A stretch of 64,000 nt of DNA from positions 1-64,000 of the forward strand of contig FCOD02000009.1 of NCBI GenBank assembly GCA_001544655.2. Direction: 5' to 3'. A program made the translations under genes and the position numbers. The stretch is from Caballeronia turbans (GTDB taxonomy: Bacteria; Pseudomonadota; Gammaproteobacteria; Burkholderiales; Burkholderiaceae). This document shows positions 1-64,000 of this stretch, in pieces. Position 1 is the stretch's first letter, and every line of letters starts with the position of its first letter. Below the pieces are notes generated by a model. The model made no database searches, was not told the DNA's origin, and saw only the letters and a program-made list of their open reading frames with translations.

Positions 1-646
1 GCTCTTTAACCAACACTTCGTCATTCCTGAGCGACCAAAAACTTGATTCAACGAACTTCTAACTCAGCACACTAGCGCATCGCAAGAGGCCATCTGTGCC
101 CTTGCGCCGATATCTGCGATGCTCCGCGCGCGCACCTGGCGCGCGCTGCAGGCACGAGCTTCGTCTCGTTTGGCCGTAATGCCGCGCTAGCATCATGCTG
201 GCCGACGGCGAGCACTGTCCGTTTAGCCGCGCGCATCATTCAATCCTGGCGGAGAGACCTACGATGACTCGTCTGAGTTCTGCGCTGGCTCACGCGACCG
301 TTATTGACTGCCTTCGCAATGCGCGCGTTGACGTGCGGTTCGAGCGGCACCCGTTCGAGTGCGGCGTTTGCGGCTCAGGATCGACCGATGAGGCCGATAG
401 CAAGCCGAGTGCCATCAAGCCCGGAGCAGCGGAACGTCACATATTCAGCTCGACGCGATCCGCCGCCGCGCGCCCGTATTAAGTGGTCTTCTTCAGCGGA
501 TTGTGAGCGGCATCAGCCAGAGTTGAATCAGTGATCAAAGCCATATCGTGACGCCTTATCACGACATTGATGTGGCGCTTCCGGACGCAAACTAAACGCA
601 AGTAGATGCTACGACACAGTGGGATTCTGGAACCGAGGAGGTAGCC
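1..646. other. Stretch with no well-supported gene
   Basis: No recognisable gene or RNA is seen in this left edge. One weak reading frame at 264-482 on the + strand starts with an ATG preceded by GGAGAG and would encode about 72 residues. Its second half is poor in recognisable protein character, so it may be a decayed or chance frame. Nothing else in the stretch was convincing. Confidence 0.4.
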
Positions 647-820
647 ATGGCTTTGCTCGAATTGCTCGGCACGACGTTGTTTGTCGCCGTCGTGTTTTTT
701 TCGTTACTGGCGATGATGGACATCCTGATACCGCGCTCGATTCCCGCCTCGATCGTTGGCCGTCCATTTGACCACTCGCGCGCAAGCAAAATTGCAAGTG
801 AAAACTCGCGTGCACGCTAA
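647..820 (+). CDS. Small single-span membrane protein, 57 aa
   Basis: I do not recognise this small protein. The ATG follows a strong ribosome-binding site (GAGGAGG with a 5-base spacer), which decides the start. The first 30 or so residues are strongly hydrophobic (MALLELLGTTLFVAVVFF and onward) and would make one membrane segment. The tail is short, polar and basic and ends in SRAR, so it is probably cytoplasmic. The gene stands alone, with no co-directional partner nearby. The hydrophobic pattern combined with the good ribosome-binding site makes a real gene more likely than chance, but a function cannot be assigned. Confidence 0.6.
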   Translation: MALLELLGTTLFVAVVFFSLLAMMDILIPRSIPASIVGRPFDHSRASKIASENSRAR

Positions 821-916
821 TCACGCACCAGGCTCCGCGTCTCCGCTAATTCTCGACTGTGCCGACGGAACCGACTTAAGGCCGGAGCAAGTGCTGAATG
901 CTTGACCCGTGACTAC

Positions 917-1207
917 ATGAACCACTTCACTTTAGGTGGGCCGGTGGCGCCGGCAACGCGACAAATCGCATACCGACGTTTTATCGGACGTGAGCTTGCA
1001 TGGACGGCCGGTCAGTCCGGTCCGATGCCTACGGTGACGCCCTCGGGCGGCGATGACGTCTCGACGATCGACCGTATTGAATACTACGCCGGTCGTTTTG
1101 ATCACTACAAACGCTCATATGCCTCGTTCGATCGCGCATTCGACGCAGCGATGCTTGAGACGTCCCGCCTAACGCAAGGCCGTTCCGTGGAACAATCCCC
1201 CAAGTAG
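917..1207 (+). CDS. Hypothetical protein, 96 aa
   Basis: This is an unrecognised reading frame. The middle has a protein-like composition with many aromatic residues (IEYYAGRFDHYKRSYASFDRAF), which argues mildly for real coding. No convincing ribosome-binding site precedes the ATG, and a TTG 15 bases further upstream is in frame. There is no signal peptide, membrane span or known motif. The gene lies in a gene-poor stretch between a small membrane protein and the partition locus. It could be a decayed gene or a chance frame. Confidence 0.35.
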   Translation: MNHFTLGGPVAPATRQIAYRRFIGRELAWTAGQSGPMPTVTPSGGDDVSTIDRIEYYAGRFDHYKRSYASFDRAFDAAMLETSRLTQGRSVEQSPK

Positions 1208-1786
1208 GGGCGCAGACTACTTCTGGAGTCTTATGCAGCAAGGCTCTAAGGGTTTTATCGCTGCTGAGGGGATTGTTTCACGATATCTTCGTCATCGCGA
1301 TATGCGCGCGGCGCTCAAGCTGCGGTCGAGATTATTCGCCCCCGCTGACGGCCCGAGCAGATTATCGTCGCGCAGGGATGGCAGGAGGCCATACACATTC
1401 GCGACTTATCAAGAGCGCGAGGCATAAACAATCGGCCCGCAATCAATTGGTGGGCTACTCTCTAAACTTACGGATACGTCCAAGCCACCTTGATTTCGAC
1501 GAACGGATCTGGACGGGAGGCTGGAGTAAATCGGAAAAACTGCGATGGTGTAGGCGGAGTGCTTGCGGCAAGGGCAGAGGTGCCTTGCCCTCTCGTTCCC
1601 ACGACGCCGCGTTGGGCTTACCGGGCTACCGAATACCCGACAATCGGAATTCCTCAACTCGTTGCGAGTTCAATCGAGCGTCGGCCCGAAGGGCGGCCCC
1701 GCAGTTTGTGAAGCCGCTGTCTCTGCCTAATAAGCAGCGACATCGGCATGGCAATTGCGGAACTAGAAATCTGCCAGAGGGCGTGA

Positions 1787-1809
1787 GAGTGTCCCAAGTC
1801 GGGACACTC
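1787..1809. promoter_or_regulatory. parS: Candidate parS site 1 (perfect inverted repeat)
   Basis: GAGTGTCCC-N5-GGGACACTC is a perfect 9-bp inverted repeat with a 5-base centre. It sits about 140 bp past the stop codon of parB. A near-identical copy follows 67 bp away. Paired palindromes beside parAB are what ParB-binding centromere sites look like; the assignment is by position and symmetry only. Confidence 0.6.
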
Positions 1810-1853
1810 GCGGGATGGGGCTCAGAAATTCATCGAGTGAAAAACCGGACAAA

Positions 1854-1876
1854 GAGTGTCCCAAGTTGAGACACTC
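1854..1876. promoter_or_regulatory. parS: Candidate parS site 2
   Basis: GAGTGTCCC-N5-GAGACACTC is a second copy of the same palindrome with one mismatched pair and the same 5-base centre (AAGTT against AAGTC). The centres of the two copies are 67 bp apart. Together with the first copy it is the best candidate for the ParB-binding centromere. Confidence 0.58.
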
Positions 1877-1950
1877 TGACTAAAGGACGATCGACGTGCG
1901 AGTCACGGAGGCGTCGGCTGAAGAAAACCGTCCCCGGATATCGAACGTTC

Positions 1951-2922
1951 CTAACCGTTATCCCCGAACAACTGCGCGACCAAATCACGGACCTGCTTTT
2001 CTTTATCGGCCGTGAGCATGCCCGCTTTGATTTTGACAGTCAGTCCCATCGAATCCTTGGTGATCGACCCCGCCTGAGATCCGCCCGCGAAAATCTTGTC
2101 GATGCTTCGATCGCTCACGCCCTGCGCCGGCTTCCCCTCGTCCTCCAACGCCTGCTTAATCGCCTTCCCAAACTTCAACTGGTCCAAATCGCCCGCTACC
2201 ACCCGCGCCCACAGATCCTTCGCAATCTCGAACGCAGCGCCATTCCGTCCGCGGAGTACAGAGACGACGCTCTCTGCAGCTGTCGCACCCAGTAAGCGAG
2301 GCTGCACATCCAGATCCTGAACGACAAAATCGGGCAACTCACCGAACGACAAATAGCGATAGAGCTCGGATCGAGAAATCCCCAAGGCTTCAGCCATTCG
2401 TTTGCGGTTCGGAAACTCTTTCTCGGTCCGTCGAATCGATCGCGAAATCTCGTAGTCGCAGAGATCCTCGCGTGCGACGTTTTCCACTAGGGCAAGCATC
2501 GCCATCTCTTCATCCGAGAGATCGACGACCAAGACCTTGATAAACTCTTTTCCGATCATCTTGTGCGCGCGCCACCGGCGCTCGCCTGCGACAATCTGAA
2601 AACCCGCGCCGACGCGGCGAACGACGATAGGCTGGACGAGACCCGCCTCGCGAATCGACTCGGCCAGTTGCACAAGCTTCGCATCGTTGAACACCTGACG
2701 CGGCTGCCAAGGATTCGGAACGATTTCCGATACCGGTGCCTCTGACGCGGGACCGGCGTGCTCGAGTTGAGCGATGCGCTGTTGCGCGGCCGCCAATGCG
2801 GCCGCCATTCCCGGCGCGGTACGCGGGCTCGCGGCCTTTTCCTGCTGCGGATCGAGCTGAATGTCTTTGGCCGCACGAACTTCAGCGGTCTTGCTCATCA
2901 TGCGGTCGCGAAGGCTGCTCAT
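1951..2922 (-). CDS. parB: ParB-family partition protein
   Basis: This is the centromere-binding protein of the replicon's segregation system; it would load on parS sites and work with ParA. Of 323 residues, an N-terminal helical segment precedes the ParB/Srx-type domain with NPWQPR (about 70-75) and the CTP-binding signature GERRWRAH (about 113-120). A helix-turn-helix follows (AEALGISRSELYRYL, about 177-191). The chosen ATG overlaps the parA stop as ATGA and is preceded by GGAGGGCAGG. An ATG five codons upstream would place the start before that ribosome-binding site. The gene forms a two-gene operon with parA, and the candidate parS repeats lie just downstream. The family is certain; specific binding to those repeats is inference. 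Confidence 0.95.
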   Translation of the reverse strand: MSSLRDRMMSKTAEVRAAKDIQLDPQQEKAASPRTAPGMAAALAAAQQRIAQLEHAGPASEAPVSEIVPNPWQPRQVFNDAKLVQLAESIREAGLVQPIVVRRVGAGFQIVAGERRWRAHKMIGKEFIKVLVVDLSDEEMAMLALVENVAREDLCDYEISRSIRRTEKEFPNRKRMAEALGISRSELYRYLSFGELPDFVVQDLDVQPRLLGATAAESVVSVLRGRNGAAFEIAKDLWARVVAGDLDQLKFGKAIKQALEDEGKPAQGVSDRSIDKIFAGGSQAGSITKDSMGLTVKIKAGMLTADKEKQVRDLVAQLFGDNG

Positions 2923-4127
2923 TGTCCTGCCCTCCATTGGGCAACATATTGGTCATCGATCCATTTGCAGTAATCCACCATCGGCTGTTTTACACGCGCC
3001 AAGGTTTTCGCGACGGTCTCGGCACGCGACAAATCGAACACCGTCGAGAACGCCAACGCGCCATTACTCATGACGGAACTGGCCGGGATTTCGGTGGTAT
3101 GCAACCAGTCTCCATAGGCTCGCTGGGACCACGAGCGTACGACCGGCGCAGACGACGTGCTCCCATAGTCCACACGCGAGAGCAGCACCGATACGAAATC
3201 GTAGGTTTTGTCGACCTCGTGTTCGACGAAGCCATTCGCAACCTCGGCAAACAATGACCAGAACGACACGGACGAAATGAAGTCGAGACTTTCGGGCACG
3301 AGCGGCATCACCATCGAATCGGCGGCCATCAGCCCGTTGAGCGTCATATACGAGAGCGACGGCGCCGTGTCCAGAATGATGTAGTCATATTGCGCACGCA
3401 GCGGTTCGATCCCTTTCCTTAGCACTGACCAGAACTCGAAGTTGGCATTCGTCTTCTGCGCCGTCGGCAGGTGGAATTCGGCGTCGTGCAAATAGTTATG
3501 TGCCGGAATGACGTCGAGCCCGTCCCAATACGTAGTCTGTACTTTTGACGAAAGGCCACCCTCGATATCCGGATCGTAAATAAAGGGCAGGACTGTATCC
3601 TCCCAAGTCAAATCCTTCTCCGCGTACAAGCCGCACAGTTCCGAAAGCGATGCTTGCGGGTCGAGGTCGATCATGAGAACCTTGCGACCACGCAGACTCA
3701 GCCCTTGACCAATGCACATCGACGTCGTTGTCTTGCACGAGCCGCCTTTGAAGTTCGCGGTGATCAGGACGCGACCCCGATGCTCGCGCGTGCCAGTGAC
3801 GAGCGGCGTCTGGTAGATGTCCGAGACCTGTTGCACCCAAGTCCGCGCATCCTGCAATGAGAAGATGCGCGCACGGCCGGTTCCGTGCGTCTCGCCCGGA
3901 GGCAGTTCGCTTCCCTCCTTGGTTGCCAGATAGTTGATCTTTTGGCGATCGATTCCGCACATGTCGGAGAGCTCGCCGATCGTGAAGACGGGAGCCGTCT
4001 TTCGCGGCCTGGGCGCCAGAATCTGATCTCGCAGTTCGTTCGTCATGACCGACAAACGCTCCGCGAACTCTCCAAGATTGGAGAGCTTTACCCTTCGATT
4101 GATCCCTGGCAGTTCACTCAAATTCAT
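2919..4127 (-). CDS. parA: ParA-family partition ATPase (type Ia)
   Basis: This is the Walker-type ATPase that positions replicon copies with ParB. Of 402 residues, an N-terminal DNA-binding part carries a MerR-like helix-turn-helix (FTIGELSDMCGIDRQKINYL, about 48-67). The deviant Walker A box follows (KGGSCKTTT, about 117-125), then Walker A' (MIDLDPQ) and Walker B (YIILDTAPS, about 239-247). An N-terminal DNA-binding domain is typical of plasmid type Ia ParA proteins that repress their own operon. The start is the ATG preceded by AAAGGAAG; an in-frame extension of 47 codons upstream has no ribosome-binding site and runs into the origin repeats. The gene is divergent from rep, with the origin between them. 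Confidence 0.96.
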   Translation of the reverse strand: MNLSELPGINRRVKLSNLGEFAERLSVMTNELRDQILAPRPRKTAPVFTIGELSDMCGIDRQKINYLATKEGSELPPGETHGTGRARIFSLQDARTWVQQVSDIYQTPLVTGTREHRGRVLITANFKGGSCKTTTSMCIGQGLSLRGRKVLMIDLDPQASLSELCGLYAEKDLTWEDTVLPFIYDPDIEGGLSSKVQTTYWDGLDVIPAHNYLHDAEFHLPTAQKTNANFEFWSVLRKGIEPLRAQYDYIILDTAPSLSYMTLNGLMAADSMVMPLVPESLDFISSVSFWSLFAEVANGFVEHEVDKTYDFVSVLLSRVDYGSTSSAPVVRSWSQRAYGDWLHTTEIPASSVMSNGALAFSTVFDLSRAETVAKTLARVKQPMVDYCKWIDDQYVAQWRAGQ

Positions 4128-4150
4128 TCGGCGCTTCCTTTTAAGTCCAC

Positions 4151-4163
4151 GGTGAGGTGTTTT
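4151..4163 (+). promoter_or_regulatory. Candidate operator or inverted origin repeat upstream of parA
   Basis: GGTGAGGTGTTTT lies about 25 bp upstream of the parA start and is repeated exactly, in reverse, at 4395-4407. It overlaps a TTATCCACG DnaA-like box. Its GGTGAGG core is the same as in the iterons near rep, so Rep (or ParA) may bind here and link copy number to partition gene expression. Confidence 0.45.
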
Positions 4164-4394
4164 ATCCACGCTCGGTGGTGTTTCCACGGTTTTGCTGTAA
4201 CTAGACGTCGAACCGTAGAATACTCGCCGGGTTGATGAATGGCTATTGGAATCGAATGAAAGTTGCAAAATCGTTCGCCGCGCTGAAGAAAACCCTTATT
4301 TATCCGACGCTTATGCACTCGCGCGGTGCCGCTGTTCTGGCTGAACGGCAGCGGACCGGCGCGTCGGTACATCCATCAGGCAGCAACCTGACAC

Positions 4395-4407
4395 AAAACA
4401 CCTCACC
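4395..4407 (-). promoter_or_regulatory. Second arm of the 13-bp inverted repeat
   Basis: This is the exact reverse complement of the GGTGAGGTGTTTT element at 4151-4163, about 230 bp away. Another related inverted GGTGAGG-type element follows near 4465. It is likely part of the same set of Rep-binding sites. Confidence 0.45.
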
Positions 4408-4560
4408 TCAGCGAGAGGCCGCGCACGCTATGAGCCGCAAGCGATCGCACCGATCACAATTCGCCTCACCCAAACACCCCGTTTTTATGTGAATGAAAAC
4501 GCCGCATATGCAATCCCTTTTTGAGTACCCCGCAACCCCTTTGTCCTAATCGCTGGTTAG

Positions 4561-4581
4561 TTTGTTTTTTTAAAAAACAAA
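4561..4581. repeat. AT-rich palindrome in the origin
   Basis: TTTGTTTTTT-T-AAAAAACAAA has 10-bp arms around a single base and is made almost only of A and T in an otherwise GC-rich sequence. It could be the DNA-unwinding element next to the iterons. It also resembles a bidirectional terminator stem but lacks the usual GC-rich stem. Confidence 0.5.
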
Positions 4582-4638
4582 ACGTACCACCACCAACAGA
4601 CATACCAAGTCCCCTATAAATCAGTTACATACGCTCAG

Positions 4639-4842
4639 ATGGTGAGGTTTACTGTGATCAAAGTGATGTAGATTGAGCGTCAAGGTGCTGCGTTTACCCC
4701 ACCAAGGTGAAGCGAAATGCCGCCCAAGGTGAGGCGTCTGGGCGGTAATGGTGAGGAGATTTGTGATGAAGGCCGGTTAAGGTGAGCTTTTATGTGTCGA
4801 CGGCGGCCCAAGGTGAGGTAGCTTGTGTTGACATCTCACCTT
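4639..4842 (+). repeat. Iteron cluster upstream of rep
   Basis: Seven direct copies of an (A/T)AGGTGAG-like motif and one inverted copy (CTCACCTT, 4835-4842) are spaced about 21 to 40 bp apart and end about 55 bp before the rep ATG. The best copies are CCAAGGTGAGG at about 4723-4733 and 4808-4818. Copies at 4682 and 4704 deviate after GGTG. They are probable binding sites of the Rep initiator and control replication and rep expression. Confidence 0.75.
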
Positions 4843-4898
4843 GCAGCCGTTAACGTACCGCTCGATAGCAAAACTACAGCGCGTGACGTGGAGGCGGG

Positions 4899-6278
4899 AT
4901 GACGACAGGAGGGCAGGTGGCCACGTCCAGACAACTGGCACTGGCGTTATTCGACGACGCGAACGCCGAAGGCCTGCCCGTTGATGCTGCACGATCGGAC
5001 ATCGGCTTCGCGCGCAAGAACGTTCTGATTCGGATCGTCGATCTCGGTGTGTCGGCTCGTCGTCTTATCGACGCAGCCTATTTCATCGTCGCTCAGGAAC
5101 ACAAGGTTCACGATCTTTACGACGTCGAGCTGGACTATTTCAAGTGGCTCATGCGTTACTCGAGCCGCAACAACGCGCATCTCGAACAGGTGATCACGGA
5201 GGCGCAGCGGGCCCTCATTCAGGCGACCGCCGAACCCGATGCCGACGGCTCGAAGCCCTTCGGATCGGTTCAACTGATCGGACGTATTTCGTACGTGGGC
5301 GGGCGCTTCCAGTTCCGTGTGCCTCCGGATCTCATCGGGATCATCCGCGGTCCCGGGAAATCGCACTGGCTGAGCCTGCGCATCACATCTCTTTTCACGC
5401 TCAGCTACGCGCGCGTCATGTACGACCATCTTCTTCCGTACGCGGGCGAGGGTGTAACCGAATGGTTCACGCTCGATGAACTGCGCGCGTGGCAAGGAAC
5501 GATGGGCGCGAAGGCACAGGAGTTCAAGTACTTCAAACGGGACTGGCTCGCGCCTGCGGTGGACCAGATCAATGAGGTGTCCGATCTTTCCTTGTCGTAC
5601 GAGACGCGCAACGAACCGGGCTCTCGCAAGATCGGGCGCATGCGTTTTCGCGTCGAACGAAAGGAGATGGCCGAGCGTTTGCTTCACACGCACGAACATG
5701 CGCAGGCGCTGTATCAGACGCTGAAGCAGGAGATTGGTCTTTCGAGCACGCAATTCGGCCAGATCGCTTCCGACCGTGACACCTACACCGATGCACGCCT
5801 CGAACAGGCAATCGAGCGCACGCGTTTCAGTCTGAAGCTGGGCAAAGTCTCGAAGAGTCCGGCTGGCTTCTTCATGAAGGCCTTGAAAGAAGGCTGGATC
5901 GTCTCCGATGCGGAGCGTCAGATGGTACAGATCCAGGAAGGCTTGTCGCTGACAGACCAACGCGAGGCCGAGGCCAAGGAGCAAGCAGAGGCGCGTCGGG
6001 CATTGCAGGTCGCAGCGCAAGACGTCAATGCCCAGAACCGGATCGTCGACGAAGTTCGTCGGGGCTGGGAAGTGTACGAAGCCGCGACGCCGCGACAACG
6101 CGAGGACTGGCGCCGCACTTACAAGACAAGCCCCGGCGGGAAACTCACGCTGCGCAGGCTCGGCATCGATCCATCGAGTGACCTGGCCGAAGCCATCATT
6201 CAGAAGTACCCCGACCTGCGGGACGGATTCTCGGGGTATGTGTTCAACAAGGTGCGATCCGTGAAGGGCAGGGGCTAG
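4899..6278 (+). CDS. Replication initiator protein (Rep, RepB/Rep_3-like)
   Basis: This 459-residue protein would bind the iterons just upstream and start replication of this molecule. The recognisable stretch runs from about 35 to 250 (for example LIRIVDLGVSARRLIDAAYF and, later, WLSLRITSLFTLSYARVMYD), with the winged-helix initiator pattern of plasmid and secondary-chromosome Rep proteins. The C-terminal third is charged, with a coiled-coil-like segment near 350-375 rich in Glu and Ala. The ATG follows GTGGAGGCGGG. The gene is divergent from parAB across the origin. I am confident in the role and less so in the exact initiator subfamily. Confidence 0.88.
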   Translation: MTTGGQVATSRQLALALFDDANAEGLPVDAARSDIGFARKNVLIRIVDLGVSARRLIDAAYFIVAQEHKVHDLYDVELDYFKWLMRYSSRNNAHLEQVITEAQRALIQATAEPDADGSKPFGSVQLIGRISYVGGRFQFRVPPDLIGIIRGPGKSHWLSLRITSLFTLSYARVMYDHLLPYAGEGVTEWFTLDELRAWQGTMGAKAQEFKYFKRDWLAPAVDQINEVSDLSLSYETRNEPGSRKIGRMRFRVERKEMAERLLHTHEHAQALYQTLKQEIGLSSTQFGQIASDRDTYTDARLEQAIERTRFSLKLGKVSKSPAGFFMKALKEGWIVSDAERQMVQIQEGLSLTDQREAEAKEQAEARRALQVAAQDVNAQNRIVDEVRRGWEVYEAATPRQREDWRRTYKTSPGGKLTLRRLGIDPSSDLAEAIIQKYPDLRDGFSGYVFNKVRSVKGRG

Positions 6279-6447
6279 CGGCATCGGGACGATGCCCGTC
6301 AGCATTACGGCTGCTCGATCGCCTACGCCCCGAGCGGACGCGCAACCCGCCTTGCGCGCTTCCCGACTTTCGTCGCAGATGCGAACAACGCAAGCCAGAA
6401 CGATTTCGGCTAGCCTGTCCGTTCCATCTCCAACTTTCACCACGCTT

Positions 6448-7092
6448 ATGTCCCGCGCTCTCCAAATCGACTTCGTCTCCGACATTGCCTGCCCGTGGTG
6501 CGCCGTCGGCCTGTCTTCTCTGCTACGCGCGCTGGAGCGCCTTGGTAACACCGTCGATGCGCGCATCAGGTTGCATCCCTTCGAACTGAATCCGGACATG
6601 GGGCCGCAGGGCGAGCGCATCGTCGATTATCTCGGTCGCAAGTATGGCCGCACGCCGGAGCAGATTCGCGAGACGCAGACGATGATCCGCGAGCGCGGCG
6701 CGCAAGAAGGCTTCGCTTTCGGTGAACGCAACTGGGTGTACAACACGTTCGATGCGCATCGGCTGCTGCATTGGGCGCGCATCGAGGGCAAGCAGCTCCC
6801 GCTCAAGCTCGCGCTGTTGCGTGCCTATCACGGTGACGGCAAGGATACGAGCGATCCGGACGTTCTCATCGAAGCGGCCCGAAGCGTCGGCCTCGATGGC
6901 GAAGCAGCGCGCGCGGTGCTGGAAAATGGGAAATATGCCGACGAGGTGCGGGCGGAGGAGCGGGAGTTCCAGGAACTCGGCATCCAGTCGGTGCCCGCGA
7001 TTATCTTCGACCAGAAGTATCTGGTGAGTGGCGGCCAGCCTTCCGAAGCATTCGAGGACGCGATTCGGAAGATCATCGATGAGAACGGTTGA
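6448..7092 (+). CDS. DsbA-family (FrnE-like) thiol oxidoreductase
   Basis: This 214-residue protein belongs to the DsbA/FrnE thioredoxin-fold family, which carries out thiol-disulfide exchange. The active-site CPWC lies at about 15-18 right after the first beta strand (IDFVSDIACPWC), as in cytoplasmic FrnE-type members, and no signal peptide is present. The family's cis-proline loop is seen as QSVPAIIF, and the C-terminal VSGGQPSEAFEDAI pattern is typical. I chose the ATG at MSRALQ because the 52 in-frame codons upstream are low-quality and the fold begins at once after it. It stands alone downstream of rep. The substrate is unknown. Confidence 0.92.
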   Translation: MSRALQIDFVSDIACPWCAVGLSSLLRALERLGNTVDARIRLHPFELNPDMGPQGERIVDYLGRKYGRTPEQIRETQTMIRERGAQEGFAFGERNWVYNTFDAHRLLHWARIEGKQLPLKLALLRAYHGDGKDTSDPDVLIEAARSVGLDGEAARAVLENGKYADEVRAEEREFQELGIQSVPAIIFDQKYLVSGGQPSEAFEDAIRKIIDENG

Positions 7093-7449
7093 AGCAGTTG
7101 TCGATTTTCGGCGATGCTGGCCCGACACTTCTCTGCGCTAGCCGACCACATGTAGTTCACTCGTATGCCCCCGCCGTCGAACGCCCCACGCGCACTATCC
7201 GATGCCGTAGAGCGACGAGCGCGCGCATCAGCGCGAAGATTCATGTGGCCGTGCGATGGTCGCTCCAAAAGCGCTTCACGAGATTCCGCGTCGCGCCGTA
7301 TGCATGACGACTGTCGATCTTGACGGGCCTGCCGTCCTTGTCGCGCTCGTTCAATGCCGATGGGCGCAGTCCAACCCTCGTCTGGAACGCGGCGCTCGCA
7401 AGCGCGCAGAGCATTCCTTCAGATGCGTGCACATGTCGCACGAAGACAG
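7093..7449. other. Intergenic stretch, no supported gene
   Basis: No frame in this stretch looks like protein. It leads into the remnant of an IclR-type regulator and may hold its eroded N-terminal part, since the frame downstream is open from about 7320. I see no clear promoter or terminator. Confidence 0.4.
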
Positions 7450-7690
7450 ACGCAGCCTGTGCCCATGCGCAAGCCGATCAGCGCGCGAAGCGAATCGCCG
7501 CCGCCGGGACACTGATCGATGCGAGCGGACCCTACGTTGTGCTCGCGGCGCGCGATCGTCTCGATGTGATCGTCCTCCAAACGTGCGCGAGCAAGCCCGC
7601 GACGATCGATCTCGAACTGCACGCGGGCGCGCGGCTGCCTGTCGCTTCGTCGCCGCTGGGCTGGGCGCTCCTCGCCCGCGTATCTATCGA
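7450..7690 (+). pseudogene. Remnant of an IclR-family regulator
   Basis: A short + strand stretch reads like the effector-binding domain of an IclR regulator: VVLAARDRLDVIVLQTC followed by ARLPVASSPLGWALLA matches the usual pattern of a ligand-domain strand and the conserved small-residue loop. No helix-turn-helix is found upstream in any frame, and past about 7690 the frame runs antisense through the neighbouring gene. I read it as a truncated, non-functional relic. Confidence is moderate because only about 65 residues are recognisable. Confidence 0.5.
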
Positions 7691-8133
7691 ACGTTCTTCG
7701 CAAGAAAGCGGTCGAGTTGCGCGGCGAAATTCTTGCCGTCGCGCGGTGCATACGGTGACGGTCCGCCCGTCTGGACGCCGGAGCCGCGCAACTGATCCAT
7801 CATCGCGCGGATCGACAGGCGTTCCTCGATGTTGTCCGCGTTCATCCATTCGCCGCGCGGATCGAGCGCGAAGGCGCCCTTTGCAATCACCGAGGCGGCA
7901 AGCGGGATGTCCGACGTGATGATGAGATCGCCGCCCTCGGCAATCTCGACGATGCGGGCATCGGCCACGTCGAACCCCGCCGGCACCTGGATGGCGCGTA
8001 TCCAGGGCGAGGGTGGCGTGCGAAGAAATTGATTTGCGACCAGCGTCACGTTCACCTTCATGCGCGGGCCTGCGCGAAAGAGGATGTCTTTCACGACGGC
8101 GGGGCAGGCGTCGGCATCGACGATGATTTGCAT
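7684..8133 (-). CDS. YaiI/YqxD-family (UPF0178) protein
   Basis: This 149-residue protein is of the YaiI/YqxD family, whose fold is related to PIN-type nucleases but whose cellular role is not established. The diagnostic N-terminus MQIIVDADACP is present, as are the later acidic motifs DVADARIVE and LIITSDIPLA, which would form the acidic pocket. The C-terminal part GPSPYAPRDGKNFAAQLDRFL is typical. The start is the ATG that begins this motif; a 17-codon upstream extension is not family-like. It converges on an IclR remnant. Length is usual for the family (about 150). Confidence 0.93.
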   Translation of the reverse strand: MQIIVDADACPAVVKDILFRAGPRMKVNVTLVANQFLRTPPSPWIRAIQVPAGFDVADARIVEIAEGGDLIITSDIPLAASVIAKGAFALDPRGEWMNADNIEERLSIRAMMDQLRGSGVQTGGPSPYAPRDGKNFAAQLDRFLAKNVR

Positions 8134-8284
8134 CGGTTGGTATCCCGGAATGTTATGTCGCCGTCGCGAAGGGGAAGCGAGCATAGCGTCGCGACGAGTA
8201 TCGCACGATGTCTTCCGGCGACGCGGCGCGGACCCGAGCGCCTATACTTTCTGAAACGCATCTCCTCCAGAACGGAGAATCACC

Positions 8285-8587
8285 GTGAGAACGAAGCTGG
8301 CAAGCATTGCTGTGTCACTCATCATGGGCGTTGTGGGCGTGTCCGCGGCCCCGCTTTCCTATGCTCAAGATACTGGTTCGGCCGCAACGGACGCGACGCA
8401 AGCCGCACCCATGACGAAAGCGGAAAAAAAGGCCGCGCGAAAACAGGCGCGCGCGAAGAAGAACGCCGAGTTGAAGAAACTCGAGGACGCGGGCTACAAC
8501 CCCGGCCGCGCCAACGATCCCAACTATCCCCAGGATTTGCAGAACGCTCAGAAAAAAGCGGGGATCGGGGCGGGCGCGAGTCAGTAG
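8285..8587 (+). CDS. Small exported Lys/Ala-rich protein, 100 aa
   Basis: I recognise this only as a small exported protein type common in Burkholderiaceae. Residues 1-27 form a signal peptide with cleavage probably after SYA. The mature part has a strongly basic helix (TKAEKKAARKQARAKKNAEL, about 44-63) and then a conserved-looking tail GYNPGRANDPNYPQDLQNA. Translation starts at a GTG preceded by ACGGAGA. There are no cysteines or membrane spans in the mature part. A periplasmic or surface role is likely; the function is unknown. It is transcribed alone. Confidence 0.75.
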   Translation: MRTKLASIAVSLIMGVVGVSAAPLSYAQDTGSAATDATQAAPMTKAEKKAARKQARAKKNAELKKLEDAGYNPGRANDPNYPQDLQNAQKKAGIGAGASQ

Positions 8588-8752
8588 GTCTTTGCCCGTC
8601 GCGGGTTGCCGTTGCCGCTGAAGGCATCGGTCGATCTCGTGATAGGACGGCTGCGATAGCTGAACAAAAAAATCCGTGCAATTGGGGTTCGGGCCGCTTG
8701 CACGCCGAATTCTCTTGTCCAACACTTCATTGCATTCCGATTAGCCAGATAT

Positions 8753-8772
8753 CTGTCCGATATACTGGACAG
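8753..8772. promoter_or_regulatory. Candidate operator upstream of the ABC importer operon
   Basis: CTGTCC-N8-GGACAG is a perfect 6-bp inverted repeat about 80 bp before the start of the solute-binding protein gene, with an extra TTGTCC half-site near 8715. The operon ends in an IclR regulator gene, so this is a plausible binding site for it. Symmetry is visible; ownership is inference. Confidence 0.5.
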
Positions 8773-8850
8773 TGCGCCGTGACTAGCTCTACGATGCAGA
8801 CGGGCTTTGGAACCGGTTCCGCTTCCCAATTTTTCCATCAGGACCCGCAC

Positions 8851-9693
8851 ATGAAACTCTCGAACTTAGGCGCAAGAAGTGTCTCGCTGTTCGTCATCGC
8901 CGCAGCGCTGGCGTTGTCCGCATGTACGAAAGTTTCGACGCCGGCGGAAGGGGGCCCCACGGCAGGCTCTGCTCCCACGCTTCAGGCCGTACTTCAACGC
9001 GGTACCTTGCGTGTCGGCGACTGCCTGACCTTCGCGCCCTTCGGCTTCTACAACAAGGACGGTCAACCGGACGGGTACGACGTCGATCTCGCCAAGGAGC
9101 TCGCCAAACAAATGGGCGTCAAGCTCGAAGTCGTGAACACGACGAGCGCGAACCGGATTCCGAACCTGCAGACGAGCAAGGTCGATGTCGTGTTCTGCAA
9201 CTTCACGCGCAACCTGGAGCGCGCGAAGGTCATCGAATTCACGACGCCTTACGTCGTCGCGAGCGAGGCGTTGCTGGTCAAGAAGAGCAGCGGCATTCAG
9301 TCCGTCAAGGACATGGGCAACCGTACGATCGCGACCGTGAAAGGCTCGACCAACGGCGATGAAGTCCGCTCGCTGAACATTCCCATCAAGATCCAGGAAT
9401 ACGACAGCTCGCAGGCCGCGATTCTCGCCGTGAAGCAAGGTCAGGCCGACGCGATGATCGAGGACAACAACTTCCTCGCATATCAGGCGACGCTCGACCC
9501 CGAACTGACCGTGACGAACGAAGCGCTCGTGCCGCTCGAATACAACGGCTTCGGCGTGAAGGCGGGCGATCAGGCGTGGCTTAATTACCTGAACCTGTTC
9601 CTCTTCAACATCAACGCGTCGAAGCTCAACGCGCAGCTCTACAAAAAGTGGTTCGGCACCGATCCGCGCTATCCGCTCAACCCGCAGTTCTGA
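8851..9693 (+). CDS. Amino acid-type ABC importer, solute-binding lipoprotein
   Basis: This periplasmic binding protein of the polar amino acid family (SBP_bac_3) would capture the substrate for the permeases encoded next. Of 280 residues, a lipoprotein signal ends in LSAC with Cys at 25. The binding fold starts near 50 with GTLRVGDCLTFAPFGF and YDVDLAKELA, which are classic family motifs. The start is the ATG before the signal sequence, preceded by AGGA; a long in-frame extension upstream is spurious. It is the first gene of a four-gene importer operon followed by an IclR regulator. The substrate cannot be told from sequence. Confidence 0.93.
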   Translation: MKLSNLGARSVSLFVIAAALALSACTKVSTPAEGGPTAGSAPTLQAVLQRGTLRVGDCLTFAPFGFYNKDGQPDGYDVDLAKELAKQMGVKLEVVNTTSANRIPNLQTSKVDVVFCNFTRNLERAKVIEFTTPYVVASEALLVKKSSGIQSVKDMGNRTIATVKGSTNGDEVRSLNIPIKIQEYDSSQAAILAVKQGQADAMIEDNNFLAYQATLDPELTVTNEALVPLEYNGFGVKAGDQAWLNYLNLFLFNINASKLNAQLYKKWFGTDPRYPLNPQF

Positions 9694-9744
9694 GAAAGGC
9701 GTGATGTCGATATCGCATGAAACCGGAACGACGCGGAGGCTGAA

Positions 9745-10461
9745 ATGAGTTACGAGTGGCTCACCTTGTGGGGCTATGTCCCCGAGTTCCTGAAAGCCGG
9801 CTGGCTGACTCTGCAAGTGACGCTGCTCGCGTTCGTGCTGGCGGTGCTGCTCGGACTGCTGACGGCGCTGGCCAGCATATCGCCGGTCGCCGTGTTCCGG
9901 TACATCGCCCGGGCTTATGTCGAAGTCATCCGCAATACGCCGGTTCTCCTGCAGATCTTCATCGTGTTCTTCGGCTTGCCGTCGGCGGGCATTTCGCTCG
10001 ATGCCTACTGGGCGGGCGTAATCGCACTGGGGCTCAATGTCGGCGCTTACCTGTCGGAAGTGTTTCGCGCGGGCATTCAGTCCGTGCCGCGCGGACAGCT
10101 CGAAGCCGCGGGCATTCTCGGTCTCGAGCGCGGTCAGATCTTCACCGAGATCGTATTGCCGCAGGCCGCGCGTGCGGTTTATCCGGCGATCGTCAACTAT
10201 CTGATTCAGCTCTTGCTCGGCACCTCGCTGCTGTCCGCGATTGCGTTGCCCGAACTTACGGGCACCGCGACGGTGATCAACTCGCGCACGCTGCTGTACG
10301 TCCAGACCTTCGCGGTCGTTCTCGTCGCGTATCTGGTGCTGAGCAACGTGCTGTCGTGGATCGCTAGCCAACTCGGCGCCCGGATGTTTCATCCGCCGCT
10401 GATCGTGCGGCCGCGCGCACGGTTCGGCGGCTTCGCGTTGCGCCGCGCCAATCGCGCCTGA
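9745..10461 (+). CDS. Amino acid-type ABC importer permease 1
   Basis: This inner-membrane permease of the HisM/GlnP type has 238 residues. It has about five membrane segments and the EAA loop that docks the ATPase (QLEAAGILGLERGQIFTEIVLPQA, about 112-135). The N-terminal YEWLTLWGYVPEFLKAGWLTLQVTLLA and the later RNTPVLLQIFIVFFGLP are typical of His/Glu/opine-type permeases. The ATG follows GGAGGCTGAA. It lies 51 bp after the binding protein gene and 21 bp before the second permease. The two permeases probably form a heterodimer. Confidence 0.94.
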   Translation: MSYEWLTLWGYVPEFLKAGWLTLQVTLLAFVLAVLLGLLTALASISPVAVFRYIARAYVEVIRNTPVLLQIFIVFFGLPSAGISLDAYWAGVIALGLNVGAYLSEVFRAGIQSVPRGQLEAAGILGLERGQIFTEIVLPQAARAVYPAIVNYLIQLLLGTSLLSAIALPELTGTATVINSRTLLYVQTFAVVLVAYLVLSNVLSWIASQLGARMFHPPLIVRPRARFGGFALRRANRA

Positions 10462-10482
10462 TGCCCGAACCGGAGCCGCATC

Positions 10483-11127
10483 ATGTCAATCGAATTGCTG
10501 AGAACCAGTCTGTCGATCCTGCTGCAAGGTCTCGTGACGACGCTGCTGCTGTCGGTCGCCTCGATCGTCGGCGGCACGTTGATCGGCCTTCTTGCCGCCG
10601 TGTTGCGATCGTTCGGACCGTGGGGCACGGATCGCATCGCGCGCCTTTATACCGAGCTCTTTCGCGGCACGCCTGTCCTGATCACGCTGATGTTCATCTA
10701 TTTCGGCGTCTCTTACTTCGGTTATGCAATCGACGTCTTCGCGGCCGGCGTGATCGGCCTGAGCGTCTATCAGGGCGCGTATATCGCCGAAGTGTTCCGT
10801 TCGGGGATCGAATCGGTGGCGAAGGGCCAATGGGAAGTCTCGCAGATTCTCGGTCTGTCGCGCATGCAGGCGTTCGCGTTCGTCGTGTTGCCGCAGACCG
10901 GCAGGATCGTGCTGCCGCCGCTCATCGGACAATACCTCTCGCTGATCAAGGACACGTCGATCGTCAGCATGATCGGCATGTCCGAGCTGATGCACGGCGG
11001 GCAGGCGATCGTCGATCGGATCGGCAAGCCGGTCGAGATATACGGGCTCGTCGCACTCATCTATTTCGTCGTGTGCTTCCCGCTTTCGCAATGGGTGCGC
11101 CACCATGACCGCAGGAGACTGTCGTGA
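10483..11127 (+). CDS. Amino acid-type ABC importer permease 2
   Basis: This is the second inner-membrane permease of the same importer, 214 residues. The paralogous motifs are present: [16 protein letters not shown] and an EAA loop ([20 protein letters not shown]). The ATG follows CCGGAG at good spacing. Its stop overlaps the start of the ATPase gene (GTGA), which indicates translational coupling. It is slightly shorter than the first permease but has the expected number of spans. Its co-transcription with the flanking genes is strongly implied by spacing. Confidence 0.94.
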
Positions 11128-11876
11128 GCAATCAAAGCCAGACCAGGCCCGTCATTTCGCTCTCGGGCGTCAGTAAAGCATTCGGCGCGACGCGCGTGCT
11201 CAACGAGATCAATCTCGACGTGCGGGCGGGCGAGGTGCTCGTGCTCATCGGCGCGTCGGGTTCGGGCAAGAGCACGGTGCTGCGCATCATGGCAGGACTC
11301 GAAACGACGGATTCCGGCGAAGTCTGGGTCAACGACGTGCCGATGCACGACCCGAAGCGCGCACGCGACATTCGCGGTCACGTCGGCATGGTCTTCCAGC
11401 AGTTCAATCTGTTTCCGCACAAGACCGCGCTCGGCAACGTGACGCTTGCGTTGATCAAGGCGCGCAAGATGAATCCGGCCGATGCGCGCAAGCGCGCAAT
11501 GGAGGTCCTCGATCGCGTCGGGCTCGCGGATCGGGCCGACCATTACCCGAGCCAGTTGTCGGGCGGGCAACAGCAGCGCGTCGCGATCGCGCGGGCGCTC
11601 GCGGTCGAGCCGGGCATCATGTTCTTCGATGAAGCGACGTCGGCGCTCGATCCGGAACTCGTCGGCGAAGTCACCGAAGTAATGCGCGGACTCGCACGCG
11701 ACGGCATGACGATGGTCGTCGTCACGCATGAAATGGGTTTCGCGCGCAAGACCGCCGATCGCGTCGTCTTCATGGACAAGGGCGTGATCGCGGAGCAGGG
11801 CGAGCCGGAGGAGATCTTCGTCAACCCATCGAACGAGCGCACCCGGCAGTTTCTGCATCGCGTGCTCGACCATTGA
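11124..11876 (+). CDS. Amino acid-type ABC importer ATPase
   Basis: This is the ATP-binding subunit that powers the importer, on the cytoplasmic face of the two permeases. Of 250 residues, Walker A is GASGSGKST (about 43-51), the Q-loop lies in FQQFNLFP, the signature is LSGGQQQR (about 145-152), Walker B is [13 protein letters not shown], and the switch His is in VVTHEMGF. The length and the GlnQ/HisP-like pattern fit polar amino acid uptake. It starts at a GTG that overlaps the permease stop codon. No odd residues are seen in the catalytic motifs. Confidence 0.96.
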
Positions 11877-11894
11877 CGCATACGGAGTGAATGC

Positions 11895-12644
11895 ATGGCA
11901 GTTACAGAATCGTCGCGAGCGAGAGGCGTGGACCGGGTCATTGCCATGTTTCGGCAATTGCATCTCGCCCAGCGCCCGATGACGATGCGCGAGTTGATCG
12001 AAGCGACCGGTGCGCCGCGTTCGAGCATCTATGAGCTGGTCGCGATTCTCGCGGAAGTCGGCTGGCTCGAAACATCGGCCGATGGAAGCGTCTTCTTCGG
12101 TCGGGAGATGCACTACTACGGCTCCGACTATGCCACGCACAACGACCTGATCAGCCGCGCGCATCAGTCGATTCTCGCGCTGGTGCGCAAGTATGACGAA
12201 ACCACGCAGTTGTGCATGCTCGAGGGCAACAAGTACACCGTGGTGCTGTCCGAGAACAGCGCGCGCCCGTTCAACATCAGTTCGGATATCGGCGTGAGAG
12301 TGCCGATTCCGTGGACTGCGACCGGACGCCTCCTGCTGGGTCATCTGAACGCCGACGACATCCGCGCGTTGATTCCGCGCGAGGACTTCACGCTCGACAA
12401 CGGCGTGACGATCGACTTCGATGAATTCATGCGCGATGTCCAGCGCGCGAAGGAACTGGGCTACTGCTGCACGGAAGGATTGTCGAACGCGTTTCGCCTG
12501 TGCATGGCGGCGCCCGTGCGCGATCGCGCCGGCATGCCGATCGCCGCGCTGTGCTTCATGACGGGTCGCGATACCGATCCCGAACGCCGGCAGGCGATGC
12601 TCGACGACCTGCTTCAGTCCGCGAAGGCGCTGTCGCGCAGATAG
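11895..12644 (+). CDS. IclR-family transcriptional regulator
   Basis: This 249-residue regulator has an N-terminal winged helix (RPMTMRELIEATGAPRSSIYELVAIL, about 27-52) and a C-terminal IclR ligand-binding domain (for example IPWTATGRLLLGHL and the late CMAAPVRDRAGMPIAALCF). It follows the importer ATPase gene by 18 bp in the same direction and probably controls that operon, perhaps through the inverted repeat at 8753-8772. The ATG is preceded by CGGAG. Ligand and sign of control are unknown. Confidence 0.93.
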   Translation: MAVTESSRARGVDRVIAMFRQLHLAQRPMTMRELIEATGAPRSSIYELVAILAEVGWLETSADGSVFFGREMHYYGSDYATHNDLISRAHQSILALVRKYDETTQLCMLEGNKYTVVLSENSARPFNISSDIGVRVPIPWTATGRLLLGHLNADDIRALIPREDFTLDNGVTIDFDEFMRDVQRAKELGYCCTEGLSNAFRLCMAAPVRDRAGMPIAALCFMTGRDTDPERRQAMLDDLLQSAKALSRR

Positions 12645-12898
12645 TGTTCGTATGGCTCGTCGCAAGTTCGCGTGGAAGAGCGCCGCGCGGCCGGGACGGT
12701 TACTTGCACGCTCACACCGCAGGCGCGCACGGAGCACGCTTCGTCCGCGAACTCACTTACCGCACGCCTTCGCTCTGGTTTGCGCTCCTCGATCGCATCG
12801 CGCGAAGGGCACGAGAAAGCGCGGTTCAGCTTTGCCAAGGTACTCGTAAACTCACGCTGTTACGATTTCGCCTCTTTCCTCTCGAAGACAACGAACTC

Positions 12899-13039
12899 AT
12901 GAAAAAGGCTGTTCTCGCCGTATTGGCCGCTGGCATGGCATTTTTTTCCGTCGCTCCGGCTTTTGCTGACTCGCATCACCATCATCCGGTGTGCCACAAG
13001 GTGCGCGTGCATCATCATTGGGAGCGCCACTGCAAGTAA
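12899..13039 (+). CDS. Small exported His-rich peptide, 46 aa
   Basis: A short gene encodes a clear signal peptide (MKKAVLAVLAAGMAFFSVAP, then AFA) and a mature peptide of only 23 residues with 8 histidines and 2 cysteines (DSHHHHPVCHKVRVHHHWER). The mature part would be a strong metal ligand (Zn, Cu or Ni) in the periplasm. It is followed 23 bp later by a strong terminator, which supports a real stand-alone transcript. No good ribosome-binding site is seen, but the signal sequence is convincing. Metal handling is inferred from composition only. Confidence 0.78.
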   Translation: MKKAVLAVLAAGMAFFSVAPAFADSHHHHPVCHKVRVHHHWERHCK

Positions 13040-13062
13040 GCGCATTACGCTGCTGAAAGCAC

Positions 13063-13099
13063 AGAGCCCCGTCGCGAATGCTGACGGGGCTCTTTTTTT
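13063..13099 (+). terminator. Rho-independent terminator after the His-rich peptide gene
   Basis: An 11-bp perfect stem (AGAGCCCCGTC and its complement) with a 9-base loop is followed by a run of T. It ends transcription of the small exported peptide gene and separates it from the convergent efflux operon. Confidence 0.9.
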
Positions 13100-13110
13100 G
13101 ATGCGACGCT

Positions 13111-14610
13111 TCAGCGAACCCGCGCCACCGGCACCGCCGCATCCGACAACGCCCACCCCAGCCCGAGGCTTTTCTGAAGCGACACGAAGTCCTTCAGCAA
13201 TTCGGCTTGCGCCGCCACCACGTCCTGTTGCGCGACGAACTGCGTGCGTTGCGCATCGAGCAGATCGATGAGCGTCGATACGCCCGCCGTGTAACGCTGA
13301 CGCACGAGCGTGGCCGAGCGTTCCGCCGATGCCTGAACCTGCTGAAGCCGCACCACGTGCTCACGCTGATTGCCATAACGCGACAGCGACGAATTGGCGT
13401 CCTTCAGCGCGCCGAGCACGGTCTTCTCGTAGCGCGCTTCGGCTTCGTCGCGCGCGGCTTCGGCGGCATCGACATTCGCCGCCGTCCGTCCGAAGTCGAA
13501 CAGATTCCATTGCAGATACGGCACGCCGACCCAGGAAAAATTCTGCTTGCGCAGCAGATGGCCGGGGTCCGACGCGGAAAAGCCGATATCGCCGAGGAGG
13601 GACACCTTCGGGAAATAGTCCGCGATATGCTCGCCGATCTGCGCATTGCTCGACGCAAGACGCCGCTCGGCTGCGCGAATATCGGGACGCTGCTGCAGCA
13701 TCGTCGCCGGATCGCCGATCGGCACCGACGACGGCAACGCGGGCAGCGGCGCACGCGCGCCGAGTTCGGCATCGAGGGCGCCGGGCGTGCGGCCCGTCAG
13801 CACGGCGAGCTGATCCAGCGAGTCGGTGATCTGCACTTGCAGCGGCACGAGCGTCGCGCGCGTCGTATCGACCTGCGTGGTGAGGCGTTCGACATCGACT
13901 TCCGCCGCCGTGCCGCGCGCGCGGCGCTGCTCGGTGAGCGTGAGCATCTGCTGTTGATACTCGGCCGTGTGTTCGGCGAGGGCGAGCCGCTGCTGCTGGT
14001 CGCGCAGGTCGACGTACACCGAAGCCACTTCCGCGGCGAGCGAAACTTGCGCGTCGGAAAGATCTGCATCCACGGCGTCGGCTTCGTCCGATGCGGCTTC
14101 GATCGCGCGGCGCGTGCCGCCGAAGAGGTCGATTTCCCAGGAGGCGTCGAAACCCACGGTGTAGAAATCGACCGGACCGCGCCCGTTCGATGCCGCCGCG
14201 CCCTGATCACCCGACGACGAGCCGAAGATCGACGTATCCGGCGAACGCATGCGCAGCGCCGCCGCCGAAGCCGACACCTTGGGCAACTCGTTGGCGCGCT
14301 GCCCGCTCAGTTGCGAGCGCGACTGGCGCAGACGCGCCCGTGCCATCTTGAGGTCGGGATTGTGCGCGAACGCGGCATCGATCAAGGTATTCAGTTGCGC
14401 ATCGTCGAGTGCCTGCCATCACGCCGCGGGCGCATGCGTCGCGACGACGCCTCGTGCCGGTGCGCGCACGAATGCGCCGCTTTTCGCGGCATCGGACGCG
14501 ACATCCGGCGCGCCGTGATAGTCGGGGCCGACCGTGCACGCGGCGAGCGCCAGCGCGGCGAGCGGAAGCAAACAGGTGAAGCGTGAAGGAAACATCGTCG
14601 AATGATTCAT
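13111..14610 (-). pseudogene. Outer-membrane efflux lipoprotein (NodT/OprM family) with an in-frame stop
   Basis: This would be the outer-membrane channel of the tripartite drug pump encoded with it. The frame from 14610 begins with a lipoprotein signal (LAALALAACTVGPDY) and continues, uninterrupted except for one TGA at 14421-14419, to 13111, giving a full-length product of about 499 codons. Around the stop the frame reads APAA-stop-WQALDDAQL, exactly where NodT/OprM proteins carry the Trp-Trp pair of the PAAWW motif, so TGG to TGA is the obvious change. The rest (LIDAAFAHNPDLKMARARLR, repeated helical barrel domains) is intact. It is either a true nonsense pseudogene, a sequencing error, or a gene read through. 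It is the last gene of the operon. Confidence 0.88.
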
Positions 14611-14614
14611 GACA

Positions 14615-16180
14615 TCAGTGGCCGGCGGACGGCATCTCGCCGGCTTGAGCGCGCGGCGTCTTGAGAAGGAGCGCGAGCGGCAGGCACGCGAGCAGTGCGA
14701 TCGCCAGCACGTAAAAAGTTTCGGAGTAGGTCATCACGATTGCCTGCTGGCCGATTTGCATCGACAGCTGACCGAGCGCCTGCATTTTCGCGTGTGCGAT
14801 GTCGCCACCTTGCGCCGCGAAGCTCGCCGCGCTCGCCGCCATGCGCTCCTGACCGATCACCGAGTTCGCCGTCAGCGATTCGCGGATCGCCGCCGTATGG
14901 AAGTCGTTGCGACGGTCGATCACGGTGCCGATGATCGCGAGGCCGACCGACCCGCCGAGATTGCGCGCCATGTTGTAGAGGCCGGCCGCATCGCCGGATT
15001 CCTCGCGCGAAACCGCGGCCATCGACGCCTGATTGAGCGGCATCATCGCGAGCATCTGGCCGAAGCCGCGCAGGATCTGCGACCAGAAGAAGTCGTGCCC
15101 GACGCTTTGCGCGGTAAGCGAAATGTCGAGCAGGCAACTCGCCGCGAAGAACAGCAGCCCCGTGGTGACCAGCACGCGAAAATCCACCTTGCCGAGCAGA
15201 CGCGGCAGCACCGGCATGATGAGAAACGCGGGCACGCCGGACACCAGCATGATCGAGCCGGACTGCAATGCGTTATAACCCGCGACCACGCTCAGGAACT
15301 GCGGCAGCAGGAACGACACGCAGTAGAGTCCCGCGCCCACGGCGAACACGATCAGGATCACGCTCGCATAGCGCGGATTGCGCAGCAGCGAGAGCCGCAC
15401 GATCGGCTTTTTCGCAAAGAACTGCGAGAGCGCGATGAAGAGGAAGCCGAACGCCGTGACGCAGGTGAGCATCACGATCTCGCTCGATTCGAACCATTGA
15501 TTGCGCTGGCCTTCCTCCAGCACGACGGTGAGCGAACTCAGACCGATCGCCAGACCCGCAATGCCGAGCCAGTCGGCCTTGAGAAATGCCTCCCAGTGCG
15601 ACTTCTCGGGCGGCAAGCCGGTGATGAGCAGCGCGACGAGCGCAAAGCCCACCGGCACGTTCACGAAGAAGCACCACGACCATGAGATGTTCTCCGCGAG
15701 CCAGCCGCCGAGCACGGGGCCGAGCAGCGGTCCGAGCAGCACGATCAGACCGAAGATCGTCATGCCGACAGGCATCTGCTCGCGCGGCAGCCGCGTGCGG
15801 ATGATGGTCTGCGCGGTCGGGATCATCGCGCCGCCGGTGAAGCCCTGACCGATGCGGCCCACGACCATCATCGGCAGCGAGTTCGAAAGGCCGCACATTA
15901 CGGAAAAGAGCGTGAACAGCACCGCGTTGCCGAGCAGGAAGCTGCGCAGGCCGAATACGCGCGTGAGCCACGCGGCGAGCGGAATCATCACGATTTCCGA
16001 CATCAGGTAGCCGGTCGATATCCATGTGCCTTCGGTACCGGTCGCGCCGATCTCACCCTGAATCTGCGGCAGCGCGGAGTTGGTGATGGAGATATCGAGC
16101 GTGGCCATCAGCGCGCCGAGCGCACCGGCCGTGACCGCGATCCAGTCGACGGCGCTCGCGCGTGCGTGCGATTCAGTCAT
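14615..16180 (-). CDS. DHA2-family multidrug efflux transporter (EmrB-like)
   Basis: This 521-residue inner-membrane drug:H+ antiporter belongs to the 14-span DHA2 branch of the major facilitator superfamily. Motif A-like sequence (LTRVFGLRSFLLG), the motif C-type glycine-rich helix (GQGFTGGAMIPTAQTII, GPLLGPVLGGWLAENISWSWCFFVNVPVG) and the N-terminal TLDISITNSALPQIQGEIGAT are all present. The start is the ATG at MTESHAR, overlapping the stop of the upstream adaptor gene by 8 bp; an upstream in-frame ATG lies inside that gene. It would work with the HlyD-type adaptor and the broken outer-membrane protein encoded next. Confidence 0.94.
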   Translation of the reverse strand: MTESHARASAVDWIAVTAGALGALMATLDISITNSALPQIQGEIGATGTEGTWISTGYLMSEIVMIPLAAWLTRVFGLRSFLLGNAVLFTLFSVMCGLSNSLPMMVVGRIGQGFTGGAMIPTAQTIIRTRLPREQMPVGMTIFGLIVLLGPLLGPVLGGWLAENISWSWCFFVNVPVGFALVALLITGLPPEKSHWEAFLKADWLGIAGLAIGLSSLTVVLEEGQRNQWFESSEIVMLTCVTAFGFLFIALSQFFAKKPIVRLSLLRNPRYASVILIVFAVGAGLYCVSFLLPQFLSVVAGYNALQSGSIMLVSGVPAFLIMPVLPRLLGKVDFRVLVTTGLLFFAASCLLDISLTAQSVGHDFFWSQILRGFGQMLAMMPLNQASMAAVSREESGDAAGLYNMARNLGGSVGLAIIGTVIDRRNDFHTAAIRESLTANSVIGQERMAASAASFAAQGGDIAHAKMQALGQLSMQIGQQAIVMTYSETFYVLAIALLACLPLALLLKTPRAQAGEMPSAGH

Positions 16181-17300
16181 GGCGATTCTCGGCGGCGACG
16201 CGCTTGCTGTCGTCGGTGGCCGCTTTCGTGTCGACATCGACCGTCACCGACAATCCCGGCAGCAGCACCTTGCGCGTTTCAGGACCCGTATCGACGCGAA
16301 TACGCACGGGCACGCGCTGCACGATCTTCGTGAAGTTCCCGGTCGCGTTCTCGGGCGGCAGCAGCGCGAACTGCGCGCCGGTGCCGGGCGCGAAGCTTTC
16401 GACGACACCGTGCAGCTCGGTGCCCTTGAGCGCATCGACGTGCAACGTCGCTGGCTGACCGACACGCATCCGGCCCACTTGCGTTTCCTTGAAGTTCGCC
16501 TCGAGATACAGCGACTGGACCGGCACGACCGTCATCAGGCGCGTGCCGGGTTGCACGTACTGGCCGACGCGCACCGTGCGGTCGCCCACGCGACCCGCGA
16601 CCGGACTCACGAGCGTCGTGTCGTCGAGGTCGAGCTTCGACTGGTTGAGTTGCGCCTGCGCCGCTTCCATCTGCGCGCGCGCCTGCGCGATCTGCGCTTC
16701 GGTCGCGCCGATCTGCATCGTGGCGGAGCGCGCGGCGGCGAGATTCGCGGCGAGCGTGGCGCGCGCCTGATCGCGCGTCGAAACGAGACTGGCGAGGCGC
16801 TCGGCGGTTTCGGCGCCGGTCGCGACGAGCGGACGATAGCGAGTGACGTCGTCCTCCGCGTGCGTGAGGCTCACGCGCGACACATCGGCCTGCGCCTTCG
16901 CCTGCTCGGCGTTCGCGTGCTGCTGCTTCAATTCGGCTTGCGCGCGCTGGATATCGGCGGCGCGCGCATCGAGCGTCGCCTTTGCCTGATCGAGCGATGC
17001 CTGATACTGCCGCGCGTCGAGGCGCGCGAGCGGCGCACCCGCCGCGACGGCCTGATTGTCGTCGACCAGGACTTCCGTGATGTAGCCGCTCACCTTCGGC
17101 GCGATGGTCACGCTGTCGGCCTTGAGATAGGCGTCGTCGGTGGTTTCGACGAAGCGGCCGACAGTCCACCAGCGCAAACCCCACGCAACGCCGACGACGA
17201 CCGCGACGATTCCGATCGCGATCAGCACGCGCTTGCGTGACGGTTTGCCTTGGGCGGCGTCAACGGGTTGGTCGCCGTGCGTGGGCACTGTGACTGACAT
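16173..17300 (-). CDS. HlyD/EmrA-family efflux adaptor protein
   Basis: This periplasmic adaptor bridges the inner-membrane antiporter to the outer-membrane channel. Of 375 residues, an N-terminal anchor (RVLIAIGIVAVVVGVAWGL, about 22-40) precedes a barrel-sandwich part (APKVSGYITEVLVDDNQAV), a long coiled-coil rich in Ala and Gln (about 100-220), and the return half DTTLVSPVAGRVGDRTVRVGQYV. The start is the ATG preceded by CGGAGA; an in-frame upstream extension runs into the regulatory region. It is the first gene of the efflux operon and is divergent from the TetR gene. Confidence 0.94.
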   Translation of the reverse strand: MSVTVPTHGDQPVDAAQGKPSRKRVLIAIGIVAVVVGVAWGLRWWTVGRFVETTDDAYLKADSVTIAPKVSGYITEVLVDDNQAVAAGAPLARLDARQYQASLDQAKATLDARAADIQRAQAELKQQHANAEQAKAQADVSRVSLTHAEDDVTRYRPLVATGAETAERLASLVSTRDQARATLAANLAAARSATMQIGATEAQIAQARAQMEAAQAQLNQSKLDLDDTTLVSPVAGRVGDRTVRVGQYVQPGTRLMTVVPVQSLYLEANFKETQVGRMRVGQPATLHVDALKGTELHGVVESFAPGTGAQFALLPPENATGNFTKIVQRVPVRIRVDTGPETRKVLLPGLSVTVDVDTKAATDDSKRVAAENRHD

Positions 17301-17321
17301 GATTTCTCCGGGATCTTTTGC

Positions 17322-17343
17322 ACTACCGCGTGCGTACGGTAGT
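17322..17343. promoter_or_regulatory. Inverted repeat in the efflux leader
   Basis: ACTACCG-N8-CGGTAGT is a perfect 7-bp inverted repeat 22 bp upstream of the adaptor start. It could fold in the mRNA leader near the ribosome-binding site or bind a second regulator. Nothing more can be said from sequence. Confidence 0.35.
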
Positions 17344-17409
17344 CTTCGGTGAATACGAGACGGCGAGCGCGCTTGCGGCGTGTGCGATACACGCGGTGCG
17401 CTCGCCAAA

Positions 17410-17427
17410 CTAGACGGTGTCGTCTAG
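17410..17427. promoter_or_regulatory. TetR operator 1
   Basis: CTAGACG-N4-CGTCTAG is a perfect 18-bp palindrome in the space between the efflux operon and the divergent TetR gene. A second identical-arm copy lies 29 bp away. Such paired sites usually let the regulator repress both promoters. Confidence 0.82.
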
Positions 17428-17438
17428 TATGCCCGAGT

Positions 17439-17456
17439 CTAGACGATTGCGTCTAG
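17439..17456. promoter_or_regulatory. TetR operator 2
   Basis: CTAGACG-N4-CGTCTAG is a second perfect copy, with a different 4-base centre (ATTG against GTGT). It lies 23 bp upstream of the TetR ATG. Centre-to-centre distance to the first copy is 29 bp. Confidence 0.82.
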
Positions 17457-17479
17457 TTTTGCCCGTCCCAGGAGCGACG

Positions 17480-18145
17480 ATGAAGAAGCCTCGTGCGGAT
17501 AATGAAAGCGAATTGCAGGGTCAGGAGCGCGGCAGCACCGCGCGTTCGCCGCTGCAGGCGCGCGGGCGTGCGCGCATCGAGGCTGTGCTCGACGCGACCG
17601 CCGAGTTGATTGTCGAAAAAGGTCTCGAGGGCGTCACGATGCACGGCGTCGCCCGGCGCGCAGAGACGCCGATCGGCTCGATGTATCACTTCTTCCCGGA
17701 TCGCGACAGCCTGCTTGCCGCGTTGTGGGATCGGCACGCGGCGGCGCTCGACGAACTGGAAGACGAGCTTGGCCGGATCGACAGCGAGACGTGGCGCGGG
17801 CTGTCGGCGGAGGCGGTGATCGATCGCATCATGACGCCGCACATCGAATACTTCGAGCGAAAGACCGATTTCCTGATTCTGATGTCGGCGAGGCCGCACG
17901 ACGAAGCGAAAAAGAAACGCAAGTCCAGCATGATGAGAAAGGTGATCGACGCGCGCATGCCCGGCGTGAAAGCGTCCGAGCGCGAACTTTACGTGGAGAT
18001 GCTTCATGCACTCGCGGGCGGCGCGTTAGCCGTCAAATTGCGTCCGTCGATGGGCGATGTGCAGTTGGCGCGCCGCTATCTGCGCGAAGTCAAGCGAGCG
18101 CTGGCAGCCTATCTGGCCGCTGTGGAAGCGGCGGTCCTCAAGTGA
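17480..18145 (+). CDS. TetR-family repressor of the efflux operon
   Basis: This 221-residue TetR-family regulator has its helix-turn-helix at about 38-84 (ARIEAVLDATAELIVEKGLE, then MHGVARRAETPIGSMYHFF). The C-terminal ligand domain is not typed. The ATG follows GGAGCGACG; an upstream in-frame ATG would overlap the operators. It is divergent from the EmrAB-type pump and the space between holds two perfect 18-bp palindromes, so I infer that it represses the pump and itself. A drug ligand cannot be named. Confidence 0.93.
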   Translation: MKKPRADNESELQGQERGSTARSPLQARGRARIEAVLDATAELIVEKGLEGVTMHGVARRAETPIGSMYHFFPDRDSLLAALWDRHAAALDELEDELGRIDSETWRGLSAEAVIDRIMTPHIEYFERKTDFLILMSARPHDEAKKKRKSSMMRKVIDARMPGVKASERELYVEMLHALAGGALAVKLRPSMGDVQLARRYLREVKRALAAYLAAVEAAVLK

Positions 18146-18266
18146 TGCGGTTGGGAAACAGCATGCGAACTGATTAGAGCTTCGTCGTGCGAAATATATC
18201 GAAGCGCATAGGAGTTCTTCGCGGCCGCGCCGAACGCAAAGCGCTACGCAGTGTTTGCATCCACGC

Positions 18267-18545
18267 TTATTCTCCGCCGCCGACGACCTCGGCCTGCCTT
18301 CGAAGCTGGCGCGTCATGAACTCGCTGGAATCGACATCGTCCGGAGTCAGCGAACGGCCACACGCTGAACACGCCGGCGTGTTGTCCGCGAAGAGGCGGT
18401 CGGTGCCGTCGTAGTGGCCGTTATCGGAGAGGCCTTGCAACGTCGCCCGATACCAGTGCGAGTGCCCGTCATCGTAGATGCTTTCCACGATCGAGCCGCG
18501 ATGCCCGCAGGGGCAATTCACGTGTGTGATGATGCCGACTTTCAT
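18267..18545 (-). CDS. Hypothetical protein with two Cys-pair motifs, 92 aa
   Basis: I do not recognise this protein. Its 92 residues carry a CPCGHRG motif at about 11-17 and a CSACGRSL motif at about 59-66, so two CxC/CxxC pairs could together hold one zinc ion. Between them lies an aromatic-rich stretch (YDDGHSHWYRATLQGL). The ATG follows GAGG at good spacing. There is no signal peptide or membrane span, so it is likely cytoplasmic. It lies alone between the TetR gene and a group of small orphan genes. Confidence 0.65.
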   Translation of the reverse strand: MKVGIITHVNCPCGHRGSIVESIYDDGHSHWYRATLQGLSDNGHYDGTDRLFADNTPACSACGRSLTPDDVDSSEFMTRQLRRQAEVVGGGE

Positions 18546-19005
18546 GCGTGCCTCGATAACGATAGCGAAGCGTTGAAGTGTGAGAAGCGCCCAGCAAGCG
18601 TGTCAATGGACAAAACACGCGCAACGCGTGTACCTGATTTCCTCGAATTTGGCAGGCGATCGGATAGCGAAGTTCATTCCGCATACAAGCAATCCGGCAA
18701 ATAAGCGTCATCCTTCTCCGTAGCGGGTCGGGTCCGGTGAAAAGGACTCTCGACGCGTTTTCATTGTCGTCATGCATCGGCGGCATCGACGAAAATTTCG
18801 CTATACAAAATCCATAAACCGCGTAGGATGGAACAACTCAAGCGAGTTGAAATAATTCGCAGCATCCGATAGCGCTCAAGCGCCGGCCCCGAACGGGACA
18901 GCCTCACATCGGAGACCGTGCAACGCGGTCATTCGTGTCAGCTTGCCGATACTGCTCTACGCCCCCTTAATACATTGCCGCCTGCTTGCGGCGAGAGATC
19001 ATTTC
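18546..19005. other. Intergenic stretch, no supported gene
   Basis: This is a less GC-rich stretch between two small genes on opposite strands, so it should hold both promoters. No frame looks protein-like, and I saw no strong inverted repeat or RNA-like fold. I do not assign individual promoter boxes. Confidence 0.4.
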
Positions 19006-19287
19006 ATGACAGTCGAAAACCGCCTTTACCGTGGCCTGGAAATATGCCCGCTCGTCTTTTCACATCGGGCCGCCGGAGCCGTTCACGCATACAACCAGGA
19101 CGATGGGTTCGATGCCGCCGTGCGCATTCAGGAACCGTCGGAGTCAATGGGCCTGTCGCGCAGCCGTGTATTCAAGCTTAGCGCAAGCGAGCCGTTTCAG
19201 AGCGCCGGCGACGCGCGTCGCGCATCGATCGCCTATGCCGAGCAGATGATCGACAAGTGCCCGCAGGCGAGATCGTTCCTCGACTAG
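19006..19287 (+). CDS. Small orphan protein, 93 aa
   Basis: This is an unrecognised small soluble protein. It begins MTVENRLYRGLEICPLVF, contains QDDGFDAAVRIQEP and ends with an alpha-helical ASIAYAEQMIDKC. The pattern of a short beta-rich N-terminal half and an A-rich helix ending in (A/I)AYA-x6-ID resembles three other small proteins in this window (19385-19600, 22972-23190, 63469-63693), although this member is the most distant. A weak GAGAG site precedes the ATG. The function is unknown. Confidence 0.6.
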   Translation: MTVENRLYRGLEICPLVFSHRAAGAVHAYNQDDGFDAAVRIQEPSESMGLSRSRVFKLSASEPFQSAGDARRASIAYAEQMIDKCPQARSFLD

Positions 19288-19384
19288 CGTGGTGAGCAGT
19301 TCGGGCAGCGCCCTCGACGGCCTGCTGTCGCAACCGGCGAGGCCGGGATTGACCGCTTCTCGCGGCGATCGGAGAGTAACTGTG

Positions 19385-19600
19385 ATGCAACCCGACATCA
19401 GCAACATTCGCATCGATCCAACGCCGCGCCGGGCCGATGGGGAGTACATGGCGCATGCCCGCATCAGTACCAGCGGTGCGGACGGCCGCGAAACGGATGT
19501 CTTCGTGAGCGGCGACCTTGCCGGATTCGACCGGCGCGACGAGGCCGTCGCTTTTGCGGCGAACTGGGCGCGCGCGTGGCTCGAAGTCCGGTTTGGCTGA
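19385..19600 (+). CDS. Small orphan protein of a repeated family, 71 aa
   Basis: This small soluble protein of unknown function has the ending DEAVAFAANWARAWLEVRFG. That matches the endings of two other small proteins in the window, VEAVAYAYRWAKDWIDTRG (22972-23190) and DHAIAYAARWARLWIDQRS (63469-63693). The N-terminal half is beta-rich and polar. The ATG at this position fits the other members' length. It lies 98 bp after a more distant relative and before the sigma-factor gene. Confidence 0.65.
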   Translation: MQPDISNIRIDPTPRRADGEYMAHARISTSGADGRETDVFVSGDLAGFDRRDEAVAFAANWARAWLEVRFG

Positions 19601-19700
19601 ATTGACATCGGTATAACAAATGCCGTGATTTCGTATGCGCAGGCCGCCGCGCCTCTGGCTAACGTCTCACGTTGGCAAAGAAGCTGAATGTGGAGAGAGG

Positions 19701-21590
19701 ATGGCCGGTTCCCGTCGAAATCAAGTAAGCGAAGTTCATCATCCGGACGCGCAAGGCGTCGTAGCCGATGCGGTGCAGTCCGACCGGCAGCGACGCGCAG
19801 ACGAACAGCAACGGGCGGTACGCGCTTTGATCCGTGTAGCGAGGGATCAAGGCTTTGTCACGCATGCGCAGATCAATGATCACCTGCCCGATGATGTTGC
19901 GCAGCCGACAGTGCTCGAAGATATATCGCGCACGTTCCTCGAAATGGGCGTGACGGTCTACGAACAGGTTCCCGATACCGAAACGCTGTTGCTCGATGAC
20001 GCGCTTCCTGCTGTCACGCTCGACGATCAGACGGAAGAAGACGCCGAAGTCGCGCTTTCGACCGTCGATGCCGAATACGGCCGCACGACCGATCCCGTGC
20101 GCATGTACATGCGCGAGATGGGTGCGAAGCAATTGCTGACGCGCGCGGCCGAGGTTCAAATTGCGCGGCGAATCGAAGAAAGTATCAATGAGATGATTCA
20201 GGCCATCGCGGCTTGTCCTCCCACCATCTCGATGATTCTCGCGAGCGCCGGGCAGGTCGCGGAGGACAAGCTCGGCATCGACGAACTCATCGACGGCATC
20301 GACGATGCATCCATGCCGGCGGATCTCGACAAACCCGGGCGCGCCGATGGCGAAAGCGATCCGGAGGCCGAGGACGAGGCGAACCGGTTGCGGCTGATGC
20401 AACTCAGGCACGACGCACTCGATCTTTTTGCGCGGGTGGGCCAGTGCGTCGATCAGCTGCGCGAAGCGGGCGCGGACGATGTTCCGGCCGCTCACGAGAC
20501 GATTCGACATGAACTTGCGCGCGTGCGCTTTACCGCGCGCACGGTCGAACGCGCGTGCAACGACATCCAGCAGCGGCTCGCGCACGTGCGTCAGATCGAG
20601 CGGCGGATTTCCGGCATCGTCATCGACCGGTGCGGCATGCCGCGTGAGCAGTTCATTGCATCGTTTCCGGGCAACGAGACCGACCTCGACTGGACCGCGA
20701 ATACCGCCGCGAAATCGCGCGATTACGGTCCATCGCTGGAACGCAGTCTGCCCGCCATTCAGGCCGAGCAGATGCGCCTGCTCGATCTCGAACGGCAGGC
20801 CGCCATGCCGATTCAGCGCCTGAAGCACATCGGCCGCAAGCTGCTCGCGGCGGAATCCCGCATGCGGCATGCGAAGAACGAGATGATCGAGGCCAATCTG
20901 CGGCTCGTGATTTCGATCGCCAAGAAATATATGAATCGCGGCGTGCACTTCCTGGACCTGGTTCAGGAGGGCAACATCGGATTGATGAAGGCCGTCGATA
21001 AATTCGAATACAGGCGCGGCTGGAAATTCTCGACATATGCGACGTGGTGGGTTCGTCAGGCCGTGACACGCGCGGTTGCGGACCAGGCGCGCACGATTCG
21101 CGTGCCAGTGCATATGGTCGAGACGATCAACAAGCTCAACCGCATTTCGAGCGAGATCCTGCAGCAAACCGGCAAGCCTGCGCTGCCCGCGGTGCTGGCC
21201 GAGCGCATGGAATTGCCGGAGGCGCGGATCGGCAGCATTCAGAAGATGGCCATGCGCCTGATTTCGCTTGAAACGCCGGCGAACGATGACGCTGACGCGA
21301 CGCTTGGCGATCTGATCGAAGATTCGAACGCGGAGTCGCCGCTCGATGCCGTCGTGCGCGCAAGTTTGCGCGCTGCCATCGACGATGCTTTGAACGCGCT
21401 TTCACCACGCGAGGCCAGAGTGCTGCGCATGCGCTTCGGCATCGATATGCTCAACGAATTTACGCTTGGCGAACTGGGCACGCATCTGGGCGTGTCGCGC
21501 GAACGCGTCCGGCAGATCGAAAGCCAGGCAATCCGCAAGCTCATGCATCCTCGTCGCGCGGACAAGCTGCGTTCGTTTCTCGATCATTGA
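19701..21590 (+). CDS. RpoD-type primary-like sigma factor (paralogue)
   Basis: This sigma-70 family protein directs RNA polymerase to promoters. Of 629 residues, it has a region 1.1-like N-terminus, region 1.2 ([18 protein letters not shown], about 132-149), a long non-conserved insert, then region 2 ([20 protein letters not shown] and [20 protein letters not shown]), region 3 and region 4 with the -35 helix-turn-helix ([20 protein letters not shown]). The full domain set is that of a housekeeping sigma factor, but regions 1 and 4.2 diverge from usual RpoD, so I take it as a second, replicon-borne paralogue. The ATG follows GGAGAGAGG. It is transcribed alone. Confidence 0.93.
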
Positions 21591-21632
21591 ACGCCCGCAG
21601 GCATGGACGCAACGGACGCGCAGTGCAATGCG

Positions 21633-22622
21633 TCAGTCGTTCGTGAGGCTCATCAGTACGTCTGCGTACCAGGCGCTGTTGAGGCCGAGCGACTCGTCGA
21701 CCTGCAAATCGCGCGTGTTCATGTCGATTGTCGACGAGTGAATGCCCAGCAGCCGCCAGGGAAGTGCGCCCGCCGCCCCGTTCTCATCGGTCGGCAGGTG
21801 GCTGATCACTACCGGCGCGCCGCTCGTGCCCCGGTGCGTGCGCGCATCCGTGATGAAGCAGCCTTTGCCCTGAAACCGCAGCCCGAATGCGGACGCGATG
21901 ATGCCTTGTCTGACCACGGGCAGATGATGCAGCGAGTCATGAAAGCCCAGCGGAAAGCCGACGATCAGCACGGATGCGCCAATCGGCATCGCTTCGCCGG
22001 ATGTGGGGAGATGTTCGGGACCAAACGCGGCGAACACGGCCGTGGCCGGCAACTGATTGCGGGGGACTTCGAGCACGGCGACGTCGATTTCGCCGCCGGT
22101 ATCCGATGCCTGGCGCCACAAGCTCATGCCTTTGTCGTATAGCGGCAGTGATGCCCACGCTGACGCGCCCAGATTGCCGCCATCCACGTGCAATTCGATC
22201 TCGATACGGTCCGGATAATGCCTGCTCGGGGTGTCCGTGAGCACGTGACGGCTCGTGACGAGAAAGAGGCGATCGCCGCGCGTGAAGAAAAAGCCGCTCG
22301 CGTTGGTCAGATGGTGCGTCTGCGCGAAGGTGCGCACTCGCACCGCCGTGAGCAGAAGCGTTTCCACCGTGGGCCCGCGTGCCGCGTCAGATTCGCTGGG
22401 GACATTCGAACTGGCCGTGCTTCTTGCGAGGAAGTCTCGCAGCGCTTCGTGCTGCGGGCCCTGATTCTGCCGGTCGTTTTCCGACAGAAACTCCGCGACA
22501 GGCTTGTCCGAAACAGAGCCGCCGGACGCTGCGTTTGGCACGTGCCTGACAACGGCACGCGCTCCATCGAACAAGAGCCAGCTGTCGCCGTTTGAACTGC
22601 GATAAAACTCGGTTGGGTGCAT
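21633..22622 (-). CDS. Trypsin-like serine protease with an N-terminal extension domain
   Basis: This 329-residue protein has two parts. Residues 1-66 (MHPTEFYRSSNGDSWLLF, then VRHVPNAASGG and GPQHEALRDFL) look like a small stand-alone protein found in Burkholderia and rhizobia. After a linker, the rest is a trypsin-fold protease with a catalytic His in VTSRHVL (about 126), Asp in EIDVAV (about 180) and Ser in HRGTSGAP (about 267). There is no signal peptide, so it would act in the cytoplasm. The ATG has AGGA 9 bases upstream; a 43-codon upstream extension is not protein-like. The role is unknown. Confidence 0.85.
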   Translation of the reverse strand: MHPTEFYRSSNGDSWLLFDGARAVVRHVPNAASGGSVSDKPVAEFLSENDRQNQGPQHEALRDFLARSTASSNVPSESDAARGPTVETLLLTAVRVRTFAQTHHLTNASGFFFTRGDRLFLVTSRHVLTDTPSRHYPDRIEIELHVDGGNLGASAWASLPLYDKGMSLWRQASDTGGEIDVAVLEVPRNQLPATAVFAAFGPEHLPTSGEAMPIGASVLIVGFPLGFHDSLHHLPVVRQGIIASAFGLRFQGKGCFITDARTHRGTSGAPVVISHLPTDENGAAGALPWRLLGIHSSTIDMNTRDLQVDESLGLNSAWYADVLMSLTND

Positions 22623-22971
22623 GCCGTAGTGTCCTGGTGACGCGCATTTGCAGCGTCGCCGTCGTCCACGCGACCGTCTATCCAAATGGGTCGCTTCGGG
22701 TGCAGCGGTCGCCGGGAATATGCAGATTGGAGAGGACGTGAACCGGAGCATGGATGCTCCCGCTCACGATTGAGGGACTCGAGCGGCGCGGGGTTTATCG
22801 CCGCGTAAGGCAGTTGATTGGTGGACAGCTATCGAATGCTCAAGCTTGAATCGACGATACGCATCTCGCTCGACCCGGTCAAGGTGTTTTCTCGGACCAG
22901 GCAGCGGGCGAAACGCGATACGCGGACGAACAAGTGCACGCGTGAATGAAGCGAGGCCCGCGGGCCACGCA

Positions 22972-23190
22972 CTATCCGCGTGTGTCGATCCAGTCCTTCG
23001 CCCAGCGATAGGCGTAAGCGACGGCCTCGACTTCTTTCGAGAAATAACCGAGGGAATAAAAAGTGTATTGAGATTCTGAAGAACGCTTGCTCGTACGGTC
23101 GACAGACACATTTGCCGAAAATGTACGATCTGGCAGGCGGTGGGCGGTCGCTTGTACCGCATAGCCTTGATAACTCTGAATAGATGCCAT
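22972..23190 (-). CDS. Small orphan protein of a repeated family, 72 aa
   Basis: This is a small soluble protein of unknown function and the clearest sister of the gene at 63469-63693. Both share Y-x-GY-x-V early, AH-x-LP next, then an aromatic (F/Y)-x-AN strand, and end in A(V/I)AYA-x-RWA-x2-WID. The ATG has only a weak ribosome-binding site in an AT-rich leader. It lies about 170 bp from a cold-shock protein gene on the same strand. It may be a stress-related small protein, but that is a guess from context. Confidence 0.72.
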   Translation of the reverse strand: MASIQSYQGYAVQATAHRLPDRTFSANVSVDRTSKRSSESQYTFYSLGYFSKEVEAVAYAYRWAKDWIDTRG

Positions 23191-23328
23191 TAGGTTTTAT
23201 ATTTTTTGGCGCTGATACTTACGTTCAAACGCGATGAGTGGGAAAAGAGTGCGCGCAATCAGTCACCGACCAATGTCGGGACACGCGGCAGGGAGGGGGT
23301 GAGGAGAAAAGCGGAGAGACCTGAGGGA

Positions 23329-23353
23329 ACGGGACCCGGAGAGCGGATCCCGT
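23329..23353 (-). terminator. Probable terminator of the cold-shock gene
   Basis: ACGGGA and CC arms pair with GG and TCCCGT around a short loop, just past the cspA stop codon. The T run after the stem is short on the - strand, so termination strength is uncertain. Confidence 0.5.
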
Positions 23354-23363
23354 GATGCTGCAA

Positions 23364-23567
23364 TTACAGCGGCTTGATGTTCGAAGCTTGCATGCCCTTC
23401 GGGCCGCGCTTCGTTTCGAAGCTTACCTTCTGACCTTCAGCCAAGGTTTTGAAACCGTCAGCGCGAATCTCGGAGAAGTGCGCGAACAGATCATCGCCGC
23501 CGTTATCAGGGGTAATGAAACCAAAACCCTTGGTGTCATTGAACCACTTGACGGTGCCGTTATCCAT
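23364..23567 (-). CDS. cspA: Cold-shock domain protein
   Basis: This 67-residue single cold-shock domain protein binds single-stranded RNA and DNA and acts as an RNA chaperone in the cytoplasm. Both nucleic-acid motifs are present: KGFGFI (RNP1, about 14-19) and DLFAHF (RNP2, about 26-31). The ATG follows CAAGGA with an A/T-rich spacer. The preceding 130-190 bases are unusually AT-rich, which suits the long structured leader of cold-shock mRNAs. Length and composition are exactly those of the family; which paralogue it is cannot be told. Confidence 0.97.
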
Positions 23568-23991
23568 GAAAAATCCTTGAAATAAAAATTGGGGTGTTGA
23601 AGAGGTGAAGCATCAAGGAGAGAGTGGACAACGAATTCCGGTGCAACGGACGATTGATGAGCAGCAGTCGACTTCTTGAACTTCAATTTGAATAGTACCA
23701 AACCCCAATGAATTGGTCAACTATTAGTCGAATTAATTGCGGCGAGCGCGGCGGGACGGCCTCATCGGCAGTCATCGGCGACAACGCGCCGCTCGACGAT
23801 CTGCGTCGCAACCTTCATGGGACCGTCGCGCTTCGTCCGACAATACGGAGAATTAATGATTGACTGCCTCACGCCGCGAGGCCGATGCTTTCGGCAATAC
23901 TTCGTCATGGAGCCCCTGGACTGATTACGCGCTGAACATATTTCCTTCCGCCATGCGCGACATTGCATGGTCTCGATAAACGGAGAAGAGA
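23568..23991. other. Intergenic region with the cspA leader
   Basis: About 130-190 bases upstream of the cold-shock ATG are AT-rich and probably hold the promoter and long 5' leader of that gene. The rest lies upstream of a divergent lipoprotein gene whose promoter should also be here. No protein-like frame was found. Confidence 0.5.
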
Positions 23992-25725
23992 ATGCGAAGG
24001 ATACGAGGGCTGGTTCTCGCTATTTCATCAGGAGTATTGATTTCCGGATGCGGCGGCGACGCCGGGTCCGATGCTCCGGGTTCGAACGGAAAGAGTGCAA
24101 CTGGGCAGCCGGCGGCGCAGCAAGGTGCCACGACCAAGGGTTATGCGCTGTCGACCGTCATCTGGGACCGCGTTCCCATTGGCGTCTGCTGGGACATGAG
24201 CAACGCCGATTTCGCACGGTACTCCGCAGAACGCGGCTGGAGCCGTCTCGCGGTTCAGGCAACCTGGGAGGAGCATTCGGGCGCCCGTTTCACGGGATGG
24301 CAGCAGTGCACGAACGATCCGAACTACTACGGCATACGGATTACTGTCGAGGACGAGCCGGGGAGCGCACCGCACACCCTTGGCCTGGGTGCGATGCTGG
24401 ACAACGCGGCGGGCGGAATGGCGCTCGACTTCACCTTCAGGAACTGGAGCCAGAGTTGCCAGGGGCGTGAAGAGTACTGCATTCGACGGGTTGCTGCGCA
24501 CGAGTTCGGTCATGCGCTGGGCTTTGCGCACGAGCAGAACCGCCCTGACACCCCTTCGACGTGCAACGAGCCCGCGCAAGGCACATCGGGCGACACGATG
24601 ATCGGCGCATGGGATCTCGCATCGATCATGAACTACTGCAATCCGAACTGGAATGGCGACGGCGAGCTTAGCGCCACCGACATCGAAATGGCGCAGAAAT
24701 ACTACGGACCCCCGCGGCGCACCGAAACCGTGTACACGTTGACGCGCGCCCAGGCCCCGGCTCGGGTGACCGCGTACGATCTCGCTTCGCGCGTCGCCAA
24801 GGCTTCGATCGATCTTTCGCTGACGGGCGACTATAAACAGGTCGATCAGATGTTCGCCAGCCTGGACGGGACACGGCTGCACGTGCTTCTGGAGAGAAAT
24901 CCGACGTCGATCGATCTCGCCACGATCGACACCGCAACCAACAGGGTTCTGCACGTCACGCCCATCGGTCCATTGCTGACGACCTCCACCGGATATAGCC
25001 TCGAGCCTGCGCCGGATGGGAAACAGGTCTATCTGTCGAGCAAGAACATCATCAACGTCATCGACACCGAGTCAGGCGCGCTACTCAGGAAGCTGGTGCT
25101 GCCTAAGGACTTCAGCCTCATCAAGGTAGTGACGGCGAAGAATGACGACGAACACCTCTACGCGCTGGCGAGCGCGCCGGGAGCGAGGCTGGAAGTTCTG
25201 CGCATCGAGACGGCCAGCGGGTACATCGTGGGCGGCTATCCGGCGGGTTCGGCGTCAAGCACGATGAGCGGCGAATTTACCGTGACCGACGATGCGAAAA
25301 AGGCTTATTTCGTGAGCTTTGCATCCGTTCAGGCCGCGGGCAGCCTGACCGAAATGGATCTCGGGAGCGGCATTACGCGCGTGCTGACCGATCTGCCGGA
25401 AAAGAAACCGAGATTCCTCACGGCCATCAATAACCAGCAGATTCTCTTTGCCGACGACAACGACACGAGCCCGAGTCCGATCATCCTCTATGACGTGACG
25501 AGCAGAACCCGCACGACCTTGCTGAATTCACCGAGCATGGTGGCATACATGCAATACGATCCGATCAACAGGTCCATTCTCCTCGAGCGAAGCGGCGTTT
25601 GGTCGGTCAATCAGTTGAAGCAGCGGGCGGACGGCAAGTACCGGAGCACGGACCTCGGACTGCGGTCATTCACCAGCGGCGCAACGTACAACGGTCTCGC
25701 ACCGTTCGTATTGGTGGCGCGCTGA
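23992..25725 (+). CDS. Metzincin-type metalloprotease lipoprotein with a C-terminal propeller-like domain
   Basis: This 577-residue secreted lipoprotein has a signal ending in LISGC (Cys 20), followed by a low-complexity linker. The catalytic domain (about 50-235) has the zinc site HEFGHALGFAHE (about 170-181) and a Met-turn SIMNY (about 211-215), the signature of metzincins of the astacin/matrixin kind. Residues 240-577 form repeated beta-strand units (YLSSKNIINVIDTESGALLR and similar) typical of a seven-bladed propeller. The ATG follows GGAGAAGAG. It stands alone. Cell-surface proteolysis is a sound inference; the substrate is unknown. Confidence 0.85.
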   Translation: MRRIRGLVLAISSGVLISGCGGDAGSDAPGSNGKSATGQPAAQQGATTKGYALSTVIWDRVPIGVCWDMSNADFARYSAERGWSRLAVQATWEEHSGARFTGWQQCTNDPNYYGIRITVEDEPGSAPHTLGLGAMLDNAAGGMALDFTFRNWSQSCQGREEYCIRRVAAHEFGHALGFAHEQNRPDTPSTCNEPAQGTSGDTMIGAWDLASIMNYCNPNWNGDGELSATDIEMAQKYYGPPRRTETVYTLTRAQAPARVTAYDLASRVAKASIDLSLTGDYKQVDQMFASLDGTRLHVLLERNPTSIDLATIDTATNRVLHVTPIGPLLTTSTGYSLEPAPDGKQVYLSSKNIINVIDTESGALLRKLVLPKDFSLIKVVTAKNDDEHLYALASAPGARLEVLRIETASGYIVGGYPAGSASSTMSGEFTVTDDAKKAYFVSFASVQAAGSLTEMDLGSGITRVLTDLPEKKPRFLTAINNQQILFADDNDTSPSPIILYDVTSRTRTTLLNSPSMVAYMQYDPINRSILLERSGVWSVNQLKQRADGKYRSTDLGLRSFTSGATYNGLAPFVLVAR

Positions 25726-25938
25726 ACAACGCCATGGCGGGCGCCGTGGGCGACGGTCCATGCGCGCCCTCGCCGTCTCGCGGCCTTCGAAATCGCATGA
25801 AGAAAAATATTAAGCGATCCGAACGATGATATTCGTCAGATGTAATGCGGCGAGCTTCGACCCACTGATGAGCGGAAAGACGAAATTGAGAATACGCGCT
25901 TGACGATAGCCGAAAGTGCCGTATGATGGTCCTGTATA

Positions 25939-25952
25939 TTGCAGTGCAGCAA
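25939..25952. promoter_or_regulatory. Candidate PhaR-type site upstream of the first phasin gene
   Basis: TTGCAGTGCAGCAA contains TGC-N3-GCA about 56 bp before the phasin start. A TGC-N3-GCA motif also lies upstream of the second phasin gene (60746-60754). PHB-responsive repressors of the PhaR family bind TGC/GCA-rich sites, so this is a plausible operator. Confidence 0.4.
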
Positions 25953-26007
25953 AAACCATTTCGGTCATAAATACGGCGTCCCGTCGAATCTCATTTCAGG
26001 AGCATCA

Positions 26008-26493
26008 ATGTTTCCTTCTTTCCCTAATCAGACATTCGCATTCCCGGCAGCCAACGTGCAAGTTCTCGTGAATATCACCAAGCGCTATGTGAGCGGGCTT
26101 CAGCAGCTTGCCGAACTGAACGTTCAGACCGTGAAGACCGTTTTCGAAGAAAGCGCAGCGGTCGCCGGTGCGGGCCCGAAGGCGAAACCGGGCGACTTTC
26201 TGAACTGGCAAACTACGCTGCTTGCCGAGATGCCCGAAAAAGCGGCCGCATATTCAAGGCACTTTTTGCAGATCGTTCGTGCGACTCAGACGGATATCCT
26301 CAATGAAGCGAGTGGCCCGCTCAAGCAGTTCGGCTTTGAGTTGAAAGGGGTGACTGATTCTGTTTCGCAGAAGCCGCTCGCACTCCTTTCGGATATCGCC
26401 AGGACGTCGACCGATGTTGCGGATGCCGGCGCCGAGGCGATCAGCGAATCCGAAAAGGCACTCCGGCCTTCGAAAGCCGACTCGAAGCGCTAA
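26008..26493 (+). CDS. Phasin family PHB granule protein
   Basis: This phasin coats PHB granules in the cytoplasm. Of 161 residues, it is mainly amphipathic helix with the family pattern (NITKRYVSGLQQLAELNVQT, about 24-43, and EKAAAYSRHFLQIVRATQTD, about 77-96). The start is the ATG at MFPSFPNQ, preceded by CAGGAG; an in-frame extension upstream covers the promoter. It lies beside a PHB depolymerase gene and has a hairpin terminator of its own. A second phasin is encoded at 60118-60684. Confidence 0.93.
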   Translation: MFPSFPNQTFAFPAANVQVLVNITKRYVSGLQQLAELNVQTVKTVFEESAAVAGAGPKAKPGDFLNWQTTLLAEMPEKAAAYSRHFLQIVRATQTDILNEASGPLKQFGFELKGVTDSVSQKPLALLSDIARTSTDVADAGAEAISESEKALRPSKADSKR

Positions 26494-26532
26494 TGCATGT
26501 CATCAACCTGACGTGCCGCCAATGATGTTCAA

Positions 26533-26556
26533 AGCCCGCACCAAGCGGGTTTTTTA
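26533..26556 (+). terminator. Terminator after the first phasin gene
   Basis: GCCCGC-N5-GCGGG followed by six T residues about 40 bp past the stop codon. It is a short but typical rho-independent terminator and separates the phasin from the PHB depolymerase gene. Confidence 0.75.
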
Positions 26557-26583
26557 TTCCGCCCGACCCCACGGGGAAAATCG

Positions 26584-27726
26584 ATGAATCCCTTCCATCC
26601 CCTTGCGTGGGCGCACGACTCGTTCTGGTCGTTCTTCCCTCGCGAAATCGTCGGTCTCACGGCACAGTTATTCGACAACGCCGAGACCGCGATCGCGGCA
26701 CCCGCAACTCCATTGCAGTCGGAGAGCGAAGCGCACACAGCGCATGCCAAAGATGACCCGCCGCGCAGCGACACGCCGGTCGCGCGAGTGAGCGCGACCG
26801 CCTCCCACGCCGAAACGCTCGTGCCCGAAGCGACCGCTCATCGTTGGTTGAGCAAACATTTCGAGCATGGCAACGAGACGTATCGATTCAAGGTCTACAT
26901 TCCCGGTGCACACGATGGTCGTCCGTTACCGATGATCGTCATGCTCCACGGTGCGCAACAGGACTCGGACGACTTCGCGTCAGGGACCGGAATGAACATC
27001 GTTGCCGAAGAGAATGGCTTCATCGTCGTTTATCCGGAGCAGCCGGAGAGTTCGAATCCACTGAAATGCTGGAATTGGTTCCTGCCGGCGAATCAGACAC
27101 GCGAATCGGGCGAAGCGGCGGCGATCGCGGCGCTCACGCGCGAGGTCGCGGACATGTATAACGTCGATCGCGCGCGCATTTATGTTGCAGGCATGTCGGC
27201 CGGTGGCGCGCTGGCCGTCAATCTCGCCGTGACTCATCCTGAGCTGTACGCTGCCGCGGCGATTCATTCAGGGCTGGCATTCGGCGTCGCCGACGAGCAA
27301 CTGGCGGCACTCTGCGCGATGAATGACGGCAAGGGAAAGGTGCGCCTTCCGCAAGCGTCGTCCGGGCGAGCCACGCCGCGCGCCGTGCCGCTGATCGTCT
27401 TTCACGGCGATGCCGACGACACCGTGCATCCGCGTAACAGCGAACAGATCGTGTCGATGAGTCAGCTATTGCATGGCATGTCTGACGACACGGTGACGTC
27501 ATCCGTAGTCCACTTCGCCCAGGAGGAGGGCGGCCACGCTTATACCCGACACGAGTTTCATGATCGTGACGGTGTATTGATCGGCGAGCAGTGGATCGTG
27601 CACGGGCTAGGTCATGCATGGTCGGGAGGCCATCCCGATGGAACCCACACGGACATCCGCGGACCGCGGGCGAGCAGGGAAATCGCTCGATTCTTCGATC
27701 GACTCGCAGGAAACGGTAGCCTCTAG
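26584..27726 (+). CDS. PHB depolymerase-family esterase 1
   Basis: This is a 380-residue alpha/beta hydrolase of the PHB depolymerase/feruloyl esterase family. An unconserved leader of about 90 residues precedes the catalytic core, which starts at FKVYIPGAHDG. The oxyanion region is VMLHGAQQDSDDFA, the nucleophile elbow GMSAG (Ser at about 205), the acid in VFHGDADDTVHP, and the His in GLGHAWSGG. There is no clear signal peptide, so an intracellular role in PHB turnover is possible. Two paralogues follow at 53787-54902 and 60898-61773. No strong ribosome-binding site precedes the ATG. Confidence 0.9.
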   Translation: MNPFHPLAWAHDSFWSFFPREIVGLTAQLFDNAETAIAAPATPLQSESEAHTAHAKDDPPRSDTPVARVSATASHAETLVPEATAHRWLSKHFEHGNETYRFKVYIPGAHDGRPLPMIVMLHGAQQDSDDFASGTGMNIVAEENGFIVVYPEQPESSNPLKCWNWFLPANQTRESGEAAAIAALTREVADMYNVDRARIYVAGMSAGGALAVNLAVTHPELYAAAAIHSGLAFGVADEQLAALCAMNDGKGKVRLPQASSGRATPRAVPLIVFHGDADDTVHPRNSEQIVSMSQLLHGMSDDTVTSSVVHFAQEEGGHAYTRHEFHDRDGVLIGEQWIVHGLGHAWSGGHPDGTHTDIRGPRASREIARFFDRLAGNGSL

Positions 27727-27882
27727 CCGCCGGCGTCCGGTTCAATGACGTCCGCATTGATTTTTCCTTCTCGCCGCCTAGACTTCGATTCCACACCATA
27801 AGCAGTCGACGAAAGCGCGAATTCGTCTGCGCATTTCCACAAGTGCTTCTGCCTGTCCGTGGGCGTGCCGAGAGGAGAGACG

Positions 27883-28245
27883 ATGAAATGCATCGAGTTA
27901 TACACCGGCCACGACGGCCACTCGTCGTTCAGAACCGTCCACACATTCGAAGCAAGCCCCGTGATATTCAATGGCGTCGCCGTGTCGTTATCGGCGCCGC
28001 AGCCGTGCGAAAGCGTGCTCGTGCATGAGTTCGACGCAGACTATGTGCTCGGCTGGCACAACCCGCCATGCAGACAGTACGTCGTCGTCCTCGAGGGGGA
28101 ACTCGAAATCACCGTGCAAGGCAGTGACGCCGCGCAACGTTTTGCAGCAGGCGCGATATTCATTGCCGGTGACATGAACGGCACAGGCCATACGACGCGC
28201 GCCATCCGATCAGGCCGCGCATTGGTCGTCAACCTGCGGGGATGA
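27883..28245 (+). CDS. Cupin-domain protein
   Basis: This 120-residue single-domain cupin has the second cupin motif clear (GWHNPPCRQYVVVLEGELEI, about 61-80) and the barrel continuing to GHTTRAIRSGRALVVNL. The ATG follows GGAGAGACG. It ends 4 bp before the dehydrogenase gene, so the two are probably one operon. Some cupins are enzymes and others bind sugars or small acids; the metal-ligand pattern here (one clear His region) does not decide. It may supply or guard a substrate of the dehydrogenase. Confidence 0.85.
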   Translation: MKCIELYTGHDGHSSFRTVHTFEASPVIFNGVAVSLSAPQPCESVLVHEFDADYVLGWHNPPCRQYVVVLEGELEITVQGSDAAQRFAAGAIFIAGDMNGTGHTTRAIRSGRALVVNLRG

Positions 28246-28249
28246 CACC

Positions 28250-28996
28250 ATGTTATCGAAGGATGCGCTGGCAGTCGTGACGGGCGGCGGCAGTGGCATA
28301 GGCCTCGCCGCCGCCGAACGATTCCTTGCCGAAGGCGCGCGCGTGGTCATCAGCGGACGTAACGCGGAAAAACTCGAACGTGCTGCGCACAAGCTCGGCA
28401 GGAACGCGCTGCCTGTTGTCGCCGACGCCGCGGTTCCCGACGACATGCGTCGGTTATACGAGACGGCAGTCGGCCACTTCCAATCGAATGTCGATATCGT
28501 CGTCGCCAATGCGGGTGTATCCCGTCAAACGCCGGTGCGCGACACGTCGCTGGCGCAGTTCTCCGAAGTGTTCGATACCAACGTCGGCGGGGTCTACGCC
28601 ACCGTGCGCGAGGCACTGCCGTTTCTCGCGAGACCGGCGTCGATCATTCTCGTTGCGTCGCTTGCGGCCCATCAGGGCACGAAGAATTTTTCTGCGTACT
28701 GTGCGTCGAAGGCGGCGGTCGTTTCGCTTGCAAAGAGTTTCGCGGCGGAGTTCGTCGAGTCCGGCATACGCGTCAACAGCATTTCTCCGGGCGTGGCCAA
28801 TACGCCTATATTCGATAGCCTCGGCATGTCGGAAGCGCAACTGCTGGAATGGTCTCGCGTAATTCCGATGAAGCGGCCCGCCGACCCCGCCGAAATCGCC
28901 GCAGCCATTCTCTTTCTTGCTTCCGATGCATCGCGCTACATGACAGGCGCCGACCTCGCAGTCGACGGCGGCATGTCAGGCATCAGTCCATTTTGA
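28250..28996 (+). CDS. Short-chain dehydrogenase/reductase
   Basis: This is a 248-residue classical SDR enzyme with an NAD(P)-binding Rossmann fold. The cofactor motif is TGGGSGIG (about 11-18), the structural NAG motif is in VVANAGVS, and the catalytic YxxxK is YCASK preceded by a Ser-bearing strand (LVASLAAHQG). The C-terminal ASRYMTGADLAVDGGMSG is typical of the fold. It lies 4 bp after a cupin gene. The substrate is unknown. An ATG after GGGGATG serves as start. Confidence 0.92.
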   Translation: MLSKDALAVVTGGGSGIGLAAAERFLAEGARVVISGRNAEKLERAAHKLGRNALPVVADAAVPDDMRRLYETAVGHFQSNVDIVVANAGVSRQTPVRDTSLAQFSEVFDTNVGGVYATVREALPFLARPASIILVASLAAHQGTKNFSAYCASKAAVVSLAKSFAAEFVESGIRVNSISPGVANTPIFDSLGMSEAQLLEWSRVIPMKRPADPAEIAAAILFLASDASRYMTGADLAVDGGMSGISPF

Positions 28997-29074
28997 TGGA
29001 TGCTGTCAAGACGCCGCGCTAACCAGAAGCGCGCGCCTTTTTCCCGCACCCCGCGAAAACCCCTCTGCCGCCAT

Positions 29075-29090
29075 GCGAAGCACGCTTCGC
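29075..29090. promoter_or_regulatory. Candidate upstream activator site 1
   Basis: GCGAAGC-AC-GCTTCGC is a 16-bp perfect palindrome about 108 bp upstream of the sigma-54 promoter. It shares the core GCGAA-N6-TTCGC with a second site 43 bp downstream, about four turns of DNA. This is a likely binding site for the sigma-54 activator encoded at the end of the cassette. Confidence 0.55.
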
Positions 29091-29117
29091 GGCTCGCCCC
29101 CGTTATCCCCGCATCAA

Positions 29118-29133
29118 GCGAAGCGGCATTCGC
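29118..29133. promoter_or_regulatory. Candidate upstream activator site 2
   Basis: GCGAA-N6-TTCGC, with the left arm extended to GCGAAGC as in site 1. It lies about 65 bp upstream of the sigma-54 promoter. Same spacing and arms as site 1 make a shared dimeric regulator likely. Confidence 0.5.
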
Positions 29134-29197
29134 CGGCATTGCCAGCGCTCATCGTCTAACCCCTTGCGCGACAAGGCTTTGGCGCGTTTCTTCAAAC

Positions 29198-29213
29198 TGG
29201 CACGACCTTCGCA
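29198..29213 (+). promoter_or_regulatory. Sigma-54-type promoter of the cassette
   Basis: TGGCACG-ACCT-TCGCA matches the sigma-54 consensus TGGCACG-N4-TTGCW with a single mismatch and keeps the invariant GG (-24) and GC (-12) at the correct distance. It lies 57 bp before the ATG of the first cassette gene. The activator gene at 36403-37758 supports this reading. Confidence 0.7.
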
Positions 29214-29269
29214 AACAGAAGTGCGTGCGAGCTTCGAGTCTCGCCAAACAGCGCAAAAGGAGCGACAAA

Positions 29270-30199
29270 ATGCACGATATCGGAAGTTCCCGGCCCACCG
29301 GATGGGGCCCCGGCTATAACGAGTTTGAGCAGGAATTGTCGGCTGAAGCGGCGGGCGAGACGGCTCAGGAATTCGAGGGCGAAGGCGAGTTCGAAACCGA
29401 GTTCGAAGTCGGCGAAAGCGAGTTCGAGAACGAATTCGAAGGCGAAGTCTCGGGCGAAATGCAGGAGATGGAACTCGCCGCCGAACTGCTCGCCGTCAGC
29501 AACGAACAGGAGATGGAACAGTTCCTCGGCGGGTTGATCAAGTCCGTCGGACGCGCGGCGACGAACTTCGCGAAGTCGTCCGCGGGCAAGGCGCTCGGCG
29601 GCATCCTGCGCTCCGCGGCGAAGTCCGCGTTGCCGATCGTCGGCAGTGCGCTCGGCAACTTCGTGGTGCCCGGAGCCGGCGGGCTGATCGGCGGCAAGCT
29701 CGCGAGCATGGCCGGCAGCGCGCTGGGTCTCGAACTGGAAGGGCTCAGCAACGAGGATCGTGAGTTCGAAGTCGCGCGCCGTCTCGTGCGCATCGGCCAG
29801 CATGCGACCCAGCATCTCGCGTCGATGCCCGCGCACGTGCCGCCCGCCCGCGCGGCGCGCATCGCGTTCCTGCGCGCCGCGCGTCAGGTTGCGCCGGGAC
29901 TCGTGCCGGCAATGCGCGCGATCTCGCGCAACGGCATCGCGGCCGCGCGCCAGGCGCCTGTGGCGATCTTCGGTGCCCCCGCGCGCCGCTATCCCGGCCA
30001 GCGCTATGCGCCGGGCGCGTACTACGACGGCGCCGCAACCGCATCGGCCTACGAGGGCTCCGCGCCCGCCGCGAGCGCGCCTTGCCCGAACTGCGGCACG
30101 CATACGCAGGTCGCGATGCCTCACAGCGGGCAATGGCGTCGTTCACGCAACGGGCGGGCCATCATCCTCTATCTGGGCCCGCGCCGTACGGCGTACTGA
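29270..30199 (+). CDS. Acidic low-complexity protein with hydrophobic Gly/Ala-rich core
   Basis: This is the first gene of the cassette; I do not recognise a characterised family. Of 309 residues, about 15-70 are an acidic, repetitive stretch of E-F-E-G units. Residues 82-150 are rich in Gly, Ala and hydrophobics with GG pairs (FLGGLIKSVGRA, GAGGLIGGKLASMAGSALG), reminiscent of membrane-active peptides. Then come basic amphipathic helices (about 160-230), a Tyr/Gly/Pro-rich linker and a lone CPNCG near 270. No signal peptide is seen. The ATG follows AAAAGGAGCG. A role as a membrane-active effector or structural protein, held soluble by its acidic end, is only a guess. Confidence 0.85.
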   Translation: MHDIGSSRPTGWGPGYNEFEQELSAEAAGETAQEFEGEGEFETEFEVGESEFENEFEGEVSGEMQEMELAAELLAVSNEQEMEQFLGGLIKSVGRAATNFAKSSAGKALGGILRSAAKSALPIVGSALGNFVVPGAGGLIGGKLASMAGSALGLELEGLSNEDREFEVARRLVRIGQHATQHLASMPAHVPPARAARIAFLRAARQVAPGLVPAMRAISRNGIAAARQAPVAIFGAPARRYPGQRYAPGAYYDGAATASAYEGSAPAASAPCPNCGTHTQVAMPHSGQWRRSRNGRAIILYLGPRRTAY

Positions 30200-30218
30200 A
30201 CCGCGAGGCTCGAGTGCG

Positions 30219-31577
30219 ATGAACTCGTGTGAAGAAGCGCTGCGTCTGCTCGAACAAGAGGTGCTCGGCATCCGGGCACGGCTCGACGCGCAACTCCCGT
30301 ATGCCCTGCAGATGCCGATGGTGCCCGCCGCGAACGTCAGCGACGAAGCGATGGGCGCCATCGAACGGCACATGCAGGCGGCCCGCCAGCAACTGCGCAA
30401 GCGCATCGCGCAATTTCTGCGGCAGTTGCGCACGCTCGCGGCCACGCCGGCGAACGTGGCCCGGGCGCAGCGCCGCCATGCGCTCCTGAAGCTGTATTTC
30501 CAGGCCGCGCTCACGCATTTCGAGATTTTCGCGGAGGTGCTCACGCAGCGCAGCCAGCACGGCACCGGCATCTGGCTCGCGGGCCTCGATGTCGCCGCGC
30601 AGGACGGCCTGCGACAGCCGGGCGTGCCGGTCGCGCCGCCGCCTGTCATCTGCTACGTCGAGCGCGGGCACGGCGGCGCGATACGGCGCGCGCGCACGCG
30701 GCTGCCGGGCGGCGGCAACAATCCGGTCGCGGTGATTCGCATGCCGCGCGAGCGGATGGTCGGCACGGGCATCGCGGCGTCGCTCTATCACGAAGTGGGG
30801 CATCAAGCGTCGGCGCTGCTCGATCTCGCCAACGCGTACAAGCGCGCCTCGCCGTCGCGTTTCGTGCGCGGGCCTTCGATCTGGCGCGCCTGGGATCGAT
30901 GGATCGGGGAGATCGTCGCCGATCTGTGGGCGGTGTCGCGTGTGGGCATCGCGGCGAGCGTCGGGCTGATGAGCGTCGTGAGCCTGCCGCGCGCGTTCGT
31001 CATGCGCATCAATCTCGACGACCCGCATCCCGCGCCGTGGATACGCGTGAAGCTCTCCGTCGCGATGGGCCGCGCGCTCTATCCGCATCCGCAGTGGTCC
31101 GCGCTCGAAGCGGTGTGGGAGCGGCTTTATCCGCGGATGCAGATGAGCGCCACGCAGCGCAGTTCGTTCGATGCGCTGTCGCGTGCGATTCCACGCTTCG
31201 TCGCCGTGCTGCTGTCGCTGCGGCCGCATGCGTTGCGCGGCCGGACGATCGGCGCCGCGCTCAGTCTGCCGGACCGTCATCCCGAAGCGCTGCTCGCGCT
31301 CTGGCAACGCGTGAAGGCGCGGCCGCAGCAATTGCTCGCGGATACGCCGGCGCTGTCGTTCGCCGTGCTTGGGCAGGCGCGCTACAGCGGTCTGCTGCCG
31401 GCGCAGACGGAGTTGAAAGTGATCGCCGAGCTGCTGCAACGCTGGGCGCTCGCGGGTTATCTGCCCTGGAGCGCGGGCAGCACGCAACTGAGCGTCGCGC
31501 TCAATCAGCGACGGCCGCCCGCAACCTCGCCTCACGCAAGTTCGCTGCACGCAAACCCATTCGCCGCATACGCATGA
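30219..31577 (+). CDS. Putative HExxH zinc metallopeptidase of the cassette
   Basis: This 452-residue protein is not of a family I can name. The N-terminal 130 residues are helical and rich in Gln and Arg. A strand (VICYVERGHGGAIRRARTRL) leads to the zinc motif HEVGH (SLYHEVGHQASALLDL, about 188-203), and 40 or so residues later IGEIVADLWA supplies acidic residues that could complete the site as in gluzincins. The remainder is helical. There is no signal peptide. The gene starts 19 bp after the acidic protein gene and 20 bp before the 714-residue orphan, so it belongs to the same transcript. It might process the first gene's product. Confidence 0.82.
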   Translation: MNSCEEALRLLEQEVLGIRARLDAQLPYALQMPMVPAANVSDEAMGAIERHMQAARQQLRKRIAQFLRQLRTLAATPANVARAQRRHALLKLYFQAALTHFEIFAEVLTQRSQHGTGIWLAGLDVAAQDGLRQPGVPVAPPPVICYVERGHGGAIRRARTRLPGGGNNPVAVIRMPRERMVGTGIAASLYHEVGHQASALLDLANAYKRASPSRFVRGPSIWRAWDRWIGEIVADLWAVSRVGIAASVGLMSVVSLPRAFVMRINLDDPHPAPWIRVKLSVAMGRALYPHPQWSALEAVWERLYPRMQMSATQRSSFDALSRAIPRFVAVLLSLRPHALRGRTIGAALSLPDRHPEALLALWQRVKARPQQLLADTPALSFAVLGQARYSGLLPAQTELKVIAELLQRWALAGYLPWSAGSTQLSVALNQRRPPATSPHASSLHANPFAAYA

Positions 31578-31597
31578 TTTCATGAAGGAGCACAACG

Positions 31598-33742
31598 ATG
31601 AGCACCATCTTATTTCCGGGCGTGCTGCAACTGAAGATCGATGGGGACGATCCCACCGATCCCGGCAACTACACCGTGCAGATATCCGTCGAAACGCTCG
31701 CCGCCACCGAGCGCAACGCGAAAGGCCTGCTGCTGCGACGCGCCGGCTTCACACCCGCGAAGCCGGCCGCCGTGAGCGCGGGCGGTTCGATCGACGGCGC
31801 GCTCACGCTCTACACGAATCCGGACAAGGCGAGCGAGCTGGACGCGGGCGACCTGATGCTGCAACTGGTCGATGCGCTCGGCGCGTTCGTCACGGCCGAC
31901 ACCGACCCGAACGTCATCACGAAGATGGCGGCGTTCCTGCTGCAGGGCGAGAACGTGAAGCTCACGGGCAAATTCACGGCGCCGCTCGATGCCGGGCCCG
32001 CGGCGGCGCCGGTGAATGCGCCGATGAACGCGGCGGTCGATCCGAAGCGCATCGAACGCATCAAGGTGGGCGCGCGGCCCCTTGCGAATCCCGCGTCCAT
32101 CGACCCGCTCGCCAACGAGCACCACGCCCTCGCGCCGCTCGCCGAGCACGCAGTGGCGCTGCCGGACCCGCCCGCATCCATCGAGGTCGACGACCAGGAC
32201 AACGGCGGCGATCTCATCGGCGAACGCTCGGGCGTGGTCAACGACAACAGGATGTTCAGCAAACTCACGCCGGTCACGATGCGCCGCGCGACGCTTCCGC
32301 TGACCGCCGACGTCGCGCTGTGGATCCTCATCAAGCGCAACGCCGACATGCTGTCGTGGGACAACTACACGCGCAATCTCGATCTGCTGTTCTTCACGGG
32401 AAAGAGTGTGGACGGCATTCCGCTCTACAACGAAGCCACGCGGCTGAGCCGCCGCCGCTTTCTGCCGTTCACCGATACGGAGGCGTATCGCGCGCTCAAG
32501 GTGGCGACCGAGGCGTTCGTCGTGACGTGGGGCGCGGTCGTGCAGAACGGCGACGACATCGTGATGCTCAAGGATCTGCTGATGGGCGACCAGCGCGCGG
32601 TGGCGCTCGCCAACGAGCGCCTCGGGCTCAATCTCAACACGACGGACGTGTCGATTCTCGCGGACATGTACTTCAAGGAGAAAGGCCAGCTCGACGATTC
32701 GCCGTCCGTGCCTTATCTGGAGCGCATCGTCAGTCAGTTGCAGGGCACGGGGGCGGGCGAGATCGCCGTCGAAATGACGAAGGAGATTCGCGGCGAGCGG
32801 AGCGATCAGTGCGGCGGCAAATGCCTCTGGCTCACGCAATGGAACAACAACTACTCCGCGAAGCTGTTGCACCCGCCGCTCGTCGAACTGATCTGGAGCT
32901 ACTGGATGGAAGAGCTCCAGCTCGTGCAGACGATGAACGCGGTGTCGCGGCGCTTCCAGAACATCTCGAGCGGCCCGCGCGATCCGCTCGGCCAGCTCGA
33001 GCTCGATTCGCTTCGGCCCCTGAACAATCTCATCTGGGGCTGGGTGCAGGACGAGCAGCATCGTCTGCCGATCGAGCGGCGCGCGGCGGAATACGCGCAT
33101 CAATACGGCCTGCAACTGTTCGGGCGCGCCGTTCCGAAGATGCGTACCGCCGATAACCGCAGCAAGTTCCTCGAAGCGTTCCACACGCTGCTGAACTTGT
33201 GCGTGCCGTTCTTCCGTCAGGCCGACGACACCACGGTCGTGCCCGACGGATTCCCGATCCTGAACGCGCTGCGCGAAGTGCATCTGATCCTGTCGGAAGG
33301 CGCGCACAACCAGTTCCTCGATCTGCCGACGACCTCGCGCATCGAAATGATGATGCAGCAGTGGCTGCTCGCGCGGCCCGAATTCCGCGAGTATCTGCCG
33401 CGCCGCGCGATGGTCGCGTATCCGGAGCCGTGGATGCATTCCGTCGAAAGCATGCGCAAGCTGCAAGGCTGGGGCGACACCAACTCGTTCCAGTTCTGGC
33501 AGCTCGCGACGATGGGCGAGCAGATCGTCTCGTCGATCCGCTGGGGCGACTGGAACTCGATCAACGATCCAGCCAATGCCGCGAACTGGGCCACGTTCTT
33601 CCGGCCGGAGATCCAGGCGTACATCCACTCTTACCGCGCGGTGACGGGTGTGGACGTGAGTGCGGAACCGGTCGATGTGCAGGTGCCGGGCATTCATCTG
33701 CTCAGGCGTCTGCGCGAGCGGCGCGGCAGTCTCGCGGCGTAA
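31598..33742 (+). CDS. 714-residue orphan protein of the cassette
   Basis: This is the largest gene of the cassette and matches nothing I recognise. The N-terminal 150 residues look beta-rich (LFPGVLQLKIDGDDPTDPGN, GSIDGALTLYTNP, ENVKLTGKFTAP), then an acidic linker, then about 500 mainly helical residues with many Trp and Tyr (SYWMEELQLVQTMNAVSRRF, WQLATMGEQIVSSIRWGDWN). A single CGGKC lies near 404. There is no signal peptide or membrane span. The ATG follows AAGGAG. It could be the scaffold or modifying core of the system. Tight spacing to both neighbours supports one operon. Confidence 0.85.
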   Translation: MSTILFPGVLQLKIDGDDPTDPGNYTVQISVETLAATERNAKGLLLRRAGFTPAKPAAVSAGGSIDGALTLYTNPDKASELDAGDLMLQLVDALGAFVTADTDPNVITKMAAFLLQGENVKLTGKFTAPLDAGPAAAPVNAPMNAAVDPKRIERIKVGARPLANPASIDPLANEHHALAPLAEHAVALPDPPASIEVDDQDNGGDLIGERSGVVNDNRMFSKLTPVTMRRATLPLTADVALWILIKRNADMLSWDNYTRNLDLLFFTGKSVDGIPLYNEATRLSRRRFLPFTDTEAYRALKVATEAFVVTWGAVVQNGDDIVMLKDLLMGDQRAVALANERLGLNLNTTDVSILADMYFKEKGQLDDSPSVPYLERIVSQLQGTGAGEIAVEMTKEIRGERSDQCGGKCLWLTQWNNNYSAKLLHPPLVELIWSYWMEELQLVQTMNAVSRRFQNISSGPRDPLGQLELDSLRPLNNLIWGWVQDEQHRLPIERRAAEYAHQYGLQLFGRAVPKMRTADNRSKFLEAFHTLLNLCVPFFRQADDTTVVPDGFPILNALREVHLILSEGAHNQFLDLPTTSRIEMMMQQWLLARPEFREYLPRRAMVAYPEPWMHSVESMRKLQGWGDTNSFQFWQLATMGEQIVSSIRWGDWNSINDPANAANWATFFRPEIQAYIHSYRAVTGVDVSAEPVDVQVPGIHLLRRLRERRGSLAA

Positions 33743-33760
33743 AGAGAAGAGGGGCGCGCG

Positions 33761-34897
33761 ATGATCGACTTCGCTTCCGCGCTGTATCTCGGCATGCGGC
33801 ATCCGGCGGGCGCGCTCGGCACGTGGGACGCGCTCACGACCGGGCTGCCCGCCGCGCTGGCGGCCGCGCCGCTCGCCCGCCGCGTCGCCGCCGATGCCGC
33901 GTCGCTGCAGGGCACGGAAGCGGGCATGGTCGGCGCATCGACGCTGCATCTGGCGATCGATGCGTTCGACCGGCTCGGCCGCACGCATGCGCTGATCGCC
34001 GATGACGCGCTGTATCCGGTGATGCGCTGGGCGCTCGAGCGGATGATGGGCCGGGGCGTGCCGGTAACGTGGTTCAGGCACGGCGACGCCGCCGATCTCG
34101 CGCATAAGCTCGGGCGGCGCGCGGCGGCTCGCCCGCCCGCCGTCGTCACCGATGCGACCGTCGGCGATGGCGTGCCCGCGCCCATCGAACGATATGTGAA
34201 CGCGGTACGGCGCGAAGCGGGGCTCGTGCTCGTCGATCACAGTCAGGTGCTCGGGCTGACGGGTGAGCGCGCATCGTCGCGCAGTCCGTGGGGGCAGGGC
34301 GGCGGCGGCGCCTTGCGGCATGCCGCGTTGACAGCGCCGTCGACGCAGCCGGTGCTGCTGCTCGCGTCGTGGGCGAAGGCCTTCGGCGCGCCGCTCGCGA
34401 CGCTGTGCGGGCCGGCGGCGCTGATCAACGATATTGCCCGCGATGGCCCCGCGCAATCGCATTGCAGTCCCGCGAGCGCCGTGGCGCTGCTCGCCGCGCT
34501 CGCCGCGCTCGCGATCAACCGCCGCGCGGGCGCACGGTTGCGGCTGCGGCTGTTGCATCGGTTGCATCGTCTGCATGACGGGCTGCGCGCGCTCGCGCGG
34601 TTCGCCGTGCCCGATCTGCATGTGTCGGGCCGATGGCACCCGCTGCAACGGCTCGAACTCGCGAGCGACGAACGAGCGCTCGCGCTGCATGCGGGCTTGA
34701 TCGCGCGCGGCATGCGCACCGCGCTGCTGCGTCAGCGCGGCGGCGGCTACGCGCTGATCGTGATCGCGCGGGCCGATCATCGCGTCGCGGACATCGACGC
34801 GCTGCTCGACGCGATCGCGTCGCTCGCGCCGCGCCTTCCCGCTGCGAGGGGTGTCGCGCGGCGCATTACAGCATCTACGGAGATCGAGCATGTTTAA
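33761..34897 (+). CDS. PLP-dependent enzyme of the oxoamine-synthase fold
   Basis: This 378-residue fold-type I PLP enzyme resembles 8-amino-7-oxononanoate synthase and 2-amino-3-ketobutyrate ligase. The PLP-contacting Asp is in VLVDHSQVLGLTG (about 160), and the Schiff-base Lys is in LLASWAKAFGAPLATLCG (about 208). It is somewhat short for the family (usually about 390-400) and rich in Ala and Arg. Oxoamine synthases join an amino acid to an acyl-CoA. No biotin or threonine genes are nearby, so its substrate here is probably specific to this cassette. GAGGGG precedes the ATG; its stop overlaps the next start by 8 bp. Confidence 0.85.
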   Translation: MIDFASALYLGMRHPAGALGTWDALTTGLPAALAAAPLARRVAADAASLQGTEAGMVGASTLHLAIDAFDRLGRTHALIADDALYPVMRWALERMMGRGVPVTWFRHGDAADLAHKLGRRAAARPPAVVTDATVGDGVPAPIERYVNAVRREAGLVLVDHSQVLGLTGERASSRSPWGQGGGGALRHAALTAPSTQPVLLLASWAKAFGAPLATLCGPAALINDIARDGPAQSHCSPASAVALLAALAALAINRRAGARLRLRLLHRLHRLHDGLRALARFAVPDLHVSGRWHPLQRLELASDERALALHAGLIARGMRTALLRQRGGGYALIVIARADHRVADIDALLDAIASLAPRLPAARGVARRITASTEIEHV

Positions 34898-35651
34898 GAC
34901 CGCGGACGGACACACACTGGAGCTCGCGCCGTGGCGCATGCGCCGGCTCATGCGGCTCGTCGCGCAGGCGCGGCGCACGCCGCCAGGCATGAGCTCGCGC
35001 ACGCTCGGGCAGGACATGCAGATCCTGCTGCGGCGCGCACGGCGCGTGAGCGCCGACCCTCATCGCGGGATCGTGCGTTTCGAAAGCTCGGGCGCGTGCT
35101 GTCGCGCGTGCTTTCTCGCGCGGCAGAAGCGCGATGCGATGGAGATCGTCGCGCTTGCGGTCGCGCCGGGCGCGCATGTGCACGAGCAGGAAGCCGGAGG
35201 TTTCGGGATCGACTTCGAATCGATGCCGAAGTCGGCGAACATCACGCTCGCATGGACGCCTTACGACAGTCTCGAAAGCGCCGCGAAGAACGTGCGCGGG
35301 AAAGGCGTCTATATCCTGACGCGCGGCGGCAAGCCTCGCTATGTGGGCAAGTCGCTCGATCTCGCCGGGCGCATGCGCACGCATCGCCTGTATGCGACGC
35401 AGCACGGCGCCGGCCTCGGCGTGTGGGTGGCCAATACGCGCTCGCCGGAACAGGCGGCGGCGGTCGAGCACGCGCTCGTGAGGACGCTGGGCCGCGGCCT
35501 GACGAACTCGAAGCTGCATGGCGACATGCGAATCGGCAAGCGCGGGCTCGATATCAACGGTCTGCTGCCGACAGTGTTCGGAACCTACGAAAAGGCCCCG
35601 GGAAACCGGGCATTCCGCAAGCCGGGTGGAATTTTCGAGCTCGCGCCATGA
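34890..35651 (+). CDS. GIY-YIG-like protein of the cassette
   Basis: This is a 253-residue protein. The middle (about 135-200) has the GIY-YIG nuclease pattern: GVYILTRGGKPRYVGKSLDL, then a catalytic-type Arg in GRMRTHR and a Glu in VEHALVR. The first 110 residues are basic and include CCRACFLARQKRD, a possible metal or structural Cys cluster. The end (PGNRAFRKPGG) is basic. Its start overlaps the PLP gene and its stop overlaps the amidohydrolase gene as ATGA, so all three are translationally coupled. A nuclease in such a set could act as an effector or on host DNA or RNA; this is unproven. Confidence 0.8.
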   Translation: MFKTADGHTLELAPWRMRRLMRLVAQARRTPPGMSSRTLGQDMQILLRRARRVSADPHRGIVRFESSGACCRACFLARQKRDAMEIVALAVAPGAHVHEQEAGGFGIDFESMPKSANITLAWTPYDSLESAAKNVRGKGVYILTRGGKPRYVGKSLDLAGRMRTHRLYATQHGAGLGVWVANTRSPEQAAAVEHALVRTLGRGLTNSKLHGDMRIGKRGLDINGLLPTVFGTYEKAPGNRAFRKPGGIFELAP

Positions 35652-36409
35652 TCATCGACTTCCATGTACACGCGGGCCAGGGCGACGGCATGACCGGTCC
35701 GTGGGACACGACCGCGCCGCTCGCCGCTTACGCGCGCCGCGCGACACGCGCGGGCATCGCGCGTTCGGTGCTGCTGCCGGTGTTTCAGTCCGACTACGCG
35801 CGCGGCAACCGCGATGTCGCGGCGATCGTGCGCGCGGACCCGCAGCGCTGGATCGGCTTTGCGATGGTGCATGCCGAGCGCGACCGCGAGCGCATTCATC
35901 GCATGATCGAGGAAGCCGTGCTGATGCTGGGCCTGCGCGGGATCAAGGTGCATCGGCACGACGCGCGCATTCATCGGCAGGTCTGCGATGCCGCGCAACG
36001 CTGGAATCTGCCCGTTCTCTACGATCCCGGCGGCGAAACGGGCGGGCTGGAGCTGCTTGCGCAAACGCATCCGAATGTCGCGTTCGTGTTCGCGCATCTC
36101 GGCAGCTTCGCCGATGACTGGGCCGCGCAGCGGCGCGTCATCGATCTCATCGTTCGATATCCGAATCTGTATGCCGATACGTCCGGCGTGCGGCGCTTCG
36201 ATCTGCTCGAAGAAGCGTTTCATCGCGCGGGGCCGCGCAAGCTGCTCTTCGGCACCGACGGCCCGTGGCTGCATCCGGGGCTCGAACTCGCGAAGATCCG
36301 CGCACTCGAGCCGTCGCGCGAAGCGTTCGACGCCATCGCGGGCGGCAATGCGATGCGCCTCCTCGCGCGCTCGCGCGTCATGGCGGCGCCGCGCGCGGCC
36401 GCTCACTGA
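35648..36409 (+). CDS. Amidohydrolase family (TIM-barrel) protein
   Basis: This 253-residue metal-dependent hydrolase is of the amidohydrolase_2 type. The first metal motif is IDFHVHAGQ (HxH at about 5-7), further ligands are in GIKVHRHD and FVFAHLGS, and the conserved acidic motif is LLFGTDGPW (Asp at about 213). Such proteins open lactones or decarboxylate or hydrolyse small ring compounds. No signal peptide is seen. It is the last gene of the cassette operon, coupled by ATGA to the gene before and ending 7 bp into the convergent activator gene. Confidence 0.9.
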   Translation: MIIDFHVHAGQGDGMTGPWDTTAPLAAYARRATRAGIARSVLLPVFQSDYARGNRDVAAIVRADPQRWIGFAMVHAERDRERIHRMIEEAVLMLGLRGIKVHRHDARIHRQVCDAAQRWNLPVLYDPGGETGGLELLAQTHPNVAFVFAHLGSFADDWAAQRRVIDLIVRYPNLYADTSGVRRFDLLEEAFHRAGPRKLLFGTDGPWLHPGLELAKIRALEPSREAFDAIAGGNAMRLLARSRVMAAPRAAAH

Positions 36410-37758
36410 CCTGCTTCGGACGGCCGCATCTGACGACGCAACTGCAGCGCGCGCGGCGTGACGCGCAAGAGTTCCGCCGCGCGGCTCGTCGATCCGGCGC
36501 GACGCTCGGCCAGTTCCACGGCAAGCGTCTCCGCAATCTGCCCGATGTTCTTCAGCCCGAGTCCGGCGTCGAGCGCGCCTTCGATTGCGAGCGCGAGCGC
36601 CTGCTCCCATCCGCTCACGCTGACGGAGGGCGCGCCGGGCGTGAAGGCGTCGCCCAGACAGCCGGTGCTCAGCACCCGAAAGCCGCGCTGCCTGTCCGCG
36701 AGGCGCAGCACGACGTTGCGCAGCTCGCGCACGTTGCCCTGATAGTCCGCCGCAACGAGACGCTGCATTACTTCGGGCATGACCTGCGGCGCGGCATCGC
36801 CATGTTCGGCGAGAAAGTGTGCGACGAGCAGCGGGATATCGTCGCGCCGCTCGGCGAGACTCGGCGCGCGCACGGTCCATCGCGCGATGCGGAAGTACAG
36901 GTCGTTGCGAAAGCGCCCGGCGAGCACTTCGCCTTCGAGGTCCCGATTGGTCGCACAGGTGAGACGGAAGTCCGACTTGCGCCACACGTCTTCACCGATG
37001 CGCTTGTACGTGCGTTCCTGAATCACGCGCAGCAGACGCGCTTGCAAACGCGGCTCCAGTTCGCCGATTTCGTCGAGAAAGAGCGTGCCGCCGTCGGCCA
37101 TTGCGACGGCGCCATCGCGCGCGCAGACGGCGTGCGTGAATGCGCCTTTCGCGTGACCGAAAAGCTCGCTGCCCGACAGTTCCGGGCTGAGCGTCGTGCA
37201 ATCGACGACGACGAACGGCCCGCGCCTTCGCACCGGATCGAGATCGTGCACGAGGCGGGCGAGCAGCTCCTTGCCGCAGCCGCTTTCGCCGAGCAACAGG
37301 CAAGCGCCGTCGCCGAAGCGGCCGATTTCCGCCACCGTGCGCAGCGTGTTGCGCCAGATCGTCGACGTGCCGACTGCGCGCTCGCGCAGCCATTCCGAAT
37401 CGAGGATCGACTCCATCTCCGCGAGACGCGCGACACGTCGCGCGATTTCATCGAGCAGCAGGTCGTCATCGCGGGCAAGCACCATGTCGCACAGCGACGC
37501 GGGCCACCATGCCTCGGGCTGGCAGTCGGCGCGCGTGGCCGGCGTGCATCCGACGATGAAGCCCTCCGGCAACGGATGACGCCGCAGCCAGCGCGCGGCC
37601 GCATCGGCGACCCGGTTGCCCTGCGCGATCACGACGACCACGTATGGGCCCTCGCCCGTCGAACCCATTTCGACTTCGTGAGGGACGCCGCGCTCGCGCA
37701 ACGCTGCATCGAGCGCGCGCGGATCGTCGTGATGCAGAACGATGCGCATCGCGTTCAC
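36403..37758 (-). CDS. Sigma-54-dependent transcriptional activator
   Basis: This 451-residue bacterial enhancer-binding protein has an N-terminal 130-residue sensor part (VVVVIAQGNRVADAA, not a clear receiver). The AAA+ domain has Walker A GESGCGKE (about 159-166), Walker B GGTLFLDEIGE, and the loop that contacts sigma-54 as GAFTHA in place of the usual GAFTGA. A Fis-type helix-turn-helix ends the protein (AELLRVTPRALQLRRQM). It is convergent with the cassette operon and overlaps its end. I infer that it activates the promoter at 29198. The Gly-to-His change in the loop is unusual. The first codon is GTG; an ATG three codons later is possible. Confidence 0.92.
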   Translation of the reverse strand: MNAMRIVLHHDDPRALDAALRERGVPHEVEMGSTGEGPYVVVVIAQGNRVADAAARWLRRHPLPEGFIVGCTPATRADCQPEAWWPASLCDMVLARDDDLLLDEIARRVARLAEMESILDSEWLRERAVGTSTIWRNTLRTVAEIGRFGDGACLLLGESGCGKELLARLVHDLDPVRRRGPFVVVDCTTLSPELSGSELFGHAKGAFTHAVCARDGAVAMADGGTLFLDEIGELEPRLQARLLRVIQERTYKRIGEDVWRKSDFRLTCATNRDLEGEVLAGRFRNDLYFRIARWTVRAPSLAERRDDIPLLVAHFLAEHGDAAPQVMPEVMQRLVAADYQGNVRELRNVVLRLADRQRGFRVLSTGCLGDAFTPGAPSVSVSGWEQALALAIEGALDAGLGLKNIGQIAETLAVELAERRAGSTSRAAELLRVTPRALQLRRQMRPSEAGQ

Positions 37759-38486
37759 ATCGGCAAGTGGTCTTGCGGGCTCAGCGAGGCTCGGGTTCTG
37801 TCAACGCGCGAACGCGTGCCGTGTGCGTGCCCCGCGCGATGCGCTTGTCGGGAAATGTCCGCGTGTTTCGCATGTGAACCTCGCATTCGGCCGGCTGTCA
37901 TGCGCCATGCATGCGCCCGCGATCGGGCAGCAAGGCAAGGACGCGCCGTGCCTGAACACGGCGCGCGTGCCTCTGCCCACATTGATCAATGCCCGAAGGA
38001 TGGTTCCCGCTTTGAGTGTGCGGTCGCGTTGTGATGCCGACGCGTGGTGTATCGGAGCCGGTCGAGCAGCTTTCGTGTATGCGTATCGTAGGAAACGTTT
38101 GCGCTGTCCTGTTGAACGAAAGCGCTTTACGTGAGGGTTAGCGCACAATCGTCCGCTAATACGCCGAGGGACGCGAAACCGAATGAATTCGTTATCCGTA
38201 TCAATGACCGCTAAGTGCGTGATCCTGGCGGATAACGTCTTCAAACGCGGGCTGCGCGGGTTTTCAGTACTTGCTTCGTGAAACGGCGCGGCCCGGTCTT
38301 TCGTGCCCGCGTCGGCGGCCGACTCCAATGTGGACCCAACGATTGGTCCCGTCTGGCACTAACTTTCCGGATTTTTCGCTGTGGATACTCGGTCACCGGT
38401 TCGCTGCACGCGCAACGAGCCTGCACCGGAAAAGGGGAATGCCGCGCGCAAGGCGTTTCCCATCCTCCACTTCTCCAGGAAAGCTC
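37759..38486. other. Intergenic stretch of about 730 bases, no supported gene
   Basis: No frame here has protein-like composition. The left side should hold the promoter of the sigma-54 activator gene, and the right side that of the TauA-type gene. GGACC-N8-GGTCC near 38332-38349 is a short inverted repeat that could be an operator for the importer. I found no RNA-like fold that I would defend. Confidence 0.4.
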
Positions 38487-39563
38487 ATGAAAACGATCCG
38501 CGTCTCCGGCTTGAAATGGTTGCCCCGCAAGCTGCTTCGAACGTTCGCGCCGGCGCGCGCGCTGGCCTCGCTTGCGATCGCCGCGTGTGCATGGGGCGTC
38601 GCACAGGCAGCCCATGCCGAAGACAAGGAAGTGACGATCGCGTACCAGCAGATCGTCGATCCGTGGGTCGTCGGCATCGCCGATGGCTCGATCGCCAAAG
38701 CGACGGGCTACAAGATCAACTGGCGTCAGTTCGAATCGGGCGCGAAGGTCGCGACCGCGATGGCGTCAGGCGACGTCAAGATCGGCGTGATCGGCTCCAG
38801 TCCGCTCGCCGCCGCCGTGAGTCAGGGCGTGGATGCGCAGCTCTTCTGGATTCTCGACAACATCAACGAGGCCGAGGCGATGGTCGTGCGCAACGGCTCG
38901 GGCGTCGAGAAGCCGGCCGATCTGAAGGGCAAGACCATCGGCGTGCCGTTCGTCTCGACGACGCACTATCACACGATGTTTGCGCTGCAGCACTGGGGCA
39001 TCGATCCGTCCTCCGTGAAGATTCTCAACATGCAGCCGAATCAGATCGCGGCGGCATGGGAGCGCGGCGACATCGATGCCGCTTATGTGTGGGACCCGGC
39101 GCTCTCGCAACTGAAGAAGAACGGCAAGGTGCTCATCACATCGGGCGACCTGTCGAGGCTCGGCAAGCCGACCTTCGATGGCATCGCCGTCGATCGCGCA
39201 TGGGGCGAGGCGCACAAGGACTTCATGGCGAAGTTCGTCAAGGCTATTTCCGATCTCGATCAGCAATATCGCAGCGATCCGTCCAGGTGGAGCGCGCAGT
39301 CGCAGCAGGCCGCGGCGATCGCGAAGACGATCGGCGGGACGCCGGCCGACGTGCCGGGATCGCTCGCGCTGTACGGCTATCCGTCGGCGCAGGAGCAGGC
39401 GTCGAAGCAGTGGCTGGGCGGCGGTGCATCGAGCCGCGCGGCCTTCGCGCTGAAGGACACGGCGGACTTCCTCAAGCAGCAGAAGCGCGTCAACGCGGTG
39501 CTGCCGGACTATTCGAAGTACGTGACGGCCGAATACGTCGAGGCGGCTGAAAAGCTGAAGTGA
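38487..39563 (+). CDS. tauA: Taurine/sulfonate-type ABC importer, solute-binding protein
   Basis: This 358-residue periplasmic binding protein of the NitT/TauT family is closest in pattern to TauA. An N-terminal signal sequence (about 1-44, ending AAHA) precedes [20 protein letters not shown] and [20 protein letters not shown], both typical of taurine binding proteins. The ATG follows CCAGGA. It heads a three-gene importer operon with an ATPase and a permease. There is no TauD dioxygenase gene alongside, so the substrate could be taurine or a related small sulfonate used elsewhere. The symbol is by similarity only. Confidence 0.88.
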
Positions 39564-39619
39564 GTCCGACTGCGGGCACGCGCCGCGCGCCCTTGCCATA
39601 TCCGCGTCCGGGAGGACAT

Positions 39620-40438
39620 ATGAGCTGCATGCAGGTGAAGAACGTCAGTGTGGTGTTTCCCGGACGACGCCCGGGCGAGCGCGTGCATGCGCTCGATGGC
39701 ATCGATCTCACGATCGGCGATGGCGAATTCGTCGTCGCGCTCGGTGCGTCGGGTTGCGGCAAGACGACGCTGCTCTCGCTGATGGCGGGCTTCATCGCGC
39801 CGTCGTCCGGCGAGATGTTGCTCGGCGGCAGGCCGGTCGAAGGGCCGGGCGCCGATCGCGGCGTCGTGTTTCAGAAACATGCGTTGCTGCCGTGGCTCAA
39901 CGTGCTCGACAACGCGACTTTCGGACTGAAGTTGCAGGGCGTGCCGAAGGCGCGGCGTGAGGAGATCGCGAAGCGCAACCTCGCGCTGGTCGGCCTTCAG
40001 GACTTCCACAAGCACATGATCTATCAGTTGTCGGGCGGAATGCAGCAGCGTGTGGGCATCGCCCGTGCGCTGACCTGCGATCCCGCGATGCTGCTGATGG
40101 ACGAGCCGATGGCCGCGCTCGACGCCCTCACGCGCGAGACCATTCAGGAACTGCTGCTCGATGTCTGGCAGCGCACGCAGAAGATGCTGTTCTTCATCAC
40201 GCACAGCGTGGAGGAGGCGCTTTTTCTGGCGAGCCGCCTGATCGTGATGTCGCCGCGTCCGGGCCGCATCACGCATAGCTACGATCTCGATTTCAACCGC
40301 CGCTTCCTCGCCACGCGCGATGCGCGCGCGATCAAGTCGAGTCCCGATTTCATCGAGATGCGTGAGCGCGTGCTCGGCATCATCTACGGCGACGAACGCG
40401 CAGCGCATCAGGCTGCCGAGGAGATTCATCATGGATAA
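39620..40438 (+). CDS. tauB: Taurine/sulfonate-type ABC importer, ATPase
   Basis: This is the 272-residue ATP-binding subunit of the importer. Walker A is GASGCGKTT (about 46-54), the signature is [15 protein letters not shown] (about 139-153), Walker B is [13 protein letters not shown], and the switch His is in [14 protein letters not shown]. These fit the SsuB/TauB group. The start ATG follows GGAGGAC. It lies 56 bp after tauA and overlaps the permease start by 8 bp. No unusual residues are seen. Confidence 0.93.
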
Positions 40439-41336
40439 GCGCGTATCGATGACCGTGCCCGCTGCCGCGATCGAACGGGAGATCGGCGCATCGCGGCGAC
40501 CGCCCGGCAGACCCGCGCGACAGTCGAAGAAGAAGCCGGTGAAACCGGGCGACACCTTCGGCGTGCCGGGCTACGGCAGCAGCCTTGCGATGAGCATCGT
40601 CACGGTCGCCGTGCTGGTGGCCGGCTGGTTTCTGATCACCGGCATGCATTGGGTCAAGCCGCTGTTCCTGCCGTCGCCGCAAGCGGTGTTTGCGAAGTTC
40701 GTCTCGGTGGCGAGCGAAGGTTTCGCCAACTCGACGCTCACCGAACATATCGCGGCGAGCCTGTTGCGCGTATTCAGTGCGTTCGCGCTCGCCTGCGCCA
40801 CGGCGATTCCGGTCGGCGTGATGATGGGCGTCTCGCGGCATGCGCGCGGCGTGTTCGATCCGCCGATCGAGTTCTATCGGCCGCTGCCGCCGCTCGCATA
40901 TCTGCCGCTCATCATCATCTGGTTCGGCATCGGCGAGTTCTCGAAGGTCTTTCTGATCTATCTCGCGATCTTCGCGCCGCTCGCCATTGCCGCGCGCGCG
41001 GGCGTGCGCTCGGTCTCGATCGAGCAGATTCACGCGGCCTATTCGATGGGCGCGACGCGCACGCAGGTCGTCATCCACGTGATTCTCAAATCGGCGCTGC
41101 CGGAGATCTTTACGGGAATGCGCATTGGCATCGGCGTGGGCTGGACGACGCTCGTCGCCGCGGAAATGGTCGCATCGACGCGCGGCCTCGGCTTCATGGT
41201 GCTGAACGCGGCGGAGTTTCTGGCGAGCGATGTCGTGATCATGGGGATCATCGTCATCGGCTTCTTCGCGCTGTGCTTCGATCTGCTGATGCGGTATCTG
41301 GAGAAGGCGATGGTGCCGTGGAAAGGGCGGGTGTGA
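40431..41336 (+). CDS. tauC: Taurine/sulfonate-type ABC importer, permease
   Basis: This is the 301-residue inner-membrane permease of the importer. An N-terminal basic leader rich in Arg and Lys (about 20-40) precedes about six membrane segments ([15 protein letters not shown] and others). The EAA loop is in [19 protein letters not shown] (about 202-220). The C-terminal [13 protein letters not shown] is typical of the SsuC/TauC group. It overlaps tauB by 8 bp, so the two are translationally coupled. It is the last gene of the operon. Confidence 0.92.
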
Positions 41337-41516
41337 GTGCTGTACCGGCGAATGCGGGCGCTGCTTTGCTACGCCCGCAAGCGCCTGCAGGTTCGCGCAT
41401 TGCGCCTGGCCGTTTCGTACAGTGGCTAATGGCCGTCGCGGTGCGCTGCGACAGCTTAAGCATTGATTGTGCCGCCGGCTCATCGACCTCGTCGTGTCGT
41501 CGAGGCCCGACGAAGG

Positions 41517-41720
41517 TTACTGATTGGTCGGCTCTCCCGGGTCCTCGACGCCTTTCTCGATGTTGTCTTTCTGATCACCATAATCCTTTCGATTCGCGCC
41601 ATTGGTGATCTCGACATCGCCCTTTACCTTGCGGTCTTCATTGCCGGTGACGGTTCCGATTACCGTGTCTGTCCACCCTTTGATCTGTTCCTTGATACCT
41701 TCCTTTTGATCGCGGTTCAT
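41517..41720 (-). CDS. CsbD-family stress protein
   Basis: This 67-residue small soluble protein of the CsbD family is induced by general stress in other bacteria; the function is not established. The family pattern IKEQIKGWTDTVIGTVTGNE is followed by a DVEITNGANRKDYGD stretch and an acidic tail. It is fully hydrophilic and mostly helical. The ATG follows GGAGCACACG. It lies close to another small charged protein gene on the same strand, a common setting for stress genes in this group. Confidence 0.92.
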   Translation of the reverse strand: MNRDQKEGIKEQIKGWTDTVIGTVTGNEDRKVKGDVEITNGANRKDYGDQKDNIEKGVEDPGEPTNQ

Positions 41721-41788
41721 CGTGTGCTCCGTGGTTCGTATGTGAATCGGCGGTGTGTCCTGCGATGTCCGAAGCGCTCGTCGTGAGC

Positions 41789-42043
41789 CTAGGCTTCATT
41801 GTCGGACTTGCCTGGTCTGCCGCTGCGGCTCGCGGGTTCGAGATCCGGATCGACGTGATCGTGTTCGGGTGCGTACGGACCCTCGTCGGGATGTTCCTTG
41901 CCCTTCGGCACGAGGCTCGGGTCGATGTTGCCGTGCTCTCGCTGCTCGATAGTGCCGTCGCGTTTCTCTTTTACATCGCCTTCGCCGAGCGTTTTGCGGC
42001 GTTCGTCCGCGCGCTCGACGGGATCGGATGGTTCGTTTTGCAT
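41789..42043 (-). CDS. Small highly charged hydrophilic protein, 84 aa
   Basis: I do not recognise this protein. It is entirely hydrophilic and rich in Glu, Asp, Lys and Pro (RRKTLGEGDVKEKRDG, GPYAPEHDHVDPDLEP), with no signal, membrane span or Cys. It is likely disordered, like many desiccation- or stress-linked small proteins. The ATG follows AAAGGAGCAG; a further upstream ATG is less likely. It lies 68 bp upstream of the CsbD gene on the same strand and may be co-transcribed. Confidence 0.72.
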   Translation of the reverse strand: MQNEPSDPVERADERRKTLGEGDVKEKRDGTIEQREHGNIDPSLVPKGKEHPDEGPYAPEHDHVDPDLEPASRSGRPGKSDNEA

Positions 42044-42208
42044 CGTCTGCTCCTTTGCGTCGGATGGGATTGCGTCGTACTTCCGAGCAACGGATATGCC
42101 CACGTCCCCGGCGTGTTGCAGCGCGGAAGCGGGTTTGTCAGGCGCAGGCAGTCAGGGGGCACACGTCATGCTGAATCAAGGCAATCCTCAACGAAACGCG
42201 GGTATGCC

Positions 42209-43246
42209 ATGCGAATCAAACTGAAATCGCTCGACGAGCAGGTCATCGTCATTACAGGCGCGACAAGCGGGATAGGGCTCGTCACCGCGCGCCTTGCCGC
42301 TGCACGCGGCGCTCGCCTGATGCTCGTCTCGCGTGATGAGACAGCGCTCACGGAACTCGTTCGAGAGTTGTCGCGGGACGCTCACGACCGCGTCGCGCAT
42401 GCCGTGGCGGACGTCGGCGACCGGACGCAACTGCAGGCGGCCGCGGATGCCGCGATCCAGCGCTTCGGCGGATTCGACACCTGGATCAACAATGCGGGCG
42501 TGTCGATTTACGGACGTTGCGCCGACGTGCCGCTTGACGAGCAACGCAAGCTCTTCGACACCAACTTCTGGGGTGTCGTGAACGGATCGCTGATCGCCGT
42601 GCAACATCTGCGTGAGAAAGGCGGGGCGCTCATCAATCTGGGCAGTGAATTGTCGGATGTCGCCGTTCCGCTGCAGGGCGCATATGTGGCCTCGAAGCAT
42701 GCGGTGAAAGGCTATACCGATGCGCTGCGCATCGAACTCGCCAATGAAGGCGCGCCCGTATCGGTGACGCTCGTCAAGCCCGCTGGCGTCGACACGCTGT
42801 TCGTCGAGCACGCCAGGAATCATCTCGACCGGCAGCCCAAACTGCCTCAGCCCGTCTATGCGCCCGATGTCGTCGCGCGAGCGATTCTGCATGCGGCCGT
42901 GCATCCGACACGCGACATATATGCAGGCGGCGCATCGCGCGGCATGGCGTGGTTCGGGCGCTCGGCGCCGCGCGTCTACGACGCCATACTGAGCAAGCTC
43001 GGCGTGAAGGCACAACTTACCGACGAGCCACGTCGCGACGGCGACGCGCTCGATCGCGGCGGCGCGGATCTGCGCGAACGTTCGGGACGTCATGGCAGGG
43101 TGCGCGAACGCAGCTTCTACACCGATGCCTACACGCTCGCCGCAGGTCCGCGCGCGGCGCTCATCGGGATCGCGGGCGTCATGTTGGTCGCGGCAGCGGG
43201 GCGCTACGTGCGCGAGGCCAAAGGGCATCGCATATCGGCGTTCTGA
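42209..43246 (+). CDS. Short-chain dehydrogenase with a C-terminal membrane segment
   Basis: This is a 345-residue SDR-family oxidoreductase. The cofactor motif is TGATSGIG (about 14-21), the NNAGVS motif follows, and the catalytic pair is in NLGSELSDVAVPLQGAYVASK (YVASK). Beyond the usual 250 residues it has an extension with a charged stretch and a final hydrophobic helix (AALIGIAGVMLVAAAGRYV, about 316-334), suggesting a membrane anchor. The ATG has only a weak ribosome-binding site. The substrate is unknown. It is followed by a small membrane protein gene on the same strand. Confidence 0.88.
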   Translation: MRIKLKSLDEQVIVITGATSGIGLVTARLAAARGARLMLVSRDETALTELVRELSRDAHDRVAHAVADVGDRTQLQAAADAAIQRFGGFDTWINNAGVSIYGRCADVPLDEQRKLFDTNFWGVVNGSLIAVQHLREKGGALINLGSELSDVAVPLQGAYVASKHAVKGYTDALRIELANEGAPVSVTLVKPAGVDTLFVEHARNHLDRQPKLPQPVYAPDVVARAILHAAVHPTRDIYAGGASRGMAWFGRSAPRVYDAILSKLGVKAQLTDEPRRDGDALDRGGADLRERSGRHGRVRERSFYTDAYTLAAGPRAALIGIAGVMLVAAAGRYVREAKGHRISAF

Positions 43247-43315
43247 AGCGGCGTCGGGAAGGCTGATTCGGCAGCGTCACGGCGCAAAGCCGGTCGAGAG
43301 ATAGGGAGGCATGGC

Positions 43316-43783
43316 ATGCAAACGCACATCCGGGAATTGCTCATCCGCGCGATAGGTTCCGGCTCCGCTGCCGGGCTGGCGTCGGCAGCGGTCGCGTCCG
43401 CCGGCGCGATGCACAAGGGGCACGGGCCGTACGCGGCGATGAACGCCGTCACGCATTGTTTGTGGCGCGACGCATCATGGCGAAGGAGGCCGAGCGCGAA
43501 GTACACGGGCCTCGGCGCGGCGATTCATATGGGCAGCGCGGTCTTCTGGGGCGTGCTGTTTGAAGCGCTGTGCGAGCGCGGATACCGGCGATCCGGGGGG
43601 ACGAGCATCGCGAACGCAGCCGCAACGACTGCGGTCGTGGCCTACGTCGTCGATTATCACGTCGTGCCCAAGCGTCTCACGCCAGGTTTCGAGAGCCACC
43701 TGTCGAAGGGCTCGCTGGGGCTGACTTATGTCGCGCTCGGTGCGGGCTTCGCGCTCGCGGCGTTGCTGCGGCAGCGGGCATAG
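43316..43783 (+). CDS. Small membrane protein, 155 aa
   Basis: This is an unrecognised membrane protein with about three to four hydrophobic segments: near 13-31 (Gly/Ala-rich), 65-85 (LGAAIHMGSAVFWGVLFEAL), 98-112 (AATTAVVAYVVDYHV) and 132-150. His and Asp residues inside the second and third segments could matter. The ATG follows GGGAGG. It lies 69 bp after the dehydrogenase gene in the same direction and is likely co-transcribed. The pattern is similar to small inner-membrane proteins of unknown role in this group. Confidence 0.78.
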   Translation: MQTHIRELLIRAIGSGSAAGLASAAVASAGAMHKGHGPYAAMNAVTHCLWRDASWRRRPSAKYTGLGAAIHMGSAVFWGVLFEALCERGYRRSGGTSIANAAATTAVVAYVVDYHVVPKRLTPGFESHLSKGSLGLTYVALGAGFALAALLRQRA

Positions 43784-43947
43784 CCTCCCCCTCGACGGAT
43801 GAGACCGCTGTTCCGGTGGCGCGTTGGGCGTCCATGCCGCATGGTCGTTTGTGCGTCGCTTGTGGCGGGTTTTCGTTGATGCCTCTTGGCGCGCTGGAGA
43901 TCTGTCCGTTGATCAGCAATCGCTAGACGTGGCCCAGTGTCTAGGCG

Positions 43948-44166
43948 CTACTGGCTGGCGCCCGAGGGCGTGTCGCTGGCGGCCGTAGCAGGGAAGCTCG
44001 CCGCAGCCGGGCCGGATGCACCCGACGCTGGCGCAGCCGCCGCGGTGTCGCTGGCCGCGTTGCCCGTGGTGACGGTCGTGCGGTTGCGGTTGCAGCCCGC
44101 CGTGAGACAACTGCACGCCGTCAATGCGATGATCAGCGATATTTTGATGCGGTTGGAAGCCTTCAT
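43948..44166 (-). CDS. Small lipoprotein, 72 aa
   Basis: A lipoprotein signal (ISLIIALTACSCLTAGC, lipid-bearing Cys at about 25) is followed by a short, disordered Ala/Ser/Pro-rich mature part. The length and composition suggest an outer-membrane or periplasm-facing small lipoprotein with no enzymatic domain. The ATG follows CAGGAGCG. It stands alone next to tRNA-Lys. The function is unknown. Confidence 0.72.
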   Translation of the reverse strand: MKASNRIKISLIIALTACSCLTAGCNRNRTTVTTGNAASDTAAAAPASGASGPAAASFPATAASDTPSGASQ

Positions 44167-44360
44167 GGTGCGCTCCTGGTCAGACGGCGGGTGAGAAGCG
44201 ATGAGCCCTCATTTGAAGGCAGAGAAGCATCATGCGTACCCGGCGCGGCTCATGCGAAGGAATCGACGGCAGGTTTCACGCATGGTCGTGGTCGGCATCG
44301 AGCGGGATCACGGGTGCATCGCCGCGGAAGGACGACGCAAACAGCGAAACCCGATCCGAG

Positions 44361-44433
44361 TGGGCCGTACTGGATTCGAACCAGTGACCAACGGATTAAA
44401 AGTCCGCTGCTCTACCATCTGAGCTAACGGCCC
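44361..44433 (-). tRNA. tRNA-Lys (anticodon TTT)
   Basis: Read on the - strand it folds as a standard cloverleaf: acceptor GGGCCGT with ACGGCCC, D-arm GCTC/GAGC, anticodon loop CTTTTAA with TTT, five-base variable loop and T-arm ACTGG-TTCGAAT-CCAGT. The discriminator is A. The 3' CCA is not encoded (CTC follows). A tRNA gene on a replicon with plasmid-type replication genes supports chromid status. Confidence 0.97.
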
Positions 44434-44480
44434 GGACGCACTCGACATCGGTCGTCATCCCGCCACTTCGCGCGTTCCGC

Positions 44481-45044
44481 TCATCCAATATCAATAGTCC
44501 GACTCGCGGATCGTGCCGGCTCCGTTTTCGGCACGGTCAGCGTCAGCACACCGTTATCGAATTTGGCCAGAGCGTGGTCAGGGTCGGCGTCTTCCGGCAT
44601 CGGGATCGTGCGCATAAAGCGTCCATAGGCTCGTTCGAGCCGATAGCAGCCGTCCTCCTCGCTGCGAACGTCCTGCCGTTTCTCACCGCGCAGTACGATC
44701 GCTCCGTCCTCGACGCTCACAGTGACGTCATCGCGTTCCATCCCTGGCATTTCAGCGGTGACGCGCAGCACTTTCCCTTCGTCGACCACGTCGATGCGCG
44801 GCTGGAAGCGCGACGAACTGAAGTCGCCAAACCATCGCTCGAACGCGCCACGACCTGCGAACGGGTCATGAAGGAACTCCTCCACTGCGCGCCACGGCTC
44901 GCGGGAGAACAGCCGCGGAAAGTCAGGCCACGAGGCACGCCACTGTTCGTTTTCCGGCGGGCTTTCCGGGCTCTGCGCCTCGGACTTGTGCACCGCCCCG
45001 CGAAGAAACTTGAATGGATTCCACTTTTTTGGATCGGTGTTCAT
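44481..45044 (-). CDS. Small heat-shock protein (Hsp20) 3
   Basis: This 187-residue alpha-crystallin-domain chaperone binds unfolding proteins without ATP. The crystallin domain runs from about 85 (RIDVVDEGKVLRVTAEMPGM) through DVTVSVEDGAIVLRGEK to the end (FDNGVLTLTVPKTEP). The long N-terminus with a Trp-rich PFKFL, EQWRASWPDFPRLF stretch is typical of oligomerising Hsp20 proteins. The ATG follows GGAGGAAACG. It is the third gene of a three-gene Hsp20 operon. Confidence 0.93.
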   Translation of the reverse strand: MNTDPKKWNPFKFLRGAVHKSEAQSPESPPENEQWRASWPDFPRLFSREPWRAVEEFLHDPFAGRGAFERWFGDFSSSRFQPRIDVVDEGKVLRVTAEMPGMERDDVTVSVEDGAIVLRGEKRQDVRSEEDGCYRLERAYGRFMRTIPMPEDADPDHALAKFDNGVLTLTVPKTEPARSASRTIDIG

Positions 45045-45145
45045 CGTTTCCTCCTTCAGGATGCACGGCAAGCGAGCCGAATCGGAGGGTGGCGGCTGAC
45101 GCGCCGCCACCGATGATCCCCTTGCCGCTACCCCTGCTTTCGCCT

Positions 45146-45553
45146 TCAGTCCGTCCGTACCTCGATCCGGCGCGGACGAGCTTCATCCCGTCGCGGGATC
45201 GTCAGCTTCAGCACGCCGTCCTTCAGGCTTGCATCGATTTTCGATGCATCCAGGTCGCCGCCAAGAGAGAACGCCCGCGCAAAGTGAGGCTGGCGAACCT
45301 CGGCGTGTTGCAGGCGCAGACCCGCGGGCGTGGATACCGCCGCCTCGGCCTCGATGAACAGGTTGCCATCGTGGACCTTCACGTCGAGCCGGTCTTTTGT
45401 AACGCCGGGCAGATCGGCCCACAGGGTTACGCCCTGGCTATCCTCGAAGATGTCCACGGGCGGCGTCAGCGTGATCCGGCGTTGCGACGAGTCGTCTTCG
45501 CGCCGGGTCATCGCCGTTTCGTCTTTCCGGGTAAGTTCGGTCGTGTCGTTCAT
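45146..45553 (-). CDS. Small heat-shock protein (Hsp20) 2
   Basis: This 135-residue protein is nearly all crystallin domain: PPVDIFEDSQGVTLWADLPG (about 31-50), DRLDVKVHDGNLFIEAEA and the conserved ASLKDGVLKLTIPRRDEARP near the end. The N-terminus is short. It lies between two other Hsp20 genes with spacing that fits one operon (29 bp upstream, 101 bp downstream). Having three different Hsp20 proteins together suggests mixed oligomers or different client ranges. Confidence 0.94.
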   Translation of the reverse strand: MNDTTELTRKDETAMTRREDDSSQRRITLTPPVDIFEDSQGVTLWADLPGVTKDRLDVKVHDGNLFIEAEAAVSTPAGLRLQHAEVRQPHFARAFSLGGDLDASKIDASLKDGVLKLTIPRRDEARPRRIEVRTD

Positions 45554-45582
45554 GATGTCAGTCCTCAATCCTGCGACAAGTT

Positions 45583-46026
45583 TCATTGAACAGTGATGGC
45601 CCGCGGCTTCGACATCTCTCGCTTGCCGATGCTCACAATCAGACAGCCATTGATGTACTGTGCCGTGACCTTGTCGGGGTCCGCATGGTCCGGCAGTTCA
45701 ATGACGCGCCGAAAGGCACCGGCGAACCGTTCCTGCGCATACGTTCGCGTGTCGTCGCCGGCTGCTTCCGGTCGCGCAGTCCCGCGCTCGCCGCTGATGC
45801 TCAGCAGCCCTTTGTCGATGGATACATCGAAGCTTTTCGGATCGACACCCGGCGCGAACGCGACGATCTCGATGGAATCGTCGGTCGAACCGATGTTGAC
45901 CTGCGGAAAGGCGCCGGAGCGCCCCGAACGGATGCTGGAAGGGAAACCGCCGAAGGCGTTCGCCATCTGGCGTTGCAGACGGTCGAACTCACTGAAAAGG
46001 TCGGTCCCGAAGAAGAGATCGCTCAT
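45583..46026 (-). CDS. Small heat-shock protein (Hsp20) 1
   Basis: This 147-residue Hsp20 protein has an N-terminus MSDLFFGTDLFSEFDRLQRQM, typical of Class A bacterial Hsp20. The crystallin domain starts near 44 (VNIGSTDDSIEIVAFAPGVD) and ends with YINGCLIVSIGKRE. The ATG at 46026 has AAGGAGG at 8-base spacing; another ATG two codons upstream is too close to the same ribosome-binding site. It is the first gene of the Hsp20 operon and is divergent from acnB. A sigma-32-like promoter lies upstream at 46158-46186. Confidence 0.94.
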   Translation of the reverse strand: MSDLFFGTDLFSEFDRLQRQMANAFGGFPSSIRSGRSGAFPQVNIGSTDDSIEIVAFAPGVDPKSFDVSIDKGLLSISGERGTARPEAAGDDTRTYAQERFAGAFRRVIELPDHADPDKVTAQYINGCLIVSIGKREMSKPRAITVQ

Positions 46027-46157
46027 GGTCATTTCCTCCTTTTAAGCAGCAGGAAACGAACTGGCTTACGCGCTCCAGTCCGTCTGCCGTGCTGCAGGCA
46101 AACAAATCGAAACACGCAGCGCGCCGGACTGCCGGCGCGACTGTCCGAGCGAAATTC

Positions 46158-46186
46158 AAGATAGTTTCGGGAGCGGAAATTTCAAG
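46158..46186 (-). promoter_or_regulatory. Candidate heat-shock promoter of the Hsp20 operon
   Basis: On the - strand CTTGAAA is followed after 15 bases by CTATCTT, about 130 bp upstream of the first Hsp20 start. The -35 part matches the heat-shock sigma factor well; the -10 part matches only partly (consensus starts CCCCAT). Confidence 0.35.
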
Positions 46187-46242
46187 GGGGCAAGGCGATT
46201 TTTTGCACGGAATCAACTGCCGTCCAAAGCCGCTTGCGAACT

Positions 46243-46252
46243 CTTATATAAG
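46243..46252. promoter_or_regulatory. Palindrome and ATAAGAC repeats upstream of acnB
   Basis: CTTATATAAG is a perfect palindrome, and ATAAGAC follows in three overlapping-phase copies to about 46268, directly before the acnB -35 box. Such CTTATATAAG-type sites are candidates for a GntR-family regulator of central carbon metabolism genes. No such regulator gene lies in the window. Confidence 0.4.
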
Positions 46253-46270
46253 ACATAAGACATAAGACGT

Positions 46271-46300
46271 TTGACGTTGTCCGCGACCTTAAATTAGAAT
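46271..46300 (+). promoter_or_regulatory. Sigma-70 promoter of acnB
   Basis: TTGACG, an 18-base spacer and TAGAAT make a good housekeeping promoter 78 bp before the acnB ATG. It lies immediately downstream of the CTTATATAAG palindrome and ATAAGAC repeats, where a regulator could block it. Confidence 0.7.
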
Positions 46301-46377
46301 GGCGATGAACGCGGTGCCCGGAACAGCCTCGGTGTGTCTGGAAAGCCTTTCCCTGAAACGCAATACAACGGTCCCCC

Positions 46378-48963
46378 ATGCTTGAAAATTTTCGTGCTCA
46401 CGTAGCCGCACGCGCAGCGCTCGGCATTCCTCCTCTGCCGCTGACCGCCCAGCAAACCGCCGAACTGGTCGAATTGCTGACGAACCCGCCCGCCGGCGAA
46501 GAGCAGATCCTGGTCGATCTGATTACCCACCGCGTGCCCGCCGGCGTGGACGAAGCCGCCCGTGTGAAGGCGGGCTTCCTGGCCGCCGTGGCCAAGGGTC
46601 AAACGGCCTGCGCGCTGATCTCGCGCGCCCGCGCCACCGAGCTGCTCGGCACGATGCTGGGCGGCTACAACATCCAGCCGCTGATCGAATTGCTGTCCGA
46701 TGCCGAAGTGGGCGTCGTGGCCGCCGATGCGCTGAAGAACACCCTGCTGATGTTCGATCAGTTCCATGACGTCAAGGAACTGGCCGACAAGGGCAACGCC
46801 AACGCCCGCGCCGTGATTCGAAGCTGGGCCGACGCCGAGTGGTTCACCAGCCGCCCGGAAGTGCCGCAAAGCCTGACCATCACCGTCTTCAAGGTGACGG
46901 GCGAAACCAACACCGACGACCTGTCGCCGGCCCCGGATGCGACCACCCGCCCGGACATTCCGATGCACGCGCTGGCCATGCTGAAGAACGCCCGTCCCGG
47001 CATCACCCCGGAAGAAGACGGCAAGCGTGGCCCGGTCAAGTTCATCGAGTCACTGAAGGAAAAGGGCCATCTGGTCGCATACGTGGGCGACGTGGTGGGT
47101 ACCGGCTCCTCGCGCAAGTCGGCCACCAACTCGGTGCTGTGGTTCACCGGTGAAGACATTCCCTTCGTTCCCAACAAGCGCTTTGGCGGCGTGTGTCTGG
47201 GCGGCAAGATCGCCCCGATCTTCTACAACACGATGGAAGACGCCGGCGCCCTGCCGATCGAGCTCGACGTGTCGAAGATGGAAATGGGCGACGTGGTCGA
47301 ACTGCGCCCGTACGAAGGCAAGGCGCTCAAGAACGGCGAAGTGATCGCGGAGTTTCAGGTCAAGTCCGAAGTCCTGTTCGACGAAGTGCGCGCCGGCGGC
47401 CGCATTCCTCTGATCATCGGTCGCGGACTGACGGCCAAGGCACGAGAAGCGCTGGGTCTGCCCGCATCGACCCTGTTCCGCCTGCCGCAGCAGCCCGCCG
47501 ACAGCGGCCGGGGCTTCTCGCTCGCCCAGAAGATGGTCGGCCGCGCCTGCGGCCTGCCGGAAGGCCAGGGCGTCCGGCCGGGCACGTACTGCGAACCGAA
47601 GATGACCTCGGTCGGCTCGCAGGACACCACGGGCCCCATGACGCGCGACGAACTCAAGGATCTGGCGTGCCTGGGCTTTTCGGCCGACCTCGTCATGCAG
47701 TCCTTCTGCCACACCGCCGCCTATCCGAAGCCGGTGGACGTGAAGACGCACCAGACGCTGCCGAACTTCATCAGCACCCGTGGCGGCATCGCGCTGCGTC
47801 CGGGCGACGGCGTGATCCACTCGTGGCTGAACCGCATGCTGCTGCCCGACACCGTGGGCACGGGCGGCGACTCCCACACCCGCTTTCCGATCGGCATCAG
47901 CTTCCCCGCCGGTTCGGGCCTGGTCGCCTTTGCGGCCGCCACCGGCACGATGCCGCTCGACATGCCTGAATCGGTGCTCGTCCGCTTCAAGGGCAAGATG
48001 CAGCCGGGCGTGACCCTGCGCGACCTCGTCAACGCCATTCCGCTGTACGCCATCAAGCAAGGCATGTTGACGGTTGCGAAGCAGGGCAAGAAGAACATCT
48101 TCTCGGGCCGCATCCTCGAAATCGAAGGTCTGCCCGAGCTGAAGGTCGAACAAGCGTTCGAATTGTCGGATGCGTCCGCCGAGCGTTCGGCCGCCGGTTG
48201 CACGGTGCACCTGAACAAGGAACCGATCATCGAATATCTCAACAGCAACGTCACGCTGCTGAAGTGGATGATCGCCCAGGGCTACCAGGACCCGCGCAGC
48301 CTGCAGCGCCGCATCACCGCGATGGAGCAGTGGCTGGCCGATCCGCAACTGCTTTCGCCGGATGCCGACGCCGAGTACGCAGCCGTCATCGAGATCGATC
48401 TGGCCGATATCCATGAGCCGATCGTGGCCTGCCCGAACGATCCGGACGACGTGAAGACGCTGTCGGAAGTCGCCGGCGCCAAGATCGACGAAGTGTTCAT
48501 CGGTTCGTGCATGACGAACATCGGTCACTTCCGCGCCGCGTCGAAGCTGCTGGAAGGCAAGCGCGACATCCCGGTCAAGCTGTGGGTGGCTCCGCCGACC
48601 AAGATGGACCAGAAGCAATTGACCGAGGAAGGCCACTACGGTGTTTTCGGCACCGCCGGTGCGCGTACCGAAATGCCGGGCTGCTCGCTGTGCATGGGCA
48701 ACCAGGCACAGGTGCGCGAAGGCGCGACGGTCATGTCGACCTCCACCCGTAACTTCCCGAATCGTCTGGGCAAGAACACGAACGTGTACCTCGGCTCGGC
48801 GGAACTTGCGGCGATCTGCTCGCGCCTGGGCAAGATCCCGACCAGGGACGAGTACATGGCCGACATGGGCGTGCTCAGCGCGGACGGCGACAAAATCTAC
48901 AAGTACATGAACTTCGATCAGATCGAGGACTTCAAGGAAGTGGCCGACACCGTGAACGTGTAA
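46378..48963 (+). CDS. acnB: Aconitate hydratase B
   Basis: This is the TCA cycle enzyme that converts citrate to isocitrate through cis-aconitate, with a 4Fe-4S cluster. At 861 residues it is the usual AcnB length (about 865). The helical N-terminal HEAT-like domain ([20 protein letters not shown]) is followed by the swivel domain and the catalytic core; the cluster Cys residues are in [10 protein letters not shown] and [13 protein letters not shown] near the C-terminus. AcnB can also bind mRNA when it loses its cluster. The gene has its own promoter and terminator and is likely highly expressed. Confidence 0.98.
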
Positions 48964-48986
48964 GTGTTCTTTTCATAGCGCCACGC

Positions 48987-49025
48987 AACGGCGCCGCGGG
49001 CTGAAGCCTGCGGCGCCGTTTTTCT
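48987..49025 (+). terminator. Rho-independent terminator of acnB
   Basis: An 11-bp arm AACGGCGCCGC pairs with GCGGCGCCGTT around a short GC-rich loop and is followed by a T-rich run, 24 bp past the acnB stop codon. It is a strong terminator. Confidence 0.9.
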
Positions 49026-49109
49026 TTTCGGGACGAGGAGATTGACGCGCCTCGCATCACATGAGTACCGTTGGAGTTCTTGCGGATACACGGCAACCTG
49101 GAGCAATCA

Positions 49110-49880
49110 GTGAAGAAAATCCTCATCATCGGAATTGGCGCAGGCGATCCGGAATACGTCACCGTTCAGGCGATCAATGCGATGAACCGGGCCGACGTGT
49201 TCTTCGTGATGGACAAGGGCGTATCGAAGGCGAAGCTCGTCCAGGTGCGCAAGGAAATCATCGAGCGATACGTCAAGGAGCGGGACTATCGCATCGTCGA
49301 GGCAACGAGCCCCGAGCGTCAGCGGGACGTCGCGAGCTATGTCGATGCAGTCGAAACGCTGAATCACGAGAAGCAGGTCGTGTTCGAGTGCCTGATCGAG
49401 GAAGAACTGCGTGACGGCGAATGCGGCGCATTTCTCGTCTGGGGCGACCCGTCGCTCTACGACAGCACGATGCGCATCGTCGAAGCCATCGCCGGCAGCG
49501 GACGGCATCGGTTCGAGTATGAGGTCATTCCGGGCATCAGCAGCGTTCAGGCGCTCGCGGCGAAACATCGTGTCGCGCTCAACACGATCGGGCGCGCAGT
49601 CGAGATCACGAACGGCAGAGGCATCGCCGAAGGTTTTCCTAAGAATGTCGATAGCGTCGTCGTGATGCTCGACGCGCAGAATGCGTTTCGACAGGTCGCG
49701 GATGAGGATCTCGATATATTCTGGGGCGCCTACGTGGGCACCGATGACGAGATTCTCATAGCGGGCCGGCTGCGCGAAGTGATGGACGACATCGAACGCG
49801 TGCGCGCCGAGGCACGCGCACGCAACGGCTGGATCATGGACACGTATCTCCTCAAGCGACGAACGCAGCCGAAAAACTGA
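49110..49880 (+). CDS. cobF: Precorrin-6A synthase (deacetylating), CobF type
   Basis: This SAM-dependent methyltransferase of aerobic cobalamin synthesis methylates C-1 of precorrin-5 with loss of acetate. Of 256 residues, the N-terminal KKILIIGIGAGDPEYVTVQA has the tetrapyrrole methylase glycine motif, FLVWGDPSLYDSTMRIVE the second, and VIPGISSVQALAAKH the third, all typical. The GTG at MKKILII with GGAG upstream fits the family start. No other cobalamin gene lies nearby; it sits between acnB and metE, the cobalamin-independent methionine synthase. Symbol by pattern match. Confidence 0.9.
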   Translation: MKKILIIGIGAGDPEYVTVQAINAMNRADVFFVMDKGVSKAKLVQVRKEIIERYVKERDYRIVEATSPERQRDVASYVDAVETLNHEKQVVFECLIEEELRDGECGAFLVWGDPSLYDSTMRIVEAIAGSGRHRFEYEVIPGISSVQALAAKHRVALNTIGRAVEITNGRGIAEGFPKNVDSVVVMLDAQNAFRQVADEDLDIFWGAYVGTDDEILIAGRLREVMDDIERVRAEARARNGWIMDTYLLKRRTQPKN

Positions 49881-49917
49881 GCGAAAACGGCAGTGAAGTT
49901 CGCTCCGCGTCGGACGA

Positions 49918-52209
49918 TCAGGCGCCCTGCCGCAGGCTTCGTGCGGCCGCGACCATGTTCTTCAGCGCGGGAATGACTTCATCCCACTGACGCGTCTTCA
50001 GGCCGCAATCGGGATTCACCCACAAGCGCTCGGCGGGGATGCGCTCCGCCGCCTTCTTCATCAGATCGACGATGTGCGTCTCGCTCGGGATGTTCGGCGA
50101 ATGAATGTCGTACACGCCCGGCCCGATCTGGTTCGGATATTCGAAGTCATTGAACGCGTCGAGCAGTTCCATGTCGGAGCGCGATGTTTCGATGGTGATG
50201 ACATCGGCATCCATCTCCGCGATCGACGCGATGATGTCGTTGAACTCCGAATAGCACATGTGCGTGTGGATCTGCGTCTCGTCGCGCACGCCGTTGGCCG
50301 TGATACGAAACGACTCGACCGCCCAGCGCAAGTACTCGTTCCACTGCGAGCGGCGCAGCGGCAGGCCTTCGCGCAGCGCGGCCTCGTCGATCTGGATGAC
50401 GCGCACGCCAGCCTTCTCGAGATCGAGCACCTCCTCGCGAATCGCGAGCGCGAGTTGCTGACACGACACCGAGCGCGGTTGATCGTCGCGCACGAAGGAC
50501 CAGTTTAGGATCGTCACCGGACCGGTGAGCATGCCCTTCATCGGCTTGTTCGTCTGCGATGCGGCGTACCCGATCCACTCGACGGTCATCGCCTTCGGTC
50601 GGCTGATGTCGCCGACGAGAATCGGCGGCTTCACGCAGCGCGAGCCATACGATTGCACCCAGCCGAACTGGCTGAACCCGTAGCCATCGAGCTGCTCGCC
50701 GAAGTATTCGACCATGTCGTTGCGTTCGGCTTCGCCGTGCACGAGCACATCGAGACCGAGCGCTTCCTGTTCCTTCACGGCGCGCGTGATCTCACGCTCC
50801 ATCGCGGCCTGGTAGCCGGCGTGATCGAGTGCTCCCGCCTTGAACCGGCTGCGCGCGCGGCGGATCTCGCCCGTCTGCGGAAACGAGCCGATGGTCGTCG
50901 TGGGAAAGGCGGGCAGGCCGAGGATGGCTGCCTGCTTCTTCGCGCGCTGCTCGTAGGCGCTCTGACGCTTGCCGAGGGCTGCGTCGATCTTCGCGATCGC
51001 GGCCTTGACCGCGGGATTATTCACGCGCGGCGACTTTCGACGGCGCTCGATCGCGGCGGCGTTCGCCGCGAGCGCATCGGCGACCGAGTCGCGGCCGTGG
51101 TTCAGCGCGCGGGCCAGCACGTTCAACTCATCGAGCTTTTGCAGCGCGAAGGCGAGCCATGATCTGATGTCGGCGTCGAGCGTGACTTCGCTGTTCAGAT
51201 CGACCGGCACATGCAGCAGGGAGCACGACGGCGCGATCCAGAGGCGTTCACCGAGTTGCCGATGCAAAGGCTCCAGCCAATCGAGCGTCGCATCGAGGTC
51301 GCTCTTCCAGATGTTGCGGCCGTTGATCGCGCCAATGGACACGATCGCGGTCTCGGGCAGGTGCCTCACGACTTCATCGATCTCATCGCGCGCGTTGATC
51401 GCATCGATATGCACGCCGTCGACCGGCAGCTTGCATGCGAGCGGGAGGTTGTCCTGCAATTGCCCGAAGTACGTTGCGAGCAACAGACGCACACGTCGCG
51501 CCGACAGCGCATCGTAGGCGGTGACGAACGCGTCGCGCCATTTCGCATCCAGTTCGGTGACGAGCGCCGGTTCGTCGATCTGCACCCAGTCGACGCCTTG
51601 CGCCGCGAAGTGATCGAGCAGCGCGGCATATACCGGCAGAATACGCGGCAGCAGCGCGAGCTTGTCGCTTTCATCCTTCGCCTTGCCGAGCCACAGATAC
51701 GTCACCGGGCCGATGATGACGGGCTTCGGATTCACGCCCTGAGCGCTCGCTTCGCCGAGTTGCTCGATGAGGCGCGACGCGTCGAGCCGGAACTGCGTGT
51801 CCGCTTCGAACTCCGGCACGATGTAGTGATAGTTCGTGTCGAACCACTTGGTCATCTCGCCAGCCGCGACGCCGCCGCAACATGCGGCGTGGTCTTGCGC
51901 GTCCTGCGCCGACCGGCCGCGCGCGACGCGGAACGCGTTGTCCAGCGCATCGCCGTGAAAACCACGCACGCGCGCCGGCAGGTTGCCGAGCGTGAAGCTC
52001 ATATCGAGCACCTGGTCATAGAACGCAAAGTCGCCGACGGGCACATGGTTCAGATGCGCCTGGTCCTTCCAGTGGCGCGCGCGGAGCCCGGCGCCTTCGG
52101 CCTTCAGCGCATCCCGCGACGATTCGCCTTTCCAGTATTTTTCGAGTGCGAACTTCAGTTCACGCTTCGCGCCAATGCGCGGGAATCCCAGGTTATGTGT
52201 CGTGACCAT
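49918..52209 (-). CDS. metE: Cobalamin-independent methionine synthase
   Basis: This enzyme transfers the methyl group from 5-methyltetrahydropteroyl-triglutamate to homocysteine to give methionine, with no cobalamin. At 763 residues it is close to the E. coli length (753). The N-terminal [20 protein letters not shown] and the duplicated barrel architecture are diagnostic. Zinc ligands are in [11 protein letters not shown] (His, Cys) and [11 protein letters not shown] (Cys) near the C-terminus. It is divergent from metR across a 110-bp region with a TATGAA-type inverted repeat. No cobalamin riboswitch fits in that space. Confidence 0.98.
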
Positions 52210-52262
52210 CGTGCGATGTCGTCCGTAAAGAATAGATCGTTGCCGATGATAGAATTTTTGAC

Positions 52263-52291
52263 GTATGAATAAAAATGGATTGTTTTCATAC
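52263..52291. promoter_or_regulatory. Candidate MetR operator
   Basis: GTATGAA-N15-TTCATAC is a perfect 7-bp inverted repeat between the divergent metE and metR genes. MetR proteins bind TGAA/TTCA-type half-sites, so this is a fitting control site for metE and metR. The spacing is longer than the classic site. Confidence 0.55.
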
Positions 52292-52319
52292 TTCGATTAA
52301 CTTTCTTCATGGAGCGGCG

Positions 52320-53228
52320 ATGCTGGAACGCAGCCATCTGATGGTCGTGCGGGAAGTCGAGAAGCAGGGCTCGCTGACCGCCGCAGCCGACGTGCTGAAT
52401 CTCACGCAGTCCGCTTTGAGTCACACGGTCAAGAAGCTGGAGCAGCAACTGGGCACGCCGGTCTGGACGCGCGAGGGCCGCAGCATGCGGCTCACGCAGG
52501 CGGGGCATTATCTGCTGGGCCTTGCCAACCGCATGTTGCCGCAGTTCGAGCAGGCCGAAGTGCGCATGAAGCAGTATGCGCAGGGCGAGCGCGGCACGTT
52601 GCGCATCGGGATGGAATGTCATCCGTGTTATCAGTGGCTGCTGAAGGTCGTGTCGCCTTATCTCGCCCGCTGGCCCGATGTCGATGTGGACGTGAAGCAG
52701 CGGTTTCAGTTCGGCGGCATCGGCGCGCTTTTCGCCTTCGACATCGACGTGCTCGTCACGCCCGACCCGCTCAGGAAGGACGGATTGAAATTCTCACCCG
52801 TATTCGATTATGAGCAGGTGCTGGTCGTGGCCGAAAACCATGCGCTGGCTTGTGCGGACTATGTCATGCCTGAGCAGCTTGCGTCCGACGTGCTCATCAC
52901 CTATCCGGTCGAAACGGATCGGCTGGACATCTACACGCGGTTTCTGACGCCGGCGAATGTGGTGCCGAGACGTCACAAGGTGATCGAAACCACGGACATC
53001 ATGATGCAGATGGTGGCAAGCGGGCGGGGCGTGGCGGCGTTGCCGCGCTGGCTCGCCGAAGAATATGCGGACCGCATGCCGATCACGCCGGTCAAGCTCG
53101 GCAAGAAGGGCATCGCGAAAAAGATCTACCTCGGCGTGCGCGAGGCCGATCGGTCTATCGACTATCTGGCGGCATTCATCGCGTTGGCGCGCGAGGCGGA
53201 TTGGGCGCAGTCGCGCGTCCGCGCGTGA
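52320..53228 (+). CDS. metR: LysR-family regulator, MetR
   Basis: This 302-residue LysR-type regulator activates metE in response to homocysteine in related bacteria. The N-terminal helix-turn-helix is clear (EKQGSLTAAADVLNLTQSAL, about 13-32, then SHTVKKLEQQLGTPVWTREG), followed by a ligand domain that begins near 90. The MLERSHLMVVREVEKQ start is typical of MetR; an upstream in-frame ATG would overlap the operator. The gene is divergent from metE. The metE-metR arrangement makes the assignment strong. Confidence 0.93.
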   Translation: MLERSHLMVVREVEKQGSLTAAADVLNLTQSALSHTVKKLEQQLGTPVWTREGRSMRLTQAGHYLLGLANRMLPQFEQAEVRMKQYAQGERGTLRIGMECHPCYQWLLKVVSPYLARWPDVDVDVKQRFQFGGIGALFAFDIDVLVTPDPLRKDGLKFSPVFDYEQVLVVAENHALACADYVMPEQLASDVLITYPVETDRLDIYTRFLTPANVVPRRHKVIETTDIMMQMVASGRGVAALPRWLAEEYADRMPITPVKLGKKGIAKKIYLGVREADRSIDYLAAFIALAREADWAQSRVRA

Positions 53229-53287
53229 CGGTGAGCCCGAAGGTACGAGCAAATAACAGTTGACCGCACCCGTTAACCAGCCTATAA

Positions 53288-53303
53288 CCATCCATATGGA
53301 TGG
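53288..53303. promoter_or_regulatory. 16-bp palindrome before the ribbon-helix-helix gene
   Basis: CCATCCATATGGATGG is a perfect 16-bp palindrome 23 bp before the likely start codon of the regulator encoded next. Ribbon-helix-helix regulators commonly repress their own genes through such sites. Confidence 0.55.
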
Positions 53304-53325
53304 CAAAAGGAAGGAAATCACGGAT

Positions 53326-53751
53326 ATGGCGAAACAGGAAGGTTTTGACGCCGGACGCTCCCGAGGCGGCGAAACGGAAAAAATTACGATCAACCTAGGT
53401 CCTGTCGACCTGGGTCAGATCGACCTGCTCGTGGAAGAAGGCTTTTATTCGAACCGGACGGATCTGATCCGAACGGCGATCCGTAACCAGTTATCGGTTC
53501 ACGCGCTGGTCGTCAAGGAAACGGTGACGCGACGCGAACTGGTGCTGGGCCTCCAGTACTTCTCCCGGCGGGATCTCGAAGCGGTGCGCGCGGCGAACGA
53601 GCGGCTCAATATCCAGGTTCTCGGATTGGCCAGCATCGCCAACGACGTATCGCCCGAACTCGCCCTCGCAACGATCGACTCGATTCTGGTGCGCGGTGCA
53701 TTGCATGCATCGGCGGCTGTCAAGGCCGCGCTGGCGGATCGAATCCGCTAA
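53326..53751 (+). CDS. Ribbon-helix-helix (CopG-like) regulator
   Basis: This is a 141-residue DNA-binding regulator. The ribbon-helix-helix part is about 20-55 (KITINLGPVDLGQIDLLVEE, GFYSNRTDLIRTAIRNQL), where the strand pairs for DNA contact and FYSNRTDLIRTAIR is the second helix. The C-terminal half is a helical effector or oligomer domain of unknown kind. I chose the ATG at MAKQEGF because upstream starts would include a perfect palindrome likely to be its operator. It precedes a PHB depolymerase gene with overlapping codons (TAATG), so it may control PHB breakdown. Confidence 0.78.
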   Translation: MAKQEGFDAGRSRGGETEKITINLGPVDLGQIDLLVEEGFYSNRTDLIRTAIRNQLSVHALVVKETVTRRELVLGLQYFSRRDLEAVRAANERLNIQVLGLASIANDVSPELALATIDSILVRGALHASAAVKAALADRIR

Positions 53752-53786
53752 TGCCCGCATCGAACAACATACACACGGTAAATAAG

Positions 53787-54902
53787 ATGAAACTCAATGA
53801 AGGTTTTCTGGACTCGATGAAGGCAGCGTTTGCGCACTTTCGCGAGAGCGATCCCGTCGCAGCGACGGAGGTGATTCAGCGCGCCTTGCGCGGCGCGCCG
53901 GCAAGCGCGGCGCCCGAAGCACCGGCTGCGTCCGCAGCACCGGCAGCACCCGCAGCGCGGGACGCGAAGGAAGAATCAAGGGCGTCGCACATCGCCGACA
54001 TCCTGCAAAAGTTCGGCCGTGCCAGGCCGCACACAAGCAAGCCCGAAGTCGAAGATCGCGGGCATTTCAGCACGCGCAGCTACTCCGGCGCCGCAGGCCA
54101 GCGCAATTACAAGCTCTACGTGCCGAGCGGTTATCGCAATGAGCCGCTGCCGCTCATCGTCATGCTGCACGGCTGCACACAGGATGCAGACGACTTCGCC
54201 GCCGGCACGCAGATGAACGCGCTGGCCGAGCGACACGATTGCATCGTCGTCTATCCGGTTCAACCGCAGGGCGCGAATCCGTCGAAATGCTGGAACTGGT
54301 TCAAGCCCGCCGATCAAAACCGCGAGAGCGGCGAGCCTTCGCTGATCGCTGGCATCACGCGCGAGGTGATGGCAAGCCACAACGTGGATTCGAAGCGCGT
54401 GTATATCGCCGGCTTGTCGGCAGGCGGGGCGATGGCGGCAATCATGGCGCAACGCTATCCCGATCTATACGCTGCGGCAGGCGTGCATTCGGGTCTTCCT
54501 GTCGCGAGCGCGCACGATTTGCCGTCCGCGCTCGCCGCGATGCGTGGCGGCAAAGGCCGCGCACAGTCGCGCGCGGCGGACGCGCCCAAGTGCCCGCTCA
54601 TCGTGTTTCACGGCGATGCGGATACGACCGTGCATCCGGCCAACGGTCGGGACCTCGTTCGCGGATTCAGCGTGAACGCCTCCGCGGCCAGCCAGCCGTC
54701 AGCCGGGGCGGCGAGCGCGCGCAAGCATACGGTCGCCCATCTGAAGTCGTCAGACGGCGTGCCTGCGGAGCTTTGGACCATCCATGGCGCACCGCACGCA
54801 TGGTCGGGCGGCAGCCCGCGCGGTTCTTATACCGATCCGTCCGGGCCGGACGCCAGCGCGGAAATGATGCGCTTCTTCCTTGCTCATCCGCGCGGTCATT
54901 GA
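53787..54902 (+). CDS. PHB depolymerase-family esterase 2
   Basis: This is a 371-residue alpha/beta hydrolase of the same family as 26584-27726. The leader starts MKLNEGFLDSMKAAFAHFRE, typical of intracellular-type PHB depolymerase family members in this group, followed by an Ala/Pro-rich linker. The catalytic core has LIVMLHGCTQDADDFAAGTQ, the elbow GLSAGG, the acid in VFHGDADTTVHP and the His in GAPHAWSGGSPRG. An ATG 12 codons earlier overlaps the regulator's stop; the MKLNEGF start is favoured by family resemblance. It is co-transcribed with the ribbon-helix-helix gene. Confidence 0.9.
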   Translation: MKLNEGFLDSMKAAFAHFRESDPVAATEVIQRALRGAPASAAPEAPAASAAPAAPAARDAKEESRASHIADILQKFGRARPHTSKPEVEDRGHFSTRSYSGAAGQRNYKLYVPSGYRNEPLPLIVMLHGCTQDADDFAAGTQMNALAERHDCIVVYPVQPQGANPSKCWNWFKPADQNRESGEPSLIAGITREVMASHNVDSKRVYIAGLSAGGAMAAIMAQRYPDLYAAAGVHSGLPVASAHDLPSALAAMRGGKGRAQSRAADAPKCPLIVFHGDADTTVHPANGRDLVRGFSVNASAASQPSAGAASARKHTVAHLKSSDGVPAELWTIHGAPHAWSGGSPRGSYTDPSGPDASAEMMRFFLAHPRGH

Positions 54903-55046
54903 GCGCACGGACCACTGACACCGCAGCCGGGATCGAATGTCGATACCCGGCGCGACGGTAGTGAATGTTGGCATTGGGTATCCGACGGCATGGCGATTGC
55001 GGTGAGACAGGGTGCACCGCACATCCGCCTATTCCAGGAGAATCCC

Positions 55047-55541
55047 ATGGCTGCCAAGACCTTGAATGATCTGTTCATCCACGCCCTTTCCGACGTGTAC
55101 AGCGCCGAAAAGCAATTGACCAAGGCGCTGCCTAAGCTGGCGCGCGCCGCAACCCATCCCGAACTTGCCGCCGCTTTCACGACGCATCTTGAAGAAACGC
55201 AAGGTCAGGTCGAGCGAATCGACCAGGTCGTCGAGGCTTGCGACATCAAACTCAAGCGCGTGAAGTGCGTCGCGATGGAAGGCCTCGTCGAAGAAGGACA
55301 AGAACAGATCGAAGAGATCGAAAAGGGGCCGATTCTCGATGCCGCGTTGATCGCAGCAGCGCAGAAAGTCGAGCACTACGAGATCGCGACGTACGGGACG
55401 CTCGCGACCCTCGCGAAGAAACTGGGCTACGAGCAGGGGATGAATCTGCTGCTGGAGACGCTCGAAGAAGAAAAGGCCACCGACACCAAGCTGACAATGC
55501 TGGCCAAACAAGAGCTTTCGGAAGCAGAGGTCGGGAAATAA
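55047..55541 (+). CDS. YciE/DUF892-type ferritin-like protein
   Basis: This is a 164-residue four-helix-bundle protein of the YciE/YciF family. The pattern TLNDLFIHALSDVYSAEKQL, FTTHLEETQGQVERIDQVVE and AAAQKVEHYEIATYGTLATL carries the Glu and His residues that could hold a di-iron site. Family members are stress-induced; the exact reaction is unknown. The ATG follows CCAGGAG. It lies in a cluster of stress genes (Mn-catalase, YsnF/AvaK proteins) and is transcribed alone. Confidence 0.92.
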   Translation: MAAKTLNDLFIHALSDVYSAEKQLTKALPKLARAATHPELAAAFTTHLEETQGQVERIDQVVEACDIKLKRVKCVAMEGLVEEGQEQIEEIEKGPILDAALIAAAQKVEHYEIATYGTLATLAKKLGYEQGMNLLLETLEEEKATDTKLTMLAKQELSEAEVGK

Positions 55542-55716
55542 CGATTACGAGAAGGCGGTCGGGCGCGGGGTTCGCTCGCGCCCGCTGCGCGGCCCCGTTT
55601 GAAGGCTTCCAAACCAGTCAGAACGTAGTGGAACGCTGCGGTTTGCTTCATTCGGCAGTCTCGTCCGATCGGGAATGCCAAGTGCGCGTGATGTTCCTGA
55701 CATCCTGGAGAAGACA

Positions 55717-56133
55717 ATGCGCACACACACAGGAGCCCGGCTACTCCTGGCCGACGACGATAGCGTGACGCTTCAGGCTTGCGCAGACGCACTGGTGCTC
55801 GAGGGATTCGAGGTTCGCACCGCGATCGATGGATATTCCGCACTGACAGTCATCCTGAGTTGGCAGCCCGATATCGCGTTGCTCGATATAGAAATGCCGG
55901 TCATGGACGGGTGCACGGTCGCACGGAACGTTCGGACCGTGGCTTCAAAAGCGCCCCCCTTGCTGATCGCGCTGACGGCTTTGAACTCTCTTCCGGATCG
56001 ATTGGCCTCTATTCAAGCGGGATTCAACTATCACTTCACCAAGCCTGTTCAGTTCGAAGCGCTTCTGCGAACGCTCGACTTTCATCTTGACAAGTCGATC
56101 AGGCACTTTCCGCCAGTCGATGGCAAGGCCTGA
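55717..56133 (+). CDS. Single-domain response regulator
   Basis: This is a 138-residue stand-alone receiver domain. The phosphorylated Asp is in IALLDIEMPVMDG (about 59), the acidic pair is in LLLADDDS, the switch Thr/Ser is in IALTALN, and the conserved Lys is in HFTKPVQ (about 115). There is no output domain, so it would act through a partner protein. No histidine kinase lies nearby. The ATG follows GGAGAAGACA. A bidirectional terminator separates it from the convergent Mn-catalase gene. Confidence 0.92.
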   Translation: MRTHTGARLLLADDDSVTLQACADALVLEGFEVRTAIDGYSALTVILSWQPDIALLDIEMPVMDGCTVARNVRTVASKAPPLLIALTALNSLPDRLASIQAGFNYHFTKPVQFEALLRTLDFHLDKSIRHFPPVDGKA

Positions 56134-56138
56134 CAGCC

Positions 56139-56178
56139 AATGCAAAAAAGCGGCCCATCCTCGGGCCGCTTTTGCATT
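56139..56178. terminator. Bidirectional terminator between receiver and Mn-catalase genes
   Basis: AGCGGCCC and GGGCCGCT form a GC-rich stem with a 6-base loop, flanked by A runs on one side and T runs on the other. It can stop transcription from both convergent genes. Confidence 0.85.
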
Positions 56179-56196
56179 GCTATTACACCAACCCGA

Positions 56197-57072
56197 TCAC
56201 GCAGCTTGGCCTGCTCCGAGTTCAGCACCCGTGACCGGGTCGCTGCTGGGATCGGACGCCGTGCGTGCAGCCATGGCTTGCAGCGTTTCGACATCCGCCG
56301 GCGTCACCGTGACCGTCGCCAATCCATCGCCGCCATCCACTGCGGGTTGGGGATCGCCGACAAACGTCCACTCCGGTCCGTCGTTCCACGGGCCACGCGT
56401 GACTGCCGCGTCGCCCTGCGACATCTTGTAGTAGACGCCCGCGAATTCCGGGAAGCCGGGAAGCTTGCCTTGCGGAAAGTTCGGCTGTATCGAATGAAGG
56501 GCTTTTTCGAATGATTTCTGATGCGCGATCTCTCGCGTCATCAAAAAGCCGAGCGTGTCGCGAATGCCCGAATCGTCCGTTACGTTGATGAGCCGCTCAT
56601 AAACGATCTTCGCGCGCGCTTCGGCCGCGATGTTGGAACGCAGGTCGGCAGTGGGTTCGCCGATCGTATCGACGTACGCGGCCGTCCACGGCGTGCCGGC
56701 CGAGTTGATCAAGGCAGGTCCGCCGCCATAAAGCAGGGATGTGGTGTGCGAATCGTTGCCGCCGCCTGTCATCGAGCGATAGAGTTCTGCCTCGCTCTCG
56801 ACCGCCTCGGCTAGCTGGCCTTTCGCACCCTTATTCAGCATCGCGATAATCGAACCGATGATTTCCAGATGGCTCAATTCTTCGGTCGCGATATCGAACA
56901 GCAGATCCTTGCGACCCGGATCGTCCTCGCCCACGGCCTGCGTGAAGTATCGGCATGCAGCGGCGAGTTCGCCTTGCGGTCCCCCGAACTGTTCGAGCAA
57001 CAGGTTGGCGAGACCGGGATTGGGCGCTGCGACGCGCACGGTGTATTGGAGGCGCTTGTTGTGAATGAACAC
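56197..57072 (-). CDS. Manganese catalase
   Basis: This non-haem catalase uses a di-manganese site to break down hydrogen peroxide. Of 291 residues, the start MFIHNKRLQYTVRV is diagnostic. Helix-bundle ligands appear in EQFGGPQGELAAACRYFTQA, IATEELSHLEIIG and the late TREIAHQKSFEKAL. I chose a GTG start because AAAGGA stands 8 bases before it and the family begins with MFIHNKR; an ATG 13 codons earlier is less likely. It belongs to the oxidative and general stress region here. Confidence 0.95.
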   Translation of the reverse strand: MFIHNKRLQYTVRVAAPNPGLANLLLEQFGGPQGELAAACRYFTQAVGEDDPGRKDLLFDIATEELSHLEIIGSIIAMLNKGAKGQLAEAVESEAELYRSMTGGGNDSHTTSLLYGGGPALINSAGTPWTAAYVDTIGEPTADLRSNIAAEARAKIVYERLINVTDDSGIRDTLGFLMTREIAHQKSFEKALHSIQPNFPQGKLPGFPEFAGVYYKMSQGDAAVTRGPWNDGPEWTFVGDPQPAVDGGDGLATVTVTPADVETLQAMAARTASDPSSDPVTGAELGAGQAA

Positions 57073-57314
57073 GACGTTTTTCCTTTGAAGAAGAGTCTTC
57101 GCCATGTGCACGAGACGTCCCGTATTTATCGGACGCTCTCGCCAATGACGATATTTCGCCGAGCAGTCCCGCGCCAGAATTGACGCGGCACGCCTTCTGA
57201 TGAAGGCGCTCAGTTCTCAAAGCGAAAATCGCTTTGGCGTGGTTAGTTTCAGTTATCGGGTGTCGATAAGACGGGTGCCTGCATCTCGCGTTGAGAGGCG
57301 GCACCGCAAGTGGG

Positions 57315-57491
57315 CTAACGCTTTGCTTTGCGCTTTTTTGCTTTGGCAGGTGTGAGCGCCGCGGTCCAGAAATCGACCACGCCGCGTTTCGCTGCGGCAT
57401 TCGCACGACCGCGCGCCGAGCCGATCACCGTGTTCGCACCGCTCAGCCACATGCTCATGAACGGATTCTTTTTCGTCCAGGGATTTTTCAT
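57315..57491 (-). CDS. Small basic protein, 58 aa
   Basis: This is an unrecognised small gene. The product begins MKNPWTKKNPFMSMWLSGAN, has an Ala/Arg-rich helix (SARGRANAAAKRG) and ends in a strongly basic tail (TPAKAKKRKAKR) like that of histone-like or granule-binding proteins. The ATG has GAGGGACA at good spacing, which supports a real gene. The basic tail suggests nucleic acid binding. It lies between Mn-catalase and a YsnF-type protein gene, all on the same strand. Confidence 0.7.
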   Translation of the reverse strand: MKNPWTKKNPFMSMWLSGANTVIGSARGRANAAAKRGVVDFWTAALTPAKAKKRKAKR

Positions 57492-57559
57492 GGAATGTCC
57501 CTCACAAGAGCCAGGGCGAGCGCCATTCAGAGACGCCCGGCAATCGCCCCGGTTTTCAT

Positions 57560-58462
57560 TTACACGGATTTCGTCGGCGTCTTTACGATCGCATCGTCCG
57601 CGCTTTGCGTGCCGGGCGGACGTTCTTGCTCCGCCGTCTTGAGACCGGCCGTGCCGGCGCCGACATGCTCGACTTCGACGTCCGTGCCGCGCAAGGTTTC
57701 GTTGATGGTTTCCGTGCGTTCGGTTGCCTCGCGGCCTACGACGACCTCTTCGATGACGTGTGCCGTCTTGGCCACCACTGCATGTTCAGCCGTCTCGCGA
57801 ATTTCCACCGAACCTTCCTTCAGATCGGCGGCCGTGGCCACGCGATCCACCGGCCGGCGCTCGATCGTCGCGTGGGCTTCGCGCAGATTCACGGTCTCGG
57901 AAACAGGCGTTTCCGTGGCACGGGAGTAGACGCGCACGCCACCGGTCTCCACTTCGCGCTTGCCCACGTCGAGCGATTCACGCGTCACCGCGAACGCTTT
58001 GCGATCCGCGGCAACTTCATCCGGCGTGTAAGCCTTGGCGGTGGAGTCGAAGCCTGCATAGCCATTGCTCTTCCATTGCGCTACGCGTTCATCGATATCT
58101 ACGGCGCCTGCTTCATGCAGAGTCGAGCGCACCAGTCCGACGTGCGCTTCATCGACCACCGTGACGGTGAGCAATGCGCCGCCGCGTCGGACGGCTTCCT
58201 GATAGTCGCCCACCTCGTCCGGCCGATCGTCTGCGCCGAACATATTGCTGAAGAAATGTTCGATCTTGCCGAATACGCCGACTTCGTCCGTCGTCGCGGT
58301 CGACGAGCGCGTATCGACCACCGTGCGCTCGCCGGGCACGTTTGCTTGACCGGTGGCGTGCACCTCCATGTCGGCGCGGTCGAGACCGCCTTGGACTAGG
58401 CGCGAGACAGCGGTCTCAGCATCCTGAAACGAGTCGAATACACCTACGATTGCCTGAGTCAT
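57560..58462 (-). CDS. YsnF/AvaK-domain (DUF2382) stress protein, 300 aa
   Basis: The N-terminal 110 residues (IVGVFDSFQDAETAVSRLVQ, GGALLTVTV) resemble the general stress protein 17M-like fold. The C-terminal part (about 160-270) is the YsnF/AvaK domain, with ESLDVGKREVETGGVRVYSR and IEEVVVGREATERTETINET. These proteins are linked to stress and DNA or cell protection, but the biochemical role is unknown. The ATG follows CGGAGCTACAC. It lies next to a second YsnF/AvaK protein gene on the same strand. Confidence 0.9.
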   Translation of the reverse strand: MTQAIVGVFDSFQDAETAVSRLVQGGLDRADMEVHATGQANVPGERTVVDTRSSTATTDEVGVFGKIEHFFSNMFGADDRPDEVGDYQEAVRRGGALLTVTVVDEAHVGLVRSTLHEAGAVDIDERVAQWKSNGYAGFDSTAKAYTPDEVAADRKAFAVTRESLDVGKREVETGGVRVYSRATETPVSETVNLREAHATIERRPVDRVATAADLKEGSVEIRETAEHAVVAKTAHVIEEVVVGREATERTETINETLRGTDVEVEHVGAGTAGLKTAEQERPPGTQSADDAIVKTPTKSV

Positions 58463-58514
58463 GTGTAGCTCCGAATATATGTTGTCAGCCTGACGGCCGG
58501 CCAGAAATTGAAAT

Positions 58515-58991
58515 CTATACAGCGGGATTTGAAGCGGACTCGCCCACGCCTGAGGACGGTATCGCGGGGTCCGCGATCCAGTCTCCAGCTGATCCGACTC
58601 GTCTTTCTACGACGACTTCCTGACGCTGCACCTCGGCGACGTGGACGTCGGACGTGGTGGAGACGACCGTCGTAATACGCAGCTCTTCTCTGAGCATCAG
58701 CCGGAGTTCGGTCACCGGCACATACTCGAAGACGGGCACGATCAAGGTGTCGCCCTCTTTGCGCGGAGCGAACTCGGCATCGACGAATTTATTGACTGCA
58801 ACACGTTCCATCTGCACGGCGGTGCTGTGCAGCAGAACGGGAAGCTCACGCAGTTCGGTATGGGTGATGGTGCGAACGCGAACCGCGCCGGTTTCCTGTT
58901 CGTGGGCCGAAAGGGCTAGCCGTTCCTCGCTAGCAGTCAGCGTAGCCGAGTCGCTAGCGAGTTCCCGCATAGGTTCAGCGTCACTGCTCAT
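58515..58991 (-). CDS. YsnF/AvaK-domain (DUF2382) protein, 158 aa
   Basis: A shorter sister of the gene downstream. The YsnF/AvaK domain spans about 20-130, with ERLALSAHEQETGAVRVRTI, VQMERVAVNKFVDAEFAPR and LREELRITTVVSTTSDVHVA. It lacks the N-terminal stress-fold part of the 300-residue protein. The ATG follows CGGAGCACGGAC. It is followed 52 bp later by the longer sister, so both are probably expressed together. Confidence 0.88.
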   Translation of the reverse strand: MSSDAEPMRELASDSATLTASEERLALSAHEQETGAVRVRTITHTELRELPVLLHSTAVQMERVAVNKFVDAEFAPRKEGDTLIVPVFEYVPVTELRLMLREELRITTVVSTTSDVHVAEVQRQEVVVERRVGSAGDWIADPAIPSSGVGESASNPAV

Positions 58992-59021
58992 GTCCGTGCT
59001 CCGGTTCGCGAGGCGCGTCGC

Positions 59022-59750
59022 TCAGTGCGCAGGACGGCTGCGCGGTGCGGTGCGGTCAGTCGAGCGGACGTTATCGTCCTCGTAGGCAGCACCGCCGGCG
59101 TCCTCGAACCGCGGCTGATGACGAAAGCCCGCGCCACCCGAAACAAGGGCGATGATCGCGCCGACCACGAGTGCCGCGAAAGAGAACCATGAGGCACGGG
59201 CAACGCCGCGCGCTGCCGTGTCGGCCGCCTGGCGCGTATCGGCTTCAGCCTGAGGACTGGAGGCCATGGCGGTCGCCGAGGCCACCGCGCCCTGAACCTG
59301 AGCCTTGAGCGAACCCATCATCGTTCCACTGGCGGCGGACGGATTCGCGGCGGCGGTCACCGTCGCGCCTGTCGATGCAATATTGCCCGCGGTGTTGACG
59401 GCGCTGCCGACCAGCGACGTTGCACCGTAAGCCATCACGATGATCATCACCGCCCAGGCGAGGAGGCCGTGAAGCCAGCCCAACACCGGCGCGCAACGGC
59501 CGGCGAAGTACGAACCGATGAATACAGCGATGACCGTCATCGCGATCATGTAAGCGCCCGAACCGAACGCGAAACCGCGCGTGGGGTCGGGCTGAGTGAG
59601 CGGCGACAGGACCGACGCTCCGATAGCCGTTCCGAGCACCGTGAGAATGAGGTAAGCGATCAGGGACAGGATGACCCCGGCGATGACGGCACCCCAGGAG
59701 ATGCGGGGAAGACCGTCTTGTGTAGTGAGCAGGCGCATGTTCGAATCCAT
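59022..59750 (-). CDS. Membrane protein of the stress cluster, 242 aa
   Basis: An unrecognised inner-membrane protein with four strong membrane segments: about 18-40 (WGAVIAGVILSLIAYLILTV), 60-80, 88-108 (GLLAWAVMIIVMAYGATSLV) and near 195-215 (WFSFAALVVGAIIALVSGG). Between the third and fourth lies a long Ala-rich, helical loop (about 115-185). The ATG has no clear ribosome-binding site; a second ATG four codons later is about as likely. It is the first gene of a same-strand run with the two YsnF/AvaK proteins and may be part of that unit. Confidence 0.78.
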   Translation of the reverse strand: MDSNMRLLTTQDGLPRISWGAVIAGVILSLIAYLILTVLGTAIGASVLSPLTQPDPTRGFAFGSGAYMIAMTVIAVFIGSYFAGRCAPVLGWLHGLLAWAVMIIVMAYGATSLVGSAVNTAGNIASTGATVTAAANPSAASGTMMGSLKAQVQGAVASATAMASSPQAEADTRQAADTAARGVARASWFSFAALVVGAIIALVSGGAGFRHQPRFEDAGGAAYEDDNVRSTDRTAPRSRPAH

Positions 59751-60117
59751 ATCGTTAGGAAGCCGAAAAACATTGAGTTTTCGGAGGTGGTGCTGAGGTT
59801 GGTAGCGCAACGGCTATGCCCAGGGGGCGAAGCGAATGGAGCGAGGCCTTATGCGCACGTTCCGTTGCCCGGATGAGCGCAATTAAGCGATATCCACTCA
59901 ATCTATGAGTGCCGATGGGTCTAATTACCCGTGGACGCTACGGCGACGGATGCGCTCGAAAGAGTTCGAGCTGAGGGAAGTTTCAAGGAGCGGGACTGGC
60001 TGCCACGCGAAGTTCGCTGGGCGTGGTCGACCGGCCTTCGGCATACAAAACCCGCTCGAAAGCGGGTCCTTGTTTGTTGCTGCAATGGGTCGTGCTGAAA
60101 CGAGCAGACCCAGCTAT
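59751..60117. other. Intergenic stretch with the second phasin terminator
   Basis: No supported gene. The right part holds the terminator of the phasin gene (60047-60067 on the - strand). The left part is upstream of the membrane protein gene and should hold the promoter of the stress run. Confidence 0.4.
60047..60067 (-). terminator. Terminator of the second phasin gene
   Basis: ACCCGC-N7-GCGGGT followed on the - strand by a T run just past the phasin stop. It closely resembles the terminator of the first phasin gene. Confidence 0.75.
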
Positions 60118-60684
60118 TCAATGCTTTTGATTCGGCTTGTTCACCGACTGCATGGCGGTATCGGCGCCGGTCTTCACGGCATTGCCCGCGGCCGAGACAT
60201 TCGACTGGGTTTCCTTCGCGAGTGAATCCGCCGCGTTCGCTGTGGCGTCGAACGATGCCGAGGTCGCCTGCTTCAGGTTTGTCTCCACAGCCGCAGCAGC
60301 CTTTTCGGACGCCGCGGATGCGTTTTCCACCGCGGTCTTTAAGACCTCGTTGACTTGACCGCCATACGAAGCGAACTGGCTTTGCGCCTCGCGCACCACA
60401 TCCTCACCGGTCGCCGAGACAATTGCATAAAAATGGCGACTATACGATGCCGATTTTTCCTGAAACTGCTTGAGCAAATTCGATTGCCATTCGCTCACGT
60501 CGTTCCCGTTCTCAGGCGTTAAATTAGCTGCACCCTCGTTTTCGGAAATGAGCGTTCTGACCGTTTGCACATTCAATTGCGTCAGCTTTTGAAAACCGTC
60601 CATATATTTATCGGTCAGGCTCATCCAGGCCTGGAATTTGGCTTTTTGAAACGCTGCTACTTGTTGCGGAGAGATCATGAACAT
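60118..60684 (-). CDS. Phasin family protein 2
   Basis: This second phasin has 188 residues and would bind PHB granules in the cytoplasm. It is mostly amphipathic helix with the family start (SPQQVAAFQKAKFQAWMSLT, then MDGFQKLTQLNVQTVRTLIS) and an Ala-rich C-terminal half. It differs from the first phasin in its Asn/Ala-rich tail. Its promoter region has TGC-N3-GCA (60746-60754). It lies next to the third PHB depolymerase gene. Two possible ATGs two codons apart give nearly the same protein. Confidence 0.92.
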   Translation of the reverse strand: MFMISPQQVAAFQKAKFQAWMSLTDKYMDGFQKLTQLNVQTVRTLISENEGAANLTPENGNDVSEWQSNLLKQFQEKSASYSRHFYAIVSATGEDVVREAQSQFASYGGQVNEVLKTAVENASAASEKAAAAVETNLKQATSASFDATANAADSLAKETQSNVSAAGNAVKTGADTAMQSVNKPNQKH

Positions 60685-60745
60685 GGAATATCCCGTGGAA
60701 ATTTAGAAAGGGTTTGAATCCGAGGCAACGCGGCAAATCTGTTGT

Positions 60746-60754
60746 TGCACCGCA
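60746..60754. promoter_or_regulatory. TGC-N3-GCA motif upstream of the second phasin
   Basis: TGC-ACC-GCA about 60 bp upstream of the phasin start, the same arrangement as in front of the first phasin gene (25940-25948). A TGCTACAGCA palindrome follows at about 60767-60776. These are candidate PhaR-type sites. Confidence 0.35.
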
Positions 60755-60897
60755 CAGTGAAATTCATGCTACAGCATTAAATTCGGGCGTCAAGCCTTAT
60801 TTCAGTTAACCCGGAATCAAATTCCCCACTCGTATTTTTTACGCCGCCCCATTTCGATAATTCACTGAATGACTTGGAACAGGTATAAACGACCCAT

Positions 60898-61773
60898 TTA
60901 ATCTTCCAGCACGCCGCCTGATTGAGCCGCATATCGTGCGTCGGCGACGGTGTCGAAGAACCGCATCATCTCGCGCGCAGCGTGCGGTCCCCGGGCGTCG
61001 GTATGCGTGGCGTTCGAATCGCCGCCCGACCAGGCGTGCCCAAGCCCGTGAATCAGCCACTGTTCGCCGAAAACCTCGCCGCCGCCATGACAAAACGTAT
61101 TGCGGGTATAGGGATAGCCTTGCTCCACTTGTCCAAGCTCGGTCGTAACCGATGCGCGCGCGTCCTCGGTCCCGGCCATCAGGTTCCGATGCATCTGCAT
61201 GAGGACCTCGGCGTTTTGCGGATGCACCGTAGTGTCCTGATCGCCATGAAAGACGATAAGGGGCACCGCGCGGCGCACGCCTATCGCATCTCGCGCGGCG
61301 CTCAACAGGGGCGCGCAGGGTCCCATCCTCATTGCGGACATCGCCGAAAAGGCTTCGTCGGCGACGCCGAACGCCAGGCCGGAATGAATTCCAGCCGCCG
61401 CGTAAAGGTCGGGGTGGGTGACCGCAAGATTGACCGCCATCGCGGCACCCGCCGACATTCCGGCGATGAAAACCCGCGTCGGGTCGATCTCGTAAGATGC
61501 CATCACCTCGCGCGTGATGCCTGCGATGATGGAGGCTTCGCCGGAATCGCGGAGCTGATCCGCCGGCCGAAACCAGTTCCAGCATCGGAACATATTGGCA
61601 CTGGTTCCCTGCTCGGGATACACGACGATATGACCGCCGCTTTCAGCGGCCAGATTCATTTCGGTGCCGAGCGCAAAGTCGTCGGCGTCCTGGCCTGCGC
61701 CGTGAAGCATGACGATCAACGATGTAGCTGCGCCGTCATAGCTCGATGGCACGTAGACCTTGAATTCATGCAC
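60898..61773 (-). CDS. PHB depolymerase-family esterase 3 (N-terminus unclear)
   Basis: This is the third paralogue of the family, 291 residues from a GTG start. The core has HEFKVYVPSSYDG, VMLHGAGQDADDFALGTEM, the elbow GMSAG (Ser about 107), the acid in VFHGDQDTTVHP and the His in GLGHAWSGGDSNA. The frame stays open upstream to about 62011 and encodes a family-like PQWLSGRFSHPTG directly before the GTG, but no ATG, GTG or TTG is found in that extension. So the gene either starts at this late GTG or has lost its original start. It is transcribed toward the second phasin gene. Confidence 0.82.
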   Translation of the reverse strand: MHEFKVYVPSSYDGAATSLIVMLHGAGQDADDFALGTEMNLAAESGGHIVVYPEQGTSANMFRCWNWFRPADQLRDSGEASIIAGITREVMASYEIDPTRVFIAGMSAGAAMAVNLAVTHPDLYAAAGIHSGLAFGVADEAFSAMSAMRMGPCAPLLSAARDAIGVRRAVPLIVFHGDQDTTVHPQNAEVLMQMHRNLMAGTEDARASVTTELGQVEQGYPYTRNTFCHGGGEVFGEQWLIHGLGHAWSGGDSNATHTDARGPHAAREMMRFFDTVADARYAAQSGGVLED

Positions 61774-62420
61774 GCCCGTGGGGTGGGAAAATCGGCCGGA
61801 GAGCCATTGCGGGCCCGGTTGCAGCGCGCGTTCGGTTTTATTGCCTGATTTCGGTGAGTGCGAATCGAGATTCGATGCTTCGGTGAAATCGTCATTAGGA
61901 ACGGCCGAAACGAATAACCCTACTCTGGGGGTAACTGGCTGTCGAAGGGCGGATGGCTCAAATTGCTTCTTGCGGCTGCTACGTTGAAATTTTTCATTGG
62001 ACGCTTCTATTTAGAAATGACACAAGCAAGTGTCAAGCGTGGATCGGATACAGGCGTGTCACCGGGCGGCCAGCGAAACTCGAAATGGCCTATTTCCCGA
62101 CGGGGGCAAACGCTGCAAATCAAGGTAGTCAGGGAAAAACAGATGCGGTTAGTGCGGCTGATCAAGATTTGTAATTGTGCGCTTCGATATCATCGTACTC
62201 GCGTTTACCCTTAACACGAAGGCGAAGATAAATACTTACGCGTGTCGGTACCACAAGATGTCGACATACCGGGTGGAAGCAGGCATACGGTCATCGTTTC
62301 CGGCAGCCGCGCCGAGTGCACGCGCATAGCGCAGAATAAGACTCTGGGCACTTATAGAACGGAACGTGCCTGAAGGAAAGCAAATCCATGGTCCAGAGAC
62401 TACCCACTACAGAGAAAGCG
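61774..62420. other. Mostly non-coding stretch upstream of PHB depolymerase 3
   Basis: The left part (to about 62011) contains the open, start-less extension of the PHB depolymerase frame on the - strand. A GACAC-N6-GTGTC inverted repeat lies at 62019-62034. The rest is unusually AT-rich for the window and has no supported gene; it should hold the promoter of the gene at 62421. Confidence 0.4.
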
Positions 62421-63065
62421 ATGAAAAAAGGAAAGACGAAAGTTACGCGTCAGGATGCCGAGCGGCTTTTTGAGGGCCTGCCGGCCGGCACCACGACAGC
62501 AGCGAGCCGACCGGAAAACCCATTCGGTGACGAGCCGTTCAAGGCAGCGAGCCGTGCCGACGACGAAGCCAAGCTTTGGAAAGACAATCTCATCACGCTT
62601 CCGGTGACGATCGAGTTGCCGAGTGGCTACGCGTCCGCGTCCCGCATGCGCGAGGCGCTTGCGCAGGCGTGGCGCGTGAAGTGGGTGAGAGTGACCGAAA
62701 ACGAGGTTGTCGGCGATTTTCCTGAAGGATGGAAAGCCGTGCGCCCGGGAACAGGACCGACAGAGTTGCGAGATTCGTCCGACGTGGTACGCGCCGTCTA
62801 CGGCTGGGCAAAGGATGCCGAGCTCAGGATATTGCCGCGCTACCTGGTGGAGTCGCAAGCGAACAGCACGAGCGGATTAGGCAGCGTGCTTGTCCGCGAC
62901 CGCGAGACTGGCCAGGTCCTCGAGAGGTCATCGGTCTGGTCGGCGCAAACGGGTACGAATCATCCGGACTGGAGCCGGCTGTCGAGCTGGCTCAGCGCGC
63001 GCTATCCACACAATCGAGACCCGCTGCGGTACTGGGAAGACTGTGAGGCGAACGTCCCACGCTGA
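62421..63065 (+). CDS. Hypothetical soluble protein, 214 aa
   Basis: I do not recognise this protein. It begins MKKGKTKVTRQDAERLFEGL, has a charged N-terminal 70 residues and a more ordered middle with many aromatic residues (LAQAWRVKWVRVTENEVVGD, VRAVYGWAKDAELRILPRYL). The ending SWLSARYPHNRDPLRYWEDC is Arg/Trp-rich. There is no signal peptide or membrane span. The ATG has a weak AGAGAAAG site upstream; another ATG 11 codons earlier is possible. It stands alone in the right part of the window. Confidence 0.7.
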   Translation: MKKGKTKVTRQDAERLFEGLPAGTTTAASRPENPFGDEPFKAASRADDEAKLWKDNLITLPVTIELPSGYASASRMREALAQAWRVKWVRVTENEVVGDFPEGWKAVRPGTGPTELRDSSDVVRAVYGWAKDAELRILPRYLVESQANSTSGLGSVLVRDRETGQVLERSSVWSAQTGTNHPDWSRLSSWLSARYPHNRDPLRYWEDCEANVPR

Positions 63066-63468
63066 GTCGCTTTCGAAAAGGCACTCACGCGCGAATCTCG
63101 TAGCGAGCGTCATCGCGGTCGTCGACGTCGCGCCGTGCCTGTGCTTGTGCCCGGGCGGACACTGGATGACATCGCCTGCGGGGATTCCGAATCGCGGCTC
63201 CCTGCCTCGCTCGATTTGCAACTAATCGTCTAGTTCGTCTGTAGTCCGAGACAGCTACGCCAATCATCTGCGCGCCTCGTCAAGAATTAATTCGCTATCC
63301 AAAGCATCCCCGCTACATCGAAAAAAGACACGAAGCGCGCTGTGATGACCAAACGATGCCGCCGCTGATTTGCTTTCGCCAAAGCATTCGTTGGCGATGC
63401 GCGCATCGCGCTTTAGCATCGGGCGCCAGAGATGATTTCACGCTCTGGCGGCTTTCCAGGAAAACTTC
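63066..63468. other. Intergenic stretch, no supported gene
   Basis: No protein-like frame. It lies between an orphan gene and a small orphan protein gene, both on the + strand, so it should hold the promoter of the latter. I saw no strong inverted repeat or RNA fold. Confidence 0.4.
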
Positions 63469-63693
63469 ATGCGATACAAGGGATATGACGTGGCACCGTC
63501 CGCACATGCGTTGCCGAGCGGCCTGTATGCGGCGAACCTGATTATCGAGAGCCACACGGCGGCGAGCGGGGCATCGTTTACGTTCGATGCGCTCGACTAC
63601 TTCTTCGAGCCCGATCACGCCATCGCATATGCGGCGCGCTGGGCCCGGCTATGGATCGATCAGCGCAGCAAGTCCGCGCGCGCCGGTGCGTGA
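63469..63693 (+). CDS. Small orphan protein of a repeated family, 74 aa
   Basis: This is the best-conserved member of a small-protein family found at least three times in the window. It starts MRYKGYDVAPSAHALPSGLY and ends DHAIAYAARWARLWIDQRSK. The N-terminal half is beta-rich; the C-terminal half is one amphipathic helix with conserved Trp residues. The ATG follows AGGAAAACTTC. Nothing nearby hints at the role. Being scattered as single genes near a cold-shock gene, a sigma factor and here suggests a stand-alone regulatory or stress part. Confidence 0.75.
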   Translation: MRYKGYDVAPSAHALPSGLYAANLIIESHTAASGASFTFDALDYFFEPDHAIAYAARWARLWIDQRSKSARAGA

Positions 63694-63708
63694 CAGGGCG
63701 CGCGGCGC

Positions 63709-64000
63709 TCAGGCGAGATCGGGCGGTGCGGCCTTGAGCACATCGACGTGCTTCGGTATGAGGCCGAGCTCGACGAACGTATCGGCGATCTGCTGCTGCT
63801 CGCCGATGATGTCGCGCGTAATGACCTCCGTGCCGAACGCCTGCCGGCTCACCGCGAGTTCTACGACAGGTTGCGGCAAGCCCCAAAGCCGCGCGAGCTC
63901 GCGCGCGAGTTCGTCCGGATGCTGCTTGCCCCACTGATCGACCGCCTTGATTTCCTCGATGACGATGCGGATCACATCGGGATTCTTCGCCACATAACGC
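63709..64000 (-). CDS. Sulfonate-type solute-binding protein, C-terminal part (cut by window edge)
   Basis: The window edge cuts this gene. The 97 or so visible residues are the C-terminus of an SsuA/TauA-type periplasmic binding protein: IRIVIEEIKAVDQWGKQHPD, LARLWGLPQPVVELAVSRQA and a final TFVELGLIPKHVDVLKAAPPDL. These match the end of aliphatic sulfonate binding proteins. The start lies beyond 64000 on the - strand. It is separate from the TauABC-type operon at 38.5-41.3 kb. Confidence 0.85.
   Translation of the reverse strand, partial: RYVAKNPDVIRIVIEEIKAVDQWGKQHPDELARELARLWGLPQPVVELAVSRQAFGTEVITRDIIGEQQQIADTFVELGLIPKHVDVLKAAPPDLA

What the first reader, a model, noticed from the sequence alone, without database searches (positions are those of the whole stretch)
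29270..37758. Candidate undescribed sigma-54-controlled cassette of six genes plus activator
Six tightly packed co-directional genes encode an acidic/hydrophobic low-complexity protein, an HExxH protein, a 714-residue orphan, a PLP oxoamine-synthase-like enzyme, a GIY-YIG-like protein and an amidohydrolase, ending tail-to-tail against a sigma-54 activator gene. Several pairs overlap by a few bases, so they are translationally coupled. No known pathway I can name joins these activities. One reading is a peptide or protein modification or antagonism system: the acidic protein as precursor or effector, the metallopeptidase as processor, the enzymes as modifiers, the nuclease-like protein as effector or guard. 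This interpretation is speculative; the gene set and coupling are direct.
Basis: partly seen in the sequence, partly recalled or inferred. Interest (0 to 1): 0.9.

Follow-up and report, generated by a model that had tools for sequence, protein, structure and literature searches.

The report
Portable sigma-54 cassette across bacterial phyla
The window holds a self-contained gene cassette, with its own switch and DNA control sites, that recurs in very different bacteria and in actinobacteria brings along its own sigma-54 factor, which that group is thought to lack; what the cassette does is still a guess, probably handling cell-wall-cutting enzymes.

Summary
The same seven genes, in order, are in Cupriavidus, Paraburkholderia, Silvimonas and Pseudomonas. 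The acidic, HExxH and 'orphan' proteins recur together in Actinomycetota, Bacteroidota, Myxococcota, Schekmanbacteria and three proteobacterial classes, with the activator nearby in 36 of 38 loci. The libraries searched have no convincing model for those three proteins.

New here: a -24/-12 promoter precedes the first gene in 29 of 31 cassettes tested; an enhancer-like site GCGAA-N6-TTCGC lies upstream in 26 of 31, against one copy in the other 667 kb; and all seven actinobacterial cassettes carry their own sigma-54, the only full match found in each genome. These seven form one clade, six with a Cys4 insert. A 2025 survey concluded that this phylum effectively lacks functional RpoN.

Function is inferred. 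A variable slot holds GIY-YIG or cell-wall proteins without obvious Sec signals, and the acidic proteins pair an acidic leader with a cationic glycine-rich core. I propose a processing and export module (about 0.35).

The parts
29075..29090 (.). Upstream activator site 1, GCGAA-N6-TTCGC palindrome
   Evidence: exact motif in 26 of 31 cassette upstream regions, 35 sites in 12.4 kb vs 1 in the other 667 kb
29118..29133 (.). Upstream activator site 2, same palindrome, 43 bp from site 1
   Evidence: the only pair within 1 kb among the places listed for the own genome (list cut short)
29198..29213 (+). Sigma-54-like (-24/-12) promoter TGGCACGACCTTCGCA, GG-N10-GC
   Evidence: such a site stands out upstream of the first acidic gene in 29 of 31 cassettes, five actinobacterial ones included
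29270..30199 (+). Acidic-leader protein (309 aa): FE-rich acidic leader, cationic glycine-rich core, conserved C-terminal GxW motif
   Evidence: present in 38 of 38 loci, two or three copies in some
30219..31577 (+). HExxH protein (452 aa), predicted gluzincin-like zinc metallopeptidase (HEVGH...ExxxD)
   Evidence: 37 of 38 loci; no known family
31598..33742 (+). Orphan protein (714 aa), variable N-terminal part and conserved C-terminal part of about 490 residues
   Evidence: 38 of 38 loci; no known family
33761..34897 (+). PLP-dependent oxoamine-synthase-like enzyme (K206, D159 conserved)
   Evidence: 29 of 38 loci
34890..35651 (+). Variable-slot protein: here a GIY-YIG-like protein with an N-terminal ACCxAC cysteine motif
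   Evidence: and its relatives; GIY-type profile hit in 20 of 38 loci, other slot proteins elsewhere
35648..36409 (+). Amidohydrolase (Amidohydro_2, HxH motif)
   Evidence: 26 of 38 loci
36403..37758 (-). Sigma-54 activator: N-terminal domain unmatched in Pfam, AAA+ domain with GAFTHA loop, weak Fis-like HTH
   Evidence: an activator within 4.1 kb of the core genes in 36 of 38 loci

Best explanation
This is a self-contained operon, spread horizontally, with a dedicated transcription circuit. Strongly indicated by sequence, not tested by experiment: its activator acts through GCGAA-N6-TTCGC sites, often paired 41-44 bp apart, on a sigma-54 promoter in front of the acidic-protein gene. In the seven actinobacterial hosts found, where no other full sigma-54 was detected, the operon brings its own divergent sigma-54. 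Inferred function: the operon makes and handles exported cell-wall-active or nuclease proteins. The acidic proteins are charge-masked membrane-active carriers or pores, the HExxH protein is the metallopeptidase that processes them, the orphan is an obligate partner or scaffold, and the variable slot encodes the cargo. The PLP enzyme and amidohydrolase are optional tailoring enzymes. I put the regulatory half at about 0.9 and the functional half at about 0.35.
For: Acid, HExxH, orphan and a nearby activator are together in 35 of 38 loci. Promoter-like site in 29 of 31. Enhancer motif: 35 sites in 26 of 31 upstream regions, one elsewhere in 667 kb, nothing comparable at other spacers. Sigma-54 gene in 7 of 7 actinobacterial and 0 of 31 other loci; each of the seven genomes shows one Sigma54_DBD match, in the cassette; these seven form one clade, 99/98. 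Six of six actinobacterial activators aligned have GAFTGA. Slot or flank proteins include Amidase_2, Glucosaminidase + DUF2272 + PG_binding_1, PG_binding_1 + GIY-YIG and an extensin-like protein, without a Sec-like hydrophobic start on a crude scale. Acidic proteins: leader net negative in 21 of 22, core net positive in 22 of 22. HExxH residues invariant.
Against: I recognised no immunity gene or secretion apparatus, but only selected genes of the loci were annotated. An acidic leader on other cassette genes is not enriched (p 0.18-0.39). The Cys motif is enriched (18 of 342 vs 0 of 206, p 0.00025), but 13 of the 18 are one GIY lineage. The acidic core is not hydrophobic enough for a clear transmembrane helix. 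Of 15 remote loci with a non-core protein scanned, six gave peptidoglycan-binding or -hydrolase models and several gave nothing. In the window's own clade the activator loop is GAFTHA, not GAFTGA. L023 has no activator nearby. Loci of one clade are not independent. PLP enzyme and amidohydrolase have no clear place in an export model.
Confidence: 0.4

Rival explanations
1. An envelope-remodelling operon rather than a weapon: peptidoglycan enzymes, the PLP oxoamine-synthase-like enzyme (lipid-like product) and the amidohydrolase adjust the producer's own cell surface under stress.
For: Sigma-54 is argued to control the bacterial exterior (title and start of abstract of PMC3162934; passages). Several slot proteins look wall-active. 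No immunity genes needed.
Against: Slot content is variable and includes GIY-YIG-like proteins. The PLP enzyme is absent from 9 of 38 loci and the amidohydrolase from 12 of 38.
Confidence: 0.25
2. A bacteriocin-like precursor system: the acidic proteins themselves are the product, and the cationic glycine-rich core is released by the HExxH protease and modified by the PLP enzyme and amidohydrolase.
For: Charge-balanced architecture; two or three acidic paralogues in some loci; conserved HExxH...ExxxD residues.
Against: No conserved cleavage site was identified; helix, core and C-terminal GxW motif are all conserved; no exporter or immunity gene recognised; PLP enzyme and amidohydrolase dispensable.
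Confidence: 0.2
3. A phage-defence or RNA-repair-like system, since the activator's AAA+ part scores best against RtcR-type models.
For: PADLOC RtcR_PspF2 3.6e-74; NCBIfam RtcR 3.5e-78 over the AAA+ part.
Against: The matches cover residues 118-437 only, and the NCBIfam score is far below the RtcR cut-off (264 vs 650 bits); none of the other six proteins has a PADLOC hit.
Confidence: 0.07
4. An ordinary catabolic or biosynthetic operon in which the hypothetical proteins are enzyme subunits.
For: Two to three recognisable enzymes.
Against: The recognisable enzymes are the dispensable members; the constant core has no enzyme match except the metallopeptidase motif.
Confidence: 0.08

Closest known systems
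Sigma-54/bEBP-controlled operons (NtrC-type activator beside its target)
   Same: AAA+ activator, palindromic upstream sites, -24/-12 promoter
   Different: The whole circuit recurs with one operon in several phyla, and in Actinomycetota the sigma factor comes with it
Canonical RpoN (sigma-54)
   Same: Core-binding and DNA-binding domains and an RpoN-box-like motif
   Different: Degenerate N-terminal region I by eye and, in six of seven, a CxxC...CxxC insert absent from the 13 others compared; separate clade
RtcR (CARF-AAA-HTH) RNA-repair activator
   Same: AAA+ domain similarity
   Different: The N-terminal domain does not match, and none of the six neighbouring proteins has a PADLOC hit
Polymorphic toxin / contractile-injection effector sets (recalled; passages of PMC3482391)
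   Same: Variable cargo with peptidoglycan or nuclease domains next to constant genes
   Different: No known delivery apparatus or immunity gene recognised in the loci
Metallopeptidase + precursor peptide-processing systems of actinobacterial ternary conflict systems (passages of PMC7159879)
   Same: Zincin-like peptidase beside a variable precursor, one type acidic
   Different: There the motif is a C-terminal peptide and the systems have a vWA component; here the leader is N-terminal and the partners differ

Membership tests
Sigma-54-dependent promoter/enhancer unit | -24/-12 element GG-N10-GC upstream of the first gene | tested here: met
   29 of 31 cassettes tested; weights from a recalled consensus
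Sigma-54-dependent promoter/enhancer unit | Upstream sites specific to the unit | tested here: met
   exact in 26 of 31; the other 5 have sites with one mismatch (no background measured for those); binding itself not tested
Bacterial enhancer-binding protein (bEBP) | AAA+ domain with GAFTGA loop | tested here: inconclusive
   34 activators aligned: 16 GAFTGA, 13 GAFTHA (window included), 4 GAFTNA, 1 GAFTDA (a second activator in L030)
RpoN (actinobacterial cassette sigma-54) | CBD and DBD domains and RpoN box | tested here: met
   L027, L032 and L063 pass the Pfam cut-offs for both domains; DBD over cut-off in all 7; box-like motif in 7 of 7
RpoN (actinobacterial cassette sigma-54) | Activator-interacting domain (AID, region I) | tested here: inconclusive
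   of the three scanned only L063 shows AID, at 0.025, below cut-off (L027 and L032 were scanned from a late start codon); degenerate region by eye
Gluzincin metallopeptidase | HExxH plus downstream ExxxD | tested here: met
   H191, E192, H195, E231, D235 invariant in 21 of 21; also seen by eye in remote relatives L062, L099, L109; the gluzincin label is recalled, activity untested
RtcR/RtcBA RNA repair | RtcR cut-off score and Rtc genes nearby | tested here: not met
   264 bits vs cut-off 650; no Rtc-type hit among the other six window proteins
GIY-YIG nuclease | GIY-YIG domain over the curated cut-off | tested here: not met
   window, L021 and L024 below cut-off; L058 slot protein passes (25.7 vs 22.6); Y141, Y151, G153, R161, E193, N206 conserved in at least 90% of the 14 sequences
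Secretion or contractile-injection effector | Delivered by an apparatus | not testable with these tools
   no apparatus gene recognised in the parts of the loci annotated; export not testable

The most novel reading that the evidence does not exclude
A previously unnamed class of mobile system: an operon with its own activator, enhancer code and, in Actinomycetota, its own zinc-ribbon sigma-54, which exports cell-wall hydrolases and nucleases by acidic-leader glycine-rich carrier proteins and a new metallopeptidase. The three actinobacterial rpoN genes that PMC12316311 set aside as not bona fide would be cassette sigma factors of this kind.
Probability: 0.3. Interest if true: 0.95.

Novelty: categorically new. 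Interest (0 to 1): 0.85.

Why it matters
It points to a complete sigma-54 circuit (activator, upstream sites, promoter and, where needed, the sigma factor) moving between phyla as one unit, and it qualifies the published view that Actinomycetota effectively lack functional RpoN. It also defines three widespread protein families with no convincing model in the libraries searched, and a DNA motif by which further cassettes can be found and tested.

Tried and rejected
PDB sequence searches with profiles of the orphan and HExxH families found nothing. No phage relative of the HExxH protein and none confirmed among 29 pattern matches in viral contigs. Acidic-leader enrichment among the other cassette genes is not significant in any of four settings (1 of 93 vs 0 of 251, p 0.27; 2 of 93 vs 1 of 251, 3 of 93 vs 4 of 251 and 1 of 93 vs 0 of 251, p 0.18, 0.39, 0.27), so I do not claim a general leader. 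Profile comparison of the orphan with proteins in the same place in remote HExxH loci is weak (three comparisons, E 0.043, 0.089 and 0.15, probability about 1% or less); dropped. RtcR-type RNA repair was rejected as membership. Weak acid-profile hits in G779, G983 and G914 had no HExxH partner and were set aside as noise; G790 was set aside as a remote relative. The nine remote HExxH hits and loci L061, L062, L099 and L102-L109 are not counted as cassettes. Of L001-L006, left out of the 38-locus table, L001 is the window, L002-L004 and L006 have the same coordinates as L007-L010, and L005 (G011) was simply not included. From the promoter and enhancer counts 7 of 38 loci were left out because the start of the first acidic gene was cut off, uncertain or not called (L021, L024, L063, L095, L097, L100, L101).
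Full report
OBSERVATION. Three co-directional junctions have 18-20 base gaps and two overlap by 8 and 4 bases. Only the amidohydrolase and the activator pass curated Pfam cut-offs. The PLP enzyme is a distant relative of oxoamine synthases and the GIY-YIG match is weak. The acidic, HExxH and orphan proteins have no convincing hit in Pfam, NCBIfam, PHROGs or PADLOC, and profiles of the orphan and HExxH families hit no PDB sequence.

DISTRIBUTION. The orphan is in 6 of 101 genomes of the own-and-relatives set, own included, all of the window's genus. A pattern scan of the one-genome-per-species collection (one query, close relatives favoured) gave 26 loci. In all 12 nearer loci (L007-L018: Caballeronia, Cupriavidus, Paraburkholderia, Silvimonas, Pseudomonas sp. 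C2B4) the seven genes keep order and orientation. The remoter loci come from Oxalobacteraceae, Microvirga, Thiothrix, two Bacteroidota, Schekmanbacteria, Polyangiaceae, Kibdelosporangium, Paractinoplanes and a record named Rhodococcus rhodnii. Plasmid and unnamed-genome loci were added. In 38 loci searched in six frames: acid 38, HExxH 37, orphan 38, activator 37, PLP 29, amidohydrolase 26, GIY 20. L024 (no HExxH) starts inside the orphan. L019 (no activator) has a contig end about 0.5 kb after its last called gene. In L023 the activator counted lies 8.9 kb away at the contig end and is probably unrelated, so an activator is near the core (within 4.1 kb) in 36 of 38 and all four parts are together in 35 of 38. 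In a sample of 349 genomes of the phylum the four strong acid-profile genomes, own included, all have the cassette. In 188 genomes of G108's phylum 3 have the acid protein, all in cassettes. The HExxH tree puts Pseudomonas sp. C2B4 among the betaproteobacterial rows. Many remote branches are long and unsure, and the seven actinobacterial rows need two changes, not one (L095 pairs with a myxobacterial row).

REGULATION. Upstream of the first acidic gene, 29 of 31 cassettes tested have a sigma-54-like site among the top 5% of same-length windows of the same locus, and these 29 keep GG-N10-GC (weights are mine, from a recalled consensus). The two exceptions are the Bacteroidota loci L019 and L031. 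Alignment of five Caballeronia upstream regions showed the palindromes. The exact motif GCGAA-N6-TTCGC is in 26 of 31 upstream 400-bp regions, 35 sites in 12,400 bases, against one in the other 666,553 bases of the same sequences. Spacers 0-5 and 7-12 give 0 or 1 upstream and 0-5 elsewhere. The five cassettes without an exact site each have one or more sites with one mismatch; I measured no background for those. Exact pairs occur in 9 cassettes, 8 of them 41-44 bp apart and one 20 bp apart. Loci of one clade are not independent, but the motif spans phyla. In the own genome the motif occurs 54 times (reversed control 25), and the only pair within 1 kb among the places listed is the cassette's (the list was cut short). 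No Pfam model beyond AAA+ and HTH types matched in 11 activators scanned; by eye the N-terminal part resembles a pseudo-receiver. The loop reads GAFTGA in 16, GAFTHA in 13, GAFTNA in 4 and GAFTDA in 1 of 34 activators aligned. GAFTHA is the window and its 12 nearer loci; GAFTNA is two Thiothrix, one Saprospiraceae and G753.

A TRAVELLING SIGMA-54. In Kibdelosporangium and Paractinoplanes loci a sigma-54 gene lies directly before the acidic genes. All seven actinobacterial loci have one, against 0 of 31 others (the sigma-54 profile was built from five of the seven, and it also detects canonical sigma-54). Each of the seven genomes shows one Sigma54_DBD match, and it is the cassette's; in G614 only 12 of 28 first-look candidates were scored. 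In 298 genomes of the order of G104 only G104 and G614 have a full match, both in cassettes; three others have short helix-turn-helix matches. In 296 genomes of the phylum 8 others have a strong match, in genomes of 1.8-4.0 Mb, and these group with the canonical type. So Actinomycetota as a phylum are not wholly without sigma-54. In some searches at most 12 candidates per genome were scored. The seven cassette sigma-54s form one clade (99/98) apart from 13 others. Six of seven, and none of the 13, have a CxxC...CxxC insert, and all seven have an RpoN-box-like motif. PMC3162934 (passages) says Actinobacteria lack the system. PMC12316311 (passages; section 14 in full) found rpoN in 4 of 173 Actinomycetota, removed one as misclassified, judged the other three not bona fide, and concluded that the phylum effectively lacks functional RpoN. 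I could not check those three species. Activators with GAFTGA in 6 of 6 aligned, the upstream motif in four of the five actinobacterial loci tested (L028 has one mismatch) and good promoters in five of five argue that the cassette sigma factors work.

WHAT IT MAY DO. The slot between PLP enzyme and amidohydrolase or activator varies: GIY-YIG-like (window and relatives), Amidase_2 with GIY-YIG-like (L021), Amidase_2 (L030), PG_binding_1 + DUF2272 + Glucosaminidase (L060), PG_binding_1 + GIY-YIG (L058), PG_binding_1 at its cut-off with a sub-cut-off muramidase match (L019), PG_binding_1 (L101), an M20 peptidase (L028), and beside L100 an extensin-like and a GDSL-like protein (the latter below cut-off). 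I scanned non-core proteins in or beside 15 of the 23 remote loci. Six gave peptidoglycan-binding or -hydrolase models. L020, L022, L023 and L098 gave no hit, L094 only a sub-cut-off one, and L025 an upstream ABC protein. Eleven such proteins, three of them from remote HExxH loci, showed no strongly hydrophobic N-terminus (highest 1.44, L019; no calibrated threshold or positive control), so a non-classical route or cell lysis is implied if they act on the wall. The acidic proteins combine an acidic leader (negative in 21 of 22), a cationic glycine-rich core (positive in 22 of 22) and a conserved C-terminal GxW motif. A Cys motif is in the first 95 residues of 18 of 342 genes in or beside cassettes and 0 of 206 outside; 13 of the 18 are one GIY lineage. 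From this I infer a processing and export module; the steps are inference.

KNOWN OR NEW. I saw the listings and starts of abstracts; none listed a paper that names this gene set. Four papers were opened: PMC3162934, PMC7159879 and PMC3482391 as passages, PMC12316311 as passages and section 14. Subscription papers and preprints were not searchable.

Noticed in passing
L099, L105-L109 (remote HExxH hits): A second kind of locus in which my profiles found no activator or sigma-54: remote HExxH relatives near proteins with acidic or SPF-rich leaders, some carrying tyrosinase + PG_binding_1, VanY or NLPC_P60 domains.
   Followed up: partly
L062 (Bradyrhizobium quebecense plasmid): A remote HExxH relative (5.5e-19) among S8/S53 peptidase, patatin, PLD, two CHAT proteins and a GMC oxidoreductase.
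   Followed up: no
L028 (record titled Rhodococcus rhodnii NRRL B-16535): Genome of about 12.4 Mb whose HExxH protein groups with two Kibdelosporangium proteins in the tree; the record may be misnamed.
   Followed up: no
window 36403-37758 and relatives: Natural GAFTHA loops in the window's clade, and GAFTNA in Thiothrix, Saprospiraceae and G753, although promoter-like sites are conserved in all of these but the Saprospiraceae locus.
   Followed up: partly
L045-L052: Sigma-54 grouping with the canonical type in 8 of 296 sampled genomes of the actinobacterial phylum, in genomes of 1.8-4.0 Mb.
   Followed up: partly
window 34890-35651; L024, L030, L058, L098, L100: An N-terminal cysteine motif (ACCxAC / CxCxxC) shared by otherwise unrelated slot or acidic proteins.
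   Followed up: partly
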